A stretch of DNA of 64,000 bases from Lusitaniella coriacea LEGE 07157 (lineage in GTDB: Bacteria; Cyanobacteriota; Cyanobacteriia; Cyanobacteriales; Spirulinaceae): contig NZ_JADEWZ010000001.1 of assembly GCF_015207425.1 (NCBI RefSeq), forward strand, positions 62,001-126,000. Direction: 5' to 3'. The notes under the pieces are model-generated. The model saw only the letters and a list, made by a program, of their open reading frames with translations, did not search any database and had not been told where the DNA came from. The first letter of the stretch is position 1. Every line of letters begins with the position of its first letter. Below, piece after piece: positions 1 through 64,000 of this stretch. The position numbers and the translations under genes are program-made.

Positions 1-927
1 CCCGTATTATCTGGAGCAATTCTTGTCGCCCTTCAAGCAAAAGGCGTATCTGCTGAAGAATTAGTAGGAATGGTTAAAGTCTTGCAAGCTCAATCCTTAC
101 AACAAGAAAGCTTGACCCATTCCCAACCCGCCATCGATACCTGCGGCACCGGAGGAGACGGCGCTTCAACTTTTAATATCTCCACCACAGTTGCCTTTGT
201 TTGTGCGGCAGCAGGCATCGCTGTTGCCAAACACGGTAATCGCTCCGCATCCAGTAAAGTAGGGTCGGCGGATGTCCTAGAAGCCCTGGGCGTTACGCTT
301 CAAGCAAATCCAGAAAAAGTGAAAGCCGCCCTAGACGAAGTGGGGATTACCTTTCTATTCGCACCGGGTTGGCATCCCGCAATGAAAGCAGTAGTTCCTC
401 TACGCAAAACCTTGAAAATACGAACCGTATTTAATTTATTGGGCCCTCTCGTGAATCCCCTACGTCCCACAGGACAAGTCATGGGTGTATTCAATGCCCA
501 AGTCGTGCCAACCGTCGCTGAAGCGCTGAAGCAATTAGAAATGCCCAAGGCAATTGTTTTACACGGACGGGAAAAGTTGGATGAAGCGGGACTCGCAGAT
601 TTAACAGATATGGCTTTAGTATCAGAGGGAAATGTACGCCAGACAGTGTTGAGTCCGGAAGCATTGGGGTTAACCCAGGCTCCCACTAGCGCATTGAGAG
701 GGGGAGAAGTGGAAGAAAATTCCACAATTTTGCGTAATGTGTTGCAAGGCAAAGGAACCCAAGCCCAGGAAGATGTCGTCGCGTTGAACGCATCTTTAGC
801 CCTTCAGGTGGGCGAAGCCGTTCCCTTTGAAGCTCATGCCCAGGGAATTGAGTTGGCGCGGGATATTATCAAAAGCGGTGCGGCTTGGTCAAAATTAGAG
901 GAGTTAGTTAAGTTTTTAAAGCGTTAA
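1..927 (+). CDS. trpD: Anthranilate phosphoribosyltransferase TrpD (5'-truncated by window edge)
   Basis: Transfers phosphoribosyl from PRPP to anthranilate, the second step of tryptophan synthesis, in the cytoplasm. The frame is open from base 1, so the true start lies outside the window; 308 residues of a normally ~345-residue enzyme are visible. The glycine-rich PRPP loop DTCGTGGDG is followed by the anthranilate-site segment [18 protein letters not shown] and by NLLGPLVNP, all typical of the family. The first ATG in frame (base 70) is internal, because [15 protein letters not shown] before it matches the N-terminal helical domain. trpE is on the opposite strand at 14.7-16.2 kb, so the trp genes are scattered, as is usual in cyanobacteria. 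Confidence 0.96.
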
Positions 928-1012
928 CCCATCGCGCACTCAAATGATGAAATATAACGGATAGGAGAAACAGGCTTTATGTGAAAAGTCATTGAAAGGA
1001 GTTTCATCCATC

Positions 1013-1930
1013 ATGAAAACACGCCACATCAACCAATTCGTCGGAAGTGTTGCAGTTGGAGTTTGTCTGCTCGTTGCGACAGAACAACGCGCTCAAGCAG
1101 GCGAACTCTATCGAGGTTGGAATTACAGCATTGATTCCTTCATCGACGGGGCTGGCGGCAGCAACTACGAAATTAAAGGTTTCGCCGTCACAGAAACCGC
1201 AGACAGCGTTTATGTGGCATTAACGGGTGGAACTCCTCTCACCGGAACTGACTCTAGCGATGCGGTTGATGGCAATATTGGTTGGGGCGATATGTTCTTC
1301 AACTTCTCCGGTAAGGATTTCGCCACTGCCGAAGCAGAAGGCAATCTGTTTGGGGTTCGCTTTGCAGAAACTAACGACTCTGGTTTAGAGCAAGTGGGTT
1401 TATTCGGGAATGTAACCACTAAAAGTGTCGCGTTTGAAAACAACGGTTACCCTAGCCTCAAAAATTACTACGATGGCGGCTACAACAAAGCCAACACAAT
1501 GGGAACCGACATCGCCACAGCAGATGAAGCCTACTCCTATCTCTACGGAGATGACGTTGCCGCTAACCCCACGAGTGATAATACTCAAACTCGCAACGCC
1601 ATTAATTCGGGCAACTTTTTAGGCGAAATCAACTTGCTTGATAGCACTCAGTTGGCATCGCGGGGACTCGATTTCGGCAACTTCAGCGCTAAGAGTTCTC
1701 AAACCTTTGGATTCGAGTTAGACAAGTCTTTGCTCGCTGAGATGCTTCCCAGTGGCATTAATTCTTTCATGGCACACGTCTTCCTTGAATGCCTGAATGA
1801 TGGCGTAGCTTTGGCTGGCAATATCGATATTCCCAGCGAACAGCAAGATGTTCCCGAACCGGCTGGTTTATTGAGTTTGGGATTTGTGGGTTTGACGTTC
1901 CTCAAGTTTCGCAAGGGTCGTCAAGGGTGA
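1013..1930 (+). CDS. PEP-CTERM exosortase-sorted surface protein, copy 1
   Basis: Secreted protein anchored or processed by an exosortase; function unknown. The N-terminus has a Sec signal peptide (KTRH, a hydrophobic stretch, cleavage near RAQA/GE). The mature part starts GELYRGWNYSIDSF and contains the conserved stretch GWGDMFFNFSGKDF. The C-terminus is a classic sorting signal: the motif VPEP, a hydrophobic helix (AGLLSLGFVGL) and a basic tail (KFRKGRQG). The sequence resembles the cyanobacterial XDD-type exosortase-dependent families, but I cannot assign it to one of them. I chose the ATG at 1013 because an AAAGGAG ribosome site lies about 10 bases upstream; the TTG at 992 is less likely. 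It is the most divergent of three tandem copies. The exosortase itself is not in this window. Confidence 0.88.
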   Translation: MKTRHINQFVGSVAVGVCLLVATEQRAQAGELYRGWNYSIDSFIDGAGGSNYEIKGFAVTETADSVYVALTGGTPLTGTDSSDAVDGNIGWGDMFFNFSGKDFATAEAEGNLFGVRFAETNDSGLEQVGLFGNVTTKSVAFENNGYPSLKNYYDGGYNKANTMGTDIATADEAYSYLYGDDVAANPTSDNTQTRNAINSGNFLGEINLLDSTQLASRGLDFGNFSAKSSQTFGFELDKSLLAEMLPSGINSFMAHVFLECLNDGVALAGNIDIPSEQQDVPEPAGLLSLGFVGLTFLKFRKGRQG

Positions 1931-2502
1931 TATAGCAGTCAGCCATCAGCCAAAACCTTGCTATTTATAGCTTATAGCTTGGTGTGATGTCTTAAGCTCA
2001 ATGGGTCGTGCGATATGGCGTGGTGAAAGTTCAGGAATAGTTTCGAGCATTTAGGGACAGGGCAACATTGAATGTTGTCCTTTTTTTAGGAGGTAAATTC
2101 AATCTCATCGAAATTATACGGATAAGAGCCAACAAATTTTCTCGTCGTACATACATCTTCAGGAATTCCATGCAAAACCCCCAAAGGATATCCGAATAAA
2201 AACTGAAATAGAAGAGTGCTGCATTTATTTATTATGTCATTTCACTTAAGTCGATAAACGACGATTGAAATAGCGCATTTTCTATTCTTAAGCATGAATA
2301 CTACTGTTTCCTTGGATCGCTTACGACGTTTACAGATAAAAGCTTGTGAGATTGTGAAAAAGTCATAGGATTGCGTTTTAACTTCATCACTTCTTGATAT
2401 AAATAGCCCAATATCCTTACCTTAACTTTGCCTATTCTCCCTTTATTCCTGTTTCAATATAAATATAGGAATTCAGAAAGCAATCGAAAGGAGTTTCACC
2501 TC
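1931..2502 (+). other. Intergenic region between PEP-CTERM copies 1 and 2
   Basis: No gene is seen. It holds the copy-1 terminator, then about 300 bases that align imperfectly with the spacer between copies 2 and 3 (shared CATCGAAATT, CAGGAATTCCATGCAAAA and TCACTTAAGTCGATAAACG). From 2391 onward it is base-for-base identical with the spacer before copy 3 right up to the start codon. The last part (CTTGATATAAATAGCCC and following) must contain the promoter and ends in the GAAAGGAG ribosome site shared by all three copies. Confidence 0.6.
2060..2088 (+). terminator. Rho-independent terminator after PEP-CTERM copy 1
   Basis: The stem GGGCAACATT / AATGTTGTCC, with one G-U pair, is followed by seven T residues. 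It lies 130 bases after the stop codon of copy 1. Equivalent hairpins follow copies 2 and 3. Confidence 0.8.
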
Positions 2503-3420
2503 ATGAAAACACATTACATTAATAAAGTTATCGGAAGTGTTGCAGTTGGAGTTTGCCTCCTCGCTACAGCAGGACAGCAAGCCAAAGCCGGCGAAATGTA
2601 TCAAGGTTGGAATTACAGCATTGATTCCTTCTCTGATGGCTCTGGCGGCAGCAACTACGAAATCAAAGGTTTCGCCGTTACAGAAACCGCAGACAGCGTT
2701 TATGTGGCATTAACGGGTGGAACTCCCCTCACCGGAACTTACGCTAGCGGTGCGGATGATGACAATATTGGTTGGGGCGATATGTTCTTCAACTTCTCTG
2801 GTAAGGATTTCGCTAGCGCCGAAGCAGAAGGCAATTTGTTAGGGGTTCGCTTCGCTTCCACCAACGATTCGGGTGTAGACCAAGTGGGTTTGTTCAGCAA
2901 TGTCGCCACTAAGAGCGTCACTGGCGAAAACAACGGTTATGGCAGCATCCGCCGATACTACGATTCTGGTTACAACAAAGCCGACACGATGGGAACCGAC
3001 ATCGCAACGGCAGATGAAGCCTACTCCTACCTCTACGGAGACGCGGTTGCGGATAACCCTACCGCAAATAATACTCAAACTCGCAACGTGATTAATTCGG
3101 GTAACTTTGTTGGTGAAATCAACCTGCTGACGGACGCTCAATTGGCAGCACAAGGACTCGATTTCGGGAACTTCGGTGCCAATGGTCCTCAAACCTTCGG
3201 CTTCCAGTTAGACAAGTCCATGCTGGGTGGCGTGCTTCCCGGTGGAATCAACTCTTTCATGGCACACGTTCTCCTCGAATGTGCGAATGATGGCGTGGCT
3301 TTGGCTGGCAATATCGACATTCCGGTTGAGCAGCAAGATGTTCCCGAACCGGCGGGTTTGTTGAGCTTAGGATTTGCAGGTTTGGCGTTCCTCAAGTCTC
3401 GTAAGGGTCGTCAAGCTTAG
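2503..3420 (+). CDS. PEP-CTERM exosortase-sorted surface protein, copy 2
   Basis: Paralogue of the preceding gene, 305 residues from the ATG at 2503 (GAAAGGAG ribosome site about 10 bases upstream). Layout: signal peptide ending AKA/GE, the shared ectodomain, then VPEP, a hydrophobic helix and the basic tail KSRKGRQA. The signal peptide and the C-terminal half are nearly identical with copy 3 at nucleotide level. Two internal patches differ: YASGADDD in place of the TDSSDAVDG of copies 1 and 3, and SVTGENNGYGSIRRYYDSG. The role is unknown; family knowledge suggests a cell-surface or extracellular-matrix component. Each copy has its own promoter region and terminator, so the three are probably separate transcription units. 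Confidence 0.88.
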   Translation: MKTHYINKVIGSVAVGVCLLATAGQQAKAGEMYQGWNYSIDSFSDGSGGSNYEIKGFAVTETADSVYVALTGGTPLTGTYASGADDDNIGWGDMFFNFSGKDFASAEAEGNLLGVRFASTNDSGVDQVGLFSNVATKSVTGENNGYGSIRRYYDSGYNKADTMGTDIATADEAYSYLYGDAVADNPTANNTQTRNVINSGNFVGEINLLTDAQLAAQGLDFGNFGANGPQTFGFQLDKSMLGGVLPGGINSFMAHVLLECANDGVALAGNIDIPVEQQDVPEPAGLLSLGFAGLAFLKSRKGRQA

Positions 3421-3906
3421 GATGTAGCGATGAAACTCCAGGAATAGTTTCGAGTGCTTGGGAAAGGGTAGCCGTTAGCGTTGCCCTTTTTTTAGGTTCA
3501 AATTCAATCTCATCGAAATTGTACGGAGAAGAGTCAATAAATTTATTCACCTCATAATATATCTCAGGAATTCCATGCAAAATCCTCAAAAGACATAGGA
3601 GTAAAAACTGAGATGGAAGAGAAGTGAATTCACTTTCTCTGCCATTTCACTTAAGTCGATAAACGGCGATTAGAAAAGCACATTTTCTACTCTTAAGTAT
3701 GAACGCCACTATTTCCTTGAATCGCCTACAACTTTTGTGCATAAAAGCTTTCAAGATGTGAAAAAGTCATGAGTTTACGTTTTGTCTTCATCCTTTCTTG
3801 ATATAAATAGCCCAATATCCTTACCTTAACTTTGCCTATTCTCCCTTTATTCCTGTTTCAATATAAATATAGGAATTCAGAAAGCAATCGAAAGGAGTTT
3901 CACCTC
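3421..3906 (+). other. Intergenic region between PEP-CTERM copies 2 and 3
   Basis: No gene is seen. It contains the terminator of copy 2, a diverged counterpart of the 2090-2390 spacer, and from 3795 a block identical with 2391-2502 that runs into the copy-3 start. The sudden change from diverged to identical sequence at 3795/2391 looks like the edge of a gene-conversion tract or of a recent duplication. Confidence 0.6.
3466..3493 (+). terminator. Rho-independent terminator after PEP-CTERM copy 2
   Basis: The hairpin GGGTAGC / GCGTTGCCC, with G-U pairs, is followed by seven T residues, 45 bases past the stop codon. The same hairpin recurs after copy 3. Confidence 0.72.
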
Positions 3907-4833
3907 ATGAAAACACATTACATTAATAAAGTTATCGGAAGTGTTGCAGTTGGAGTTTGCCTCCTCGCTACAGCAGGACAGCAAGCCAAAGCCGGCGAAA
4001 TGTATCAAGGTTGGAATTACAGCATCGATTCCTTCTCTGATGGCTCTGGCGGCAGCAACTACGAAATCAAAGGTTTCGCCGTTACAGAAACCGCAGACAG
4101 CGTTTATGTGGCATTAACGGGTGGAACTCCTCTCACCGGAACTGACTCTAGCGATGCGGTTGATGGCAATATTGGTTGGGGCGATATGTTCTTCAACTTC
4201 TCTGGTAAGGATTTCGCTAGCGCCGAAGCAGAAGGCAATTTGTTAGGGGTTCGCTTCGCTTCCACCAACGATTCTGTTGTAGACCAAGTGGGTTTGTTCA
4301 AGAATGTCACCACTAAGGGCGTAGCTGGTGAGAATGCCGGCTACACCAATAGCCATCGCTACTACACTAAGAGCAATGGTAAGTATAACCAAGCCGACAC
4401 GATGGGAACCGACATCGCAACGGCAGATGAAGCCTACTCCTACCTCTACGGAGACGCGGTTGCGGATAACCCTACCGCAAATAATACTCAAACTCGCAAC
4501 GTGATTAATTCGGGTAACTTTGTTGGTGAAATCAACCTGCTGACGGACGCTCAATTGGCAGCACAAGGACTCGATTTCGGGAACTTCGGTGCCAATGGTC
4601 CTCAAACCTTCGGCTTCCAGTTAGACAAGTCCATGCTGGGTGGCGTGCTTCCCGGTGGAATCAACTCTTTCATGGCACACGTTCTCCTCGAATGTGCGAA
4701 TGATGGCGTGGCTTTGGCTGGCAATATCGATATCCCCGTCCAAGAGCAAGATGTTCCCGAACCGGCGGGTTTGTTGAGCTTGGGATTTGCGGGTTTGGCG
4801 TTCCTCAAGTCTCGTAAGGGTCGCAAAGCTTAG
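3907..4833 (+). CDS. PEP-CTERM exosortase-sorted surface protein, copy 3
   Basis: Third tandem paralogue, 308 residues from the ATG at 3907. The architecture is the same: signal peptide (AKA/GE), ectodomain with GWGDMFFNFSGKDF, the VPEP motif, transmembrane helix and basic tail KSRKGRKA. It is a mosaic. Most of it matches copy 2, but the patch TDSSDAVDGNIGWGD (about 4132-4190) matches copy 1, down to silent bases. It also has a private patch, GENAGYTNSHRYYTKSNGKY, three residues longer than the same place in copies 1 and 2. This points to gene conversion combined with localized diversification. Function unknown. Confidence 0.88.
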   Translation: MKTHYINKVIGSVAVGVCLLATAGQQAKAGEMYQGWNYSIDSFSDGSGGSNYEIKGFAVTETADSVYVALTGGTPLTGTDSSDAVDGNIGWGDMFFNFSGKDFASAEAEGNLLGVRFASTNDSVVDQVGLFKNVTTKGVAGENAGYTNSHRYYTKSNGKYNQADTMGTDIATADEAYSYLYGDAVADNPTANNTQTRNVINSGNFVGEINLLTDAQLAAQGLDFGNFGANGPQTFGFQLDKSMLGGVLPGGINSFMAHVLLECANDGVALAGNIDIPVQEQDVPEPAGLLSLGFAGLAFLKSRKGRKA

Positions 4834-4878
4834 GATGTAGCGATAAAACTCCAGGAATAGTTTCGAGTGCTTGGGAAA

Positions 4879-4906
4879 GGGTAGCCGTTAGCGTTGCCCT
4901 TTTTTT
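4879..4906 (+). terminator. Rho-independent terminator after PEP-CTERM copy 3
   Basis: The same GGGTAGC / GCGTTGCCC hairpin with a T run as after copy 2. Just beyond it the sequence stops matching the spacer of copy 2, so this marks the right end of the tandem duplication. Confidence 0.72.
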
Positions 4907-4943
4907 ATGGCAAGATACATCTTTGCCAGTTTGACTTGTCATA

Positions 4944-4969
4944 AATTTCTGTAATGGATTACAGAAATT
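4944..4969. promoter_or_regulatory. Perfect 12-bp inverted repeat upstream of egtB
   Basis: AATTTCTGTAAT and its exact reverse complement ATTACAGAAATT are separated by two G residues. It lies 72 bases before the GTG start of the EgtB-like gene and has no T tract, so an operator is more likely than a terminator. No known regulator can be named from the sequence alone. Confidence 0.45.
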
Positions 4970-5040
4970 GGTAAAAATTTAATATCGATCGCGGATTTTG
5001 GCAATAATTGGGATGAGGCATCATCACACTAACAACGATC

Positions 5041-6258
5041 GTGAATTACCAACAAGTCCGACAACTCAGCGAACAACTGTGCCAACCCCTAGCCACAGAA
5101 GATTATGGAATCCAAAGTATGCCTGATGTCAGTCCTCCGAAGTGGCATTTAGCGCATACGACTTGGTTTTTTGAAACTTTTCTCCTCATTCCTTATCTTT
5201 CGGGTTACGAAGTTTTTCACCCAAAGTTTGGGTATTTATTTAATTCCTATTACGAGGCGGTGGGGGAACGGCATCCTAGACCTCAACGGGGTTTGCTGTC
5301 GCGTCCGACGGTGAAAGAAATCTACCAGTATCGAGCTTATGTCGATCGCGCGATGGAGATATTATTAAACGAACAAGCGGGCAACACTGAGTTAGAGGCG
5401 TTAGTGATTCTGGGACTTCACCACGAACAACAGCATCAAGAGTTGCTGCTGATGGATATTAAGCATATTTTTGGTTGCAATCCCCTCTATCCTGTCTATC
5501 AGTCATTGCCAGAGGGCGCTGTCCCTCGACCCGTTAAACAAAATACCTCAAAAGAATATCCCGGCGGATTGTACGAGATTGGTTATCGGGGTGAGGGGTT
5601 TGCCTTTGATAACGAATCGCCCCAACATCGCGTTTACCTCCAGGATTATCGCCTCGATTCTCGATTGGTTACGAACGGGGAATATTTAGAATTTATCGAA
5701 GCGGGAGGCTACCACAATCCAAAATATTGGCTATCGGAGGGTTGGGCAACGGTGCAAACAAAACGGTGGCAAGCGCCACTTTATTGGGAAAAAATTGATG
5801 GAGTTTGGTGGGTGATGACCCTTTCGGGGTTGCATCTTTTGGAGGAGAACGAACCCGTTTGTCACGTTAGTTTTTATGAAGCCGATGCCTACGCGCGTTT
5901 TCGGGACAAACGCTTGCCCACAGAGGCGGAATGGGAGGTTGCGGCATTGAATTTGCCCTTGAAAGGGAATTTTCTCGAAGGTGGATCCTTGCATCCCACT
6001 CCAGCAGAGGGAACGGCGCATTTAGAGCAGATGTTTGGCGATGTGTGGGAATGGACGCAAAGCGCCTATTTGCCCTATCCGGGGTTTAAAGCTGCTTCGG
6101 GCGCGATCGGCGAGTACAATGGGAAATTCATGTGCAATCAAATGGTTTTGCGAGGTGGATCTTGCGTGACTTCAGAGAGTCATATTCGTCCGACCTACCG
6201 CAATTTTTTCCCGCCGTCAGCGCGATGGCAGTTTTCCGGAATGCGTCTTGCTCGATGA
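5041..6258 (+). CDS. egtB: EgtB-like ergothioneine biosynthesis sulfoxide synthase (DinB_2 + FGE-sulfatase)
   Basis: Non-heme iron enzyme. The family joins a thiol (gamma-glutamylcysteine or cysteine) to trimethylhistidine and oxidizes it, the central step of ergothioneine synthesis. Its 405 residues have an N-terminal DinB-like four-helix domain with candidate iron ligands WHLAH (H36/H39) and HHEQQHQE (the HX3HXE motif). A C-terminal formylglycine-generating-enzyme-like domain shows LPTEAEWEVAAL, FGDVWEWTQSAY and LRGGSCVTS. The start is a GTG directly after ACGATC. No egtD methyltransferase is adjacent; the next gene is convergent, 10 bases away. Related enzymes making other thio- or seleno-histidines (SenA/OvoA-like) cannot be excluded by sequence inspection. 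Confidence 0.85.
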   Translation: MNYQQVRQLSEQLCQPLATEDYGIQSMPDVSPPKWHLAHTTWFFETFLLIPYLSGYEVFHPKFGYLFNSYYEAVGERHPRPQRGLLSRPTVKEIYQYRAYVDRAMEILLNEQAGNTELEALVILGLHHEQQHQELLLMDIKHIFGCNPLYPVYQSLPEGAVPRPVKQNTSKEYPGGLYEIGYRGEGFAFDNESPQHRVYLQDYRLDSRLVTNGEYLEFIEAGGYHNPKYWLSEGWATVQTKRWQAPLYWEKIDGVWWVMTLSGLHLLEENEPVCHVSFYEADAYARFRDKRLPTEAEWEVAALNLPLKGNFLEGGSLHPTPAEGTAHLEQMFGDVWEWTQSAYLPYPGFKAASGAIGEYNGKFMCNQMVLRGGSCVTSESHIRPTYRNFFPPSARWQFSGMRLAR

Positions 6259-6268
6259 ATTGATTTTC

Positions 6269-7287
6269 TCAATTTCCATCGCTTATCCCCCAGGGAAAAT
6301 CCATAGCATGAATTTTTCCGATTAAGGCTGAAAGTTCGACTGTTGAACGCCCAGCAATTAAATTCTCCTTGAGAATTGCTTGAGCGGTTGCAAAATCGCG
6401 ATCGCGTGCCACACTTCCAGTATGGAAAACCAAGCGATCTATTTTTGCAAGATGTGCGGCTAAGAGTTGCAAAAGCGCCATTAAAACGCGATTTCCCCCA
6501 TAAGCGCCACATCCCCAAAATCCTGTATGAATCGTAACCCTCGATCCTCGATTGGATTGTGCGCAAGAATCAATCCGTGCGGCGGAAAATGCAGTCAACG
6601 CTGTCACCAAAATATATTCGATCTCTGAGTCCGTATAAATGCCATAGCCGCCGGGAGGGGCTTCCATTGCAATAATATTGGTTATTGTGGGGAGATTGAG
6701 TGGCGTTGTGGCGAGTTGAATCGCTTCTGGTTTAGCCCGTGCGAAATAATTCCCATAAAGTCCAAAGGGTCGCCCTTGTTCTGCATTTGCATCTGTCGCA
6801 ATCGCGCACCGCCGCTCAATACCGCGAATCGTAATGGGAGTGGGCATTCCAGCTTCAACAGTCAAGAGCATAACATCTTCAGCAAGCAGCGCTTCTCGAA
6901 GGGAACCGAGGGCGGGGTGTTCGGCAACTTGCATCTCATCCTGTGCAAATAGCGAGCCACCATAGGCACAAAATAGATCCGAGTGGGCAAAATTCGGATA
7001 CCATTCGATCTCCGTACTATCCTTCGCTAATGGAATGTAATCGAAATATCCAGCTTGCTCCTCAATCTCCGTTCGAGCATCCGTTCCGTACTTGAAAAAA
7101 ACTTCGGAAGTGGCATTGCACGCCATCTCGAAAAAACCAGTTGACCTTCATGGGTGCAGTCCGGGGGACAAGCAATTTTATAGACCGCTTTTTTATTTCG
7201 GTGCTTGAGTTTGGGGGGATAAGAATCGACCAAATTTTGGGTGTTAAAGGTGTGGCGACAGATTAAAGGTTCTACAGTATTGTCCAT
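6269..7287 (-). pseudogene. PARG/macrodomain-like gene split by a frameshift at a T6 run
   Basis: Two overlapping minus-strand frames make one plausible protein of about 339 residues. The first part starts at 7287 (MDNTVEPLICRHTFN) and reads to CTHEGQLVF. The rest, from about 7126 to 6269, starts in another frame with EMACNATSEVFFKYG. The switch falls on a six-T run (bases 7131-7136); one extra T restores the frame exactly (LVFFEMACN). The larger part has features resembling poly(ADP-ribose) glycohydrolases: YGGSLFAQDEMQVAEHP, like the GGG..QEE region, and TGFWGCGAYGGNR, like the TGNWGCGAFGGD segment. It would remove ADP-ribose from proteins. It may be a real lesion, a sequencing error or recoding. 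Downstream part alone: 285 residues. Confidence 0.6.
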
Positions 7288-7423
7288 AACTTTCGTTCCT
7301 AATTGACAGGGTTTTGTGTCGCGTTTTCACCCTCGCTTGGGGAAGTTCAGAGAAAGACTCATTAAACGTAAATCACGTCTGATGTGAATGATCTGAAGCC
7401 CCTACAGGGTAAGGGGTAATTTT

Positions 7424-7469
7424 CAGCTCGACAACGGTAGAATCAGGGTTCGAGTCCCTAACACGCATT
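7424..7469 (+). other. tRNA-like 3' fragment (possible tRNA remnant or att site)
   Basis: The stretch carries a D-arm-like CAGCTC....GGTAGA and then a T-arm, AGGG-TTCGAGT-CCCT, followed by ACACGCA. No matching 5' acceptor strand (TGCGTGT) and no anticodon arm are found upstream, so it cannot fold as a complete tRNA. The 3' half of a tRNA is what integrases typically leave behind at attachment sites, but no integrase is seen nearby. Confidence 0.25.
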
Positions 7470-7488
7470 AGGTATAAATCTTAAAAAC

Positions 7489-8241
7489 TCACCCCTGAAA
7501 GAATTGCATCAATCCCATCGCGACAACCGCCCCAATTAATGTATTAATAATATTGACCAAATCGTGAGTGAGCCAGTCAAGTTTGGACTCAAGGGTTGCA
7601 CCGATCGCGCTTTCAATGGTTGTTGCCACAAATGCCGCTAGAATGCACCACAACACCCCAATAGGCGAAATGAGTCCGACTATCCACCCCAAGAGCGCGA
7701 TCGCGGCAGAAGCAAGGATTCCCGCCAATGTCCCCTCCAAACTCACAGCCCCCTCAGTGCCGCGTGGAACGGGTTGTAACGTTGTAATCAGATAGGTGCG
7801 TTTGCCGTAAGCTTTGCCAATCTCCGTCGCCGTTGTATCGGATAATTTTGTGCTGAAACTTGCCACATAACCCAGGAAAAGTAACCCATGCAGCGAAGGA
7901 TTGACCCCTAGAGTGGCTAAGGCGCAAATTGTCGCAATTAGTGCAGAACCCCACACATTTCCGGGCCCTCGCGCCCCAGAACGCTCTTCCGCAATCCCCA
8001 ACGCTTCCTTTTGTGCCATTTTCACCCGCGTTAGGGCAGAACCCACAATAAAATAGAAGACCACAACCACAAAACCTTGCCATCCCAAGGTTCCCCAAAC
8101 AATCGTACCCAACAACCAAGCATGAAAAATTCCGGCAGGGGTCAGTAACTTTTTCGGGGAAAACCAAACAAGGCTTAAGAGTAATGCGACGAACCCCATT
8201 CCGAAAAGCCAAGGATTGTACCAATTGAGCGTTGAAAACAT
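7489..8241 (-). CDS. DUF92 integral membrane protein (TIGR00297; VTE6-like)
   Basis: About 250 residues from the ATG at 8241 (MFSTLNWYNPW), with roughly six to seven hydrophobic segments throughout. It shows the DUF92 signatures: FSPKKLLTPAGIFHAW near the N-terminus, the cytoplasmic stretch SDTTATEIGKAYGK, then TTLQPVPRGTEGAVSLEGTL and ATTIESAIGA. Plant and cyanobacterial members are linked to phytyl-phosphate phosphorylation (VTE6), which recycles phytol for tocopherol and chlorophyll; this assignment comes from the family, not from the sequence here. The frame is open 68 codons further upstream, but that part is hydrophilic and unlike the family. An ATG at 8259 is an alternative start. Confidence 0.82.
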   Translation of the reverse strand: MFSTLNWYNPWLFGMGFVALLLSLVWFSPKKLLTPAGIFHAWLLGTIVWGTLGWQGFVVVVFYFIVGSALTRVKMAQKEALGIAEERSGARGPGNVWGSALIATICALATLGVNPSLHGLLFLGYVASFSTKLSDTTATEIGKAYGKRTYLITTLQPVPRGTEGAVSLEGTLAGILASAAIALLGWIVGLISPIGVLWCILAAFVATTIESAIGATLESKLDWLTHDLVNIINTLIGAVVAMGLMQFFQG

Positions 8242-8419
8242 AATAAAGATTGCCCCCATATCACTTGTTTTTAGCTTGCCACAGGGTTGGCGCGATCGCG
8301 AATCTTCTTTCGATCCCCATTGACACCCCAAAATTCTACGTTCTCTTGGCTGTTGGCATTCTGGGATATCATAACCTTGCACTTGTCTTTCTTCTCCCTT
8401 CCAGCCCATTCCGATTGTA

Positions 8420-8605
8420 ATGACTCGCCCCAAATCCAATGCCAAATTAACCTATCGCTTTTTGCTTCTTTTCTTAGCAATGGGAATTTTTGGTCTATTT
8501 TCCGATATGGAAGTCAATCTCTTCTTGAAAATTGCAGGAATGTCAATTTCCCTACAAGCTGGATTTGCCTTACTTTACTTTGGCGTTTACCGTCAAAAAC
8601 GTTAA
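8420..8605 (+). CDS. Small two-helix membrane protein, hypothetical
   Basis: The 61-residue protein has a basic N-terminus (MTRPKSNAKLTYR), a first hydrophobic helix (FLLLFLAMGIFGLF), a short acidic loop (SDMEV), a second hydrophobic helix (SISLQAGFALLYFGV) and a basic tail (YRQKR). The charge pattern, two helices with positive ends, looks like a real small inner-membrane protein. It begins 178 bases from the divergent DUF92 gene and ends 58 bases before the ATP-grasp gene. I do not recognise a family. Confidence 0.55.
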   Translation: MTRPKSNAKLTYRFLLLFLAMGIFGLFSDMEVNLFLKIAGMSISLQAGFALLYFGVYRQKR

Positions 8606-8663
8606 AATTCCATGCTTCGATCTCCACTTAAGTTTTGAGTAAAAACTTCAAAAAGCTGAAACG

Positions 8664-9434
8664 TTGTCAAAAATTCACCACATATTTTTACAAGAAGAAG
8701 GTCACGGGAAACTTTCCTCAGAAATAAACAGCCTTTATTGGGAGTTAAAGGCAAGAAAATACCCCATAACTCTATTTACTCCCAAAAAATTGTATCGGCG
8801 GCAATTACCACTCAATCGACACTCTTTTCTCGCTGGAGATATTCCAATCGTGTTGTCAGCATTGAAACAACTCAAAATCCCCGAACCCAAGACGAATGAT
8901 TATCCAGACTCCTTACAAAAATTCTTGCATCGCAAGATATGGAAAAGTTCTTTGGCCTCATTAGAGTGGAAACTTCACCAAGGAATTGAACAACCCATTT
9001 TCGCAAAACCCGCACGGAGGCGCAAGCAATTTACAGGAAGAGTATTTCATTCATTTCACGATTTATGGTATGTCAGTGGAACATCCCGTAAAGAAGAAAT
9101 ATTTTTCTCGGAGGTTGTTTCTTGGATTAGTGAATATCGAGTGTATGTAACTCGCGCTGAAATTGTTGGAATTCACTACTATAGTGGCGATTCTGACACG
9201 CTCTTAAATGAAACCGTTGTCTTTGATGCTATTCGATGCCTAGAGAAAGCAGGAGAATCAGTTGCAGGTTATAGCCTTGATTTTGGTGTTTTGGCAACGG
9301 GAGAAACGGCATTAATTGAAATGAATGATGGGTTTTCTTTGGGAAATTATGGACTCAAAAATAAAACTTATACCGATTTGGTTTTGACACGTTGGGAAGA
9401 GTTGATGAGCAGTTGTGAGGATGCTGCGCTATAA
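8664..9434 (+). CDS. ATP-grasp domain-containing protein
   Basis: The 256-residue protein starts from a TTG (MSKIHHIFLQEEG). The C-terminal half has ATP-grasp character: PIFAKPARRRKQFTGRVF (nucleotide-binding lysine), SEYRVYVTRAEIVGIHYYSG, SLDFGVLATGETALIEMNDG (acidic metal-binding residues) and FSLGNYGL. Related cyanobacterial proteins are annotated as ATP-grasp (DUF4343-like) enzymes that ligate a carboxylate to an amine; the substrate is not known. It stands alone, with a short membrane-protein gene before it and a convergent xisI after it. Confidence 0.75.
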   Translation: MSKIHHIFLQEEGHGKLSSEINSLYWELKARKYPITLFTPKKLYRRQLPLNRHSFLAGDIPIVLSALKQLKIPEPKTNDYPDSLQKFLHRKIWKSSLASLEWKLHQGIEQPIFAKPARRRKQFTGRVFHSFHDLWYVSGTSRKEEIFFSEVVSWISEYRVYVTRAEIVGIHYYSGDSDTLLNETVVFDAIRCLEKAGESVAGYSLDFGVLATGETALIEMNDGFSLGNYGLKNKTYTDLVLTRWEELMSSCEDAAL

Positions 9435-9480
9435 GTGATTCGCGATTTTGCATGACAAAACACATGGGAACCAGAGATTT

Positions 9481-9816
9481 TCAAGCAATAGCATATCCAG
9501 TGTATTGTCGTACTTCTGGGGCATGAAATCCTAAAACAATTTTATTTTTAGGAACTCCAGCAGCAACAAGTTCATCAGTAATTCCATCTTCTATCCCGTC
9601 TCTGTGAATCCAGATTTTGTTGCCAATGATTTCGACGTGAACGACACAACCATGAACTCTGCGTTTGCCGTCCCAGCCTGCATTCATCAGTAAAAAGTGA
9701 TTACGATCGCGATCGACAATAAATTTACTCTCAATTTGTCCGTGACTAAAAGGAATACGATGATGCGCTTCTAGGATGCGCTCAAGAATATTACGATATT
9801 CATCTAATGTATCCAT
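9481..9816 (-). CDS. xisI: XisI-family fdxN element excision controlling factor
   Basis: The 111-residue protein carries the family pattern MDTLDEYRNILERIL, QIESKFIVDRDRNHFLLMN, GWDGKRRVHGCVVHVEI, KIWIHRDGIEDGIT and KNKIVLGFHAPEVRQYT. XisI acts with XisH in Anabaena to allow excision of the fdxN element in heterocysts. Homologues are common and often multicopy in filamentous cyanobacteria without that element, where their role is unknown. No xisH partner is adjacent here: upstream comes trmB (divergent) and downstream the ATP-grasp gene (convergent). Confidence 0.92.
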   Translation of the reverse strand: MDTLDEYRNILERILEAHHRIPFSHGQIESKFIVDRDRNHFLLMNAGWDGKRRVHGCVVHVEIIGNKIWIHRDGIEDGITDELVAAGVPKNKIVLGFHAPEVRQYTGYAIA

Positions 9817-9884
9817 TTCACAACCTCTTTAATTCCTTCTATTATGATGAGGCAAAATAGAAAATATTCGATCGTTCGTAATTC

Positions 9885-10541
9885 GTGAGGAAACAGTTCG
9901 CTTTGGCAAGAGTTCGAGTCCGTCAGCACGTTAATCCCCTAAGTGACAAATATCAAATTCCCAGAACTCCCCCGGAATGGGATAAAGTCTACACTCATCT
10001 CCAGCATCCTTTACATCTCGACATTGGCTGTGGAAGGGGACGTTTTCTTTTGCAGATGGCGCAAGTTCAACCAGACTGGAATTTCCTAGGATTAGAAATT
10101 CGCGAACCTTTAGTCACAGAAGCCAATCAACTGCGAGATGAATTAGAACTCAAAAACCTGCACTACCTATTCAGTAACGTTAATGTCGATTTGCCTCAAC
10201 TCCTACAATCCCTTCCATCAGGAGTTTTGCAGTACGTGACGATTCAATTTCCCGATCCTTGGTTCAAAAAGCGTCACGCCAAGCGTCGCACGGTGCAGCC
10301 AGAATTGGTCAAGATTTTAGCTCAAGCATTACCAGAGGGAGGCAAGATCCTGTTGCAGTCTGATGTAGAGGCGGTTGCAATTGAGATGCGCGATCGTTTT
10401 CTCAACTGTGCTGCATTCCAACGGCTACACCCAGAACCGTGGCTGACAGAGAATCCATTACCCATCGCAACAGAAAGAGAAAAAGCGACACAAGCCAAAG
10501 GAGATCCCGTATATCGGAGTTTTTTGGAGAAAGTCAAATAA
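9885..10541 (+). CDS. trmB: tRNA (guanine-N7-)-methyltransferase TrmB
   Basis: Methylates G46 in the variable loop of tRNAs with S-adenosylmethionine. Its 218 residues read from a GTG start (MRKQFALARVRVRQHVNPLS). SAM-binding motif LHLDIGCGRGRFLLQMA is followed by FLGLEIREPL, and by the family hallmark TIQFPDPWFKKRHAKRR, whose FPDPW and basic stretch contact the tRNA. Length is normal. It is divergent from xisI and convergent with rpsF, so it is probably transcribed alone. Confidence 0.95.
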   Translation: MRKQFALARVRVRQHVNPLSDKYQIPRTPPEWDKVYTHLQHPLHLDIGCGRGRFLLQMAQVQPDWNFLGLEIREPLVTEANQLRDELELKNLHYLFSNVNVDLPQLLQSLPSGVLQYVTIQFPDPWFKKRHAKRRTVQPELVKILAQALPEGGKILLQSDVEAVAIEMRDRFLNCAAFQRLHPEPWLTENPLPIATEREKATQAKGDPVYRSFLEKVK

Positions 10542-10567
10542 GATTTTGAAAAGATTGAGTCGGAAGC

Positions 10568-10584
10568 GGCGAGATTTTCTCGCC
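10568..10584. terminator. Candidate bidirectional hairpin between trmB and rpsF
   Basis: A perfect 7-bp stem, GGCGAGA / TCTCGCC, with a TTT loop lies between two convergent genes. No clear T run follows on either strand, so termination activity is uncertain. Confidence 0.4.
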
Positions 10585-10632
10585 ATTCTCCGTTCTCTCA
10601 TTTACCTTTTGAAACGTACGATGCGACGAGGA

Positions 10633-10977
10633 TTAAGCCTCAGCTTCTACAGGTTCGGCTTCTTGGACTGCATCTGGATTGGCGGGGTCATCCTTTAAGC
10701 GTAAGGTCAGGTAGCGAATGACTTCTTCGCCTAAGCGCATTGCTCGTTCTAGGGGAACGACTTGCTGACCGTCTGCTTTATAATTCACCAAAACATAGAT
10801 TCCATCTTGCTGTCTTTGAATTTCGTAAGCAAGTCGTCGCCGTCCCCACACTTGGATTTGAATATCCGTTGCACCGCGTTCTGCCAAAAAGTCGCGGTAC
10901 TTGTCGATGGCTGCGTTGATCCGATCGTCTGACATATCGGGACGCAAAACGTACATCATTTCATAATTGTTGCTCAT
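10633..10977 (-). CDS. rpsF: 30S ribosomal protein S6
   Basis: Binds the central domain of 16S rRNA together with S18. The 114 residues show NYEMMYVLRPDMSDDRINAA, the stretch GRRRLAYEIQRQQDGIYVLV and ERAMRLGEEVIRYLTLRL, typical of the family, with an acidic C-terminal extension (DAVQEAEPVEAEA) as in other cyanobacteria. It is not followed by rpsR or ssb in this window, so the usual bacterial S6 operon is not present here. Confidence 0.97.
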   Translation of the reverse strand: MSNNYEMMYVLRPDMSDDRINAAIDKYRDFLAERGATDIQIQVWGRRRLAYEIQRQQDGIYVLVNYKADGQQVVPLERAMRLGEEVIRYLTLRLKDDPANPDAVQEAEPVEAEA

Positions 10978-11184
10978 TGCACGAGTCTCCTTGTGGACAA
11001 TAGGGCTTCTTTTTTTCTGAGAACGATCGCGCCCAAAAAATAAAGAAGCAAGGATTTAAAATTCTACTACTTCTCAGGTTATTCTTGCATTTTTTCCAGG
11101 ATTAATCGATCTTAGGGATACGAGCTTGAATATTCCTATTTGACTCGATTCTCAAACGAGTTCCCCGATTCCTCAATCTAGCTT

Positions 11185-11961
11185 ATGGCGCAACGCTTTG
11201 TCCGAGTTAAAACCCCTCAACGACAAATTTACTATGGTCTTCTCCAACTCGACCGTACTGTTCGGGTTTTGGATGCTCCGCCTTGGTTGGGCGGACAGCC
11301 AACTGATCTGACTTTAGATGCAGACGATTACTATTTGCTAGCGCCTTGTGCGCCGTCTAAGATCGTGGCTGTGGGAAAAAATTATGCAAGCCATGCGGCT
11401 GAGATGGGAACTGAGGTTCCCCAAGAACCTTTAATCTTTCTCAAACCACCAACGACAGTGATTGCAGACGCACAACCGATTTATTTTCCCCCTCAGTCCC
11501 AGCGCGTTGACTATGAGGGCGAGTTGGCGTTGGTGATTGGCGATCGCGCGTATCATTGTTCTGTGGAGGAAGCCCAGACAAAAATTTGGGGTTATACCAT
11601 CGCTAACGATGTGACAGCAAGGGATTTACAAAAAAAAGACGGACAGTGGACGAGAGGGAAAGGATTTGACACTTTTTGCCCTTTGGGACCTTGGATTGTT
11701 CGAGAATTGAGCGCTGAGGCGAAATTACAAACCTTCCTCAATGACGACCCCGAACCGCGCCAATCGGATTTGCTCGATCGAATGGTGTTTGCGCCGGATT
11801 TCTTGGTTTCCTATATTTCTAGGATTATGACCCTATTACCGGGAGATGTGATTTTAACCGGAACCCCAGAAGGCATTGGTCCCATGCAAAAAGGCGATCG
11901 CGTGCGGATTGAAATTGAGGGGATTGGAATACTTGAAAATCCCCTACTCGGAACGGTTTAA
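11185..11961 (+). CDS. Fumarylacetoacetate hydrolase family protein
   Basis: The 258-residue soluble enzyme has an FAH/YcgM-type domain. Visible signatures: IVAVGKNYASHAAEMG, PLIFLKPPTTVI, the metal ligands in VDYEGELALVIG (two glutamates) and ANDVTARDLQ (aspartate), KGFDTFCPLGPW, and PGDVILTGTPEGIGP. Family members hydrolyse or decarboxylate acylpyruvates and related beta-diketo acids in a Mg2+-dependent way. The substrate cannot be told from sequence; acylpyruvase or oxaloacetate decarboxylase activity is typical of single-domain members. The stop codon overlaps that of the convergent Tic20 gene. Confidence 0.92.
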   Translation: MAQRFVRVKTPQRQIYYGLLQLDRTVRVLDAPPWLGGQPTDLTLDADDYYLLAPCAPSKIVAVGKNYASHAAEMGTEVPQEPLIFLKPPTTVIADAQPIYFPPQSQRVDYEGELALVIGDRAYHCSVEEAQTKIWGYTIANDVTARDLQKKDGQWTRGKGFDTFCPLGPWIVRELSAEAKLQTFLNDDPEPRQSDLLDRMVFAPDFLVSYISRIMTLLPGDVILTGTPEGIGPMQKGDRVRIEIEGIGILENPLLGTV

Positions 11962-12464
11962 CGGACTTGAGCGTAAACGGCTTCAGAGAGGTTAGGAATC
12001 TCTGCATAGCGACCCAGTAGCGATTGAACGATCCCATAACCGCAAAGAGCAAGTACCCCCAGAAAAACAATGTTGTAGACAATCTCTAAGGCAAACAGGT
12101 TACCCCCCAAAAGTGGATTGACAATAATGTTAAAGGCGAGGGCGAGTAAAAATAGAAGGAGATCGAGCAAAATTGCTTGTAAGGTGTTAAAGCGAATGAA
12201 ATGACTAATTCGTTCGTTCCGCACAACAGCGAGAAATAGTACGAAGAAAATGACCAATCCCGCAAAAGGAATGAAGGTATAGAGAAGTTTTACGGGTTCG
12301 AGAGGAATGAGAATAACCCGCAAAATCGCGAATGATTTTAATAGGAAGTAGCTAAACGGTTGAAAAGGATTGGGAGCTGCGTAAACAACGTAAAATAGGG
12401 GAAGCAGATAGGGAAGTGCTGCAAAAATTCGATCTTTTGTATCGGTTGAACCGTGCCAAGCCAT
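11958..12464 (-). CDS. Tic20 family membrane protein
   Basis: The 168-residue integral membrane protein is homologous to the plastid protein-import channel component Tic20. The N-terminus is MAWHGSTDTKDRIFAALPYL. Several hydrophobic helices follow, with FIPFAGLVIFFVLFLAV and the conserved ISHFIRFNTLQAILLD, and the end has IPNLSEAVYAQV. The role in cyanobacteria is not settled. The gene overlaps the stop codon of the FAH-family gene by four bases, tail to tail. Confidence 0.9.
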   Translation of the reverse strand: MAWHGSTDTKDRIFAALPYLLPLFYVVYAAPNPFQPFSYFLLKSFAILRVILIPLEPVKLLYTFIPFAGLVIFFVLFLAVVRNERISHFIRFNTLQAILLDLLLFLLALAFNIIVNPLLGGNLFALEIVYNIVFLGVLALCGYGIVQSLLGRYAEIPNLSEAVYAQVR

Positions 12465-12508
12465 TGGTGTTTCTCCTCTTAAGGTGTTGAGCGCATTAAT
12501 GGTTTTCT

Positions 12509-12724
12509 TTACGATAGCGCGATCGCGCCCTCAATTTCAGCCACCCGAAAGCCCATCTGACACTCATACAACATAGGTCTATTTTGGCGCGATCGGTCTA
12601 GTACTTGACCGCACCCTAATTTACCGCGATTCCAACGGGGCAAACCACTACGATTTGCCATCAAGCAACCTTGACACACTTGCTTGGGAGAAAGGATTTG
12701 TTCGTCGGTTAGGATGACTAACAT
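12509..12724 (-). CDS. Small conserved cyanobacterial cysteine protein
   Basis: The 71-residue protein has four cysteines in a regular pattern: VCQGCLMA (CxxC), KLGCGQVL and YECQMGF. This spacing suggests a bound zinc or iron-sulfur centre, but no known family can be named with certainty. Short proteins of this appearance (EQILSP, CQGC, LGCG, YECQMGFR) are familiar as conserved hypotheticals in cyanobacteria. It begins at 12724 and lies upstream of the Tic20 gene on the same strand with a 44-base gap, so the two may be cotranscribed. Confidence 0.7.
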   Translation of the reverse strand: MLVILTDEQILSPKQVCQGCLMANRSGLPRWNRGKLGCGQVLDRSRQNRPMLYECQMGFRVAEIEGAIALS

Positions 12725-13363
12725 TGAATCCCTCCAAATCTTACGCTAAAGAATTCTTTCCTATTCTTCAATTTTAATTGAGGTTTAGCGATGAAGGTCA
12801 AAATGGCTACATAGCTTATTGACCGGGTAAATCTTTTGTCTTAAATCTCGCGCGATTCCTTGGGGCAAATTTCTTCAGAATCGTGCCTGCAATTGCCAAA
12901 TCCTGGGAAAAACTTAAAAATTTCTTTTTGTATCTTGCTAGAGCAAACCAAGTAAATCGATCTTCCAAGCTGAATCAAGATCGAGCCTCCTGGTGAGGGG
13001 TTACGCCCCTCAATTTTGACAAAAAGCCGTAGCATTTCGCCGCATTTCTGAGAGGAAAAGGATTTTTACGCTCTTTTAAAAGTACTTCAATCTTTCATCT
13101 TTGTCTGTCTTGGGACTAAATAAGAACACTTTTTTTGTTATTTTATTCCAGTTTTAAAAAGAATTTAATTCTTTTTTTTCTCTAACAATCAAAAGTGGAA
13201 GTTCCCCGAAAAATCTCGATCTCGCGGGAATTCATTTTCGCAAAACCCTCTTCTACAGGGCGATCCTGGCAAAACTCAGGATAATAAATAAACGGCTATA
13301 TCAAAATGGGGATCGCATTTTGTGCAGAGGTTGTGTATACTCAATTTCGATTAACTCACAAAA
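12725..13363. other. 639-bp intergenic region
   Basis: No convincing gene. A 64-codon minus-strand frame (12841-13035) has no recognisable domain and is probably chance. A small inverted repeat, GAGGGG / CCCCTC, lies near 12998-13014. The right half is AT-rich with T and A runs (13120-13190) and must contain the promoter of the RlpA-like gene. Confidence 0.5.
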
Positions 13364-14650
13364 TTGCGTAATCATAAAAGATTCTTATTTCTCATGCCAT
13401 TGCTTAAACTTGCTTGGGTGACATCGTGTTTGAGCTTTTTGCTTGCCTGCGGTCAAGATTTATTAAAGCTGCCCGATCGTTGGGTCACAATACAACCCAT
13501 CGAAGCAGTCTCAAGAATTCACTCTTCCTGGAAAACCCCAACTGCGCTATCTTTTATCGCTTCATCCAATACAGAGATTTCGCCTCGTTTTCGGGTTGCA
13601 TTTCGCACCAATCAATCATTAGAGGCGACGGGGGGACTGACTCAAATTACCCTCAATCAGTATCGAGCGATGGGACAACCCCTGTATTGGCGCGAACCCC
13701 TGAAAAAAAGTTTCTGTCAGGTTGTGGAAACGCCCCAAAAATCAACGGTAGAGGTTGTTTCAGCGTGGGCGGTGCAAGGCTCGGATATCAGCGAGCAGAA
13801 TCTAACTGGAAAATTTGGGCGGGTTCTCAAAAATCTGTTCAACTGGGCAGAACCCGTGAAATCTCCTGCCGAACCAGAGACAGAAATCGTGGTGGCGCTT
13901 GAAACGTCTCGTTCTGGTTCTTGGGAACAAGGGGCTTTGACTCAAGGGGTGGTGCAAGCTCAACAATCGCCTCGCAAAATCGAACGACAGCAGGGGAAAC
14001 AATCGAAATATGAGGTGCGGGTTAATCGGCGCGCGATCGCGCGATTTTTCAAAAAACAACAGGCAGAATTAGTCGCACAGCGCCTGCAAAAAGAACTCGC
14101 CAGAACGGATTTCGATCCCTCGACGATTCAACCGGGTTTTCGCGAAGGAGAACCAGCGATAATTGCAGGAGATCGTTTGCTGTTTGCCATTGGCAAAGCA
14201 CTTGTCCCAGACAGCCAACTCAACCGCGAACTTTCCGCGATTAACTGGGCAAATCAATTGAGGGTTGTTCTTGGAGTTACGCCTTTAGAATTTGTCGAAG
14301 CCCAAGTCAAAATGTACGGTTTGAAGGAAACGGACAAGACCTTTAATGGCTATGCGTCTTGGTACGGCGATTATTTCCACGGTCGCAAGACGGCGAATGG
14401 CGAAATTTTCAACCAACACGCTTTTACTGCCGCTCATCCCTCACTGCCTTTTAATACCTATCTCAAGGTTAAGAATCTGAATAATGAGGAAAGCGCGATC
14501 GTGCGAATCAACGATCGCGGACCCTTTATTGCCCCCAGAACGATCGATTTATCCTGGGGAATTGCCCAGTGCGTAAATGTGGGGGACGATGGCGTTATTC
14601 CCTACAAAGCAATCGTGATGGAACAGTATGCTCCTGTGGATAATATTTAG
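13364..14650 (+). CDS. RlpA-like septal ring lipoprotein / lytic transglycosylase
   Basis: Cell-envelope protein of up to 428 residues. A lipoprotein signal ends in LSFLLAC/G, with the cysteine as lipidation site. A long, poorly conserved middle region follows, and a C-terminal double-psi beta-barrel (RlpA/expansin fold, about residues 325-420) shows GYASWYGDYFHGRKTANGE, FNQHAFTAAHPSLPFNTYL, IVRINDRGPF and TIDLSWGIAQ. Such domains bind or cleave naked peptidoglycan glycan strands at septa. No SPOR domain is visible. The start could be the TTG at 13364 or the ATG at 13394, which leaves a compact signal peptide. Confidence 0.85.
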   Translation: MRNHKRFLFLMPLLKLAWVTSCLSFLLACGQDLLKLPDRWVTIQPIEAVSRIHSSWKTPTALSFIASSNTEISPRFRVAFRTNQSLEATGGLTQITLNQYRAMGQPLYWREPLKKSFCQVVETPQKSTVEVVSAWAVQGSDISEQNLTGKFGRVLKNLFNWAEPVKSPAEPETEIVVALETSRSGSWEQGALTQGVVQAQQSPRKIERQQGKQSKYEVRVNRRAIARFFKKQQAELVAQRLQKELARTDFDPSTIQPGFREGEPAIIAGDRLLFAIGKALVPDSQLNRELSAINWANQLRVVLGVTPLEFVEAQVKMYGLKETDKTFNGYASWYGDYFHGRKTANGEIFNQHAFTAAHPSLPFNTYLKVKNLNNEESAIVRINDRGPFIAPRTIDLSWGIAQCVNVGDDGVIPYKAIVMEQYAPVDNI

Positions 14651-14656
14651 CCGGAT

Positions 14657-16192
14657 TTATTGCAAACAGCGAATCGCTTCGAGTAACCCTCTCGCCTTGT
14701 TGAGGGTTTCTTCGTATTCCTTTTCCGGTACGGAGTCGGCGACTAAACCCGCTCCCGCTTGAACGGAAACAATGTGTTGTCGCCCATCGAGGGGACGAAC
14801 GACCATCGTGCGAATCGCGATCGCGCTATTGAGTTGACCTTCAAAATCGTAGTAGCCGTAAGCGCCAGAATAGGGACCGCGCCGTTCGGGTTCGAGTTCG
14901 CGAATAATTTCCATTGCCCGAATTTTGGGCGCGCCGCTAACGGTTCCGGCGGGAAAGGTGGCTTTGAGCAACTCCCAAGCGGTTTTCCCCGCTTCCAATT
15001 TCCCCACCACATTGCTGACGATGTGCATGACGTGGGAATAGCGCTCAACAATCATTAACTCATCAACCGTCACGCTGCCTTTTTCACAAACGCGACCGAT
15101 ATCGTTGCGCCCCAAGTCAACGAGCATGACGTGTTCGGCAATTTCTTTGGGGTCTTGGAGTAAGTCCTCCGCTAAGGCTTCGTCTTCTGCGATGGTTGCG
15201 CCGCGCCGTCGGGTTCCCGCGATCGGTCGCAGGGTTGCCTTCAAGCCGCCCCCAGAAGACCGTTCTGCTTTAACCATGACCTCCGGACTTGAACCGATAA
15301 TTTGCCAGTCTCCGAAGCTGTAGTAAGCCATGTAGGGGGAGGGATTGATCAGACGCAGGGAACGGTAGAGATTGAAAGGAGAACCCGCGTAAGAAGCCGA
15401 GAGGCGTTGGGAGAGAACCACTTGAAAAATATCTCCCGCACGGATGTATTCTTTTGCCTTGTCCACATTGGCGCAGAATTTTTCTTTGGGGGTATTGCTT
15501 TGATAGGAAAAGGGTTTATCAGATTGTTGGTCGATGGTTTGAGGAGATTGCCATTCCAAGGGTTGCGCTTCTACGGGAAGGGGCAATTGTAGTTTAATGA
15601 CTAATTTGGTCACGCGATCGCAGGCTTCCTGATACTTCGCCCGCAAATTCACCCCCTCGCCACGCAAATCGGCGAATGCAATCGCCCAAATTTTGCGCTT
15701 GACCTGATCGAAAATGATGAGACTGTCTGCTTGCATCCAGACTCCATCAGGCAAATCCTCTGCGGAAGGGGGATAAATGGGAACTCTCGGTTCGATCCAT
15801 TGAATTAATTCGTAGCCCCAAAATCCAAACAAACCGCCAATTCCAGGAGGGAGTTGCGGGAGAATTGCGGGGCGAATGGGTTCGATACAGCGCGCTAAAA
15901 CCTCAAAGGGATTGCCCTCAAAAACCTGTTTTGTCCCGTTGCGATAGGTTTGGGTCGTTTGTTTGCCCCTCGTTTGCAAAACCCAGAGGGGATCGCAACC
16001 CAAAAAACTGTATCGCCCCAGATTTTCGCCCCCTTCAACGGATTCTAATAAAAAGCTGTAGGGTTCTCCGGTGCAAATTTTATACCAAGCGGAGACAGGG
16101 GTTTCCAAATCTGCCGCCCATTCTTGATAGACCGGAACAAAGTTTCCCGTTTGGGCTAAAGCAGAAAACTGAGAAAAATCGGGAAAAATCAT
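14657..16192 (-). CDS. trpE: Anthranilate synthase component I
   Basis: Converts chorismate and ammonia (from the TrpG glutaminase) to anthranilate, the first step of tryptophan synthesis. The 511 residues from the ATG at 16192 (MIFPDFSQFSALAQ) have the N-terminal feedback-binding region with LLESVEGGENLGRYSFLG, and the chorismate-binding domain with GDIFQVVLSQRL, LRPIAGTRRRG, LVDLGRNDIGRV and FPAGTVSGAPK. The frame extends 23 codons further upstream, but that part is a hydrophobic stretch not seen in TrpE, so the later ATG is preferred. It lies about 100 bases downstream of psaD on the same strand and may receive read-through. Confidence 0.95.
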   Translation of the reverse strand: MIFPDFSQFSALAQTGNFVPVYQEWAADLETPVSAWYKICTGEPYSFLLESVEGGENLGRYSFLGCDPLWVLQTRGKQTTQTYRNGTKQVFEGNPFEVLARCIEPIRPAILPQLPPGIGGLFGFWGYELIQWIEPRVPIYPPSAEDLPDGVWMQADSLIIFDQVKRKIWAIAFADLRGEGVNLRAKYQEACDRVTKLVIKLQLPLPVEAQPLEWQSPQTIDQQSDKPFSYQSNTPKEKFCANVDKAKEYIRAGDIFQVVLSQRLSASYAGSPFNLYRSLRLINPSPYMAYYSFGDWQIIGSSPEVMVKAERSSGGGLKATLRPIAGTRRRGATIAEDEALAEDLLQDPKEIAEHVMLVDLGRNDIGRVCEKGSVTVDELMIVERYSHVMHIVSNVVGKLEAGKTAWELLKATFPAGTVSGAPKIRAMEIIRELEPERRGPYSGAYGYYDFEGQLNSAIAIRTMVVRPLDGRQHIVSVQAGAGLVADSVPEKEYEETLNKARGLLEAIRCLQ

Positions 16193-16293
16193 GGAAAGAT
16201 GCAGGCAAATAGAGGTCAAACAATAGCAAAAGGCAACTGAGAACGCGAGAATCGCTCTCAATCGCCTATCGCCAATCTCCTAGTCTTTTAAGA

Positions 16294-16722
16294 TTAAACC
16301 TCGTAAGGGGCTTTACCGGAGAACTTTAATGTGGCTGGTTCGGGGTTGTCGCCAATTTTTCTGGACTTTGTACCAACCTGTTCGCGACCTTCGTTAACTT
16401 TTTCAGGGAAGACTCCATCAGCGGGATGGAGATATTGGGTTTCGCCACCGGGGAAAACCCGATAGATTTTGTAGTCTTGAATTTTTGGCTTGAATTTGGT
16501 TCGGAGTTGGGTTCCGAGGGCGAGGCACTGCTCTTTGCGAGACAGATAGAGCAGGTTTTCCCCTTCGTTCATGATGGCTGCGCCACCGGTGGGCATTTCA
16601 AACACTTGCTCTTTCGAGCTTGTCCAGGTAATTGCGTATTTTTCTTCTACATCAGCTTTGGTTAATAAACCGCCTGTGCTGCCACCGAATTGCGGCGGCT
16701 GACCCGTAAGCGCTTCTGTCAT
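16294..16722 (-). CDS. psaD: Photosystem I reaction centre subunit II PsaD
   Basis: Stromal-side subunit of photosystem I that docks ferredoxin. The 142 residues are full length for cyanobacteria: [20 protein letters not shown], then [55 protein letters not shown] and the C-terminal FSGKAPYEV. The lysine/arginine-rich stretch ([14 protein letters not shown]) is the ferredoxin-contact region. It is divergent from the large CHAT gene at 16927, with a 204-base shared upstream region. Confidence 0.98.
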
Positions 16723-16787
16723 AGTCTTTATCTCTACTAAAAGGGATTTATGGGAATGCTATCACCGCACGCCTCGCGTTTTGTTTG

Positions 16788-16805
16788 TTTGTCAAGAACT
16801 GTAAC
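16788..16805 (-). promoter_or_regulatory. HLR1-like (RpaB) site upstream of psaD
   Basis: On the minus strand the sequence reads GTTACAGTTCTTGACAAA, two TTACA-like hexamers ten bases apart, with one mismatch (TTGACA) to the HLR1 direct repeat used by RpaB at photosystem I genes. The site lies about 65-85 bases before the start codon. TTGACA could also act as a -35 box, although no good -10 is spaced correctly. Confidence 0.35.
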
Positions 16806-16926
16806 AGTTTGCGAGGGTTTACTGCGGTTACAGGTGGTGCGCGATCGCGCCCCTTTAAAATTCTTGCATACCAGTAATGTCTTTGAGAGATAGATAAATA
16901 ATAGACAGCGATTCAGGGAAATCACC

Positions 16927-19900
16927 ATGAAATTAACATTTGCAGTATTAGAAAAATCGTTTATTCATCTTGCTTTGATCGCGGGATTTACGGGAATTTT
17001 GGGAGGATACGCGCGCTGCCAAGGGCAGATCGCTGCCGCGATCGCGAAACCCAACGCCTCAACCAGCCAACTCGATAAAGCCCAGCAACTCAACACCCGA
17101 ATTCACCAACTTTATAAACAAGGTCAGTACGCCAATGCCATTCCCCTCGCTCACAGCGCGGTTAAAATTCACGAGAAAGTTTTAGGCTCGGAGCATCCCA
17201 GAACCGCAACCAGCCTGAACAATCTTGCCCTACTCTACCTCGCCCACGGTCAATATAAAGAGAGCGAAATCCTCTTTCAACGCGCCTTGGGAATTCGCGA
17301 AAAGCGGCTCAAATCCGACCATCCACAGATCGCGGCTACAGTTAACAACTTAGGAACGGCTTATCGCGCCCAAGCGAAATACCATCAAGCAGGTCAGCTA
17401 TTCAAACGAGCCTTGGAACTGCGGCAAGAAATTTTAAAAGCAGAACATCCAGCAATTCTGCAAAGTCTGACAGATTTAGCCCGCCTCTATCAAAACCGAG
17501 GCGACTACCCTAACGCTCGACTCCTGTACCGAAAAGATGCACGGCGCAAACTTGATACCCTGCTCGAATCGGAAAATCTCAATTTACCCAAGGATTTGAG
17601 AACCGTGCAGCGCCTGCTCAACCGCGCTCAAGAGCAGGAGGGGGCAGGGAATTATGCAGAAGCCGAACGACTGCGACAACAAGCCCTGGCGATTCCTATT
17701 GCCGTTTCTCCGACTCCAAGACCGGAATCCGATATCAATGGCAGCGTTCCCGACGAATTGGCGCTGTCTGACCCACTGATGTTAGCGGAAATTTATAATA
17801 ACCTCGGTTTGCTAGAAAAAGCTGAGGGTCGTTCTCAGCAAGCAGAAACCTACCTGCGCAGTGCGATTCTCCTTCAAAAGAATGCAGTGGGTTTCAAGCA
17901 CCCGGATTTTGCCACCAGCTTGCACAATTTAGCGGAATTATTTTCAAAGCAGGGAGACTATCTCAAAGCAGAATTTATTTTGCGCTGCGTCCTCGACGTT
18001 CAAAAGAAAAACTTTACGCCGGGAGCAGAGGAAGACCTTAAAATATGCGGATCGGAGGAAGAATTCAAGAAATTGGGAGACTTACCCGATACCGTCAAAC
18101 ACCCCAATGTGGCTAAAACCTTGAACAATTTGGCGAAACTTTATTCAGCCCAAGGAAAGTATAAGATTGCCGAACCCCTGTACCAAAAAACGTTCGAGAT
18201 TCGTAAAGATCCGAAGGTTCTAGGTCCCAACCATCCAGAGGTTGCAGTGACGCTGCACGGTTTGGGGGAGTTGAATTTGCAACAAGAGAATTACGGCGAT
18301 GCCAAACACTATATGGACAGTGCCTTGGCAATTCGGAAAAAAGCGGTGGACAACGGGTCGCTCGATCCCAAATCCCCTGACTTAGCTCGGAGTTACTCAG
18401 GGTTGGGGGAGTATCATAAAGCGCGAGGTAATTATCCTGAAGCTGAATCTTATTTCAAACAAGCTTTGGATATTGTGGAGGATCTGTTTGGATCCGATCC
18501 GGTTGTTGCCTTAGCCCTCGATATTTTGGGAGATTTGGAGCAAGAGCAGGGAAATTATGAAGAAGCGGAAGATTATCATCAACGTTCCCTAAAAATTCGC
18601 TTAGCATCCCTGGGGGACGATCATCCCGATGTGGCGGAGAGTTATAGGAACTTGTCGTGGCTGGCATTAGCGCAAGGAGAAACAGAGCAAGCGTGCTGCC
18701 AAAGGCAGATCGCTGCCGCGATCGCATATATGACCAAAGCCACAGAAATTGAAGATAAGCATTTGGGTTCCATTCTGACTATCGGCTCCGAAACTCGCAA
18801 GCGATCCTATATGGAAACTCTCGCTGAAACCACCAACGGAACCGTCTCGCTCCACGTCCAGTACGCCCCCGATAGCCCCCAAGCAGCGCGTTTGGCACTA
18901 ACTAATGTTTTACGGCGTAAAGGGCGGATTCTCGATGCCCTAGCGGGGAGTTTGAAACTATTGCGCGAGCGTCTTAACGACCGCGATCGCGAATTACTCG
19001 ACGAACTCAACAGCACCCGCTCTCAACTCGCAAACCTCATCTACAATCCTCCCTCTAATGAAGACAATGTTTCCAAGTACAAAACGCGAGTCGCTCAACT
19101 CAAAAGCAAAGAAGAAGCCTTAGCGGAAAAACTAGCCCGTCGCAGTGCGGAATTTGCCGCTCAGTCCGAGCCAGAAATTACCATCGAAAGTATTCAACAA
19201 CTAATTCCTAACAATTCTGCTTTAGTGGAATTCGTCTCCTATCGCCCCGTCGATCCCCAAACCAAGAAATTCGGAGAACCCCGTTACGTTGCCTACATCG
19301 TTCATTCTCAAGGGGAATTGCAGTGGGTTGAGTTGGGAGATGCGAAGGAGATCGATCAAGCCGTTTTAGAATTTCGTCAATCTTTGAGAGAGAAATCTTC
19401 TAATGTAAAAACCATCGCGCGAGAAGTAGATTTTCGGGTCATGCAACCCATTCGCCAAAGACTTGGAGACGCACAGTTTGTCCTGGTTGCTCCCGACAGT
19501 CAACTCAGTCTCATTCCCTTTGCTGCGTTAGTGGATGAGGGAGGTCGCTATTTAGTCGATCGCTATAACTTCAACTATCTCAGTTCGGGGCGGGACTTGC
19601 TGCACTTGAAAGAGACGACACCGAGTCAAGAATCCCTCATTTTACTCGCCGATCCCAACTACGATTTCGCGGAGGTAACAACGGTAGAGGAAAATCCACC
19701 AGAATTGCCCAAACCCGATCTACGCGGTTTAACAGATCCCTCGGTAACAACCTGGGCAGCCTTTGCTCGCGCCACGTTGCCCTTTTTTAGTTCAGCCCAG
19801 GCGCGATCGCGCGATCTGGAATTGCTGAAATTTTCTGAGTTACTCGGAACCGCAGAAGAAGAAAAGGGAATTACTAAGCTCTTACCTGAATTTACAGTGC

Positions 19901-20541
19901 TTACGAAGAAAAAAGCCACTGAAAACTTTGTCAAGGAACTGGAACAAGCGCCCAAAATTTTACACATTGCGACTCACGGCTTTTTCTTAGAAACAGAACC
20001 GCTTCCTGCCCCCGATCGCGTTGAAAACAACACATCATTACAAGATGATTTTGCTTTTGCTGTTGTGCCGCGTACTAATGCTTCTCACAAATCAAAACTA
20101 CGCCACTTAGAAAATCCCCTAATTCGTTCTGGTATTGCCTTAGCAGGTTTTAACAAACGCCAAAGTGGTTTGGAAGATGGGGTTTTAACCGCCTTGGAAG
20201 CCGCAGGATTGAATCTCGGTGGGACGGATTTAGTCGTCCTTTCTGCTTGCGAAACGGGTTTGGGAGATATCGCCAATGGCGAAGGGGTGTATGGGTTGCG
20301 TCGCGCGATCGCGATCGCGGGGTCAGACAGTCAACTAATGAGCCTCTGGAAAGTCAGCGATGAGGGAACCAAAGACTTGATGGTTGAATATTACGAGCGT
20401 TTAAAAGAAGGCGTTCCGCGATCGGAAGCCCTGCGCCAAGTTCAAAGCGCAATGTTGCACTCCGGGAACCAACAACATCCCTTCTTTTGGGCTGCATTTA
20501 CTCCTTCGGGGGACTGGCAACCTGTATTTAGCCGTTTCTAG
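16927..20541 (+). CDS. TPR-repeat CHAT-domain protease (1204 aa)
   Basis: Large exported protein with tetratricopeptide repeats and a C-terminal CHAT (caspase-HetF-associated, clan CD) peptidase. An N-terminal hydrophobic segment (about residues 10-30) is a signal peptide or anchor. TPR motifs of the NLALLYLAHGQYKESE and NNLGTAYRAQAKYHQA kind run from about residue 50 to 580, with one gap. The CHAT domain holds the catalytic histidine in LHIATHGFFLE and the cysteine in VVLSACETGLGD, then SLWKVSDEGT and HPFFWAAFTPSGDW. Targets are unknown; CHAT proteases are linked to heterocyst control (HetF) and regulated cell death. The start ATG has an AGGGA site. Two short repeats encode QIAAAIA inside the protein, one just after the signal peptide. 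Confidence 0.93.
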   Translation: MKLTFAVLEKSFIHLALIAGFTGILGGYARCQGQIAAAIAKPNASTSQLDKAQQLNTRIHQLYKQGQYANAIPLAHSAVKIHEKVLGSEHPRTATSLNNLALLYLAHGQYKESEILFQRALGIREKRLKSDHPQIAATVNNLGTAYRAQAKYHQAGQLFKRALELRQEILKAEHPAILQSLTDLARLYQNRGDYPNARLLYRKDARRKLDTLLESENLNLPKDLRTVQRLLNRAQEQEGAGNYAEAERLRQQALAIPIAVSPTPRPESDINGSVPDELALSDPLMLAEIYNNLGLLEKAEGRSQQAETYLRSAILLQKNAVGFKHPDFATSLHNLAELFSKQGDYLKAEFILRCVLDVQKKNFTPGAEEDLKICGSEEEFKKLGDLPDTVKHPNVAKTLNNLAKLYSAQGKYKIAEPLYQKTFEIRKDPKVLGPNHPEVAVTLHGLGELNLQQENYGDAKHYMDSALAIRKKAVDNGSLDPKSPDLARSYSGLGEYHKARGNYPEAESYFKQALDIVEDLFGSDPVVALALDILGDLEQEQGNYEEAEDYHQRSLKIRLASLGDDHPDVAESYRNLSWLALAQGETEQACCQRQIAAAIAYMTKATEIEDKHLGSILTIGSETRKRSYMETLAETTNGTVSLHVQYAPDSPQAARLALTNVLRRKGRILDALAGSLKLLRERLNDRDRELLDELNSTRSQLANLIYNPPSNEDNVSKYKTRVAQLKSKEEALAEKLARRSAEFAAQSEPEITIESIQQLIPNNSALVEFVSYRPVDPQTKKFGEPRYVAYIVHSQGELQWVELGDAKEIDQAVLEFRQSLREKSSNVKTIAREVDFRVMQPIRQRLGDAQFVLVAPDSQLSLIPFAALVDEGGRYLVDRYNFNYLSSGRDLLHLKETTPSQESLILLADPNYDFAEVTTVEENPPELPKPDLRGLTDPSVTTWAAFARATLPFFSSAQARSRDLELLKFSELLGTAEEEKGITKLLPEFTVLTKKKATENFVKELEQAPKILHIATHGFFLETEPLPAPDRVENNTSLQDDFAFAVVPRTNASHKSKLRHLENPLIRSGIALAGFNKRQSGLEDGVLTALEAAGLNLGGTDLVVLSACETGLGDIANGEGVYGLRRAIAIAGSDSQLMSLWKVSDEGTKDLMVEYYERLKEGVPRSEALRQVQSAMLHSGNQQHPFFWAAFTPSGDWQPVFSRF
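17015..17046 (+). repeat. Short palindromic repeat inside CHAT gene, copy 1
   Basis: GCTGCCAAGGGCAG forms a small hairpin (CTGCC/GGCAG), followed by ATCGCTGCCGCGATCGCG, which ends in a HIP1 octamer. It is read in frame as CQGQIAAAIA directly after the signal-peptide helix. The same element recurs 1680 bases downstream with one base change over 31. Confidence 0.7.
18695..18725 (+). repeat. Short palindromic repeat inside CHAT gene, copy 2
   Basis: Differs from the copy at 17015 only by A for G in the loop region. It is read in the same frame (CCQRQIAAAIA) at the end of the TPR region, where it lengthens the protein by about ten residues in the last TPR unit. Confidence 0.7.
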
Positions 20542-20619
20542 TTAAGCTGGAAAAATGAAAAACCGCGATCGCGCTGGAGGTGTTTCGTGACTCAAAGAGT
20601 ATCAATGGAGGAAAACGTC

Positions 20620-21387
20620 ATGGAAAATCCATTTCCCGGCGTGAATCCGTACCTGGAATCCCCCGAACTGTGGCATCAAGTTCACAATCGGTTGATTGTC
20701 GCGATCGCGGACGATCTTACCCCTCAAATCGCGCCTAAATATCGAGTGTCAATTGAGGAGCGCATTTATACGACCTTAGACGATCTGTTGTTGGTGGGAA
20801 TTGCCGATGTTGCAGTGACAAAGCGCGATAGTACGAGTCCTGGAGTGCAATCGACAACGGCTCAAGTCGTTCAACCCAATCCAGTTCGAGTTCCCTTTCC
20901 CCAACAAGTTATTGAGCGATTTTTGGAAGTGCGTTCGACTCAAACCAATGAGATTATTGCAGTTCTTGAGATTCTTTCCCCTAAAAACAAGCGTTCCAAA
21001 GAAGGTCGCGCAGCTTATGAAAAGAAGCGCCATAAAATCCTAGGATCGTTGACTCATCTGGTCGAAATTGACTTGCTGAGACAGGGAAAACCAATGTCCG
21101 TATGGGGCGCAACAGAAACAGACTATCGAATTTTGGTGAGTCGCAGCGATCGCCGACCCAATGCAGATTTATATGCTTTTAACTTAAAAGATCCCATCCC
21201 CAATTTTCCCATTTCGTTGCGTAACGGAGAACCAGAGCCAATCGTGGAATTACAAAAGCTTCTGAATGAAGTGTATGCGCGAGCAAGATTTGACTTGGCA
21301 ATTGATTACTCGCAACCTGTCAAACCTGCGTTACCTTCTGAGACAGCCGTTTGGGTTGCAGAGGTTTCAAGGATTAGCGATAGATGA
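20620..21387 (+). CDS. DUF4058 family protein
   Basis: The 255-residue soluble protein has the family's N-terminal signature MENPFPGVNPYLESPELW, then VHNRLIVAIADDL and APKYRVSIEERIY. The middle stretch VLEILSPKNKRSKEGRAAYEKKR has a PD-(D/E)XK-like E...SP.K look, and a conserved VEIDLLRQGK follows. The function of DUF4058 is unknown; it is abundant in multicellular cyanobacteria. The ATG at 20620 is chosen because GGAGGA lies seven bases before it; an in-frame GTG at 20587 is less likely. It follows the CHAT gene by 78 bases on the same strand and may be cotranscribed. Confidence 0.88.
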   Translation: MENPFPGVNPYLESPELWHQVHNRLIVAIADDLTPQIAPKYRVSIEERIYTTLDDLLLVGIADVAVTKRDSTSPGVQSTTAQVVQPNPVRVPFPQQVIERFLEVRSTQTNEIIAVLEILSPKNKRSKEGRAAYEKKRHKILGSLTHLVEIDLLRQGKPMSVWGATETDYRILVSRSDRRPNADLYAFNLKDPIPNFPISLRNGEPEPIVELQKLLNEVYARARFDLAIDYSQPVKPALPSETAVWVAEVSRISDR

Positions 21388-21419
21388 GTTTGGAGTGCGC
21401 GATCGCGAACGATTGAAAA

Positions 21420-21457
21420 GGCAGGTTTTGTGTGTTGGCTTAGTGCTTCAACCTGCC
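21420..21457. terminator. Inverted repeat between convergent DUF4058 and caspase genes
   Basis: GGCAGGTT and AACCTGCC, an 8-bp perfect pair around a 22-base loop, lie in the short space between two tail-to-tail genes. There is no T run, so activity as a terminator is only possible. Confidence 0.35.
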
Positions 21458-21466
21458 CCACGCAAT

Positions 21467-23692
21467 TTAAACGACCTTAAACGGAATGGACAGCGCTGCC
21501 ATTTCCCTGACCCGTTGCTTCACAACAAACGCCGCCTCATCGTTATCTTCTCCACGGGAATTGCCTAAGTCAACAACTAAATCGGTGACTAAATTAACTG
21601 CATCATTTCCGCCCCGCGATACGATTCCCCGTCTCATACCATCTGTTCGCGCCCAATTTCGTACGCGCGCTAAAGCATTGCTCAGGGGATGTTTACTGGC
21701 AACAATTAGAAATTCTGCGGCTTTTCGGAAATTAGCCTCCAAACTAAAATTATCTTTTTCTGGGTCGGGAATTAACAATTGGCGACTCGCTTCAAGTTTT
21801 GTTGCATCCCAGTCTTCTCCCTCATCTACAAAATCATTAGGAAAGAGTACAGCCACTCCTCGGCTAGGATCGATCAAAATAATACCGATGTAGAGAGGAC
21901 TAGAACCCTGGTTTTCAATCAAGAACTGATACACATTGCCAAGTTGTACTTGCTCACCTCGACTTGCGCCAGACTTGCAGGGCTTAACATCACACACCTC
22001 TTCTCCGCGCCCTTCCCCTCGAACGGTAAAGGATTGAGCAATGATTTCATCCTCCTGACCTTCCAAACGCATTGTTGCTTTGATGCCAAGATGCGAAGAT
22101 TCAGCGTTGAGGGTTGTTTTAACCAAATGAGCGGCAAATAAAGATTGAAATTTAGTATCTAAACGAGTCACTGCACTTGCAACACTTTCCCCTGGTTCGT
22201 CCCAAGAATTGGGCAAGACTTCCAACGACGGGGTAAAGAGGCAGATGCTCCCTTCTGGGGGTAAGGAGGAGCCTTGAATTAGCTTTCGATACTCCTCGGT
22301 CATCCGGGAGAGGATGTAGTGTACGTTGTCGGAGTAGGTGCTGTTTGGGGTGGGTGCAGGGATGGGTTGAATGCGGTTCATTTTTTTTAATTCGGTTTGA
22401 GCTGTCACCATTTCCGCACCGAGGGAGACATCCAAACCAATCTTTAATTGGAGGTCTTTGGGAATCATCCGAGCGTATTCTTGCAGGAGATCCCCAGCTT
22501 TAACTGTTCCGTCAGTGACTGTTGCTTGGGCTTCTAAGCCTTTGCGGGAGGTGATTTGGACTTTAGTCTTTACTTCCTCGTTATCGGAGATTGGGGCCAA
22601 AATCGCCTCGTCGATCGCGTACAAACTATTTCGACTCATTCCCCCTAACCAAATTGTGGCTTGGTTTCCCCGAACGGCGGTAACGAGGGCATCGGCTCCG
22701 GTGCGTTGGGGTTCGAGGAAATAAACGGGTTTTTCTCTGTCTTGGCTGCTTGCGGCTACGTCTAGGTACGGGTCTTGTGCAGAGATACGATCGACTTTAT
22801 TGCTAACTCGTGCGATCGCGCGCTCGACATCCTCGGTTCGCTGCCAAAGGTACTGGGTGAGTAAATAGGTGAACGCTCCTGCAACAAAACCGGAAAAGGG
22901 ATAATCGGCGGCGGGTTGATCCGCTTGAGCCGAAGCGATAACCACTCCAGGGGCTGCATTTTGTTTGCGTTTCTCCTGAAAATCTTCGGGAGACATTTTC
23001 AATTCAGCCAACAATTCTTGTTGATATTCTCGTTCGGCTGCACTCAGTTTATAGGTGTCGCCGTTTTCGTCCTTGTTGCGAGCGGCTCTGACGCGCACAT
23101 TTCCCCGCGTTCCGCCACCGGAGTGGCAGCTATCCAACACGAACGTAATGTTTTGAGTCTTTTGTCCGAGGATATACCGCAACAGGAATAGGGTATGCCC
23201 CGTAATATCATCTACCACGCTTTGGGAGGTTAGCGCGCGATCGTTATAGGGGACAAAGGTGCTATTGCGTCCATCATTGGAAATTGGATTGGGGTCAAAA
23301 ACGCGGGAACCGTGACCGGAAAAGTGGAATACAACTACATCTCCGGGTTGTGCTTGTTCGATTAAATGACTTTTAAAAGTTTTTAGGATTTCTTCGCGAG
23401 TGGCTTGAGCGTCGGTCAGAATGACAATATCTTCTTCTTGAAACCCAAAACGACCCATTAACAAGGCTTTTTGTAATTTAGTATCGTAAACGCACCCATC
23501 CAAAGCCGTGAAGCGCGAGCTATTGGGATATTTGTCGATGCCAACCAGTAGAGCAAGTTTGCGCGGGACATTTTGGGCTAAAACTTTGCTATAACGCAAG
23601 CTTTGATTTTCGAGATCGAGCTGACTTAAGCCAATAGCGGTTAAGGCGGAACCCGCAAATTGCAAGAAATGACGGCGTTTGATCCGAGACAT
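21467..23692 (-). CDS. TAT-exported caspase-like protease (orthocaspase, peptidase C14)
   Basis: The 741-residue protein has a twin-arginine signal (SRIKRRHFLQFAGSALTAIG) and then a caspase p20-like domain. Visible elements: KLALLVGIDKYP, catalytic His127 in VVVFHFSGHGSR and catalytic Cys189 in FVLDSCHSGGG, followed by PGVVIASAQADQPAADYPF and GAFTYLLTQYLW. After about residue 330 comes a long C-terminal region without a familiar fold, ending in a segment (PLYIGIILIDPSRGVAVLFP, RKAAEFLIVASKHPLS) found in other cyanobacterial caspase-like proteins. The dyad is intact, so proteolysis, probably after arginine or lysine as in metacaspases, is expected in the periplasm. It lies just downstream of the LRAT-like cassette on the same strand, 291 bases away. 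Confidence 0.92.
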   Translation of the reverse strand: MSRIKRRHFLQFAGSALTAIGLSQLDLENQSLRYSKVLAQNVPRKLALLVGIDKYPNSSRFTALDGCVYDTKLQKALLMGRFGFQEEDIVILTDAQATREEILKTFKSHLIEQAQPGDVVVFHFSGHGSRVFDPNPISNDGRNSTFVPYNDRALTSQSVVDDITGHTLFLLRYILGQKTQNITFVLDSCHSGGGTRGNVRVRAARNKDENGDTYKLSAAEREYQQELLAELKMSPEDFQEKRKQNAAPGVVIASAQADQPAADYPFSGFVAGAFTYLLTQYLWQRTEDVERAIARVSNKVDRISAQDPYLDVAASSQDREKPVYFLEPQRTGADALVTAVRGNQATIWLGGMSRNSLYAIDEAILAPISDNEEVKTKVQITSRKGLEAQATVTDGTVKAGDLLQEYARMIPKDLQLKIGLDVSLGAEMVTAQTELKKMNRIQPIPAPTPNSTYSDNVHYILSRMTEEYRKLIQGSSLPPEGSICLFTPSLEVLPNSWDEPGESVASAVTRLDTKFQSLFAAHLVKTTLNAESSHLGIKATMRLEGQEDEIIAQSFTVRGEGRGEEVCDVKPCKSGASRGEQVQLGNVYQFLIENQGSSPLYIGIILIDPSRGVAVLFPNDFVDEGEDWDATKLEASRQLLIPDPEKDNFSLEANFRKAAEFLIVASKHPLSNALARVRNWARTDGMRRGIVSRGGNDAVNLVTDLVVDLGNSRGEDNDEAAFVVKQRVREMAALSIPFKVV

Positions 23693-23816
23693 AATTTCTC
23701 CTCCGCGATCGGTAGATACAAATTTTCAGTAGAATTGACGACTTACATCAGTTTATATTTCTGAGAGGTCGGAGGTTATGCAGAAAAAATGGATCGCGCG
23801 ATCGCGCAGCCGAATC

Positions 23817-23908
23817 AGATAAAATCTGTTTGAATCCCCCTAGTTAGGGCTGACATGGTGACGGGGAGAAGTTTTTACAATGGGCAATTTGAAAGATTTG
23901 ATATCAAA
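23817..23908 (+). mobile_element. MITE-like dispersed repeat, copy A
   Basis: About 90 bp. The left end is GATAAAATCTGTTTGAA and the right end CAATTTGAAAGATTTGATAT, an imperfect terminal inverted repeat. The inner part (GTTAGGGCTGACA, GACGGGGAGAAGTTTTTACAATGGGCAA) is shared with copies at 27168 and 29192. No coding capacity; a short non-autonomous element is likely. Confidence 0.6.
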
Positions 23909-23983
23909 ACAAGTCATTCTCACGCCTAATGTGAATTCAAACGATTCGCCAAGATATTTAGACTTTGGAAAGTGGCACAACGT

Positions 23984-24808
23984 TCAAAGTCGATTTTTAA
24001 AAGATAATCTCAGTGCGGCTTGAATCGTTTTCGGCACTGCACCTGTTGCATCGCTCAACCAGCCCAAAGAAGAATTTAACAACGCTGTTGCCTTTTCAAC
24101 TGTTGTGCCATATACGACTTTGACTTGTTCGGGCGTTCCATTATTAATTCGGGTAACAACGTCCTGACGCTGCGATTCGCTGAGGTTGTGCCAAACTTTT
24201 TTGCTAATGATACCCATTCCCGCGATCGCGACTACTGCACCCCCCGTTGAAACTGCCGCTACAATCGCCGTTCCCGCCGCTATACCGCCACCACCAGCCG
24301 CCAGCGTCCCCCCTCCTAACCACGCAAGTGCTGCATTGGTTGCAGCCGCACCGCTCAAAGTTCCAATCGCCGTTCCCGTTGACGCAGTTGCTCCCAGCGT
24401 TGCCGCAATCGTGACAACTGTCCCCGCAGAAGCACCCACTCCAACCATTGCACCACCAACAATTTCTGCTGTGCCAAATTTCAGTACGCCGGATTGCGTT
24501 GAGTAAGCTTTTCCGGTTGTCATTAATGTGACCCAATGTTCGCAATTAAACTCGGTGACGTGATACTTTCGCGCTTTTTCGGCTGTAAGGGCATCTTTAA
24601 AAGATTTAATATTCTTTTTAATTGTCTCGAAATCAAAAACTTTGCCCTTAACCTCAACTCTTTCCCATCCTTGACCTTCAATCGGTTTAACTTCTAATAT
24701 CGATGTATTCACCCAACCAACCGTGTGATTTTCAGCAATAACAATTGCGTAGTGAGCAACGGCTCCATGATTGTGTTTAACAATTTGTCCGAGTTGAAAG
24801 TTTGACAT
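23984..24808 (-). CDS. LRAT-like (NCEHW) protein with Gly/Ala-rich membrane region
   Basis: 274 residues. The N-terminal ~100 residues match the lecithin:retinol acyltransferase-like fold, a permuted papain/NlpC-P60 fold: a histidine in VAHYAIVIAENHTVGWVN (H19) and the catalytic cysteine in FNCEHWVTLMTTGK (C89), the NCEHF/W motif. Residues ~110-200 are very rich in Gly, Ala and Thr with glycine-zipper spacing and could insert in a membrane. The C-terminus is hydrophilic. Family members transfer acyl groups or hydrolyse lipids or amides. It is the last gene of a tight three-gene operon: only five bases separate it from the gene before it. This combination is not one I recognise as described. 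Confidence 0.7.
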   Translation of the reverse strand: MSNFQLGQIVKHNHGAVAHYAIVIAENHTVGWVNTSILEVKPIEGQGWERVEVKGKVFDFETIKKNIKSFKDALTAEKARKYHVTEFNCEHWVTLMTTGKAYSTQSGVLKFGTAEIVGGAMVGVGASAGTVVTIAATLGATASTGTAIGTLSGAAATNAALAWLGGGTLAAGGGGIAAGTAIVAAVSTGGAVVAIAGMGIISKKVWHNLSESQRQDVVTRINNGTPEQVKVVYGTTVEKATALLNSSLGWLSDATGAVPKTIQAALRLSFKNRL

Positions 24809-24813
24809 TATTT

Positions 24814-25755
24814 TTAATTGTTTTTGTATTCGCTTTTTGAGAAAAATTCGACTAAATATTCTTGCTCGATTTTTTGCATTGAGGAAAAACTGCCACCTGA
24901 CTGCAAGCCGAAATCAGATATCTTCGCTTCTAAATTTGCTGTTATGCCAAAGTTTTGTGCGTAAGTAAAGCTGACTTTGAAGCGATTAACCCAATGCTTG
25001 ACTCTTGCTTCTGCCATTGCTTGCCATAGTGGTTCTTGCGAAAACCAGCGTAAGTTTTGAGGAATTGTTGGCATATTTGTTGGCGAATCGAACGCGGCAG
25101 CCAAGCTAAAGTTTACTTTTGTCTTATTGGTCGCTTTAATCTCTCCTCCTATTGTACTCATCGTTGTTGGTTCGGGAATTGAAATCCCAACCCCTGCATC
25201 TCGACTTGCAATTTTGCTATCGATCAGTTCGATTTTCTTGGCTCCTAAAGCAGAGGCAAGACGAACAAATTTTCCTCGTTTATCTTGTAAAAGATAAGAA
25301 TGGAATTCAGCTAAAGGCAAGAGAAAATCGGACTGTCTGGGATGTGTGGCATAAACAATATTCTCTTGAAATTGACTATTAAGACAGCTTAACTTTGTGA
25401 GATAGGGATCGTTTGGTTTGACGATTCTAGCTTCAGGGAATGCAGATTCTATATCTTGACGGTAAAGCTTTCGCAAGAGTTCTAGGATTAAAGGTTTAAC
25501 CGATTCAATAACTAAACCTTTGGCTTCAGGATCGTTAGTTTTGGTTGTACTGTTATAGAGTTCGATGCTCTTATCTAATAGAGCTGCAAAAGCAGCAGGG
25601 GCAAGTGAAAACTGAGCCGTCTTCTTAAGTATTTTACGCCCCATTGAAGGCGGTTTAGCTTGAAGCAAATCGTAGGCAATTTTTTCTAACGCTTCATCGC
25701 TTGGCACAAGTCCGGCAGTAGATTTAACGATGAGAAGTTGGCGATCGCTTTTCAT
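24814..25755 (-). CDS. Unknown protein, middle gene of the LRAT-like cassette
   Basis: The 313-residue protein has no domain I can name. The N-terminal third is helical (SDEALEKIAYDLLQAK, a run of basic residues, then QFSLAPAAFAALLDK). The C-terminal third has a regular beta-rich look with NLRWFSQEPLWQAMAEAR, FKVSFTYAQNFGITANLEAK and FGLQSGGSF, alternating charged and hydrophobic residues as in a membrane-binding or scaffold domain. It starts 30 bases after the nuclease-like gene and ends five bases before the LRAT-like gene, so the three form one operon. Resemblance to pore-forming proteins is only a thought and is not shown. Confidence 0.6.
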   Translation of the reverse strand: MKSDRQLLIVKSTAGLVPSDEALEKIAYDLLQAKPPSMGRKILKKTAQFSLAPAAFAALLDKSIELYNSTTKTNDPEAKGLVIESVKPLILELLRKLYRQDIESAFPEARIVKPNDPYLTKLSCLNSQFQENIVYATHPRQSDFLLPLAEFHSYLLQDKRGKFVRLASALGAKKIELIDSKIASRDAGVGISIPEPTTMSTIGGEIKATNKTKVNFSLAAAFDSPTNMPTIPQNLRWFSQEPLWQAMAEARVKHWVNRFKVSFTYAQNFGITANLEAKISDFGLQSGGSFSSMQKIEQEYLVEFFSKSEYKNN

Positions 25756-25785
25756 TATTCTGAGTCCTCTCAGCAGTCAATCTAA

Positions 25786-26982
25786 TTACTCCAATAGTCG
25801 GTCGAGTTCGTCTTGCATGGCTTGCATTTCAGCAGCAGAGGCTGTCGCCGAAGCAGAGGAACTTCCGAGTAAATCCCAAGGGTTTTGTTTGAGGTGTGCT
25901 TGACTTGCTGCGATTCCTTTGTGAATTCCGTTGTTAACAGCTTGCTTCCATTCTGGAGAAATTTCAACCCAAATTGCTTGCAAAATCGAAGTACTCAATA
26001 ATGCTGTTCCGATGGGGGGAAAGAGGAGGACTAATGTTGTGATGACTCCTGATGTAAAGGCTCTCGGCCCGACTTGCGCGATCGCGCGATTGTAGCTCAT
26101 TTCTCCCATAATAACTTGAATTAAAACAGGAACAACTTCGGCACTTAAGGTGAAACCCAATGCTGCAAAAGTATTCCCCTTCATTAGCTTTTGAATGACT
26201 TTAATTGCCGCACCGCGAACGAAGCCATTTTGCAATCCTTTAATCGCAATTCCCAAGATGCGATCCAATTCCTTTTGGGCAATTTCTTGTTCGCCTCGAC
26301 AGTAAGCACCCAATATGACAATCGATTGCAAAACAACTTCAATTGTGGCTTGAATTGTTGCACTGACCGCTCCCGCGCTACCAATTTCCCCAACTGTTGC
26401 CGAGGTTTGAATGAAATTGGCGGCGAGATAAGGATTCTTGGCAACCCATTGAGTCACATTCAAGGGGATGGGAAAACTATGAATGCCATCAACATCGATG
26501 ACAATTGTGGTGTTATCCAGTCCAGAGTTTTCTGAATTAGTGAGGATCTTTCCGGAGTAACGATCGCTGCTGGCTTGCTTTCTTACATATTCAGAAGAGC
26601 CTGCTTTTGCTTGAATTTGAGCAATAACTTCGCCGATTTTCTCAATGTAAATGTCAGGACTATATTTGGTTGTGCCATCAGCCGGAATCTGATAAGCACG
26701 AGCTTCAGAATCTTGCAGTGCGGCGTTAATATTAAAGCCAAGGGCTTGCAAATGCTCGAAGGCAAAACCAAAAGCTTGGGGGTTTTTGCTAATAGCGCGA
26801 TCGCTTTTATTAATCAATCCCGCACCAGGTTCGAGTAGGGTTTTGGCTCCATCTCGTGCGGCTTGGGCGGCGGTTGAGAGGTTTTGGGTTAGGGTAGGAA
26901 TTAGTCCGGCAATGATGGCGTTGAGAGAATGTTTCTTTTTCACTATTGCTCTACTTTGTTGTTCTTTTCTTAGTATTCCCAA
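25786..26982 (-). CDS. PD-(D/E)XK-like nuclease with hydrophobic C-terminal region (candidate toxin/effector)
   Basis: 398 residues. Residues ~70-150 have the spacing of a restriction-endonuclease-like core: Glu76 in FGFAFEHLQALGFN, Asp110 in KYSPDIYIEKIG and Gln124-x-Lys126 in IAQIQAKAGSS, i.e. E...D...QxK. The remainder has several hydrophobic, glycine-containing helices (LGFTLSAEVVPVLIQVIMG, FTSGVITTLVLLFPPIGTAL) that could span a membrane, then an acidic tail (AEMQAMQDELDRLLE). First gene of the three-gene cassette. The start is uncertain: TTG at 26982 or GTG at 26943, neither with a strong ribosome site. The nuclease reading rests on motif spacing alone. Confidence 0.5.
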   Translation of the reverse strand: MGILRKEQQSRAIVKKKHSLNAIIAGLIPTLTQNLSTAAQAARDGAKTLLEPGAGLINKSDRAISKNPQAFGFAFEHLQALGFNINAALQDSEARAYQIPADGTTKYSPDIYIEKIGEVIAQIQAKAGSSEYVRKQASSDRYSGKILTNSENSGLDNTTIVIDVDGIHSFPIPLNVTQWVAKNPYLAANFIQTSATVGEIGSAGAVSATIQATIEVVLQSIVILGAYCRGEQEIAQKELDRILGIAIKGLQNGFVRGAAIKVIQKLMKGNTFAALGFTLSAEVVPVLIQVIMGEMSYNRAIAQVGPRAFTSGVITTLVLLFPPIGTALLSTSILQAIWVEISPEWKQAVNNGIHKGIAASQAHLKQNPWDLLGSSSASATASAAEMQAMQDELDRLLE

Positions 26983-27010
26983 ATTGCGTCTAATGCGTAT
27001 TACCCAGAAG

Positions 27011-27050
27011 CCCTCACCCCCAGCCCCTCTCCCAAATCTGGGAGAGGGGG
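27011..27050. repeat. Palindromic dispersed repeat
   Basis: An 11-bp perfect stem, CCCCTCTCCCA / TGGGAGAGGGG, with loop AATC is preceded by CCCTCACCCCCAG. This short hairpin type is widespread in cyanobacterial genomes. It lies upstream of the nuclease-like gene, within 45 bases of its start. Confidence 0.65.
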
Positions 27051-27167
27051 GATAGATACAAGAGAATGTGGGTTCGGTGACTCTATTTCACATTAGGCGT
27101 AAATTGCAACGCGCACTCTCAATTTTGTTGGGTTTCGCTCTTGCTCAACACTAACCTACTGGTCTGT

Positions 27168-27265
27168 CATATCAAATCCGTTTGAATTGCCATAGTTAGG
27201 ATTGACACGGAGAGACGGTGACACGGAGAAGGAGAGAATTTTTTACAATGGGCAATTTGAAAGAC
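27168..27265 (+). mobile_element. MITE-like dispersed repeat, copy B
   Basis: The left end CATATCAAATCCGTTTGAA matches the inverted right end of copy A. The inner part has two GACACGGAGA-type units and TTTTTTACAATGGGCAATTTGAAAGA. It ends within nine bases of the stop codon of the CHAT gene at 27274. A relic of the GTTGGGTTTCGC...CTAACCTAC repeat lies directly to its left (27127-27158). Confidence 0.6.
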
Positions 27266-27273
27266 AGGCGCTA

Positions 27274-29382
27274 TTAAGGTTCTCCCACAAGGACAAATGC
27301 CGCCCAGTCAATGGGTTGCGGGTATTCCTTTTGGGTTTTGAGCATGGCTTGGCGCAGGGCTTGTGCCGCGTCGGGATTTTGCTGTAGGTTGCGATAAAAC
27401 TCGACCATTAACGCCGCAGTGGGGGCATCGGGAACAGACCATAGGGAAACAACGACGCGGGGAACTCCTGCTGCAATAAAGGCGCGTGACAACCCGATAA
27501 CGCCATCCCCTGTAATCCGTCCGCGTCCGGTGTCGCAGGCACTCAAAACGGCGAGTTGGGCGTTGAGGTTCAAGGGGGTAATTTCTTTGGCACTCAAAAA
27601 ACCGTTGCCATCTTCGGAATCCAATGCTGGGTCGGGTGCGAAGGCAAGGAGTCCCGGCATGGCAACCCGCGCGATTTTCTCTCTGGAAAAGGCGATGTTT
27701 GCAGGAACGCCGCCGATAAAAACGTTATCCCCAACGATAATTGAACCAGGAGTGGCATAAACCCTGCTCTCTCTTGCGGTGGGGAGTGTGGGGTCGAGGG
27801 CTTCTCCAAAGGCGTTCAAGTCTGCATCAAAATCCAGCAGTCCGTGGGTGGCGAAGTGAAGGATTGCGGCATCTGACATTCGCTGTCGAATTGCTTTTTC
27901 GGTTGCCGCATTTCCAGAAATTGCGGTCGTGTTGAAAAGGGACGCAATCGCGCGAGCTTCTTCTCCGGCTCCTGGGAGGTCTTCTAAGGGCTGCAACGTC
28001 TCGTTTTCGAGGGGGATGCTGGGCATGGTGGGATTGCCCACAATTAGCATTTTTTCACCTTCTAAGGGGATGGGTTTTGCCTGTTGGCGCGTCAAACCGA
28101 GGAGTTGGATGGAGGGGGAAAGAGTGAGGGTATGGTGTTGAATGAGGTATTGTCCTTCGGGGTCGCGTAAGGCGGCAAAGGGAACGAGAAAGAGCGATCC
28201 TTCGGGGATAAATGTCACCCTTGCTTCGGGGTCTTTGGGGAGGAATTCAGCGATGGGTGCAATGAGGAGTTGGTGCAGTTTTTTCAAGCTGGATTCTCGG
28301 CGGTTACGGCGACCTCTGCGACCTCGACCCGCTAAACCAATGGTTGTCCTCGCGTCTTCTACGAGTTTGCGCATCGATTCGACCTCTTGGGATTGCAAAT
28401 CGACGGCGCGAAAGTGAACGTTTCCGTTGGGTTGCACGACCCAAATATAAAGGTGCGTTTCGTCTCTGGGTTCGATGCCGAGGACGCGCACTTCTCGACC
28501 GACAAGGGAATATTCGACTAAGGTGGCTTGTTGTTCCCGTGCAATTTGCTTGATTTGGTTCAAATTGGGGAATTTTGGCGCGACTGCTCCGTTATTTTGC
28601 GCTAATTGTTCCACTAAGGAACGGGCGCGACTCCATTCGGACATTTCCAATGCCGCATCGGTTTTATTTTGAGCCACCAAGACTTTTTGTTGCAAGCGGT
28701 AGGCGTGCGCCTGTTGCTCGAAGAGGGTAACTTTATCGAGGTCGTTGTTGTCGGATTGGGCGCGGAGGGTTTCCCAATACGCGATCGCGCGTTGTAAAAT
28801 TTCCTCTGCTTGGGCATATTGTCCCGTTTCAAAAAAGGCTAAACCAAGATTGACCCAATCCGGCGCGCTGCCGCCATTTTGAGCGATAATTTCTTCAAAG
28901 TGCGCGATCGCGCCATCGTAATCTTCCATTAACAGCGTTGTTTTCGCTAACTCCCGCAGGGCTGTTTGGGCTTCCTCTTCATCCCCAATCTCTTGGTAAA
29001 ATTCCAACAGTTGGTGATAAGCTTGCGCTGCTAGTTCGTATTCTCCGCGATCGCGCAGTTGGGTTGCTCGATTCTCCAGTTGAATGGCTTCCTCTAACCG
29101 CGTTTCCGAACTTTGCGCAAAGAGAATACCCTTTTTATTGAATTCGACTAAAGAGGATTGAGGGGAAGACAGGGTGACGGGGGGACGGGGTGATATAAGA
29201 TCCGGTTGAATGCCCTCGGTAAGGACTGACACGGAGAATCGGAGACACGGGGACACGGAGAAGTTTTTACAGTGAGCAATTAAGAGGATTTGATATGATT
29301 GAGAAATCGCCTGAGTTTTTACGGGTACAACAAAGAGAGAGAGAAACGCAAGTGTTGTGAGTGAATGAAGATATCTTTTCAT
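27274..29382 (-). CDS. TPR-CHAT protease (702 aa) with MITE-like insertion
   Basis: Exported CHAT peptidase. The signal peptide (MKRYLHSLTTLAFLSLFVVP) is followed by a low-complexity part (residues ~28-75) encoded by a dispersed repeat. Helical TPRs follow (RGEYELAAQAYHQLLEFYQ, YDGAIAHFEEIIAQNGG, WVNLGLAFFETGQYAQAEEI), and the CHAT domain runs from about residue 330. Catalytic residues: His in ILHFATHGLLDFD and Cys in LAVLSACDTGRG, with VVSLWSVPDAPTAALMVEFY and the end WAAFVLVGEP. Substrates are unknown. It stands just upstream, on the same strand, of the nuclease-like/LRAT-like cassette and the caspase gene, so two clan CD proteases flank that cassette. Confidence 0.92.
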   Translation of the reverse strand: MKRYLHSLTTLAFLSLFVVPVKTQAISQSYQILLIAHCKNFSVSPCLRFSVSVLTEGIQPDLISPRPPVTLSSPQSSLVEFNKKGILFAQSSETRLEEAIQLENRATQLRDRGEYELAAQAYHQLLEFYQEIGDEEEAQTALRELAKTTLLMEDYDGAIAHFEEIIAQNGGSAPDWVNLGLAFFETGQYAQAEEILQRAIAYWETLRAQSDNNDLDKVTLFEQQAHAYRLQQKVLVAQNKTDAALEMSEWSRARSLVEQLAQNNGAVAPKFPNLNQIKQIAREQQATLVEYSLVGREVRVLGIEPRDETHLYIWVVQPNGNVHFRAVDLQSQEVESMRKLVEDARTTIGLAGRGRRGRRNRRESSLKKLHQLLIAPIAEFLPKDPEARVTFIPEGSLFLVPFAALRDPEGQYLIQHHTLTLSPSIQLLGLTRQQAKPIPLEGEKMLIVGNPTMPSIPLENETLQPLEDLPGAGEEARAIASLFNTTAISGNAATEKAIRQRMSDAAILHFATHGLLDFDADLNAFGEALDPTLPTARESRVYATPGSIIVGDNVFIGGVPANIAFSREKIARVAMPGLLAFAPDPALDSEDGNGFLSAKEITPLNLNAQLAVLSACDTGRGRITGDGVIGLSRAFIAAGVPRVVVSLWSVPDAPTAALMVEFYRNLQQNPDAAQALRQAMLKTQKEYPQPIDWAAFVLVGEP
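29192..29297 (+). mobile_element. MITE-like dispersed repeat, copy C, inside a CHAT gene
   Basis: GATATAAGATCCGGTTGAA at the left and GAGGATTTGATATGATT at the right repeat the inverted ends of copies A and B. The inner part has GACTGACACGGAGAA, GACACGGGGACACGG and AAGTTTTTACAGTGAGCAATT. It lies within the minus-strand CHAT gene and is translated through without a stop (residues ~29-63), directly after the signal peptide. A separate G-rich run (29169-29191) adjoins it. Confidence 0.65.
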
Positions 29383-29397
29383 AACAAATAATTTTGG

Positions 29398-30861
29398 TTA
29401 TTTCGCAAGAATTTTTCTTGCAAGCTGCTTCTTACTCAACATTCCTAGGATTTTCATTGCTTCTGCAATAGTGTCAGACCACGGCAAACCGCCATGCAGT
29501 CGCAGGCAATTTTGATATCCCCCAGAAGGCGAGAAGATCGTCCCCGGCGCAATACTAATTTTGTGCTGCAACGCCTCTTGATACAGCACCATTGAATCAA
29601 ATTCTTTCGGTAACTCCAACCACAATACATGACCCCCACAAGGTCGAGTGACGCGGGTTTCCGGGGGAAATTCTTCGCAAATCGCCTGGGTGAGGCGCGC
29701 CATTTGAGACTGGTACGCCTGACGCAAGCGCCGCAGGTGGCGATCGTAACCGCCGTTGGCGAGGAATGCTGCTACAGTAAGTTGGGGCGCGATCGCGGTT
29801 GTTATATTCGTCACCATTTTCAATTGCTCCACTTTCCCCTGATAGCGTCCCGGAATCGACCACCCCACGCGCAATCCCGGCGATAGGGTTTTGCTAATCG
29901 AAGCGCAATACAGTACCCGTCCTTCCGTATCGAAAGCTTTAATCGCTTTGGGACGGCTGCCACTAAAATACAATTCCCCGTAAACATCATCCTCAACCAG
30001 TGGCACGTTGTAGCGATTCAACAATTCAACCAATTGTTTCTTTTTCTCGTCGCTCATGCAACTTCCCAAGGGGTTGCTGAAATTGGACACTAACGCGCAG
30101 GCGGTCACTTTTCCTTGAGAGAGTGCAGTTTCGAGATGATTGAGAGAAATCCCTTCCCTGGGATGGGTGGGTAACTCCAACGCCTTGAGGCGCAAGGTTT
30201 CGAGGATATCCATCAATCCGTAGTAGGTGGGGGATTCAATCGCGATGGTATCTCCCGGTTGCGTCACCGCTTGCAGCGAGAGGTACATTGCCTCCGTCGT
30301 TCCGTTAGTGGTGACAATTGCTTCCGGCGTTACCGAACACCCCGCATCCATCAACCGCTTGGCAACTTGATGGCGCAATGCTTCGCATCCCGGCGGCGCG
30401 TCGTAGGAGTGAACCACTTCCGGTTGCGCGCGCGCCACTTGTCCCATTAAGCGATTGAGTGTAGCGAGGGGAAACAGTTCGGGAGAGGGAACCGCAGCAC
30501 CTAGTTTAACAATTTCGCGATCGCGCATCATCTTCTGCACCCGAAATGCCAGGGATGTATCCACAGGACACACTTGCCACGGCGGATTGGAGAGACTCGG
30601 TTCGTCTGGCGCAGTTGCAGGGGTTTCTTTGACGTAATAACCAGATTGGGGACGCGCGCGAATCATACCCCGATCTTCCAGCAGGCGATAAGCTTCAAGG
30701 ACAGTCGAGATACTCACGCAGAGTTGTTTGTGAAGTTTGCGCACAGATGGAAGACGATCCCCCGGTTGTAGCGTTCCTTCTGCAATTAACATTTCAATGC
30801 GTTCGGCAACCTGTTCGTAAAGGCTGCAATCTTCAGATTTTTCCAGCAGCTTAACGTTCAT
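29398..30861 (-). CDS. MocR/PdxR-type transcriptional regulator (GntR HTH + aminotransferase fold)
   Basis: 487 residues from the ATG at 30861 (MNVKLLEKSEDCSLYEQVA). The N-terminal winged helix of the GntR family has AEGTLQPGDRLPSVRKLHKQ and VLEAYRLLEDRGMIRARP. The C-terminal class I aminotransferase domain has TNGTTEAMYLSLQAVTQPGD, PTYYGLMDILE, VEDDVYGELYFSG and the PLP lysine in SISKTLSPGLRVGW. Such proteins sense PLP or an amino compound and regulate a divergent gene. The divergent neighbour is a small protein gene at 31024, 162 bases away. It could also act as a 2-aminoadipate-type transaminase. The frame is open 20 codons upstream, but the ATG fits the family better. Confidence 0.9.
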   Translation of the reverse strand: MNVKLLEKSEDCSLYEQVAERIEMLIAEGTLQPGDRLPSVRKLHKQLCVSISTVLEAYRLLEDRGMIRARPQSGYYVKETPATAPDEPSLSNPPWQVCPVDTSLAFRVQKMMRDREIVKLGAAVPSPELFPLATLNRLMGQVARAQPEVVHSYDAPPGCEALRHQVAKRLMDAGCSVTPEAIVTTNGTTEAMYLSLQAVTQPGDTIAIESPTYYGLMDILETLRLKALELPTHPREGISLNHLETALSQGKVTACALVSNFSNPLGSCMSDEKKKQLVELLNRYNVPLVEDDVYGELYFSGSRPKAIKAFDTEGRVLYCASISKTLSPGLRVGWSIPGRYQGKVEQLKMVTNITTAIAPQLTVAAFLANGGYDRHLRRLRQAYQSQMARLTQAICEEFPPETRVTRPCGGHVLWLELPKEFDSMVLYQEALQHKISIAPGTIFSPSGGYQNCLRLHGGLPWSDTIAEAMKILGMLSKKQLARKILAK

Positions 30862-31023
30862 AACAGTTCCTCTAAAAAGTAACCATAACAGCGATGAATT
30901 TCTCAACTGTATCCATAACAATCTAGCTCAATTGCCTCTGGTTGAACTCCAGTAAATACAAGAAAATTAAAACTATGGTTCCAAATTTGAACGGAACTTA
31001 ATAAAACAGAGGGGGAAATCCCA

Positions 31024-31311
31024 ATGAAACAGAATTGTTCGTCCTCATCCATTTCCGTTACACCAAAATCCTCATCATTTTTTAAGATTAAACAGGTTCA
31101 ACTCTCTTCCTTTGGACTGTCTGTTTTGGAGGGATTGCGTAGGGGATTGGAAACCTTATTCCTGAAGGGTTCGGAACCTAAAATTTATCAAACGCGCAAT
31201 TCCCAGGGAAAATTATCCTTCAAAGTCTACGATCCGATCGCGCGACAATCAAATCATTTTGAATCAGAAGAAGAAGTGCGTATTTGGTTAGAACAACGCT
31301 ATTATCAATAA
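31024..31311 (+). CDS. Small hypothetical cyanobacterial protein
   Basis: The 95-residue protein has a serine-rich N-terminus (SSSSISVTPKSSSF) and a compact C-terminal part, SEPKIYQTRNSQGKLSFKVY and ESEEEVRIWLEQRYYQ. Its second half resembles short conserved cyanobacterial hypotheticals, but no function is known to me. It is divergent from the MocR-type regulator and so a possible target of it. The start ATG has GGGGGAAA just upstream. Confidence 0.6.
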   Translation: MKQNCSSSSISVTPKSSSFFKIKQVQLSSFGLSVLEGLRRGLETLFLKGSEPKIYQTRNSQGKLSFKVYDPIARQSNHFESEEEVRIWLEQRYYQ

Positions 31312-31325
31312 GGTCGCGGTTGTAG

Positions 31326-31389
31326 GGTGGGTTATGCCGCAATTCAATAGATATCGATCGATTTACTTTTGTATTCGCCGTAACCCACC
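31326..31389. repeat. GGTGGGTTA-ended dispersed repeat, copy 1
   Basis: A 64-bp element with terminal inverted repeat GGTGGGTTA / TAACCCACC and inner CAATTC.ATAGATATCG. A second copy lies at 56178-56240 with the same order of inner motifs. A further short inverted repeat, GTGGGCATTGCCCAAC, sits at 31421-31436. Confidence 0.65.
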
Positions 31390-31528
31390 AAAGCAAAGAT
31401 TTTTTATAATTGAAATTTGGTGGGCATTGCCCAACCTACTCATTATATTCAGTACCATTCGCTTTAATATAAGTTTTAAAAATCAGCTCCAAAACCATTG
31501 CTGAATTAGCGTTTTAAGGAGAATTTTC

Positions 31529-32362
31529 ATGCACGTCACCGGACTCTTCATCTATCCCATCAAATCCTGTCGCGGCATTCAATTACAACAGGCAGAAGTT
31601 ACCCCAAAAGGGTTTATGTGGGATCGAGAATTCATGGTTGTGGATGAAAAGGGACTGTTTTTAACGCAACGCAAGCATCCCAATCTAGCCAGGGTAAACG
31701 TACAAATTGAAGGCGATTATATTTCTCTTTCAACGGATGAGAATAGAGTCCCTCCGTTGCAATTTCAACCGACCTCAAATGGAAAAGCCATCGAGGTTAC
31801 AGTGTGGCGAAGTCATTTGCGCGCGATCGATCAAGGGGATGCGGTTGCAGCTTGGTTTCAAACGGTTTTAAATACCCAGGAAAATTTTCGCCTCGTTCGT
31901 CAATCCCCAGACGATCCTAGATTTGTCAATCCTAAATATGCGCTTCAAGGAAACGAAACTGTTAGCTTTGCTGATGGCTATCCTTTTCTACTTGTCAATA
32001 CTGCCTCTTTAGCCAACTTAAATCAACGACTCGAACGCGCCTATCAAAATGATTCTCAAACCGTTCCCATGAATCGATTTCGACCCAATATTATTGTCGA
32101 TACCGATCTCCCTTTTGCGGAAGATACTTGGGATTCGATTCAAATCGATCGCGTGATTTTCGATCTTGTAAAACCCTGCGATCGCTGTATCATAATCACT
32201 ACCAATCAAACCACCGGAGAACGCAATCCCAATCGCGAACCCTTCAAAATCCTAAGCTCATTTCGCAGCGTTCCTAAAGCTGGAATCCTTTTCGGAGAAA
32301 ATATGATTCCGCGCAATACGGGAATTTTAAAAACGCGCGATCGCGTGGAAATTTTGAGTTGA
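31529..32362 (+). CDS. MOSC domain protein (MOSC N-terminal barrel + MOSC)
   Basis: The 277-residue molybdenum-cofactor-binding protein is of the mARC/YcbX type without a ferredoxin domain. The N-terminal barrel has LFIYPIKSCRGIQLQQAEV and MWDREFMVVDEKGLFLTQRK. The MOSC core has NETVSFADGYPFLLVNTASL, the arginine loop MNRFRPNIIVDTDLPFAED and the likely Mo-binding cysteine in LVKPCDRCIIITTNQTTGE. Enzymes of this kind reduce N-hydroxylated compounds with an external electron donor; whether that is so here is inference. RBS AAGGAG lies 8 bases upstream of the ATG. Confidence 0.9.
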   Translation: MHVTGLFIYPIKSCRGIQLQQAEVTPKGFMWDREFMVVDEKGLFLTQRKHPNLARVNVQIEGDYISLSTDENRVPPLQFQPTSNGKAIEVTVWRSHLRAIDQGDAVAAWFQTVLNTQENFRLVRQSPDDPRFVNPKYALQGNETVSFADGYPFLLVNTASLANLNQRLERAYQNDSQTVPMNRFRPNIIVDTDLPFAEDTWDSIQIDRVIFDLVKPCDRCIIITTNQTTGERNPNREPFKILSSFRSVPKAGILFGENMIPRNTGILKTRDRVEILS

Positions 32363-32410
32363 ATAGCACTAACTTAATGCTGGCAGACATTTACTCATCC
32401 TACAAAATAT

Positions 32411-32460
32411 CTATTCCCTAAAGCTGTAAGTTTTGTACCTTACTCCATAAGAAAACGCTA
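32411..32460 (+). repeat. CTGTAAGTTTTGTACCT dispersed repeat, copy 1
   Basis: Shares AAGCTGTAAGTT.TGTACCT and AACGCTA with a copy at 63891-63941 and, on the other strand, with 35043-35080. It lies 5-50 bases before the SnoaL-like gene and supplies its upstream region. Confidence 0.55.
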
Positions 32461-32464
32461 CATC

Positions 32465-32827
32465 ATGCTAACCGAACAAGAAAAACTAAATCTCGCGAAT
32501 CAATGGTTTGAGGCTTGGAATAACCGCGATCTTGAAGCCATCTTATCTCACTACGAAGAAGACATTGAATTCTCCTCTCCCATTGTCATCAAACTTCTCA
32601 ATAATCCTACCGGAAAAATACACGGGAAAGCAGGCTTACGAAACTACTTTTCTCAAGGATTAGCGGCGTACCCTAACTTGCATTTTGAACCCCTAAATAT
32701 CCTCACAGGAGTCAATAGTATCCTTTTGTATTACCACAGTTCTCGCAACCAACAAACCTCCTTTGCTGCCGAATATATAGAAATGCGCGATCGCGCACTC
32801 ATCGCTAAAACATCTGCTCACTATTAG
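32465..32827 (+). CDS. SnoaL-like / NTF2-fold protein
   Basis: The 120-residue protein is of the polyketide-cyclase-like SnoaL group. The start LNLANQWFEAWNNRDLEAIL and SHYEEDIEFSSPIV are typical of the NTF2 cone fold, with GKAGLRNYFSQGLAAYPNLH and LLYYHSSRNQQTSFAAEYIE. The fold serves many enzymes and binding proteins, so a substrate cannot be given. It is directly followed by a GNAT gene and then GST and DinB genes on the same strand. Confidence 0.8.
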   Translation: MLTEQEKLNLANQWFEAWNNRDLEAILSHYEEDIEFSSPIVIKLLNNPTGKIHGKAGLRNYFSQGLAAYPNLHFEPLNILTGVNSILLYYHSSRNQQTSFAAEYIEMRDRALIAKTSAHY

Positions 32828-32943
32828 CAAGCATTCATTGATAGCATACAAAACTTCAAGCTTGAGGCATTTGGCAGTAGAATGTGTATCTTGAGGAAGC
32901 GAGAATTGCTATAATCTCTGTTGACTCTTTCTCCTGCAATCGG

Positions 32944-33414
32944 ATGACTCAAAACCTGACAATTCGAGAAGCAAATAACAACGAAAATAAAATCATCGCT
33001 CAACATTTTTCTCAACTTTGGCGAGATAACAATGTTTCTAAAGATTGCATTCAAACCAATTGCCTAGAAATGACCGATGAATTTATCGAGAATGCCAGAA
33101 AAGAATTGCAGTTCAAAGCCTTTATTGCCGAAATCGATCGCGCGATTATCGGTTCGACAAGCTGTCAGCGCTTTGCTGGACTGTATCCCATCGTTTTAAC
33201 ACCGCAGCATCGGCTGTACGGTTATATTTGGAATGTGTACGTGGAACCAGAATTCCGCGATCGCGGAATTGGCAAAAAACTCACCCAAACTGCTTGCGAA
33301 TACCTCAAATCCATCGGCTGCACTCAAGCCATTCTCCACGCTTCTCCCTACGGAAAACCTCTGTATGAAAAGTTGGGTTTTGTTGCAAGTAATGAAATGC
33401 GTTTGGATTTGTAG
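32944..33414 (+). CDS. GNAT family N-acetyltransferase
   Basis: The 156-residue protein starts at the ATG at 32944 (MTQNLTIREANNNE). Motif A of the GNAT fold is clear: YIWNVYVEPEFRDRGIGKKL, with RxRGIG binding the CoA pyrophosphate. ILHASPYGKPLYEKLGFVAS follows (motif B, ending YEKLGF). It transfers an acetyl group from acetyl-CoA to an unknown amine. The frame is open 20 codons upstream but without family resemblance. It lies in a run of small same-strand genes (SnoaL-like, GST, DinB). Confidence 0.88.
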   Translation: MTQNLTIREANNNENKIIAQHFSQLWRDNNVSKDCIQTNCLEMTDEFIENARKELQFKAFIAEIDRAIIGSTSCQRFAGLYPIVLTPQHRLYGYIWNVYVEPEFRDRGIGKKLTQTACEYLKSIGCTQAILHASPYGKPLYEKLGFVASNEMRLDL

Positions 33415-33486
33415 TGCGTCTCTTTCTACTAAAAGATAACAGATATTTCGTAAGGTGGGCAGCGCCATTTATTCCAACCTAAAATC

Positions 33487-34095
33487 ATGTACAAACTCTA
33501 CGACTTTTTACCCTCTGGAAACGGCTATAAAGTAAGACTCTTACTGACGCAATTAGGAATTCCCTTTGAACGCATTGAAATGAACATTCTTAAAGGAGAA
33601 ACGCGCACGCCAGAATTCCTCAAAAAGAATCCCAACGGTCGCATTCCAGTATTAGAAATTCAACCGAATGTGTATTTATCAGAATCGAATGCAATCCTAT
33701 TTTTCCTGAGTGATGGAACCGAATTTTTTCCGCAAGAATCGTACCAACGCGCAAAGGTTATGCAGTGGTTATTTTTTGAGCAATACAGCCACGAACCCAA
33801 CATCGCAACCGTCCGGTTTTGGATAACGGAATTGGAAAAAGAAGAAGAATATAAAAGCACGATCGAACAGAAAAGAAAGTTGGGTTATGCCGCTTTAGAG
33901 GTGATGGAAAATCATTTATCCTCTCACACCTTTTTTGTTGGCGAAAAATATAGTATTGTCGATATTGGCTTGTTTGCTTACACCCACGTCGCAGAAGAAG
34001 GCGGTTTCAATCTGAGTCGATTCCCTGCAATTCAAGCTTGGATCGATCGCGTAAAATCTCAACCCAATCATATTCAAATCACAGATAATATTTAA
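33487..34095 (+). CDS. Glutathione S-transferase family protein
   Basis: The 202-residue protein has an N-terminal thioredoxin-like domain (MYKLYDFLPSGNGYKVRLLL, NPNGRIPVLEI, YLSESNAILFFLSDG) with the cis-proline IPVL and the SNAI glutathione gamma-glutamyl site. A helical C-terminal domain follows (FFVGEKYSIVDIGLFAYTHV). The Ser/Asn-Gly-Tyr region in the first loop may hold the active residue. It conjugates or reduces substrates with glutathione; the specific partner is unknown. It is five bases from the DinB gene, suggesting an operon. Confidence 0.92.
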   Translation: MYKLYDFLPSGNGYKVRLLLTQLGIPFERIEMNILKGETRTPEFLKKNPNGRIPVLEIQPNVYLSESNAILFFLSDGTEFFPQESYQRAKVMQWLFFEQYSHEPNIATVRFWITELEKEEEYKSTIEQKRKLGYAALEVMENHLSSHTFFVGEKYSIVDIGLFAYTHVAEEGGFNLSRFPAIQAWIDRVKSQPNHIQITDNI

Positions 34096-34100
34096 AGATT

Positions 34101-34610
34101 ATGAATCATCCCAATTACTACACGACAATGGCGCAGTACAATCAATGGATGAATCAGAAACTGTACGCCATTTGTGCTGAAATTTCCGATGAGAAACGCA
34201 AGGAAGATTTAGGCGCTTTTTTTAACTCTATTCACGGTACATTAAATCACATCTTGTACGGCGATCGCGCGTGGATGGGACGCTTTAGGTCAAAGCCTTA
34301 CACCGCGCCAAATTTAGGGCAAAATATGTATGCTGATTTCAACGAATTATCCCAAGAAAGAGAAAAAACCGATCGCGAAATAATCGATTGGTCAAAAACC
34401 CTCTCCTCTCAATGGCTGGAAAAACCCTTTACCTACACCAGCACTGTCTATCAAAAAACCCTCGTTTTACCCACTTGGATGCTGGTGACGCATATGTTTA
34501 ACCACCAAACTCACCATCGCGGACAATTAACCACCCTATTAAGTCAATTAGGGTACGATCCGGGGATTACTGATTTACCATTATTACCCGATATGAATGC
34601 AGATTCATAA
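34101..34610 (+). CDS. DinB family protein (putative metal-dependent thiol transferase/hydrolase)
   Basis: The 169-residue four-helix-bundle protein has its three metal-ligand histidines in place: SIHGTLNHILYGDRAWMGRF supplies one (LNHIL), and HMFNHQTHHRGQLTTLLSQL supplies the HxxxH pair. The N-terminus NYYTTMAQYNQWMNQKLYAI is also typical. DinB proteins of this type transfer or hydrolyse low-molecular-weight thiol groups or lack known activity. It starts five bases after the GST gene, so a joint role in thiol chemistry is plausible. Confidence 0.9.
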   Translation: MNHPNYYTTMAQYNQWMNQKLYAICAEISDEKRKEDLGAFFNSIHGTLNHILYGDRAWMGRFRSKPYTAPNLGQNMYADFNELSQEREKTDREIIDWSKTLSSQWLEKPFTYTSTVYQKTLVLPTWMLVTHMFNHQTHHRGQLTTLLSQLGYDPGITDLPLLPDMNADS

Positions 34611-34675
34611 ATAACGAGTACTGGGTATTTCAGTATAATTGAATCTCACGATTTCAATTAATCTCCAACAAAAAA

Positions 34676-35026
34676 ATGCGCAACGCCACTATTTTAGGGA
34701 TTTTAGCCGCATCCCTTTTAACCGTAAGTTGTGATAGTTATGAAAACTCCGCAAGCGTGTCGGATGTAACGAAGGAAGAAGTTATTGTATTAGAAACAAC
34801 GAAGAAATCCGAAGATATCTCATCTATCAATATTAAAGGTCGCGGTCAAATTGATGGGGAAGCGACAATTGTACTGATGCTTAACGGAGAACCCTATAAA
34901 ACCGAAACCTTGAAAGATGAAGTACAGTTTAGCTGGGATGGCGATTGGTATTCAAATACAGCCGAAATTCGCTACACTCCAGTGCAGGTTAATTCCGGAG
35001 ATTTAACTCTGGAGTATAGTTTTTAA
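34676..35026 (+). CDS. Putative lipoprotein, hypothetical
   Basis: The 116-residue protein has a lipoprotein signal (MRNATILGILAASLLTVSC; LTVSC is the lipobox). The mature part has SSINIKGRGQIDGEATIVLM, FSWDGDWYSNTAEIRYTPV and SGDLTLEYSF, a beta-rich pattern. I do not recognise a family. It lies in a short gap before the convergent ndhD. Confidence 0.65.
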   Translation: MRNATILGILAASLLTVSCDSYENSASVSDVTKEEVIVLETTKKSEDISSINIKGRGQIDGEATIVLMLNGEPYKTETLKDEVQFSWDGDWYSNTAEIRYTPVQVNSGDLTLEYSF

Positions 35027-35042
35027 TCTTTATATATAGCAA

Positions 35043-35080
35043 TTCTCACGCGGGTGAGGTACAAAACTCGAAGCTTAAAG
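35043..35080 (-). repeat. GTTTTGTACCTCACC dispersed repeat, inverted copy
   Basis: On the minus strand it reads TTTAAGCTTCGAGTTTTGTACC and TCACCCGCGTGAGAATT. It is a relative of the repeats at 32411 and 63891 and lies between the convergent lipoprotein and ndhD genes. Confidence 0.5.
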
Positions 35081-35084
35081 CAGC

Positions 35085-36623
35085 TTATTGCTCTAAGCTA
35101 ACTCCTGTTGTGGGTTTCCCGATCGACTTTGGAGATTCCTTTAACTCCCCTTGATTTAAACTGATGGATGGAGTAACAATCAATGCTGCTGCTTGAGCCT
35201 CACTCCAGCGAACCATCCAAACGGGTTGAATGCCAAGGATTAAGATGAGTGCGGAAAGAATGAGTGCGGGAACGCGGTCAACCCATTCAACGGGTGGAAG
35301 GTGCGACAAGGATTCGGAAAGACGACCAAAAAAGACGCGGTTTACCATCAAGAGGAAATAAACGGCAGTTAAGCCCGTTCCAATGAGACAGAGCAGGGTT
35401 GGAATGGGAAAAATGGGGAAACTGCCCCGAAAGACCAAAAACTCCGCGATAAAGCCCACCATGCCGGGAATTCCCGCACTTGCCATCACGCCTAAAATCA
35501 TCATACTGCCGATCGCGGGCAACCCTCGTTCGGGATTGAGCAAACCGACCAACACCGTGACATCGCGACTTCCGGTTTTTTTGTACACGACTCCCACCAG
35601 AAGGAAAAGCAGAGCAGAAATTAAGCCGTGAGCGATCATCTGACAAACGGCGGCTTCTAAGCTAAGGCGGGTTGTCGCAGCCGCAGCCAGTAAAATATAC
35701 GCCATGTGGGCGATGGAAGAGTATGCAACCACTTTCTTCATATCTTTTTGCGCGATCGCGGTAAATGCCCCATACAAGGCGCTAATCGCCGCCAAGTACG
35801 CCAACCAAGGCGCGATCGTAACCCACGCATCCAAAAATAACCCGACCCCAAATCGCAGCAAACCGTAAGTTCCCAATTTCAACAGCACCCCTGCCAACAG
35901 CACTGAAATGGGGGTTGAAGCCTCGACGTGCGCGTCCGGAAGCCAGGTATGGAATGGGAAGATGGGAATTTTGATAAATAAACCGATGAGGAGCGGAATT
36001 AATAATACCAATTGCAATTCTAGGGGTAACTCAGAATTCCTTAATGGCTCGTAATCAAAGGTGGATGCGCCGGTAAACCAAACAATTCCCAAAAAGGAGG
36101 CTAGGACTAAAATTCCTGAGACTGCGGTGTAGATCAAGAACTTCATCGCCGCATAACCGCGCCGCGCGCCCCCCCAAATGGCAATGAGAAAATAGAGGGG
36201 GATAATTTCTAACTCGTAGAACAGGAAAAACAATAACAAGTCTTGAGCGAGAAATGCGCCGGCTGCACCGCTACTGAGCAGAAGCAAAAGAGCATAATAA
36301 AAGCGCGATCGCGAAATGGATCGATTGGTGCTAACAATAGCAATCAGCGTCAGGAAACTATTCAAAAAGACCAACGGCAAAGATAACCCATCCAAGCCCA
36401 GATGATAATTTAAACCGATCCACTCAATCCAAGGCACATATTCAGAAAACTGAGTTTGCGTTTGGGTTGGGTCGAACCACGTCCCCAGCGCAATCGTCCA
36501 GAGCAACACAATTCCTGCAACCGCCATTGCCACAGAACGATATCGATGCGGCTGCCAATTTGCAGGCAAACAGCTAATTAAAATCGCACCTAAAATGGGA
36601 ACCCAGATCAATGCACTCAGCAT
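35085..36623 (-). CDS. ndhD4: NAD(P)H-quinone oxidoreductase subunit D (NdhD, probably NdhD4 of the CO2-uptake complex)
   Basis: The 512-residue membrane protein has about 14 helices and is homologous to proton-pumping complex I subunit NuoM. Visible signatures: LGLDGLSLPLVFLNSFL, LLFFLFYELEIIPLYFLIAI (the conserved charged residue of the pump), KIPIFPFHTWLPDAHVEAST, LLKLGTYGLLRFG and AQKDMKKVVAYSSIAHMAYI. The gene follows ndhF by 24 bases. Pairing of an F and D subunit without the other ndh genes marks a variant complex for CO2 uptake. The position beside ccmK suggests the constitutive type 4. No cupA or cupB follows it here. Confidence 0.85.
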   Translation of the reverse strand: MLSALIWVPILGAILISCLPANWQPHRYRSVAMAVAGIVLLWTIALGTWFDPTQTQTQFSEYVPWIEWIGLNYHLGLDGLSLPLVFLNSFLTLIAIVSTNRSISRSRFYYALLLLLSSGAAGAFLAQDLLLFFLFYELEIIPLYFLIAIWGGARRGYAAMKFLIYTAVSGILVLASFLGIVWFTGASTFDYEPLRNSELPLELQLVLLIPLLIGLFIKIPIFPFHTWLPDAHVEASTPISVLLAGVLLKLGTYGLLRFGVGLFLDAWVTIAPWLAYLAAISALYGAFTAIAQKDMKKVVAYSSIAHMAYILLAAAATTRLSLEAAVCQMIAHGLISALLFLLVGVVYKKTGSRDVTVLVGLLNPERGLPAIGSMMILGVMASAGIPGMVGFIAEFLVFRGSFPIFPIPTLLCLIGTGLTAVYFLLMVNRVFFGRLSESLSHLPPVEWVDRVPALILSALILILGIQPVWMVRWSEAQAAALIVTPSISLNQGELKESPKSIGKPTTGVSLEQ

Positions 36624-36647
36624 TATTTCTTCTTCACTCCTTGTACG

Positions 36648-38552
36648 CTAACCAATCTGACCGACAACCGAAGACCAGTAATCGATCATGAACGACCACT
36701 GACCGCTAAAAACCAACCAAAACAGCAGCGAAACGCCGATTAAAATGGTTAAAAGGTAAAACTGGGATTGCCCCGAAACATTATATTTCAAAGCATTTCC
36801 CCCGAAAATTGCGGCTAAACCCACCAAATTCACTAAACCATCCACAATGTAGCGGTCAAACCAAGATGTGAATTTAGAAAATGATGTAACCGCCAAGACC
36901 ACCGTTAGGTCATACAACTTCTCGACATAAAAGTCATAAGCGAGCAAATCCTGGAGAAATCTAATGTAGAGTTTAGTCGATCTAGACCAGGCTCGACGTA
37001 CCTCCATTTTTGCGCCGATAATACACCCCAACACGCTGGATGCGATTAAAAGCGGCATTGCCCACGGCAAAATCGATTGCTCGCTGTTGAACAAGGGAGT
37101 CGTCGGACTCAGCCATAAATTCCACTGTTGGGGAACGACGGGAACCAACAACGTGACTATGGTTAAGGCAACGAGAGGTAACGCCATCATCCAAGGCACT
37201 TCAGGCGCGCGCCGCGTTTTGGGTTGCGGTTCGCCCAAAAAGACCAAGCGAAAGACGCGGGTTAAATTAATTGCACTGAGCAAATTAACAAAACACAAAA
37301 TTGCCAGTAGCCACCAGGGAACCGCCCAAGATCCGTTAAACCAACGCTGTATCGTCCAAAATATTCCCAAGGGCATCAGCGTCACTAATCCAGCAGAACC
37401 AACGACGAACGCGGTTGTCGTTGCAGGCATTCGCGACCACAATCCGCCCATTTCCGTCACTGTTTGGTTGCTGGTGTTGAGAATGATTCCGCCAATACTC
37501 ATGAATAACAAGGCTTTGGCAACGGCGTGGGAAAACAGCAGCAGGAAGGCGATGTCTACATGACCCAACCCAACGGCAATAAATACTAAGCCGAGATAGG
37601 CGCTGGTGGAGTGGGATAGGGTACGCTTGATATCGATTTGCGCGATCGCCATCAAAGACGTTCCAATCGCAGTAACCGTACCGATAATAATTAACGCATC
37701 GGAGGAAACGGGAGATAGAGTGAAAACCGGCTGCAACTTAATCAGCACGTAAGCACCGGCTGACACCACAATGGAATTTCGCAAAATTCCTGCTGGATTG
37801 GGTCCCTCCATCGCCTCATCCAACCAGAGATTAAGCGGGAACTGAGCGCATTTCCCCGTCGGTCCCGCAATTAAAGATAAACCCAACAAGGCAGCCGTTA
37901 GAGCGGGTAGGGGGGACGTTTCTGCCCATATTTGTAGTTGAGAGAAGCTCAAACCTTCCCCATAGCTCGACAGCGCGACCAAACCCATCAATAGGAGAAT
38001 ATCGCCGACCCGTTTGGTTAAAAAGGCATCCCTCGCCGCCGTCACAACAAGGGGTTGAGCGTACCAAAACCCAACCAGCAAGTAGCTAGAGAGGGTTAGC
38101 ATCTCTAATAGCCCGTAGGTGAGCAATAAAGAGTCACTGAGCATCATCCCCGACAGCGCCGCCTCAAAAAAGCCCATCAACCCATAGAAACGGGCTAACG
38201 ACCAGTCTTTTTCCATATAACCGAGGGCGTAAACCTGAGCCAGCAAACTAATCCCCGCCACTACTTCCAAAGCGCCCAAACTAACCGGAGAAAGTTCAAT
38301 TGCCAAAGACAAGTCCAGATCGGCAACCTTAAGCCAGTGAAAGACAAAGTGCTGTGTGGGGTAAGTCCAAATTAAGCGAAAAACGATCGAGCCGTGAATA
38401 AAGGCAACGAGCGTCATCAACAAATTGATATAGGCTGCGGGTCTAGGTCCGGTTCGCCGAACGAGTCCTGTGGACCAGGGAAGAGTCAAAACAGCACCGA
38501 TTAAACCGTAAAAAGGAATAAACCAACTGCTATGGAGAAGCGCTTCAGCCAT
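36648..38552 (-). CDS. ndhF4: NAD(P)H-quinone oxidoreductase subunit F (NdhF, probably NdhF4 of the CO2-uptake complex)
   Basis: The 634-residue membrane protein is of the NuoL/NdhF type: MAEALLHSSWFIPFYGLIGA, RDAFLTKRVGDILLLMGLVA, GPTGKCAQFPLNLWLDEAME, IAQIDIKRTLSHSTSAYLGL and LFMSIGGIIL. It has a shortened C-terminal arm (YDFYVEKLYDLTVVLAVTSF) as in CO2-uptake variants. The start MAEALL and length fit. It is divergent from ccmK2 with an 882-base shared upstream region, an arrangement I know from other cyanobacteria for the F4/D4 pair, so I infer type 4. F3 cannot be excluded without a tree. Confidence 0.85.
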   Translation of the reverse strand: MAEALLHSSWFIPFYGLIGAVLTLPWSTGLVRRTGPRPAAYINLLMTLVAFIHGSIVFRLIWTYPTQHFVFHWLKVADLDLSLAIELSPVSLGALEVVAGISLLAQVYALGYMEKDWSLARFYGLMGFFEAALSGMMLSDSLLLTYGLLEMLTLSSYLLVGFWYAQPLVVTAARDAFLTKRVGDILLLMGLVALSSYGEGLSFSQLQIWAETSPLPALTAALLGLSLIAGPTGKCAQFPLNLWLDEAMEGPNPAGILRNSIVVSAGAYVLIKLQPVFTLSPVSSDALIIIGTVTAIGTSLMAIAQIDIKRTLSHSTSAYLGLVFIAVGLGHVDIAFLLLFSHAVAKALLFMSIGGIILNTSNQTVTEMGGLWSRMPATTTAFVVGSAGLVTLMPLGIFWTIQRWFNGSWAVPWWLLAILCFVNLLSAINLTRVFRLVFLGEPQPKTRRAPEVPWMMALPLVALTIVTLLVPVVPQQWNLWLSPTTPLFNSEQSILPWAMPLLIASSVLGCIIGAKMEVRRAWSRSTKLYIRFLQDLLAYDFYVEKLYDLTVVLAVTSFSKFTSWFDRYIVDGLVNLVGLAAIFGGNALKYNVSGQSQFYLLTILIGVSLLFWLVFSGQWSFMIDYWSSVVGQIG

Positions 38553-39434
38553 TAAATAAAATCCTGATATAATTCAAACTCTTTAACAAAATTAATTGAA
38601 ATAAAGTAGCGCATTAACCGCTAGGAAACCGAGTAGACAGTCTAATTCCTCAAGATAATTAGTTTTCTAGAGATTTCGACAGTTTTGAATCAAGTTTTCG
38701 CGATTAATGACTCGTTTTTGACTTGAATTTTGCATCTCATCCCTCTTTGGAGAGAGGAATCGATCGCGCGCAAAACTATCCCATCAATTGACCAAAATAG
38801 AAAAGATCTTTTGTCTGGCTCTTGACGAATTCGATGATTTACCCTTCCTAGCAAAATCAGAGGAGGAGAAATGTTTCCAGAGCAGTTCTTTACATTTAAG
38901 CAAGCAAATACTCAATGTTTTGTATTCGCTTTTGTTCCCTGCTCTTGCGAGTTCTAGGACCAAGAAGCCGCGATCGCGATCGCCCTTCGGCAAACTTAAT
39001 AAAGAAATTATAAAACACTCTGAACCATTCCGCGAAAGGACACCCATTAGAAGCAATACGCGCAAATCCTTATAAGTGACATTAATTTTTGTTAACTGTC
39101 CAATCAAAAAAAATCATAAAGTCTTATATTGTCAAAGGCACAAAGGTTTCCTATGCTTATTTCTAGAATGAAAAAGTAAAGTCATTCTTTCCTCTCGAAA
39201 ATTCGCCCCTCGGAAAATGTTCCCGGTTCGATAGACTAGGAAAGGTCAACCCAAATACCCAATCGAAAGTTTTTGAGAGAATTCCCTTGTGGTTTGTCCT
39301 CAAACTTGGAGATTTCACTGCTTCCCTCAGCTTGAGGAAACTTAGCGAGAAGCAACAGTTAAGTTCATTCGACAAACCAAATTTGATAAAGAGCGGCACG
39401 CAGAAATTGTGTTTGCTCGGTTAGGAGATAGGAA
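38553..39434. other. 882-bp divergent control region between ndhF and ccmK2
   Basis: No gene is convincing; two opposing frames (38784-39107) lack any family resemblance. The region should hold the promoters of the CO2-uptake and carboxysome operons in opposite directions. AT-rich runs (AATTAATTGAAATAAAG at 38589, CAATCAAAAAAAATCATAAAG at 39101) are candidate promoter elements. I could not place a specific CmpR/NdhR site. Confidence 0.5.
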
Positions 39435-39746
39435 ATGCCAATTGCAGTAGGAATGATTGAAACCCTCGGCTTCCCAGCAATCGTGGAAGCAGCGGATGCG
39501 ATGGTCAAAGCCGCGCGCGTGACCCTCGTCGGTTACGAAAAAATCGGTACGGGGCGCGTCACCGTTATCGTCCGGGGCGACGTTTCTGAGGTACAAGCCT
39601 CAGTGTCCGCCGGAATTGAAAATGCAGAACGAGTCAGTGGAGGAGAAGTTCTCTCCCACCACATTATTGCTCGTCCCCACGAGAACTTGGAATACGTTCT
39701 CCCCATTCGCTATACCGAAGAAGTAGAGCAGTTCCGAACCTATTAG
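39435..39746 (+). CDS. ccmK2: Carboxysome shell hexamer protein CcmK2
   Basis: BMC-H shell protein of 103 residues forming hexamers that tile the beta-carboxysome facets. It shows [40 protein letters not shown] (KIGTGR lines the central pore) and [17 protein letters not shown]. Length and gene order (first ccmK of the operon) match CcmK2. The central ~120 bases are almost identical to the next gene, suggesting gene conversion. An AGGAGATAGGAA site precedes the ATG. Confidence 0.97.
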
Positions 39747-39842
39747 GTACGCCAAATCTTGACTCGGTTACCCTTTGAGAGCAGCGGGCAAACCAACAAC
39801 AAAAGTATTTAAAGCTTAACAAGTCATTAGGAGTAAAAACTC

Positions 39843-40181
39843 ATGTCAATTGCAGTTGGAATGGTAGAAACCCTGGGATTTCCAGCAATCGTAGAAGCAG
39901 CGGATGCGATGGTTAAAGCCGCGCGTGTGACCCTCGTCGGTTACGAAAAAATCGGTACGGGGCGCGTCACCGTTATTGTCCGGGGCGACGTTTCTGAGGT
40001 ACAAGCCTCAGTGTCCGCCGGAATTGAAAATGTAAAGCGAGTCAGTGGCGGACAAGTTCTCTCCCACCACATCATTGCTCGTCCCCACGAGAACCTGGAA
40101 TACGTTCTCCCCATTCGCTATACCGAAGCCGTCGAACAGTTCCGCGAGAGCGTCAACCCCAGACCCATTCAACGGCGATAA
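39843..40181 (+). CDS. ccmK1: Carboxysome shell hexamer protein CcmK1
   Basis: BMC-H shell protein of 112 residues; same core as CcmK2 ([40 protein letters not shown]), with a longer basic C-terminal tail ([11 protein letters not shown]) as expected of CcmK1. It differs from CcmK2 mostly at both ends, for example [11 protein letters not shown] against [11 protein letters not shown]. It forms mixed shell layers with CcmK2. Spaced nine bases from ccmL. Confidence 0.95.
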
Positions 40182-40190
40182 ATTCAGATA

Positions 40191-40499
40191 ATGCAGATTG
40201 CAATCGCGCGCGGTACCGTCGTCAGCAGCCAAAAACTTCCAAGCATGACAGGGGTTAAACTTCTTCTTGTGCAGTTTGTTGACGAACAAGGACAACCCAT
40301 ACCTCGGTATGAAGTAGCAGCAGATCGGGTGGGGGCAGGTCTAGACGAGTGGGTTCTCATCAGCCGCCGTGCGATTGCACCTCACCCCGAAGGAAGCGAA
40401 CACCGTCCCATTGATGCAATGGTGATTGGGATTATTGATACTGTATCGGTTGACAATGGTCTGCTCTACAGCAAGAAAGAAGAATATCGCTATCGTTGA
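40191..40499 (+). CDS. ccmL: Carboxysome vertex pentamer protein CcmL
   Basis: BMC-P (EutN/CcmL) protein of 102 residues that caps the icosahedral vertices. Signatures: MQIAIARGTVVSSQKLPSM, KLLLVQFVDEQGQPIPRYEV, DRVGAGLDEWVLISR and PIDAMVIGIIDTVSVDNGLL. Without it carboxysomes elongate. The ATG is nine bases after ccmK1, so the two are translationally linked. Confidence 0.97.
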   Translation: MQIAIARGTVVSSQKLPSMTGVKLLLVQFVDEQGQPIPRYEVAADRVGAGLDEWVLISRRAIAPHPEGSEHRPIDAMVIGIIDTVSVDNGLLYSKKEEYRYR

Positions 40500-40610
40500 A
40501 AGGGTTTGAGGGCTTATTTGCAAACAAATGGGTTTTGTTTTGCACTTAGCGAGGTTTGCCCACAACTGACAACTGAATGCGTAGCGCGTTGTATTTGGAG
40601 GGATTGATTA

Positions 40611-42644
40611 ATGGCGATCCGCACAAATGCGGCTCCCCCGACTCCTTGGTCGAGAAATTTGGCCGAACCGAAAATTGACAAATCATCTTACGTCCATTCG
40701 TTTTCCAAGATTATTGGGGACGTTTGGGTAGGAGCTAATGTTTTAGTGGCTCCGGGTGCTTCTATTAGAGCAGATGAGGGATTTCCCTTTTATATTGGTG
40801 ACGGCACGAATATCCAAGATGGGGTAGTCGTTCATGGCTTAGAACAAGGACGAGTCATTGGCGATGACGGTAAGAGCTATTCTGCATGGATAGGTAAGAA
40901 TACTTGCATTACCCACATGGCACTAATCCACGGTCCAGTTTATATCGGGGATGATTGCTTTATCGGCTTTCGCTCGACAGTGTTTAATGCTAGAGTGGGT
41001 CGCGGCTGTATTGTTATGATGCACGCTTTGATCCAGGACGTGGAAATTCCCCCTGGCAAGTACGTGCCATCTGGCTCTGTGATAGTCAATCAGCAACAAG
41101 CCGACCGCTTACCTGAGGTGCAAGATGCCGATCGGCAATTTGCACATCACGTTGTAGAAATTAACGAAGCTCTACGAGCTGGGTATCGCTGTGCGGAAGA
41201 CCCTGCTTGTATTCTTCCTTTGCAAGGAAAGCAAAAACGCCCCTCGAAGGGTTCGAGTAATGGTAATGGTGTTAAACGCGATAGCGCGTTTGTAGGTAGT
41301 ATGAATCTCAATACAGAAACAGTCGATCGCGTCAGATCGCTCCTCAGACAAGGATACAAGGTTGGAACAGAATATGCAGGTACGCGCCGTTTCAAAACGG
41401 GTTCTTGGCTAACTGGACCTGCTTTTGACAGCAAACGAGAAAATCAAGTTCTCGCAGAATTAGAGTCTTATCTCTCAGAACATCAAGGGGAATACGTCCG
41501 CCTGATTGGTATCGACACCAAGGCGAAAAGTCGGGTTTCAGAAACGATTATTCAATCCCCAAATTCCCAATCTAACGGTCATGGGGGCGGAAACAGAAAG
41601 AGTTCAAACGGTTCGAGCCGTCATAAAAGTCAATCCTATTCCACCCGTAATGCTTCAGTTAGTAGCGGTTTGAATTCCGAAGTGGTCGAGCAGGTGCGCT
41701 CGCTGCTGCACCAAGGTCATAAAATTGGCATGGAACACGCGAATGCGCGACGCTTCAAGACTCGCTCTTGGCAGGTGTGTCCGATTATTGACAGCCAAAG
41801 CGAAGGTCAAGTTCTCACCGCTATCGAAGCCTGTTTGGCGAAGCACCGAGGGGAATACGTGCGACTGATTGGCATCGACTCTCAAGCCAAGCGCCGCTTG
41901 CTAGAAACCGTTATTCAGCGTCCCGGCGATCGCGCGACAAGTTCCGCCTCTAGCTATAACGGATCGAGTAATGCTGCAAACGCGGGAAGCACCTATTCTG
42001 ATGGCGGTTTGAACGGAGAAATTGTGGAGCAGGTACGCTCGCTGCTGCGCCAAGGCAATAAAATTGGCATGGAACACGCGAATGCGCGGCGCTTCAAGAC
42101 TCGCTCTTGGCAGGTGTGTCCGATTGTTGACAGCCAAAGCGAAGGTCAAGTTCTCACCGCTATTGAAGCCTGTTTGGCAGAACATCGAGGGGAATACGTG
42201 CGACTGATTGGCATCGACTCTCAAGCCAAGCGCCGCGTACTAGAAACTGTGATTCAGCGTCCTGACGAGTCAAACCGACGGGAGACTAATGCGAAGACAT
42301 CCTCTTCTAGCAAGAGCAATAAAGGGTTTGGCAAAGCCGCAACAAACTATCAAAGTTCGCGAAAACAGTCGTCGGCGCATACGAGTTTGAGTTCGGAAGT
42401 GGTGGAGCAGGTACGCTCGCTACTGCGCCAGGGTCATAAAATTGGCACGGAACACGCAAATAAGCGACGCTTTAAGACTCGTTCTTGGCAAGTTTGTTCT
42501 CCGATTGACTCAGAACGAGAAGCGGAAGTTTTGTCAGGGCTGGAAGCTTGTCTGCAAGAGCATCAGGGAGAGTATGTGCGCCTGCTGGGTATCGATCCAA
42601 AAGCCAAGCGTCGGGTACTAGAAACGCTGATTCAGCGACCTTGA
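40611..42644 (+). CDS. ccmM: Carboxysome scaffold CcmM: gamma-carbonic anhydrase with four SSUL modules
   Basis: The 677-residue organiser of the beta-carboxysome. Residues ~1-210 form a left-handed beta-helix gamma-carbonic anhydrase. Zinc ligands are visible in VVVHGLEQG and [11 protein letters not shown] (His-x4-His), and the cysteine pair CAEDPAC of the C-terminal helix is present. Four Rubisco-small-subunit-like modules follow, at about 233-318, 354-438, 467-551 and 593-677, each with RSLL.QG.K.G.E.A and RF.T.SW. Modules 2-4 hold a Cys pair 18 or 19 residues apart (WQVCP...EACL), module 1 has none. Linkers are Ser/Asn/Gly-rich. The modules bind Rubisco and condense it. An internal start at 41301 could make the short form. 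Confidence 0.96.
41301..41303 (+). promoter_or_regulatory. Candidate internal start for short CcmM
   Basis: An in-frame ATG (residue 231, [10 protein letters not shown]) lies directly before the first SSUL module and would yield a ~447-residue product made only of the four modules. Known beta-cyanobacterial CcmM genes use an internal start at this place. The upstream GTAGGTAG is only a weak ribosome site. Confidence 0.45.
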
Positions 42645-42727
42645 GCGGTGAGGAAATGAATGGTTAAGGGTGAGGGAGAGTGCAAGCGCCTTCGCCATTC
42701 CTCTTTCATCCTTCATCTTTGCTTATT

Positions 42728-43333
42728 ATGCCTTTGCAGCCATTGCAGTTTTTCGATCCTCCTCGCGTTCAGGTTAGCGGCGATGTGAGCATTCATCCTG
42801 ATGCCGCGATCGCGCCCGGTGTTGTTTTTCTCGCCCCACCCAATAGTCGCATTATTATTGCAGGCGGGGCGTGTATTGGAATGGGTGTTATTCTTCATGC
42901 CAATGGCGGCGCGATCGAAATTGAAGCGGGTGCGAGTTTGGGGACTGGCGTTTTGATGGTGGGTGCGGGAAAAATTGGCGCAAATGCTTGTATTGGCAGT
43001 TCGACGACCATTTTCAATGCATCTGTATCGCCCATGCAAGTGGTTCCCCCCGGTTCGCTGATTGGCGATAGTTCGAGAAGTGCAACATCTCAAACTGAGT
43101 CTCCAGAGGAATCCCAAAACTCCAATCATGCGCCATCCCAGAATTCTCATCCTCCCTCTGACGCGATCGCGCAAGAAGAATCAACGGCAGTGGAAGAAGA
43201 GAAGACTAACGACGAAGAGTTAGAGGAAAAGGTAGACCCAAAACCACCCGGCACGCCAGTTTACGGTCAAGTTCGAGTTAATCAGCTCTTATTTTCCCTT
43301 TTTCCTCAACGTTCGTCAGAAACAGAGAAGTAA
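42728..43333 (+). CDS. ccmN: Carboxysome assembly protein CcmN
   Basis: Bridges the CcmM/Rubisco core to the CcmK2 shell. The 201 residues start at the ATG at 42728. An N-terminal hexapeptide-repeat beta-helix has DAAIAPGVVFLAPPNSR, GGACIGMGVILHANGG, GAGKIGANACIG and SSTTIFNASVSP. A long acidic, Ser-rich linker follows. The C-terminal encapsulation peptide is the amphipathic GQVRVNQLLFSLFPQR. The frame opens 16 codons further upstream, but the ATG at 42728 is the natural N-terminus (MPLQPLQFF). Confidence 0.93.
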   Translation: MPLQPLQFFDPPRVQVSGDVSIHPDAAIAPGVVFLAPPNSRIIIAGGACIGMGVILHANGGAIEIEAGASLGTGVLMVGAGKIGANACIGSSTTIFNASVSPMQVVPPGSLIGDSSRSATSQTESPEESQNSNHAPSQNSHPPSDAIAQEESTAVEEEKTNDEELEEKVDPKPPGTPVYGQVRVNQLLFSLFPQRSSETEK

Positions 43334-44091
43334 CTCTTAAAGCCATCGCATTTTTAAAGTATTGAAATGACAAGCTCGGAACTTCAGTCAAATCTCAATT
43401 GTGTAAGCAGAGTATTGCGAAGTCAACAAAGCAGTGTACGATAGAGGTTTGAGTCAATGGAGGCGAGAAAATATTGATAAATTTAGTCGATAGGAGCGGA
43501 GTATTCACTCTAAAAAAACGTTACAAAATATTTTATTTTCTTAACATAAATAAAAGTTGCAAAAACTTCATGAGTTTCTATTTGAAATAAAACTTGTGTT
43601 ACTTGCTTGACTTAGCTTCTAGCACTTTAGCCTTGAGAAACAAGGAAGAATGTTGCAACTCAATGAATGAAGTTCTGACGATTCTATTTTACGTTTTTTA
43701 AACAATCTTGACTTGGCATTAGTTAAGTTAATATTACGAAGAAAATATACTAAAGAAAAGAGTGGCAGTTTAGCAAAAAAATTGTCAGAAAAATCTTAAT
43801 ATTCATGTTAAGCTAAAGCACGGTAGCGTAAATCGTTAAATGTCTCAGTTTTGGAGAAAACTTTTCTAGGAGCTGGCTATCTGTATTTAGACATTTTCCA
43901 GGTTAAGAAGGAGTCGCTTTCTTCAGTGAAACTGTCGGTTTTTGTAGAGAAATACCGAATAAAGGCTGGGTTTAAAAAAGCATCGATCTAAACAAGAAAA
44001 TCGTCGCTCAACCGGTTCTGTGCTAGCCAGCACTCCAGAATTCAACAGCGAGCAAATACGCCTCGATAATAATCAAGGAGAGATTGAGGAA
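43334..44091 (+). other. 758-bp rbcL promoter and leader region
   Basis: No gene. AT-rich DNA between ccmN and rbcL. A candidate promoter has TTGACT at 43708 and TATTAC at 43732 (18-base spacing) or TAATAT at 43729 (15-base). The rbcL start codon has GAGGAA five bases upstream. Long leaders are usual for cyanobacterial rbcL. The frame opens upstream of 44092 (from a GTG at 44020), but those residues do not belong to RbcL. Confidence 0.5.
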
Positions 44092-45510
44092 ATGGTACAA
44101 ACGAAATCGTCCGCAGGGTTTAAGGCAGGGGTACAAGATTACCGCCTGACCTACTATATGCCGGATTATACGCCCAGAGACACAGATCTGCTGGCTTGTT
44201 TTCGGATGACTCCCCAACCCGGCGTACCGCCAGAAGAGGCTGCTGCTGCTGTTGCGGCAGAGTCCTCCACCGGAACTTGGACAACGGTGTGGACAGATGG
44301 ACTCACCGACCTAGATCGTTATAAAGGTCGTTGTTATGACATCGAATCCGTTCCCGGTGAAGATAATCAATATTTTTGCTTCGTTGCTTATCCTTTAGAT
44401 TTATTTGAAGAAGGTTCGGTCACAAACATTCTGACCTCTTTAGTCGGTAACGTTTTTGGCTTCAAAGCTTTAAGAGCGTTGCGTCTAGAAGATATCCGCG
44501 TTCCTGTTGCACTGATCAAAACTTTCCAAGGACCGCCTCATGGAATTTCCGTCGAGCGGGATAAGTTAAACAAATATGGTCGTCCCCTGCTCGGTTGTAC
44601 GATTAAGCCGAAATTGGGTCTATCCGCAAAGAACTACGGACGTGCGGTGTACGAGTGCTTGCGCGGTGGTTTGGACTTCACCAAAGATGATGAAAATATC
44701 AACTCCCAGCCATTCATGCGCTGGCGCGATCGCTTCCTCTTCGTGCAAGAGGCGATTGAAAAGGCTCAAGCAGAAACCAATGAAATTAAAGGTCACTATC
44801 TCAATGTGACGGCTGCAACCGCAGAAGAAGCAATGCACCGGGCTGCATTCGCCAAAGAAATTGGCTCTCCCATCATCATGCACGACTTCATCACTGGCGG
44901 CTTTACCGTTAACACATCCTTAGCGAAATACTGCCGCGATAATGGTTTATTGCTGCACATTCACCGGGCGATGCACGCGGTGATTGACCGTCAGCGCAAC
45001 CACGGTATTCACTTCCGCGTCCTTGCGAAGTGCCTGCGCTTGTCTGGGGGCGATCACCTGCACTCTGGAACTGTTGTGGGTAAATTGGAAGGGGAACGGG
45101 GCATCACGATGGGCTTCGTTGACCTGATGCGCGAAGACTATGTGGAAGAAGATCGCGATCGCGGAATTTTCTTCTCCCAAGACTACGCTTCCCTCCCCGG
45201 CACAATGCCCGTTGCTTCCGGCGGTATCCACGTCTGGCATATGCCGGCATTGGTGGAAATCTTCGGCGACGATTCCTGCTTGCAGTTTGGTGGTGGAACC
45301 TTGGGACACCCCTGGGGGAATGCACCGGGTGCAACCGCAAACCGTGTGGCTCTCGAAGCTTGCGTTCAAGCCCGTAACGAAGGTCGTAACTTGGCTCGCG
45401 AAGGGAACGACGTGATCCGCGAAGCTTGCCGTTGGAGTCCTGAATTGGCTGCGGCTTGCGAACTTTGGAAGGAAATCACGTTCGAGTTTGAGGCAATGGA
45501 TACCATCTAG
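44092..45510 (+). CDS. rbcL: Ribulose bisphosphate carboxylase large subunit (Form IB)
   Basis: Fixes CO2 on ribulose-1,5-bisphosphate inside the carboxysome. The 472 residues from the ATG at 44092 ([18 protein letters not shown]) include [20 protein letters not shown] (Lys175), the activation site [17 protein letters not shown] (carbamylated Lys201 and Asp/Glu ligands), and [20 protein letters not shown]. Loop 6 is [13 protein letters not shown] (Lys334), and [20 protein letters not shown] follows. The sequence is of the green-type Form IB, in agreement with the beta-carboxysome genes upstream. First gene of rbcL-rbcX-rbcS. Confidence 0.99.
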
Positions 45511-45611
45511 GTGTTGTGGGAGTTGTCGGACAGAGATGGGTTGCAAGCAACCTCATACCTCACCGCCGACATTTAAGAGCTTAGAAGCTTTAGATAGGTC
45601 AGGAATCGGCA

Positions 45612-46019
45612 ATGGATTCAAAACAGATTGCTCGAGATACAGCGAAAGCGTTAACAAATTACCTGACCTATCAAGCTGTAAAGTTGATTGCCCATCAACT
45701 AATGGAAACGAATCCCGGCGAATCCATCTGGTTGAGAACCTATTCTGCCGGCAAACTTGAAGATGGAGAGGTCTATATTCAGGGGTTGATGTTGGAGAGG
45801 AAAGATTTAGTACTGCGTATTCTCACAGTGCGCGAGCATCTTGCAGAAACCGTATTAGACTTTCTCCCGGAGATGGTCAAGGCTGGGATTCATCAGTCGA
45901 ATATTGCCCATCGCCGTCAACTTTTAGAACGCCTCACCCAAGCTCAACCTTCAAGTTCAGAGTCATCAACATCCGAAACCCCTTCAGATGTTGATGATCC
46001 TAAGATTCCAGAGGAGTAG
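45612..46019 (+). CDS. rbcX: Rubisco assembly chaperone RbcX
   Basis: The 135-residue homodimeric chaperone binds the C-terminal tail of RbcL and promotes L8 core assembly. Helical pattern: KQIARDTAKALTNYLTYQAV, LIAHQLMETNPGESIWLRTY, EDGEVYIQGLMLERKDLVLR and HLAETVLDFLPEMV. Asn, Gly and Pro at the usual positions form the central groove. The C-terminal tail (SSSESSTSETPSDVDDPK) is disordered and acidic. It sits 101 bases after rbcL and 63 bases before rbcS, as in most beta-cyanobacteria. Confidence 0.96.
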   Translation: MDSKQIARDTAKALTNYLTYQAVKLIAHQLMETNPGESIWLRTYSAGKLEDGEVYIQGLMLERKDLVLRILTVREHLAETVLDFLPEMVKAGIHQSNIAHRRQLLERLTQAQPSSSESSTSETPSDVDDPKIPEE

Positions 46020-46082
46020 GAAGATTAAACGTTGACCTACTCATCCGAGCAAACTGTTATTGATTTACATCCTGAGAAACTG

Positions 46083-46418
46083 ATGAAGACATTACCTAAA
46101 GAGCCTCGTTACGAAACCCTTTCTTATTTACCCCCCTTAACCGATCAGCAGATCGCCAAGCAGATTCAATATATGTTGGATCAAGGATTTATCCCTGCGA
46201 TTGAGTTTGAAAAAGATCCCAAGCCGAGCGATCACCACTGGACGTTGTGGAAGTTGCCTTTGTTCAATGCGAATACCCCCCAAGATGTCCTCAATGAGGT
46301 TCGGGAGTGTCGTCAGGATTATTCCGATTGCTATATTCGCGTAGTTGGTTTCGACAACATTAAGCAGTGCCAAACGGTCAGTTTTATTGTTTACAAGCCT
46401 AATGTGAGTCGCTACTAA
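46083..46418 (+). CDS. rbcS: Ribulose bisphosphate carboxylase small subunit
   Basis: Cap subunit of L8S8 Rubisco. The 111 residues from the ATG at 46083 ([20 protein letters not shown]) are full length. Visible: [60 protein letters not shown] and TVSFIVYKP. The frame is open upstream to 46032, but residues before MKTLP are not part of known small subunits. It ends the rbcLXS operon, with a strong terminator 24 bases after the stop codon. Confidence 0.98.
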
Positions 46419-46441
46419 GATTGCGATTCGATGGGTAGAAG

Positions 46442-46470
46442 GGGTAAGGCGATGCCTTACCCTTTTTTTT
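46442..46470 (+). terminator. Strong rho-independent terminator after rbcS
   Basis: Perfect stem GGGTAAGGC / GCCTTACCC with loop GAT, followed by eight T residues. It ends the Rubisco operon, and the hairpin also lies at the tail of the convergent GNAT gene. Confidence 0.93.
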
Positions 46471-47437
46471 AAGTCAGATTTTTACGATAAACAATGTTGG
46501 TTTGAAGTTGGTGGAAACCCACCGATTTGTAAAGTTGCAGTGCGCCGTTGGGGTTGTCTGCATCAACGCCTAGTTTTGCGGTTTCTACCTCGGCGGTTTT
46601 TAAGGCGTGCAAACCCACAAGCAACATGGCACGTCCCAATCCCTGTTTGCGGAAACCGCGCCGCACTCCTAGAGCGCCAATCCAGCCTTCATTACGCCCG
46701 CTTCGAGTATTTTCTTCGGGATTGATATGGCAATAACAGAATGCGGTGAAGGTGTTTTCTGGTGAGATGGCGACGAAATCCAACTGGGAATTGTAGTTGG
46801 GGTTTTTGAGTTCGTGGTTGAGTTGCTCTAGGGTAAGGTCGTGGTGATTCCAATGATCGATGAAGGTTTGGTTGAACATTTCCACCCATGCGGGTGCATC
46901 GATTTTGGGGTTGGGATTGCGCAGGATAAACCCTTGAGGAAATTGGGGTTCGGGGATGGGTTCGGCGAGCGATCGCGCCATCCGGAAAAAGTAGCGCCAG
47001 GGTTGGAATCCCTGGCGTTTGAGCAGTGCAATGCGTTCGGCGCGATCGGAACGCGCGGTAGCCACGAGATTAATGGTCTTTTGACGCTCTCGGCGTACTT
47101 CTTCTGCACGCGCTTCTACCCAAGCGAAGATATCCCGTTCTAGGGTTCCACCTTGCGCGGTTGGGCGAACGTAGAAGTTAAAATCAGCATCGTCCTTTGG
47201 ATCGTTGCTGGCTTCAGAAATGTAAATATTGCAATAGCCGATGATTTGACCCGTTTCGTCTTCCCAGATGCGCGTGTCTTGTTGGGGATTGAAGGAGGGG
47301 TTCGTAAAGCTTTGGTGGAGTTCGTTGGAGGAGGTTCCTTGCTCCAATTCATCAACAGTATTGCAAAGATTGATGAGGTTCGCGATCGCGTCCAAATCTC
47401 GTTCGTCTTGGTATGACCTGGCAGTTAAGGTTTTCAT
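46469..47437 (-). CDS. GNAT N-acetyltransferase, double-domain
   Basis: The 322-residue protein has two GNAT-like folds. The N-terminal domain has VWEDE-like ISEASNDPKDDADFNFYVRP and PTAQGGTLERDIF. The C-terminal domain holds the full CoA motif IGALGVRRGFRKQGLGRAML and ends KLGVDADNPNGALQLYKSVG (YKSVGF). Mycothiol-synthase-like enzymes have this double arrangement, but the substrate here is unknown. The gene is convergent with rbcS and shares its terminator region. Confidence 0.88.
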   Translation of the reverse strand: MKTLTARSYQDERDLDAIANLINLCNTVDELEQGTSSNELHQSFTNPSFNPQQDTRIWEDETGQIIGYCNIYISEASNDPKDDADFNFYVRPTAQGGTLERDIFAWVEARAEEVRRERQKTINLVATARSDRAERIALLKRQGFQPWRYFFRMARSLAEPIPEPQFPQGFILRNPNPKIDAPAWVEMFNQTFIDHWNHHDLTLEQLNHELKNPNYNSQLDFVAISPENTFTAFCYCHINPEENTRSGRNEGWIGALGVRRGFRKQGLGRAMLLVGLHALKTAEVETAKLGVDADNPNGALQLYKSVGFHQLQTNIVYRKNLT

Positions 47438-47776
47438 CGTTTATTATTTGAGTTTGTCGTTAACTCAATCAAAGGGTGCTATAGAATCGAGCGGCGCTCT
47501 AAATGGTAAGATTGCTCGACTTTCATTTTTTCTTTTCGATCGCGCGATCGCGCGGCTGATTGCGATCCTTGCGCGATCTTGAATTTAGGGTTGGATGGCG
47601 AAGATTCCCGTGGAGGTGGATGATATCGCGCCCCAGCGTGCCGATACAGTAAAATAAAGAACATCAAATCAATCCCTCAATATCGAATAGTCATGCAATA
47701 CTACAATTGTAGTTTATATGCTACATCGTGACAAGAGGGTGTTATTTTTTTGTCTGCCCGTCACCGTGTCACCGTG
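47438..47776. other. 339-bp intergenic region with dispersed repeat
   Basis: No gene is seen. It holds HIP1-rich DNA (CGATCGCGCGATCGCGCG at 47538), an AT-rich segment (47660-47740), and from about 47757 a CACCGTGTCACCGTGT-type repeat that runs into the 3' end of the amidase gene. Confidence 0.5.
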
Positions 47777-47800
47777 TTACCACATCTCCGTGTCACTCTC
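47757..47800 (-). repeat. GACACGG-type repeat at the amidase 3' end
   Basis: On the minus strand it reads GAGAGTGACACGGAGATGTGG, a TAA stop, then CACGGTGACACGGTGACGGG. Similar GACACGGAGA units lie in the MITE-like copies at 27168 and 29192. The repeat supplies the last ~7 codons and the stop codon of the amidase. Confidence 0.6.
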
Positions 47801-49465
47801 AACCCCCTCCCCAGCCAGTGCGGAAAAACCTTGAGGAGGTCGTCGGTGTTGCGTCGCTTTCTCGTAAGCATAAGCGAGTTTGAACAGCATTGGTTCGTCA
47901 AAAGGTCGCCCAAAAAACTGAAGACCCGATGGCAGCGTTCCATTTGCCACAAATCCCATTGGCACCGTGATTTCAGGAAAACCCGTTCGTGGTGAAAGCT
48001 GGAAATTATTGTTTCCCGTTGGACTGCTCAAATCTCCAATCCGACGAGGAGGACGATTCCAAGTGGGGTAAATTAAGGCATCGTATTCCCCCGCATCCAT
48101 GACCGAGACAATCGCTTGGCGAATAATTTCTCGTGCCGCCTCTCCCGTTAAAAAATCCCCTCTGCTTTCTGGAGGAATATCCCCAATTTCCACAGATGAA
48201 TCCAGCAAATCCCGAACGGACGGGTCGCATTGACCGAAAGCAATAATATCTTCTACAGACTTCATTGGCGCGTCCGCACCCAAAGCTTGCAAGTATTGAT
48301 TCATATCGTGGGCAAAAGTATTAGAACCCGTCCAAACCTTCAACAGCGATAAGGAGAATTCAGGAAGACGAACCGACTTAACCGTTGCACCTTGGCACAT
48401 TAAAGTTCCAATTGCACGATCCATCAAGGCGAGAACTTCTGGGTCTGGAGAATCGATCGATACGCTGTCCCCAGTAGGATTAACAAAATTTTCAACAACC
48501 CCAATCCGCGCCCCGCGCAATCCTTCGCGATCGAGAAATCGAGTATAGTCTGGTAGGGTTACCCCTTGAATAACTGCGGTTTGAGGGTCTTTAGGATCGT
48601 ACCCCGCGATCGCGTTAAGAACAATTGCGGCATCTTCCACCGTCCTCGTCATTGGTCCGCCGACATCCCGATTCAAAAACAGAGGAACAATGCCATTGCG
48701 ACTTGTCAAACCCATTGTCGGTCTGAGTCCCACCAATGCGGTATGAGCAGCCGGGCCGCGAATCGAATTTCCCGTATCCGTTCCCAAACCAACCGTACCA
48801 AAGTTTGCCGCGATCGCGGCTGCGGTTCCGCCACTCGAACCTGCCGGAACTCGACTTAAATCGTAGGGATTGCGCGTCGTACCGAGAATGGAACTCACCG
48901 TTTGATTAGGAGTCCAAGCAAACTCAGCCATGTTTGCCTTCGCCAGGATAATTGCTCCTGCCGAACGTAGCTTTTTGACAATGAAAGAATCTTCCGGTGG
49001 AATAGAACGGGCTAATGCGCGCGAGCCTGCTGTTGTTGGAAGATCGAAAGTATTGTAGTTATCTTTTACAATAATGGGAATGCCGTGTAAAGCACTTCTC
49101 GCCCCCGATATTTGCCGCTCTCGGTCGAGATTTTGCGCGATTTCTAAGGCATTTGGGTTGAGCTGAATAATAGAATTAAGAGGCAACAAACCGCTTTTGT
49201 CGTAAGTTTTAATGCGGTTCATATATTGCTCAACCAGTTGCTCGGCAGTTAAAATACCTTGCTCGAAAGCACAATTCAGATCGACAATTGTTGCCTCTGA
49301 TAATTGAAATTTTGGGGTGGTATTAGTTTTAGCAACCTTTGATATAAAGATTGAAAATGCTGTTGGAGTCGTTTGCTCCACAGCAACATTTTTTTTGAGG
49401 TGTAACATAGTAGGGCAACCTGGTTTTGTAGATAGCACCCGCACGCGATGTTTCATTTTCGGCAC
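47777..49465 (-). CDS. Amidase signature family hydrolase
   Basis: Hydrolyses carboxylic amides; exact substrate unknown. The 562-residue protein has the full amidase core with catalytic Lys in GIPIIVKDNYNTFDLPT, the Ser-rich stretch VPAGSSGGTAAAIAANFG (cis-Ser and nearby residues) and nucleophile Ser in GTDTGNSIRGPAAHTALVG. The later part has GFPEITVPMGFVANGTLPSG and LQFFGRPFDEPMLFKLAYAYE. The N-terminal ~20 residues (MPKMKHRVRVLSTKPGCPTM) differ from the family; MLHLKKN at 49408 is another possible start. The C-terminus ends in repeat-derived residues (VESDTEMW). Confidence 0.9.
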   Translation of the reverse strand: MPKMKHRVRVLSTKPGCPTMLHLKKNVAVEQTTPTAFSIFISKVAKTNTTPKFQLSEATIVDLNCAFEQGILTAEQLVEQYMNRIKTYDKSGLLPLNSIIQLNPNALEIAQNLDRERQISGARSALHGIPIIVKDNYNTFDLPTTAGSRALARSIPPEDSFIVKKLRSAGAIILAKANMAEFAWTPNQTVSSILGTTRNPYDLSRVPAGSSGGTAAAIAANFGTVGLGTDTGNSIRGPAAHTALVGLRPTMGLTSRNGIVPLFLNRDVGGPMTRTVEDAAIVLNAIAGYDPKDPQTAVIQGVTLPDYTRFLDREGLRGARIGVVENFVNPTGDSVSIDSPDPEVLALMDRAIGTLMCQGATVKSVRLPEFSLSLLKVWTGSNTFAHDMNQYLQALGADAPMKSVEDIIAFGQCDPSVRDLLDSSVEIGDIPPESRGDFLTGEAAREIIRQAIVSVMDAGEYDALIYPTWNRPPRRIGDLSSPTGNNNFQLSPRTGFPEITVPMGFVANGTLPSGLQFFGRPFDEPMLFKLAYAYEKATQHRRPPQGFSALAGEGVESDTEMW

Positions 49466-50054
49466 GGAAGTTAATGCAAATTGATGCTGATGAATCCTAA
49501 GCTTTCAACCCTGAACTGAATTTCAACGATTACTTTTCTCAAAGAATCGAATTCAATAAACTTATGGAGTATTGATTGCCGTTTTAGCAGTGAAGTCCTG
49601 CTAATAAAGGAATTCAGACAAGCAACAGAGGTAGATATCGAAAAAGGTCTTTGACCTTTGCTTGGCTGAATTCTAGCTTATAATCAAAAATGATTTATCT
49701 GTATTTTCCCTGTCTTTACACAATCTTTAAAAAGGACTGTTGATTCTCTCATCGGTCTTTCTAGAAGCAATTGCTCTAAAGCGAAAATCAAGCTCCAACA
49801 CAAGTGAGCGCTAGATTACTAGCTCAACTAGCTTTGTAATAAAATATACACTCTTTAAGCATTCTAGTGAGAGAATACTAGAATTAAGAGTGAATATTTT
49901 GCCTAAACAATTCAAATAAATACTATATCGTCAACTCACTCATAAGTAGATATATTTAAAAACGAATCAGTGAATTCACGGGCGACAAGAAAGAGCAAGA
50001 CAAAATTAAATCATTCATTCAGTTCTCACATAACAAATTCATATAAGTATTTTC
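49466..50054. other. 589-bp AT-rich intergenic region
   Basis: No gene. Very AT-rich towards the sensor gene. An 8-bp inverted repeat ATTCTAGT / ACTAGAAT (49861-49884) with an 8-base loop stands about 170 bases upstream of the start codon and may be an operator. Confidence 0.45.
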
Positions 50055-53000
50055 ATGGAAGTGAGAACTTTAAAAAGTTTTAAGGACTTTCTGAAAAAGT
50101 TTAGGTTAGCTCAAATGTTGAAAAGAAAATCGGTGATTTCTTGCTTTATCAGTTGTTTTTTCATTATCGTAACTCTATCTTGGACGAGTTTGCTTCAAAC
50201 TGCTAAAAGCCAAACTTTTGAACAACTTAGTAATTCTGATGGGTTATCACAGGTTAATACTCGTGCTATAACGCAAGGAGAAGATGGTTTACTATATATT
50301 GGAACTGAAGAAGGACTAAATGTTTACGACGGTTATCACTTTCAGGTCTTTCGTCAAAATTCTGCCAAACCTCACACACTAGCAGATAGCGATATTTATA
50401 CAACTTTCGTTGCTAAAGATGGTACGATCTGGGTTGGAAGCCGTACAGCTCTCAATCGATTCGATGCTAAACTACGTCGTTTCCAAAACTATTTTCTAGA
50501 AGAAAAACAGAATATTAATATATCCCAATATGTTGCCGATATTGTTGAGACTTCTGACAATAAGTTATGGTTGGGAATCAAAGGATATAGAGGGATTGGA
50601 CTATTTGAACCGGGTAAGCGCGATCGCATTGAATATATCCCCAGTCCACCTCAAAATAGTCGTGTCGCTGAAATCTTAAGAACAGGCGTTAACAGCATTA
50701 CTCTAGATAGACAAGAAAAACTGTGGTTGGGAACAGATACAGGCTTAGTCATTTTTTCACCAAAAACTCAAGATTTTGTTACCATTGACTACGATTCGAC
50801 TGTTCCAAAAACAGAAATGGGTATCAATGATATTTACTACGATCGTGACAATACAATTTGGCTTTCAACAAACTATGGACTTTACCACTTAAATGCTGCT
50901 GGTAAAGTTTTAGAGCATTTTTTTCATGACAATAGCGATTCTGATTCTTTAAGCTATAACTTAGTTCGAGCGGTGCTGAGAGATCGACAAGGACGATTAT
51001 GGATTGCGACAGATCGCGGACTCAATATTTATATAGAGGAAGAGAAAAGATTCAGGAAATTTTATCACGAACCTGGGAATAAATTTAGTCCAACCTCTAA
51101 TAGTATATTGAATATTTTTCAAGATAGCACTGGAGTATTGTGGTTTTCAACCTATGATACGGGTTTGAATAAACTTACTTCCTCTAGTTGGCTACAGCAT
51201 TTACAAAATGATGGATTGAAGAATTCTTTAAGTAATGGCTCTACTTGGGCTATTCACAAAAGCTCAAAACAGCCCAACGACCTTTGGATTGGAACAAGAG
51301 AAGGATTAGACAAACTCAATCTCAAATCCGGAACTATCGAACATTTTCGTCATAATCCTAACGATCCAAATAGTATTCCAGCGAATTGGATTGTCACTAT
51401 TTTTGAAGATTCTCAAGAAAGATTGTGGATGGGAAGTAGACACGATGGACTTATTCTTTACGATCGACAGATAGAACGCTTTCGGCACTACCCCAGCCTG
51501 CCTAATAATCCTAAAACTATTAGTAATAAACTAGTATATGATATTATCGAAGACAATCGGGGAAGATTGTGGTTTGGGGGAATGTTTGGACTCAATCGTT
51601 ACGACCCTGCTACAGATAGTTTTATACGCTACAATCGCAATCTTGGCACTCCCAAACTGGAAGGATTAAAGATTTTTTGTCTGCATCAAACAGATGACAA
51701 TTTAATTTGGATTGGAAGCGATCGCGGTATTTTTAGATTAAACCCTGAAACCTTAGAAGTTCAAAGTTATACAAACGTTCCTAATGATTTTTCTAGCTTA
51801 AGCAACAACCTAGTTTTTTCTATATACGAAGACAGTCAAGGGGAACTTTGGTTTGGGACTCAACAAGGTCTAAATCATTTTAACCGCGAGACGAAACGTT
51901 TTGAACGAACTGATGTGAAGGACGGGTTGGCAAATGGAGTTATCTATACCATCGAAGAAGATAACAAGGGTAACTTGTGGATGACGACTAATTATGGTAT
52001 TAGCACGTATAATCCAATCACAAAACAAATTAAAAATTACGATGAAAGTCATGGTCTAAGATTTCTGGAATTTAATTTAGGCTCTAGTTTCTCCGATCGA
52101 GAGTTTATGTATTTTGGTGGAACAGAAGGTTTGGTTTATTTTCGTCCTGAAGACATAGAAATAGATCGCTATCCTCCTAAAACAGTATTTAGGGAGTTTT
52201 TAATTGCCAATCAACCCGTTCCAATCGCGAGTAACGATACTAAGCATAAAACACTAAAAGTACATATCAACTATCTAGACGAGATTAATTTAACCCATAA
52301 AGACTCGACTTTTGGATTTGAATTTGCGGCGATACACTATGTTCATCCAGAGGCAAATCGTTTCGCTTTCAAACTAGAAGGTTTCGATCGGGACTGGGTT
52401 TATGCTCGTCCCCAACAACATTCAGCGACTTACACCAACATTCCCCCAGGAAGATACCGTTTTTTTGTTAAAGCAGCTAACCCGGATGGGGTTTGGGGTA
52501 AGGCAACAAGTATTCAGGTAACAATTTTTCCTGCTCCTTGGAAAACTAGTTGGGCATATTTAGGCTACTTTATAATTATTATTACTATTATTGGGACTAT
52601 TGCTGGGCAGCATTACCAACAAGTCAAAGCCGATAAATTGTCACAACAAGCGATCGCGGCTAGTGAAAAACGCTATCGCAATTTTGTTAATAACAGTACT
52701 GAAGGAATTTGGCATCTAGATATCGATCCCCCGGTTTCTATACATCTTCCGATAGAGGAGCAAGTAACGTTGATTTTGTCTCGATTTAGAGTGGTCAACA
52801 TCAATTCTGCATTAGCTCAAATGTACGATCTTTCTCTCGAGGGGATTTGCGGAAAACAGTCTATACTTTTTGAGGCTTTCGATCAAAAACAGCTTTTAAA
52901 AGAATGGATTGAAGAAGGCTATCAAATTTCAGGACAAACTCATACCTGTCAAATAAAAGATAGTCGGAGATTTTGGTTTTCTCGATCTTATACTGGAGAA

Positions 53001-54395
53001 ATTTTCAACGATCATCTCACAAGTATTTGGGGGGTACAAAGAGATATCACTATTTTAAAAAGACATTTAAAAATTGTTGAATATCAAGCTCAACACGATA
53101 ATTTAACAGGCTTAAAAAACCGTCATTGGTTTTATGAAAAAGCAAGAGATTCAATAATTAGAGTAAAAAAGAGTAAATACGATCACATTGCTTTTATATT
53201 GCTAGACTTCAACGACTTCAAGCAAATAAATGATAGCTTGGGTCATGAATATGGAGATAAGTTATTGAAGAAATTTGGTCATCGCTTATCTGAGTCCTTG
53301 AAGTTTTCCTCTTGCTTTTTCGCGCGTATTGGAGGAGATGAATTTATTTTCATCACCTTTTATAGAGAATCTTTAGATAGAGTCAACCAACTCATTGAAA
53401 AAATCCTCAAGACTCTCGAACAAACTTTTATTATTGATGAGGTAAAAGTAAAAGTGACAGGGAGTCTTGGCGTTTCTTTGTCCTCTCTGCATGGCAAGAA
53501 CATTACAACTTTAATGCGATACGCTGATACGGCTATGTATTCAGCCAAACGACAGAAACTCTCTGTGGTGTTTTTTCAAGAGGAAAAGGATAGTTCTTCT
53601 AGCTATCGTCTAAAGCTATTAGCCGACTTGAAAGAGGCTATAAGTGAAAATTACTTGGAATTATATTATCAACCTAAATTGAACTTGCAAACCAATGAAA
53701 TTTCAGGTTGTGAAGCATTAATTAGATGGAATCATCCTAGTCTAGGAAAAATTTCGCCAGGAGTATTTATCCCTTTAGCGGAAAAAACAGTTTCTATTCA
53801 TCCTTTGACTTATTGGGTTATCGATCGCGCGTTTGCTGAGTGGAGAGATTTATGGAATTTTGGATGTCGTATCTCTATGGCAATAAATTTAACCGTTTAT
53901 AATCTTTACGAACCTAACTTAATTAAAAAAATTATCTTTTATCGTAATAAGTATAAAATCAGACCTGAATACATTGAATTTGAGATTACCGAAGGTACAT
54001 TTATAGAAGACATCGAGCAAGCTGTTGCTACAATGAAAAAAATACACGATCTGGGTTTCAAGTTAGCAATTGATGACTTTGGGACTGGTTACTCTTCCTT
54101 GAGCTATCTTAAAAGCTTGCCAATTGATACGTTGAAGATTGATATGCAATTCATTAAAAATATTCTTAAAGATTCTAGGGACGAAGCCCTCGTAAAATTA
54201 ATAATAAGGTTATCTCATTTATATAGTCTAAAAGTTGTTGCTGAAGGAATTGAAGATCGAAAAACTCAAGAAAAATTGAAAAGTTATCAATGCGATTATG
54301 GTCAGGGTTATCATATCTCTCGTCCTCTACAAAAAGCAGATTTTTTACGGTTGATCCAAAACCACCCACTTGCTAGGAGAAGGCGGCAGATATAA
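50055..54395 (+). CDS. Periplasmic beta-propeller sensor (Reg_prop/Y_Y_Y) fused to PAS-GGDEF-EAL
   Basis: The 1446-residue c-di-GMP enzyme has a signal-anchor helix (SCFISCFFIIVTLSW) and two seven-bladed propellers of Reg_prop repeats (for example DGLLYIGTEEGLNVYD, LWLGTDTGLVIF, GRLWIATDRGLNIY) to about residue 690. A Y_Y_Y domain ends YTNIPPGRYRFFVKAANPDG, followed by a transmembrane helix (GYFIIIITIIGTIAG), a PAS-like region, GGDEF (FFARIGGDEFIFITF) and EAL. The EAL domain keeps CEALIRWNHP, EFEITE, IDDFGTGYSSL, VAEGIE and QGYHIS. GGDEF has no RxxD inhibitory site. Most Reg_prop proteins are histidine kinases; here a GGDEF-EAL output replaces them. Codon use is AT-rich compared with its neighbours. 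Confidence 0.9.
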   Translation: MEVRTLKSFKDFLKKFRLAQMLKRKSVISCFISCFFIIVTLSWTSLLQTAKSQTFEQLSNSDGLSQVNTRAITQGEDGLLYIGTEEGLNVYDGYHFQVFRQNSAKPHTLADSDIYTTFVAKDGTIWVGSRTALNRFDAKLRRFQNYFLEEKQNINISQYVADIVETSDNKLWLGIKGYRGIGLFEPGKRDRIEYIPSPPQNSRVAEILRTGVNSITLDRQEKLWLGTDTGLVIFSPKTQDFVTIDYDSTVPKTEMGINDIYYDRDNTIWLSTNYGLYHLNAAGKVLEHFFHDNSDSDSLSYNLVRAVLRDRQGRLWIATDRGLNIYIEEEKRFRKFYHEPGNKFSPTSNSILNIFQDSTGVLWFSTYDTGLNKLTSSSWLQHLQNDGLKNSLSNGSTWAIHKSSKQPNDLWIGTREGLDKLNLKSGTIEHFRHNPNDPNSIPANWIVTIFEDSQERLWMGSRHDGLILYDRQIERFRHYPSLPNNPKTISNKLVYDIIEDNRGRLWFGGMFGLNRYDPATDSFIRYNRNLGTPKLEGLKIFCLHQTDDNLIWIGSDRGIFRLNPETLEVQSYTNVPNDFSSLSNNLVFSIYEDSQGELWFGTQQGLNHFNRETKRFERTDVKDGLANGVIYTIEEDNKGNLWMTTNYGISTYNPITKQIKNYDESHGLRFLEFNLGSSFSDREFMYFGGTEGLVYFRPEDIEIDRYPPKTVFREFLIANQPVPIASNDTKHKTLKVHINYLDEINLTHKDSTFGFEFAAIHYVHPEANRFAFKLEGFDRDWVYARPQQHSATYTNIPPGRYRFFVKAANPDGVWGKATSIQVTIFPAPWKTSWAYLGYFIIIITIIGTIAGQHYQQVKADKLSQQAIAASEKRYRNFVNNSTEGIWHLDIDPPVSIHLPIEEQVTLILSRFRVVNINSALAQMYDLSLEGICGKQSILFEAFDQKQLLKEWIEEGYQISGQTHTCQIKDSRRFWFSRSYTGEIFNDHLTSIWGVQRDITILKRHLKIVEYQAQHDNLTGLKNRHWFYEKARDSIIRVKKSKYDHIAFILLDFNDFKQINDSLGHEYGDKLLKKFGHRLSESLKFSSCFFARIGGDEFIFITFYRESLDRVNQLIEKILKTLEQTFIIDEVKVKVTGSLGVSLSSLHGKNITTLMRYADTAMYSAKRQKLSVVFFQEEKDSSSSYRLKLLADLKEAISENYLELYYQPKLNLQTNEISGCEALIRWNHPSLGKISPGVFIPLAEKTVSIHPLTYWVIDRAFAEWRDLWNFGCRISMAINLTVYNLYEPNLIKKIIFYRNKYKIRPEYIEFEITEGTFIEDIEQAVATMKKIHDLGFKLAIDDFGTGYSSLSYLKSLPIDTLKIDMQFIKNILKDSRDEALVKLIIRLSHLYSLKVVAEGIEDRKTQEKLKSYQCDYGQGYHISRPLQKADFLRLIQNHPLARRRRQI

Positions 54396-54640
54396 ATTTA
54401 CTAGCGCTATATTCTGCGAGATATTTGGTTGAGTTGCCGTGCAAAATAATCATGAGTTAAGTTATGACGATCGATCTTTATAGCTGACTTGCGCGATCGC
54501 CATCAAATTGCGAGCTGCCTTCCAGATTGTATGAGGATTTGGCGACCGTTGCATTAGCAAAACTAGTGCCGCGATCGTGGGGTTTCCAAGCCATAAGACA
54601 TTTCGACTATCCTGTACCTGACTCTATTCTCCACACTCCT

Positions 54641-56143
54641 CTACATTCGATGCAACTTCGTCGTCCCATCCGGTTGGTCAATCAAGCCAATTCCCTGCGC
54701 CTTGAGTTCGTCGCGAATGCGATCCGCTTCCGCAAAATTTTTCGCTTTTCGCGCCGCTTTTCGCTGTTCTAGCAACTTTTCAATCTCCGCCTCACTAAAC
54801 CCACCAATCGTCTCTGTTTTCGCCTCTAACTGCGCCTCAAAACCCAAAACTCCAGCCAACTCCACCAACGTCCGCCACTGCGCCTCTAATTCCTGGGGAG
54901 AAGTCTCCGTTTGACCTTCATGCGTCAACAAATTCCCCTCCTTCCGCAACTCCTTCGCCACCTCAAATAAGACCGCTAAACCTCCGGCGAAGTTGAAATC
55001 GTCATCCACCGCCTCTATAAATCTTTGTGCAACAGTGTTGTTCGTCGCTGAATCCCTTGATGAGGGGACGGGGAGACAGGGGGACGGCGAGATTTCCCAA
55101 CCCAACTTTTCCCCGTAAACATCCCCAAACAATAACCCCTCTTTTAAGGTATTCCAGCCATTCGTCGCCGCTTCGAGAGCATCCGGCGTGAAATCAACGG
55201 GATTGCGGTAGTGGGTTTGCAAAATAAACAGACGCACCGCCATCGGATCAACGGTTTTGGGAATCAACGACCATTTGCCATCAAGCAAATCCCGAATCGT
55301 CGTGAAATTGCCTACAGACTTCGACATCTTTTTCCCATTGACCATCACCATCTCATTGTGCAGCCAATAATTCGCTAACGGTTTCCCCGTCACTGCTTCC
55401 GATTGCGCAATTTCATTTTCGTGGTGGGGAAAGACCAAATCGCTTCCCCCCACATGAATATCAATTGTCTCTCCCAAACGCTCGCGTACCATCGCAGAAC
55501 ACTCGATGTGCCATCCGGGGCGACCCGCTCCCCAAGGAGACTCCCACGCAGGTTCTCCGGGCTTAGAACCCTTCCACAGGGCGAAATCGAAGGGGTATTT
55601 TTTCTTTGCGGCTTCCGGGTCTTCCACTTCGACCCGTCCGCTTGCACCCGCCTGCATTTCCTCCAATTTTCGTCCTGAAAGTTTCCCGTATTCGGTAAAG
55701 TTGCGAACGGAATAGTACACGTCCCCTTGAGAGGGATAGGCGTAACCTTTTTGTTCCAAATCGGAAACGAGGCGCTGAATGCCGTTTAAGGTGTGGGTGG
55801 CGCGAGGATAGGCATCGGCTTTTCCAATGTGCAAGCGTTCCATGTCTTCAAAATACGCAGCAATAAACCGTTCGGAAACCTCTTCCATTGGAACCCCTTC
55901 AGCTTTGGCGCGTTTGAGGATTTTATCGTCAATATCGGTGAAGTTTTGAATGTATTCAACTTCATATCCTCGCCATTGGAGATAGCGACGCGCCACATCC
56001 CAAATCAGACAGGTTCTGGCATGACCGAGGTGGCAATAATCGTAAACAGTGATGCCACAGCAGTACATTCTCACTTTTCCCGGTTCGAGGGTTTCAAAGA
56101 AGTCTTTACGACGAGTGAGGGTGTTGTAGAGCGTTAAGGTCAT
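54641..56143 (-). CDS. cysS: Cysteinyl-tRNA synthetase
   Basis: Charges tRNA-Cys. The 500 residues include the HIGH motif YDYCHLGHARTCL with zinc-binding Cys nearby (MYCCGITVYD), GRPGWHIECSAMVRERLG, HVGGSDLVFPHHENEIAQSE (zinc ligands Cys/His) and the KMSKS motif GKKMSKSVGNF. The C-terminal helical domain follows. A short stretch (ISPSPCLPVPSSRDS, residues ~350-363) does not belong to the family and is encoded by a G-rich dispersed repeat inserted in frame. The ATG at 56143 gives the usual MTLTLYNTLTRRK start. Confidence 0.97.
   Translation of the reverse strand: MTLTLYNTLTRRKDFFETLEPGKVRMYCCGITVYDYCHLGHARTCLIWDVARRYLQWRGYEVEYIQNFTDIDDKILKRAKAEGVPMEEVSERFIAAYFEDMERLHIGKADAYPRATHTLNGIQRLVSDLEQKGYAYPSQGDVYYSVRNFTEYGKLSGRKLEEMQAGASGRVEVEDPEAAKKKYPFDFALWKGSKPGEPAWESPWGAGRPGWHIECSAMVRERLGETIDIHVGGSDLVFPHHENEIAQSEAVTGKPLANYWLHNEMVMVNGKKMSKSVGNFTTIRDLLDGKWSLIPKTVDPMAVRLFILQTHYRNPVDFTPDALEAATNGWNTLKEGLLFGDVYGEKLGWEISPSPCLPVPSSRDSATNNTVAQRFIEAVDDDFNFAGGLAVLFEVAKELRKEGNLLTHEGQTETSPQELEAQWRTLVELAGVLGFEAQLEAKTETIGGFSEAEIEKLLEQRKAARKAKNFAEADRIRDELKAQGIGLIDQPDGTTKLHRM
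55062..55091. repeat. G-rich dispersed repeat within cysS
   Basis: GAGGGGACGGGGAGACAGGG followed by GGACGGCGAG belongs to the same type as the run at 29169-29191. It is read through in frame on the minus strand (SPSPCLPVPSS) inside cysS. Confidence 0.6.
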
Positions 56144-56177
56144 ATCAGTTATCAGTCATCAGTTATCAGCTTGTAAG

Positions 56178-56240
56178 GGTGGGTTATGCCTCAATTCGAT
56201 AGATATCGCGACAATCTACTAGTGTATTCCGTAACCCACA
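56178..56240. repeat. GGTGGGTTA-ended dispersed repeat, copy 2
   Basis: Same terminal repeat and inner motifs (CTCAATTCGATAGATATCG) as the element at 31326, with one change in the right end (TAACCCACA). It lies between the divergent cysS and CobW-family genes. Confidence 0.6.
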
Positions 56241-56420
56241 CAACCCAGACGTTCGAATGCCTTGTAAAGGAATTTGAGATTACCTATTAAAGGGAATACT
56301 TCGCACTTTAATGCAATTCCCAGTCTACGCAATAATGGAGAATAGAGAGAAGACAATTTATACTTTAGGCTTGTCTGCTCGGTTTTAATATATTTTCAGA
56401 CGTTTATCCAAAATAAAATT

Positions 56421-57485
56421 ATGCAGCCAGTTAGCACTCAACCCCAAGGATCGGGGGAAATCGATACTCAGAAACGTGGTTTGCCCGTCACGATTATTAC
56501 GGGATTCCTCGGTAGCGGCAAAACAACCCTCCTCAACCACATCTTAAGCAATCAAGAAGGGTTAAAAACAGCCGTTTTGGTCAATGAGTTTGGCGAAATT
56601 GGCATTGATAACGAACTAATTGTCACCACCGATGACAATATGGTGGAACTGAACAATGGTTGCATTTGCTGCACGATTAATGAAGATTTAGTCAATGCGG
56701 TTTATAACGTCCTCGAACGGCAAGATCAAATCGATTATCTTGTAGTTGAAACGACGGGATTAGCTGACCCGCTTCCGGTTGCACTCACGTTTTTGGGGAC
56801 GGAGTTGCGAGATATGACCCGGTTGGATTCGATTGTGACGGTGGTTGATTCGGAAAATTTCAGTTTGGATTTATTTAACAGCGAGGCGGCGTACAGTCAG
56901 ATTGCTTACGGTGATGCGATCCTATTGAATAAAATCGATTTGGTGGATGAGGGGGATGTGGATTCGTTGGAGGTGAGAATTCGCGATATTAAATCCGACG
57001 CTAGGATATTGCGCACTAAAAATTCGGAAGTGCCTTTACCATTGATTCTGAGTGTGGGTTTGTTTGAGTCGGATCGGTATTTTGCACAGTCTGAGTCGAA
57101 ACACGAGCATCACGACCACGAGCATCATAACCACGAACATCACGACCACGAACATCACGACCACGAACACGACCATCACGATCATTCCGACCACTTAGCA
57201 AATGATGGTTTTACCTCACTTTCCTTCCAAAGTGATAAACCGTTAGCGATTAAGAAGTTTCAACATTTCCTCGACCATCAGCTTTCGGAAAATATCTTCC
57301 GTGCGAAGGGGATTTTGTGGTTTAAGGAGAGTCCGAGTCGCCATATTTTCCATTTAAGCGGGAAGCGGTTTTCGATTGAGGATGATGAGTGGAAGGGAGA
57401 GAAGAAGAATCAGTTGGTGTTAATCGGTCAAAATTTAGACCACGACAAACTGCGAGAACAATTAGAAGTGTGTGTTTGTAGTTAA
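56421..57485 (+). CDS. CobW/COG0523-family GTPase metallochaperone with His-rich loop
   Basis: 354 residues. Walker A GFLGSGKTTLLNHIL, switch VNEFGEIGIDNELIV, the metal-binding CxCC motif NNGCICCTINEDL, ETTGLADPLPV and NKIDLVDEG. A run of His/Asp/Glu (about residues 217-255, HEHHDHEHH type) lies between the GTPase and C-terminal domain, which has GILWFKESPSRHIFHLSGKR. COG0523 members deliver zinc or another metal to client enzymes in a GTP-dependent way; the His loop suggests zinc, nickel or cobalt storage. No Zur box is evident. Cobalamin synthesis is less likely since no cob genes are near. Confidence 0.92.
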   Translation: MQPVSTQPQGSGEIDTQKRGLPVTIITGFLGSGKTTLLNHILSNQEGLKTAVLVNEFGEIGIDNELIVTTDDNMVELNNGCICCTINEDLVNAVYNVLERQDQIDYLVVETTGLADPLPVALTFLGTELRDMTRLDSIVTVVDSENFSLDLFNSEAAYSQIAYGDAILLNKIDLVDEGDVDSLEVRIRDIKSDARILRTKNSEVPLPLILSVGLFESDRYFAQSESKHEHHDHEHHNHEHHDHEHHDHEHDHHDHSDHLANDGFTSLSFQSDKPLAIKKFQHFLDHQLSENIFRAKGILWFKESPSRHIFHLSGKRFSIEDDEWKGEKKNQLVLIGQNLDHDKLREQLEVCVCS

Positions 57486-57547
57486 TTGTGGAGATCCCCT
57501 TCTTAATCCCATTTTTGAAGGGCGAGGATAAGGGATTGTGGAAGCGA

Positions 57548-59311
57548 TTAATCAGAAGGGGGTTTGGGCGTGTAGGCGATCGCGCGATCGCGTCCCTCCT
57601 CTTTTGCTTGGTATAATGCCCGATCTGCCCGTTCGATTAATTCTTTGGGAGAGAGGTCGTCTGACTTGGCATTGACGCTTGCCACGCCGCAACTGAGAGT
57701 GACGTATTCGCTCTTTGCTTTCGTGTAGGTATGGGGAATTTGGAGCGCTTGAACATTGCTTTGAATCCGTTCGGCAATTCTCACGGCTTGGTCGATTTGG
57801 GCTTTGGGGAGAATGACGACAAATTCTTCCCCGCCATAACGAGCCACCAGATCGGTCATTCGCACGGAATTGCACATTGCTTTAGCCACTTGTTGCAAGC
57901 ATCGATCCCCGGCTTGATGACCGTAGTTATCGTTGTAGAGCTTAAAACAGTCCACATCGCAGAAAATCAACGATAAATTCTGTTGCAGGTTGATATTGCG
58001 CTCCCAAGCTTGCAGAAGAAACTTGTCAAAGGTTCCCCGATTGGCAACTTGCGTCAAGTTATCCAAAGAGGCGAGACGCTGTAATTTTTGGCTGCGCTTG
58101 ACTGCACTGGCGATTGCAGAACCAATAAGAGCGAAGAGGGGAGTGATTGAGGGAATCCACCAACCGGCGAGAAAGGCGAGGTAACCGCTACCAAGCGTAC
58201 CGAGACTCAGCACGATTAAACCCGTACTCAAAACGACTTTACGAGAAACCTTTTTCAGGGATTTTGTCTCGATAACCAGAAAATAGAACCCCGTTCCAAT
58301 TCCAGACCAAACCAAGACATACAACCACTCCAGGGGATCGGGAAGGACTTGAAAGAGGGGACGATGACCTAAAGCTGCATCGACGATCTGACTGGTGAGA
58401 TTGGCGTGAATGACTACGCCGGGAGTGAGGTCGCGTTCGTTGCTAAAGCTCTTGCTGTAGGGGGTTGGATACATATCCTTGAGGCTGATGGCGACCGAGC
58501 CAATCAGGATCGCGCGATCGCGGAATGTACCTTCAGGAACGCGATCGCTCAGTACGTCAGACAGAGAGACGGTCTGAAAATTATTCTGTACCCCTCGAAA
58601 GTTCAAGAGGATTTGATAGCCTCCGTTATCGACGCGAACGTAGCTGCCATCGTATTGAAGAAGCGGCGAAAATTTGGCTTTCCCCAGGATAATGTGTTGT
58701 CGCTTGGGATCGATATATTCCGCCTCGATTCCCCGTTCCCTCAAATACATGAGAGCGAGTTTTGCCCCCAAACTGAGTTCGACGGGCGAGTTGAGGGAGG
58801 TTTGCACTGAAATTAATCCGCGACGAATCTTCCCGTCGCCATCTAGTACGAGATCCGCTAAAGCCAAGCGATTGAGTTGTGCGAGAGTGGGATGGGGTTT
58901 GACTTGGGTTTCGACCCGTTTCTGTACGCCGATGAGGTTGGGGGTTGATTTGATAACCTCGACGAGTTCTTCAGAACCGGGTTCGACGGGTAAATCTCGA
59001 TACAGGTCTAAGCCAATGACAACGGGGCGATCGCGCTGAATTTTTTGAATTAAATCTGCGAGTCCGCGATCGGAAATGGGCCACTGACCCAACTCAGTCA
59101 GATCGTCATCGTCAATGGTAATCAGTACAATCCGAGAATCGGGCGGTTCTTGGGGACGTTGGCGGAAAAATCGATCCAGCACTGCCCATTCAAGAACCTG
59201 AAAAATGCCAAGATATTGTAGGGCAATAACCAAAGCTGCAACACAGGGCGTAACGATCGCAGCGCCGCATATTTTTTTGAGATACTCATTCAACTGCGAT
59301 CGATTGACCAT
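57548..59311 (-). CDS. CHASE2-GGDEF diguanylate cyclase
   Basis: The 587-residue membrane sensor makes c-di-GMP. An N-terminal transmembrane helix (AAIVTPCVAALVIALQYLG) precedes the extracellular CHASE2 domain (RIVLITIDDDDLTELGQWPI, VVIGLDLYRDLPVEPGSEEL, GTFRDRAILIGSVAISLKDM). Three helices follow (about residues 330-405), then GGDEF with DNLTQVANRGTFDKFL, FCDVDCFKLYNDNYGHQAGD and the active site LVARYGGEEFVVILP. The inhibitory RxxD site (RMTD) sits five residues before GGEEF, so product feedback is expected. The DUF928 gene is next upstream on the same strand, 94 bases away. Confidence 0.95.
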   Translation of the reverse strand: MVNRSQLNEYLKKICGAAIVTPCVAALVIALQYLGIFQVLEWAVLDRFFRQRPQEPPDSRIVLITIDDDDLTELGQWPISDRGLADLIQKIQRDRPVVIGLDLYRDLPVEPGSEELVEVIKSTPNLIGVQKRVETQVKPHPTLAQLNRLALADLVLDGDGKIRRGLISVQTSLNSPVELSLGAKLALMYLRERGIEAEYIDPKRQHIILGKAKFSPLLQYDGSYVRVDNGGYQILLNFRGVQNNFQTVSLSDVLSDRVPEGTFRDRAILIGSVAISLKDMYPTPYSKSFSNERDLTPGVVIHANLTSQIVDAALGHRPLFQVLPDPLEWLYVLVWSGIGTGFYFLVIETKSLKKVSRKVVLSTGLIVLSLGTLGSGYLAFLAGWWIPSITPLFALIGSAIASAVKRSQKLQRLASLDNLTQVANRGTFDKFLLQAWERNINLQQNLSLIFCDVDCFKLYNDNYGHQAGDRCLQQVAKAMCNSVRMTDLVARYGGEEFVVILPKAQIDQAVRIAERIQSNVQALQIPHTYTKAKSEYVTLSCGVASVNAKSDDLSPKELIERADRALYQAKEEGRDRAIAYTPKPPSD

Positions 59312-59405
59312 GTATCCGCTATTTGCAAAAAGTTCTCTGTTTTTGGTTGAAGCGCGCGATCGCTCCTATTGAGGTTTGTCCCTCACCAAATCGGAAAACG
59401 CGATA

Positions 59406-59951
59406 TTAACGACTGGAGACTTGAGAAGAATCCACTCGTTGAATTGTTCCGTGGAATGTCGGATCGCTGGGATCGATGGTTTGCTGGCACTTCAACCCAA
59501 GCGACCATCGATAGGTCTGATTCGGTTCGAGAGCGGGAGCATCTGATGACAGTCGCACTTGAAATTTACCAGGGGTATCGGGCATGGCGACTTCTCCGTG
59601 GTAGTCGTACTCTTCCGTTGCATCTCTAACAGTGATAAACAGTTTGGTGGCGACGGTTTTGGGAATATAAACGGCAAAGGTTGGATGTTCTGCCTCGGTT
59701 TGGATAGTTTGAGGCATCAAAACGCTAAATCCAGGTCGATCGAGATCGTCTGCCACACAGCGTTTGCTATCGCGAGACGCACCGCCAACTGTACTGTGGG
59801 GCGTACCGTTATTCGGGGGGACGAACAAAGTATCTACTAGCTGTATTTCAAGAGAGGCATTTTGAGCCTCAAGACGACTTGGAAAGAGCGATTCCGATAG
59901 GAGTGGAACGGAGAAAAGACTGAGTAGGAGGAAGGTTTTTGGGGAGGTCAT
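59406..59951 (-). CDS. DUF928 exported protein, C-terminally short
   Basis: The 181-residue protein has a signal peptide (MTSPKTFLLLSLFSVPLLSE) and the start of a DUF928 domain: VGGASRDSKRC, FSVLMPQTIQTEAEHPTFAV, then YDYHGEVAMPDTPGKFQVRL and YRWSLGLKCQQ. In other members the domain continues with a GWIQRV-type helical segment for about 50 residues; here it stops at TIQRVDSSQVSSR. No continuation is found in other frames over the ~95 bases to the next gene, so the 3' part seems lost. The function of DUF928 is unknown, though it often neighbours CHAT/TPR and CHASE2 genes, as here. The ATG at 59951 is preferred over an open frame to 59996. Confidence 0.8.
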   Translation of the reverse strand: MTSPKTFLLLSLFSVPLLSESLFPSRLEAQNASLEIQLVDTLFVPPNNGTPHSTVGGASRDSKRCVADDLDRPGFSVLMPQTIQTEAEHPTFAVYIPKTVATKLFITVRDATEEYDYHGEVAMPDTPGKFQVRLSSDAPALEPNQTYRWSLGLKCQQTIDPSDPTFHGTIQRVDSSQVSSR

Positions 59952-60177
59952 GACTTGGCTAAACCCGATTGGCGCATTTGGACAAATTGTTAGCAAACTT
60001 CATACCGCTCGACAGAAACTGTATTAAGTTGAGAGGATTCATACAGTTGAGTGTTGAGCGTTGTACACTCGCTCATCTTTCGGTATCTATAAATTATATA
60101 ATTCTGAGTTTATCTTAAGCATATTCTTTGACTCCAAAAGTAACAAGGATCCATATCACAGATTGTTGAAATTCAAG

Positions 60178-62823
60178 CTATAACCAGTTGCCCACCAGAA
60201 CGAAAGGAGCCCAGTAGTAGGGATGTTGATAGGGTTCTTGTTTGAGTAGGGAGAGTTGGGCTTGGCGAAGGGCTTCGGCTCGGTTGGTTTTCGCGATCGC
60301 GAACTGGCGATACAATTCAACCATCATCTCAGTAGTCGATCGATCGTTGACTGACCAGAGGGTTGCAATGGTGCTGCGCGCGCCAGAACGCACCGCGAGT
60401 CCTGCTAATCCCAGTGCCGCGCGATCGTCTCCAGAGGCGGTTTGACAGGCGCTGAGGACGAGAAGTTCGAGGGGGGTTTCCCCCTGTTGTCCCCGGTGTT
60501 TGAGCAGTTGAGCGAGTTCGTTGACATCCATGGGTTTATCCCAGGCGAGAAGGAAGGTATCTTCGGACTTGGAGCTGAATTGACCGTGGGTGGCGAGGTG
60601 AATTGCGGGAGTGGGGAGATTTTGAATTAGGGTTTCGAGATTCGTGCTGGTGAATTGTTCGTCTAGGAGAATCTTTGAGGGAACTTTGCTTGTAATCTGC
60701 TCGATTTCGCGAGAAACACCCGGCAATGCCGAAAAACCATGACGTGCGACCGTTAACCCTCCGGCGACGGATCTCAGTTCGATGTTTTGGAGCGATCGCG
60801 GTTCTAAGAGTTGCAGTCCTGGAGTGAGGGCGACGCTATAGTTTTCAATCAGGTAATGTTCGCCGTCGTAAAGTGCTGCCATTGGCAGATTCCGCAGTCC
60901 GCCATCGAGGACAAAAACGAGGGTTTTAATCTCCTGCTGGGCGAGTTCGCTTTCCAGGGGACGAACGATCCAATCGTACAGGGTTTGCGAGAGACGCAAT
61001 CGCCGCTTGTCGGAGAGTGCTGGGTTCATCGACGCGCGTAGGTTGCGAAGGGTCTGTTCAATTTCCTCTTGGGGAAGGAGGGTTTCGTAGCTTTTTAGGG
61101 GTTGTCCGGGGAGGGAGAGAATAACGGCGAGGCGATCGCGCAAAATAATGGGATAAATGACCGCAGCCGCGCGATCGCGTCCGTTGATGATCGTATCGAT
61201 TTGTTCCGCTTTGGCATCGAGACAGGCGGTGCGGAAGAAGTTTTCCAGTTCCGCCAATTGTAGGGATTCGATGACATTGCGCGCTTGACGGAGGTTATCG
61301 GGGGAAGGGGATTTGAGCAACAAACTGACTAAATGGCGATAGATGGGTTCGATTTCTTCTTGAAAGGAGAAGCGCACGTCGGGGTTCATTGCCGCGAGAT
61401 CGCCGCGCAGGGATTGCAGGATTTTGAAAGCTTCCTTATTCGCCGCGATCGCGCTTTTCATCTCTCCTTCTTTCGCTAAAATTCGCGCGAGTTGCCATTG
61501 CCATTGATAGGCAATATCCGTTGCCTGGATTTGTTGCGACAGGTTTAAGGCTTTTTGAGTCAAATTTTGAGCTTCTTGTAATTGTTGCTGCTGTTCGTAG
61601 AGTTTCCCCAAAGTTCCCAGGGCAAAGGATTCCGCGCGAATATCTTGCAATTGTTTGGCTTTGTTAGCTGCCCCAGCGAGTTGCCGCGCGATCTCGCCGG
61701 GACGAAGCATCTCTGCCATACTTGTGGCTTGTTGCGCTAATTGCATCGCACTCTCGGCAAAATTCACCTGAGCGTAAATCGCATCGCGACTGGGGGGCAA
61801 TCGATCGAGGTTTGCTTGAATTTGCGGTAGTAATTGCCGTACCTCAGAACCCGGCGGAACTCCAATAACAAGGCGCAGTTGATTGAGTTGTGCTTCGAGT
61901 TGATTGAGGGGATGGGCAGAACGTTGAATGGCTTGTTGATAGTATTGCAGTGCCGCTTCAGTCGCGTCGAGCATTCGGGCAGCATTCCCCAAACTCAATA
62001 AAATCGCAGCGCATTCCTCTGTCATCTCCAATCTTTGCGCGATCGCGAGACTTTGTTTTAAAACTTCTTGAGACTCTTCAATATTCCCCACCATTTGCAT
62101 CACAATCCCTAAATTGTGCAATCCCGCCACTTTAATTGAAGAGTCAGACTGTTTGCTGAGTTGGGTTTGAACATTTTCGAGCAATTTGCGCGATCGCTGG
62201 AACATCCCCAAACTTTGCAAGGCTTGCGCTTGGTTGATTTGGCTGCCTAAAACCCCCGTGTCGTCCCCGGCATCGCCGTAGGCGCGTTCGGCAGTTTGCC
62301 AAGTTTTAAGCGCAGCTTCTGCTTGCCCTGCGGACAGTTGCAAGCGACCTTGCACATTCAAGGCTTGACCCAAAAGGATCGCGTTGGGGTTAGTTTGCAA
62401 GAGTTCTAAGCTTTTCGCGATCGCGGAACGGGCTTTTTCCCACTCTCCTAAATTTTGATACGCCAAGGAGAGATAATTCAGGGCGACCGCTTGGTTGGGA
62501 ATATCCCCCACCTGTTCGTAACGCTGTGCGGCTCGCTGCCAAGTCACAACGGCTTCTGATAAACGTCCCGCATCATAACTTGCTTTTCCGCGATCGAGCA
62601 GTGCGGAGAGTTCTGAGGTTGCAATGGCTTGAGATTGAGGAAAAATAGAAGATTTTGACTCAAAATGGCGCGCCGTAGCAGGTGCAGTCACCAACAAAAA
62701 ACCACACAAAACCAATCCTAAAAAAGAGAGAAACTTCCGATTATTCCTGGAAAATTTACCAATCCAAAAGATTGAGAACAGTCTAAAAGGAGTGTAATTA
62801 GAAATGCGTAAGTTTAGTTTCAT
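60178..62823 (-). CDS. TPR-CHAT protease (881 aa)
   Basis: Third CHAT peptidase in the window. An N-terminal hydrophobic helix (FLSFLGLVLCGFLLVTAPAT) acts as signal. TPR-like helices run from about residue 75 to 520 (for example NQAVALNYLSLAYQNLGEWE, HNLGIVMQMVGNIEESQEVL). CHAT starts at about residue 590, with the catalytic His in AIHLATHGQFSSKSED and the Cys in LLVLSACQTASGDDRAALG. ATLWSVNDRSTTEMMVELYR and YYWAPFVLVGNWL end it. The catalytic pair is intact. It lies close to DUF928 and CHASE2-GGDEF genes on the same strand. Confidence 0.94.
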   Translation of the reverse strand: MKLNLRISNYTPFRLFSIFWIGKFSRNNRKFLSFLGLVLCGFLLVTAPATARHFESKSSIFPQSQAIATSELSALLDRGKASYDAGRLSEAVVTWQRAAQRYEQVGDIPNQAVALNYLSLAYQNLGEWEKARSAIAKSLELLQTNPNAILLGQALNVQGRLQLSAGQAEAALKTWQTAERAYGDAGDDTGVLGSQINQAQALQSLGMFQRSRKLLENVQTQLSKQSDSSIKVAGLHNLGIVMQMVGNIEESQEVLKQSLAIAQRLEMTEECAAILLSLGNAARMLDATEAALQYYQQAIQRSAHPLNQLEAQLNQLRLVIGVPPGSEVRQLLPQIQANLDRLPPSRDAIYAQVNFAESAMQLAQQATSMAEMLRPGEIARQLAGAANKAKQLQDIRAESFALGTLGKLYEQQQQLQEAQNLTQKALNLSQQIQATDIAYQWQWQLARILAKEGEMKSAIAANKEAFKILQSLRGDLAAMNPDVRFSFQEEIEPIYRHLVSLLLKSPSPDNLRQARNVIESLQLAELENFFRTACLDAKAEQIDTIINGRDRAAAVIYPIILRDRLAVILSLPGQPLKSYETLLPQEEIEQTLRNLRASMNPALSDKRRLRLSQTLYDWIVRPLESELAQQEIKTLVFVLDGGLRNLPMAALYDGEHYLIENYSVALTPGLQLLEPRSLQNIELRSVAGGLTVARHGFSALPGVSREIEQITSKVPSKILLDEQFTSTNLETLIQNLPTPAIHLATHGQFSSKSEDTFLLAWDKPMDVNELAQLLKHRGQQGETPLELLVLSACQTASGDDRAALGLAGLAVRSGARSTIATLWSVNDRSTTEMMVELYRQFAIAKTNRAEALRQAQLSLLKQEPYQHPYYWAPFVLVGNWL

Positions 62824-62882
62824 AAGACCCGTCCAACAATAAAATCGAGTTTCAAACTTATTAATGGATTCGGTCTATTGTT

Positions 62883-63689
62883 CTACTCCAAATCCGCCTC
62901 ATCCAGCTCGATCCCCATTTCCCTCAAGCGTTCTGCTAATCGAGTAGCTTTTTGCTCCGCGCGATCGGCACGTTGTTTCTCTTGTTCTGCACGCTGTCTT
63001 TCCACCTCCGCTTTCTCATCGCCAATCAATAACAAATTTCCTTCAAAATCCCACCACCGCAGCCATAATTGAGTTTGATTTTGGTAAGTTCCGTGCCACA
63101 GACCCAGTTCGACTCCCAAGGGCGCGATCGCGTAACGACTATTCCCATTGGGATGCAGCCGTTGATAGGAAAAATCCTGCAAGTGATATACCTCTAGTCT
63201 TCCCGTTTTAATCTCATAAATTCCATAGTAGGGAATGCGAATAATCTGTTCGTACACCCAAAACTTTCCTGGTCGAGTCGTTTCCCCTCCCATCGAGACA
63301 GATAAAGGGGTTGCATCCCGCTCCGGGGAACCATCGCCACTGGCAAATTCCAAAGCAATCAAAGGCGCTCTCAGCTCTCGCCAGAAGACGTAAGAACGGC
63401 GAATTTCCCCATTCAGCAAAGGGGGGACGTTGGGAACGTAAAACCAATCTGGAGCTTCTGCACCTCGCTCTGGGGGATCGGTTTGTCGCCAATAAATGCC
63501 GCAGTCTTGACCGATCGCGTACTGACCGTCAGGATGGCATTGTTGCAAAATTGAGCCGATCGAATCGGTTAATAGAATACTTTGAGGATGCTCTTGAAAA
63601 TTTTTCACGAACGTACCGTCTGATTCTGGCAATTGGGTATGATCCAGAAGGGGAGAAAGCGACTCAATAGGGGTTGCAATTTCTGTCAT
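62883..63689 (-). CDS. Uma2 family endonuclease-fold protein (DUF820) with coiled-coil tail
   Basis: The 268-residue protein has a PD-(D/E)XK-like core: GQYAIGQDCGIYWRQ, APDWFYVPNVPP (catalytic-type Asp), APLIALEFASGDGSPERD (Glu), and PYYGIYEIKTGRLEVYHL. A C-terminal Arg/Glu-rich coiled coil (VERQRAEQEKQRADRAEQKA) follows, then GIELDEADLE. This group is very abundant in cyanobacteria; DNA cleavage has not been shown for most members and the biological role is unknown. The ATG at 63689 is natural. Confidence 0.9.
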   Translation of the reverse strand: MTEIATPIESLSPLLDHTQLPESDGTFVKNFQEHPQSILLTDSIGSILQQCHPDGQYAIGQDCGIYWRQTDPPERGAEAPDWFYVPNVPPLLNGEIRRSYVFWRELRAPLIALEFASGDGSPERDATPLSVSMGGETTRPGKFWVYEQIIRIPYYGIYEIKTGRLEVYHLQDFSYQRLHPNGNSRYAIAPLGVELGLWHGTYQNQTQLWLRWWDFEGNLLLIGDEKAEVERQRAEQEKQRADRAEQKATRLAERLREMGIELDEADLE

Positions 63690-64000
63690 GGCGAGAATTT
63701 AGATGAATATAGCTGAATGTTTGCTACACAGAATTATTGGCAAACTATCAGGTCGGCTTTCTTCATTTTATTGCAGAATATTTGAAGCATTCAGCTATTT
63801 GCCATATCCAATCACGTAAAATTGCAAGTGTCATTGCGCGATCGCGAAAACTTAAGCATTTCTTGGACTCATAGGGTGCATTTTCTATTCCCTATCCTCT
63901 TAAGCTGTAAGTTGTGTACCTCACCAGATAAGGGAACGCTATATGTATAGATTCAGAATACAGATTGTCAGCAAGTCTGCATTGATTCGTTTGGCGAAAC
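63690..64000. other. Right-edge intergenic region
   Basis: No gene is seen up to the window end. It carries a HIP1 site at 63836 and a copy of the CTGTAAGTT.TGTACCT repeat (see next entry). Confidence 0.5.
63891..63941 (+). repeat. CTGTAAGTT-TGTACCT dispersed repeat, copy 2
   Basis: TAAGCTGTAAGTTGTGTACC followed by TCACCAGATAAGGGAACGCT corresponds base for base, with scattered changes, to 32411-32460. Confidence 0.55.

What the first reader, a model, noticed from the sequence alone, without database searches (positions are those of the whole stretch)
24814..25755. Unrecognised 313-aa protein with an NLRWFSQEPLWQAM domain
The C-terminal third has strong, regular motifs (NLRWFSQEPLWQAMAEAR, VSFTYAQNFGITANLEAK, LQSGGSF) that look like a conserved domain, yet I cannot name one. 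Its position in the middle of the cassette makes it the natural candidate for the core component.
Basis: seen in the sequence. Interest (0 to 1): 0.6.

Follow-up and report, generated by a model that had tools for sequence, protein, structure and literature searches.

The report
Orphan gene inserted in membrane cassette
This is a real gene of a rare, unnamed protein family that is scattered among cyanobacterial genomes; here it sits between two genes of a probable membrane-attacking defence cassette that is found elsewhere without it, so it looks like an add-on rather than the core.

Summary
The ORF is real (24814-25755, minus strand, 313 aa), and residues 115-313 are a genuine conserved domain. 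A profile built without it finds it at E 8.3e-25, the only hit in the window. No Pfam, NCBIfam, PADLOC or PHROG family matches it. The "core component" idea fails. The flanking genes are a ~390-aa membrane protein with a conserved C-terminal tail, and an LRAT-like hydrolase with a glycine-zipper membrane segment. They also pair without it in two other genomes, and with an unrelated gene between them in a third. Of 44 loci scanned, only the window combines the family with these partners. Elsewhere the family occurs without them: often alone, inside a restriction-modification operon, on plasmids, in a zinc-ribbon protein, or (a distant branch) behind a small GTPase and a partner. Best reading: a horizontally acquired, probably non-enzymatic, membrane-proximal accessory of conflict-type modules. 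Family and accessory status are shown; the biochemical role is inferred. A gasdermin-like pore is not excluded (1 of 13 members, E 0.039), but no usable structure was obtained (pLDDT 38) and two gasdermin features testable by sequence were not met.

The parts
24814..25755 (-). 313-aa gene of the finding; ATG at 25755
   Evidence: leave-one-out E 8.3e-25; GC 40.1% against 45.3% and 47.3% for its operon neighbours
24817..25413 (-). conserved domain, residues 115-313
   Evidence: alignments; profile searches
25339..25353 (-). Y135-x2-H138-P139 motif
   Evidence: 6 of 6 rows; P139 in 19 of 19 rows
25240..25248 (-). LGA motif, residues 170-172
   Evidence: G171 and A172 in 19 of 19 rows
25003..25056 (-). 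NLRWFSQEPLWQAMAEAR, residues 234-251; W237 and R251 conserved
   Evidence: R251 in 19 of 19 rows
25786..26982 (-). upstream cassette gene, 398-aa ORF from TTG; GTG at 26943 (385 aa) is a likelier start. E66-D100-QxK116 pattern (numbered as) suggests a PD-(D/E)xK-type nuclease-like N part (inference); hydrophobic C part
   Evidence: no family match
25789..25923 (-). C-terminal ~45-aa tail (HLKxNPWDLLGSSSAS...ELDRLLE) shared with otherwise unrelated cassette proteins
   Evidence: tail profile finds the unrelated proteins at 2.5e-24 and 9.3e-23; N parts unrelated, hhalign E 0.76
23984..24808 (-). downstream cassette gene, 274 aa: LRAT-like domain (H19, NC89EHW) plus glycine-zipper membrane segment; 5 bp after the 313-aa gene
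   Evidence: PF04970 22.1 bits, below cut-off 24.3; PDC-M09A 3e-18
23851..23896 (-). one copy of a 46-bp direct repeat flanking the three genes
27219..27264 (-). other copy of the 46-bp direct repeat, 89% identical; a third related copy lies at about 29190-29296

Best explanation
The 313-aa protein belongs to a rare, fast-evolving, unnamed domain family. The gene was acquired horizontally and inserted between the two genes of an LRAT/390-aa cassette, with which it is now probably co-transcribed (gaps of 30 and 5 bp). Shown: a real gene, a real family, and not a constant part of the cassette. Inferred: it is a non-enzymatic, membrane-proximal adaptor or regulator. The conserved residues (Y-x2-HP, LGA, W, R, VEF) look structural and form no obvious catalytic set. 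The membrane link would come in cis in the 8 of 19 aligned rows with a hydrophobic segment before the domain. Otherwise it would come in trans: from the small GTPase and partner (both with hydrophobic segments, judged by eye) in the distant branch, and from the LRAT and 390-aa proteins in the window. The cassette itself most likely works as a conflict (defence-like) module: the tailed protein(s) sense or cut, and the LRAT-zipper protein attacks lipid at the membrane. The 313-aa protein would tune or redirect that.
For: Family: leave-one-out E 8.3e-25; 18 of 388 genomes of the order, own genome included, 2 of 386 in an even draw over the phylum, own included, 16 of 61 in one family, 4 of 79 around G445; these draws overlap. 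Accessory: two intact 390-aa/LRAT pairs without a middle gene and one with an unrelated one; none of the other 43 loci combines the two sets. Horizontal: GC 40.1% against 45.3/47.3%; the only other member found in the window's taxonomic family (L049) groups with members of other families (support 88/86), not with the window; 2 of the 13 same-family genomes listed have the gene. Conflict-type settings: in a Planktothrix plasmid between a DNA methylase gene (8 bp before) and a ResIII enzyme gene (4 bp overlap); LRAT partner beside DISARM drmD on a Synechococcus plasmid; LRAT partner matches PADLOC PDC-M09A. Membrane link: hydrophobic segment in 8 of 19 rows; in the distant branch the GTPase was found in 7 of 8 and the partner in 8 of 8 loci, though 4 of the 8 loci were used to build each of those profiles.
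Against: No usable structure, and no expression or phenotype data. The window protein itself has no clear hydrophobic segment (best 19-residue mean 1.14). Near-branch relatives show no recurrent partner, which fits an independent function as well as an adaptor. The GTPase trio is tied only to the distant branch (0 of 20 near-branch rows), and its 8 loci include close relatives, so they are fewer independent cases. Only four intact 390-aa/LRAT pairs are known. Defence is guilt by association; PADLOC, Pfam and NCBIfam do not recognise the protein.
Confidence: 0.5

Rival explanations
1. Independent passenger: a stand-alone gene with its own function that happens to have landed in the operon and does not touch its neighbours.
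For: Near-branch relatives sit among varied genes with no partner recurring across the branch, as far as read by eye; none of 27 other family loci has the cassette partners.
Against: Tight packing (30 and 5 bp) in the same direction inside the operon; in the distant branch the family is tied to the same partner gene in 8 of 8 loci.
Confidence: 0.27
2. Pore-former: a gasdermin- or MACPF-like membrane effector released by the LRAT-like hydrolase or another cysteine protease nearby.
For: NCBIfam prok_gasdermin hits 1 of 13 members at E 0.039, the only NCBIfam hit at E 0.1; a cysteine hydrolase is encoded beside it; caspase and CHAT genes lie within 2 kb.
Against: About half a hit at that E is expected by chance over 13 members, and the window member itself has none. 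No gasdermin among the hits of 19 members in Pfam or PADLOC at E 1 (that these libraries hold gasdermin models is recalled), nor in PDB sequences at E 10. No N-terminal Cys; only 9 residues follow invariant F304, so little room for the inhibitory peptide described for bacterial gasdermins (PMC10989679, passages). Relative L007 carries the domain inside a larger protein.
Confidence: 0.1
3. Immunity or antitoxin protein that restrains the LRAT or 390-aa protein.
For: Small gene placed between two probable membrane-active proteins, 5 bp before the LRAT gene.
Against: The pair exists without it in two genomes (L019, L080), and the family exists without the pair in 27 of 27 other family loci.
Confidence: 0.1
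4. Core component of the cassette.
For: Middle position in the window operon.
Against: Absent from the other three intact 390-aa/LRAT pairs, and from all 16 other cassette or 390-aa-family loci.
Confidence: 0.03

Closest known systems
PADLOC PDC-M09A (candidate defence protein) - the LRAT partner, not the 313-aa protein
   Same: The window's LRAT-zipper protein matches two PDC-M09A models at 3e-18 (residues 82-208) and 1.9e-17 (83-201)
   Different: The match covers the NCEH end and the membrane zipper, not the whole LRAT domain; the 313-aa protein itself matches no PADLOC model
LRAT / PLAAT-type permuted papain-like hydrolases (PF04970) - the partner
   Same: NCEH motif and upstream His; lipid-acting family (PMC10318531, passages)
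   Different: 22.1 bits, below the 24.3 cut-off; apart from H19, only H83 and H91 are invariant His in 4 aligned members, so the second triad His (spacing recalled) is not seen; carries a glycine-zipper segment
Bacterial gasdermins (NF051890)
   Same: One weak profile hit (1 of 13 members, E 0.039); cysteine hydrolase gene nearby
   Different: No N-terminal Cys, 9 residues only after the last conserved Phe, no Pfam, PADLOC or PDB match
Ras-like/AP-GTPases of prokaryotic conflict systems (PMC7159879, PMC8195603; passages)
   Same: Distant-branch members sit behind a small GTPase (Roc PF08477, 4.2e-6, just over its cut-off)
   Different: Here the GTPase has a hydrophobic N-terminal segment (by eye) and two unnamed partners; other components of those systems were not searched for. 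The window shows no such GTPase

Membership tests
Bacterial gasdermin | Significant match to a gasdermin profile | tested here: inconclusive
   NCBIfam NF051890 E 0.039 in 1 of 13 members (which member is not shown); none in Pfam or PADLOC for 19 members; window protein itself 0 NCBIfam hits
Bacterial gasdermin | Cysteine at the extreme N-terminus for palmitoylation | tested here: not met
   Window protein begins MKSDRQLLIVKSTAG: no Cys; feature taken from PMC10989679, passages
Bacterial gasdermin | Short C-terminal inhibitory peptide after the pore-forming domain | tested here: not met
   9 residues after the invariant F304
Bacterial gasdermin | Activating protease encoded beside it | tested here: inconclusive
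   LRAT-like cysteine hydrolase 5 bp downstream; whether it is a protease is unknown
Bacterial gasdermin | Gasdermin fold | not testable with these tools
   Single-sequence model pLDDT 38.1; the relatives found could not be handed to the predictor under its stated rule, and both jobs are used
Core component of the LRAT/390-aa cassette | Present in the intact cassettes | tested here: not met
   Absent from 3 of 4 intact 390-aa/LRAT pairs: L016, L019, L080
PADLOC PDC-M08B | Specific profile match | tested here: not met
   3 members (model PDLC04405, best E 0.0061) and 1 member (PDLC04402, E 0.031) of 19; PDLC04405 rings in 72 of 89 genomes, and none of its 4 matches in G554 is at the family's own place there
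LRAT family PF04970 (partner gene) | Score above curated cut-off | tested here: not met
   22.1 bits against 24.3. LRAT-like, not filed as a member
LRAT family PF04970 (partner gene) | Cys/His/His triad (PMC10318531, passages) | tested here: inconclusive
   C89 and H19 invariant in 4 of 4 rows; further invariant His only at 83 and 91
The orphan family described here (near branch) | Profile match over the domain with Y-x2-HP, LGA, W, R and final F | tested here: met
   Leave-one-out E 8.3e-25; motifs

The most novel reading that the evidence does not exclude
A new family of membrane effectors, possibly a gasdermin-like pore-former that lacks the known N-terminal lipid anchor and C-terminal plug, is gated in one branch by a membrane-linked small GTPase plus partner and, in the window, by an LRAT-type lipid hydrolase. 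That would be a modular, swappable pore used across cyanobacterial conflict systems.
Probability: 0.08. Interest if true: 0.78.

Novelty: new variant of a known kind. Interest (0 to 1): 0.42.

Why it matters
It gives an unnamed but testable domain family, with two informative genomic settings. One is a recurrent three-gene operon of small GTPase, partner with hydrophobic segments, and this domain. The other is an LRAT-zipper cassette whose partner proteins share a C-terminal tail; there the domain has been seen once. If the tail is a docking tag for the LRAT effector, and the domain a membrane-side adaptor, cyanobacteria would have a plug-in defence architecture that did not turn up in the open-access searches made here (listings; passages of four papers).

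Tried and rejected
Structure: AlphaFold2 on the window protein alone (pLDDT 38.1), and on the 390-aa partner with its Lyngbya relative (pLDDT 38.6). Both are unusable, so no fold search was run.

Sequence searches: seven viral-contig scans found no relative; the first genome-contig scan, with three family members, found none among 63 pattern matches, and the second, with the LRAT partner, found 1 among 45. These scans need short conserved peptides and miss divergent relatives. Phages gave one hit for the window protein, in an unannotated gut contig, and none for the Pectobacterium relative; plasmids gave two for the window protein, one of them only at E 0.07; the distant-branch protein had none in plasmids; E. 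coli genomes had none at DNA level. PDB matches to the helix-LGAxxI stretch in designed TIM barrels (E 0.0035 at best, summed over repeats) were rejected as a generic helix-strand unit.

G378/L004 (E 9.4e-4) was dropped: it overlaps ordinary genes, and the profile search did not confirm it. PDC-M08B was rejected as an unspecific model. Toxin-antitoxin and core readings were rejected as in the rival list. In one search one slice (L065) was out of frame; its distant-branch results were discarded and redone. Distant-branch hits in G262, G511, G255 and G157 were not fetched. L055 is cut by a contig end and was left out of the alignments and, but is. L079 is the same contig as L019 and was not counted twice.

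Full report
OBSERVATION. The finding's coordinates hold an intact 313-aa ORF on the minus strand; the plus-strand frame translated there is full of stops. A profile of 12 relatives that leaves the window out finds this ORF at E 8.3e-25 and nothing else in six frames of the 64 kb, so the domain is not chance. It has no match in Pfam, PADLOC, NCBIfam or PHROGs at E 1.

THE FAMILY. Near-branch relatives are 15-31% identical to the window over the domain (12 compared). Invariant in 19 of 19 rows: P139, G171, A172, R251, F304. Members were found in 18 of 388 genomes of the order (own genome included), 2 of 386 in an even draw over the phylum (own included), 16 of 61 in one family and 4 of 79 around G445; these draws overlap. 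Further relatives lie on plasmids of Calothrix, Planktothrix and Pectobacterium and in a gut contig. A distant branch is linked by profile (1.5e-12 to 1.2e-5 at Z = 1000 for 5 of 5 members; hhalign probability 96%, E 1.4e-9); the reverse search reached only 3 of 13 near-branch members, the window among them at 1e-4. The conserved residues suggest a structural or binding domain rather than an enzyme (inference). A crude averaged Chou-Fasman reading gave a helix before LGA and little else that is reliable. Eight of 19 rows carry a stretch before the domain with mean hydropathy of at least 1.6 over 19 residues; the window's best is 1.14.

SETTINGS ELSEWHERE. (a) Near-branch members sit among varied genes; members of one genus share neighbours with each other, but by eye no partner recurs across the branch. 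(b) In the Planktothrix plasmid the gene lies between an N6/N4 DNA methylase (1.5e-33; 8 bp gap) and a ResIII enzyme (1.3e-8; 4 bp overlap). (c) In the gut contig the domain sits inside a 681-aa protein with an N-terminal zinc ribbon. (d) In the distant branch, 8 of 8 loci have the same partner gene and 7 of 8 a small GTPase just upstream (Roc 4.2e-6 for one of them); in L065 both are fragments, and in the eighth locus (L063) the contig ends there. Four of the 8 loci were used to build each search profile, so only the other four are independent finds, and some loci are close relatives. 0 of 20 near-branch rows (19 distinct loci) have either gene.

THE CASSETTE IN THE WINDOW. Upstream lies a 398-aa ORF (a GTG start at 26943 looks likelier), with an E-D-QxK pattern suggestive of a PD-(D/E)xK nuclease (inference; no family match) and three hydrophobic stretches. 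Its family was found in 12 of 388 genomes of the order and 3 of 194 of the phylum, own genome included in both. Downstream lies an LRAT-like protein with NCEHW and a glycine zipper: PF04970 22.1 bits, under the 24.3 cut-off; PADLOC PDC-M09A 3e-18. The gaps are 30 and 5 bp. Relatives of the pair: Lyngbya aestuarii (L019, gap 33 bp) and G406 (L080, gap 44 bp) have nothing between them; G036 (L016) has a 258-aa DUF4145-like gene between them (Pfam E 0.015, below cut-off); plasmid pIITB7_1 has a DUF4145-like gene plus LRAT, without the 390-aa gene, beside DISARM drmD. Other loci of the 390-aa family lack the LRAT gene, are fused or look degenerate (L081-L091). In G320 a single 473-aa protein fuses the 390-aa part (58.6% over 331 aa) to the LRAT protein's zipper (74% over 100 aa), which supports joint function. 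The 390-aa and DUF4145-like proteins are unrelated except for a C-terminal tail of about 45 aa (tail profile 2.5e-24 and 9.3e-23; N parts hhalign E 0.76). The tail is a plausible docking tag for the LRAT protein (inference).

THE 313-aa GENE IS AN ADD-ON. In one scan of 44 loci at E 1e-5 (28 with the family including the window, 16 with the cassette or the 390-aa family), only the window has both. The stretches scanned are 4-18 kb except the window, and some are cut by contig ends. Its GC is 40.1% against 45.3% and 47.3% for its neighbours. In the tree the window joins no supported group; its nearest row is L054 at 29%, and the only other member found in its own taxonomic family groups elsewhere (88/86). 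A 46-bp direct repeat (89%) flanks the three genes 3,368 bp apart, with a third related copy further out, a possible route of movement (inference).

MECHANISM. Most likely the LRAT-zipper protein is the membrane-acting effector. LRAT-family enzymes act on lipids at the membrane surface (PMC10318531, passages). The tailed proteins would be sensors or nucleases that recruit it, and the 313-aa protein a membrane-proximal adaptor or regulator acquired later. The first two steps rest on domain likeness, fusion and the shared tail; the last rests on the family's membrane-linked and conflict-type settings. None has been tested at the bench.

GASDERMIN QUESTION. One of 13 members hits NCBIfam prok_gasdermin at E 0.039; about half such a hit is expected by chance for any model. 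Pfam and PADLOC (19 members) and PDB sequences give none. The N-terminal Cys and the C-terminal plug described for bacterial gasdermins (PMC10989679, passages) are absent. It is kept only as the boldest reading.

LITERATURE. Eight searches of open-access full text (listings; passages of four papers) showed no description of this family or of the tail-LRAT cassette. Absence there is weak evidence. The host being a cyanobacterium is read from recalled gene names (such as psaD) and from the relatives' organisms.

CHANGES ON RE-CHECK. Counts now say when the own genome is included, the GTPase/partner counts state that half the loci built the profiles, and the PDC-M08B and LRAT-triad rows were made exact.

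Noticed in passing
window 25789-25923 (-); L016 6544-7320; L011 4163-4918: A C-terminal tail of about 45 aa ending ELDxLLE is shared by two otherwise unrelated kinds of protein encoded before the LRAT-zipper gene, like a docking tag.
   Followed up: partly
L082:2424-3845: A single 473-aa protein fuses the 390-aa cassette protein to the LRAT protein's glycine zipper, without LRAT domain or tail.
   Followed up: partly
L056, L057, L062, L063, L064, L065, L097, L098: Recurrent operon of small GTPase with hydrophobic N-terminus, ~204-277-aa partner with C-terminal hydrophobic segments (by eye), and a distant relative of the 313-aa protein; fragmentary in L065, contig end in L063.
   Followed up: partly
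window 23851-23896, 27219-27264, about 29190-29296: Direct repeat of 46 bp or more in three places; two copies flank the three-gene cassette. Not counted in the rest of the genome.
   Followed up: partly
L011 (plasmid pIITB7_1): The DUF4145-like/LRAT pair sits next to DISARM drmD and a DNA methyltransferase.
   Followed up: no
L085-L088, L017: A separate two-gene module: 306-aa relative of the 390-aa protein plus a conserved ~134-161-aa gene; in L017 beside genes that look like TnsB/TnsC/TniQ (recalled names).
   Followed up: no
window 21467-23692 and 27274-29382: Caspase-like (PF00656) and TPR-CHAT proteins flank the cassette at about 290 bp; probably separate units, common in filamentous cyanobacteria (recalled).
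   Followed up: no
PADLOC model PDLC04405 (PDC-M08B): This defence-candidate model rings in 72 of 89 cyanobacterial genomes, often several times, so it looks unspecific there.
   Followed up: partly
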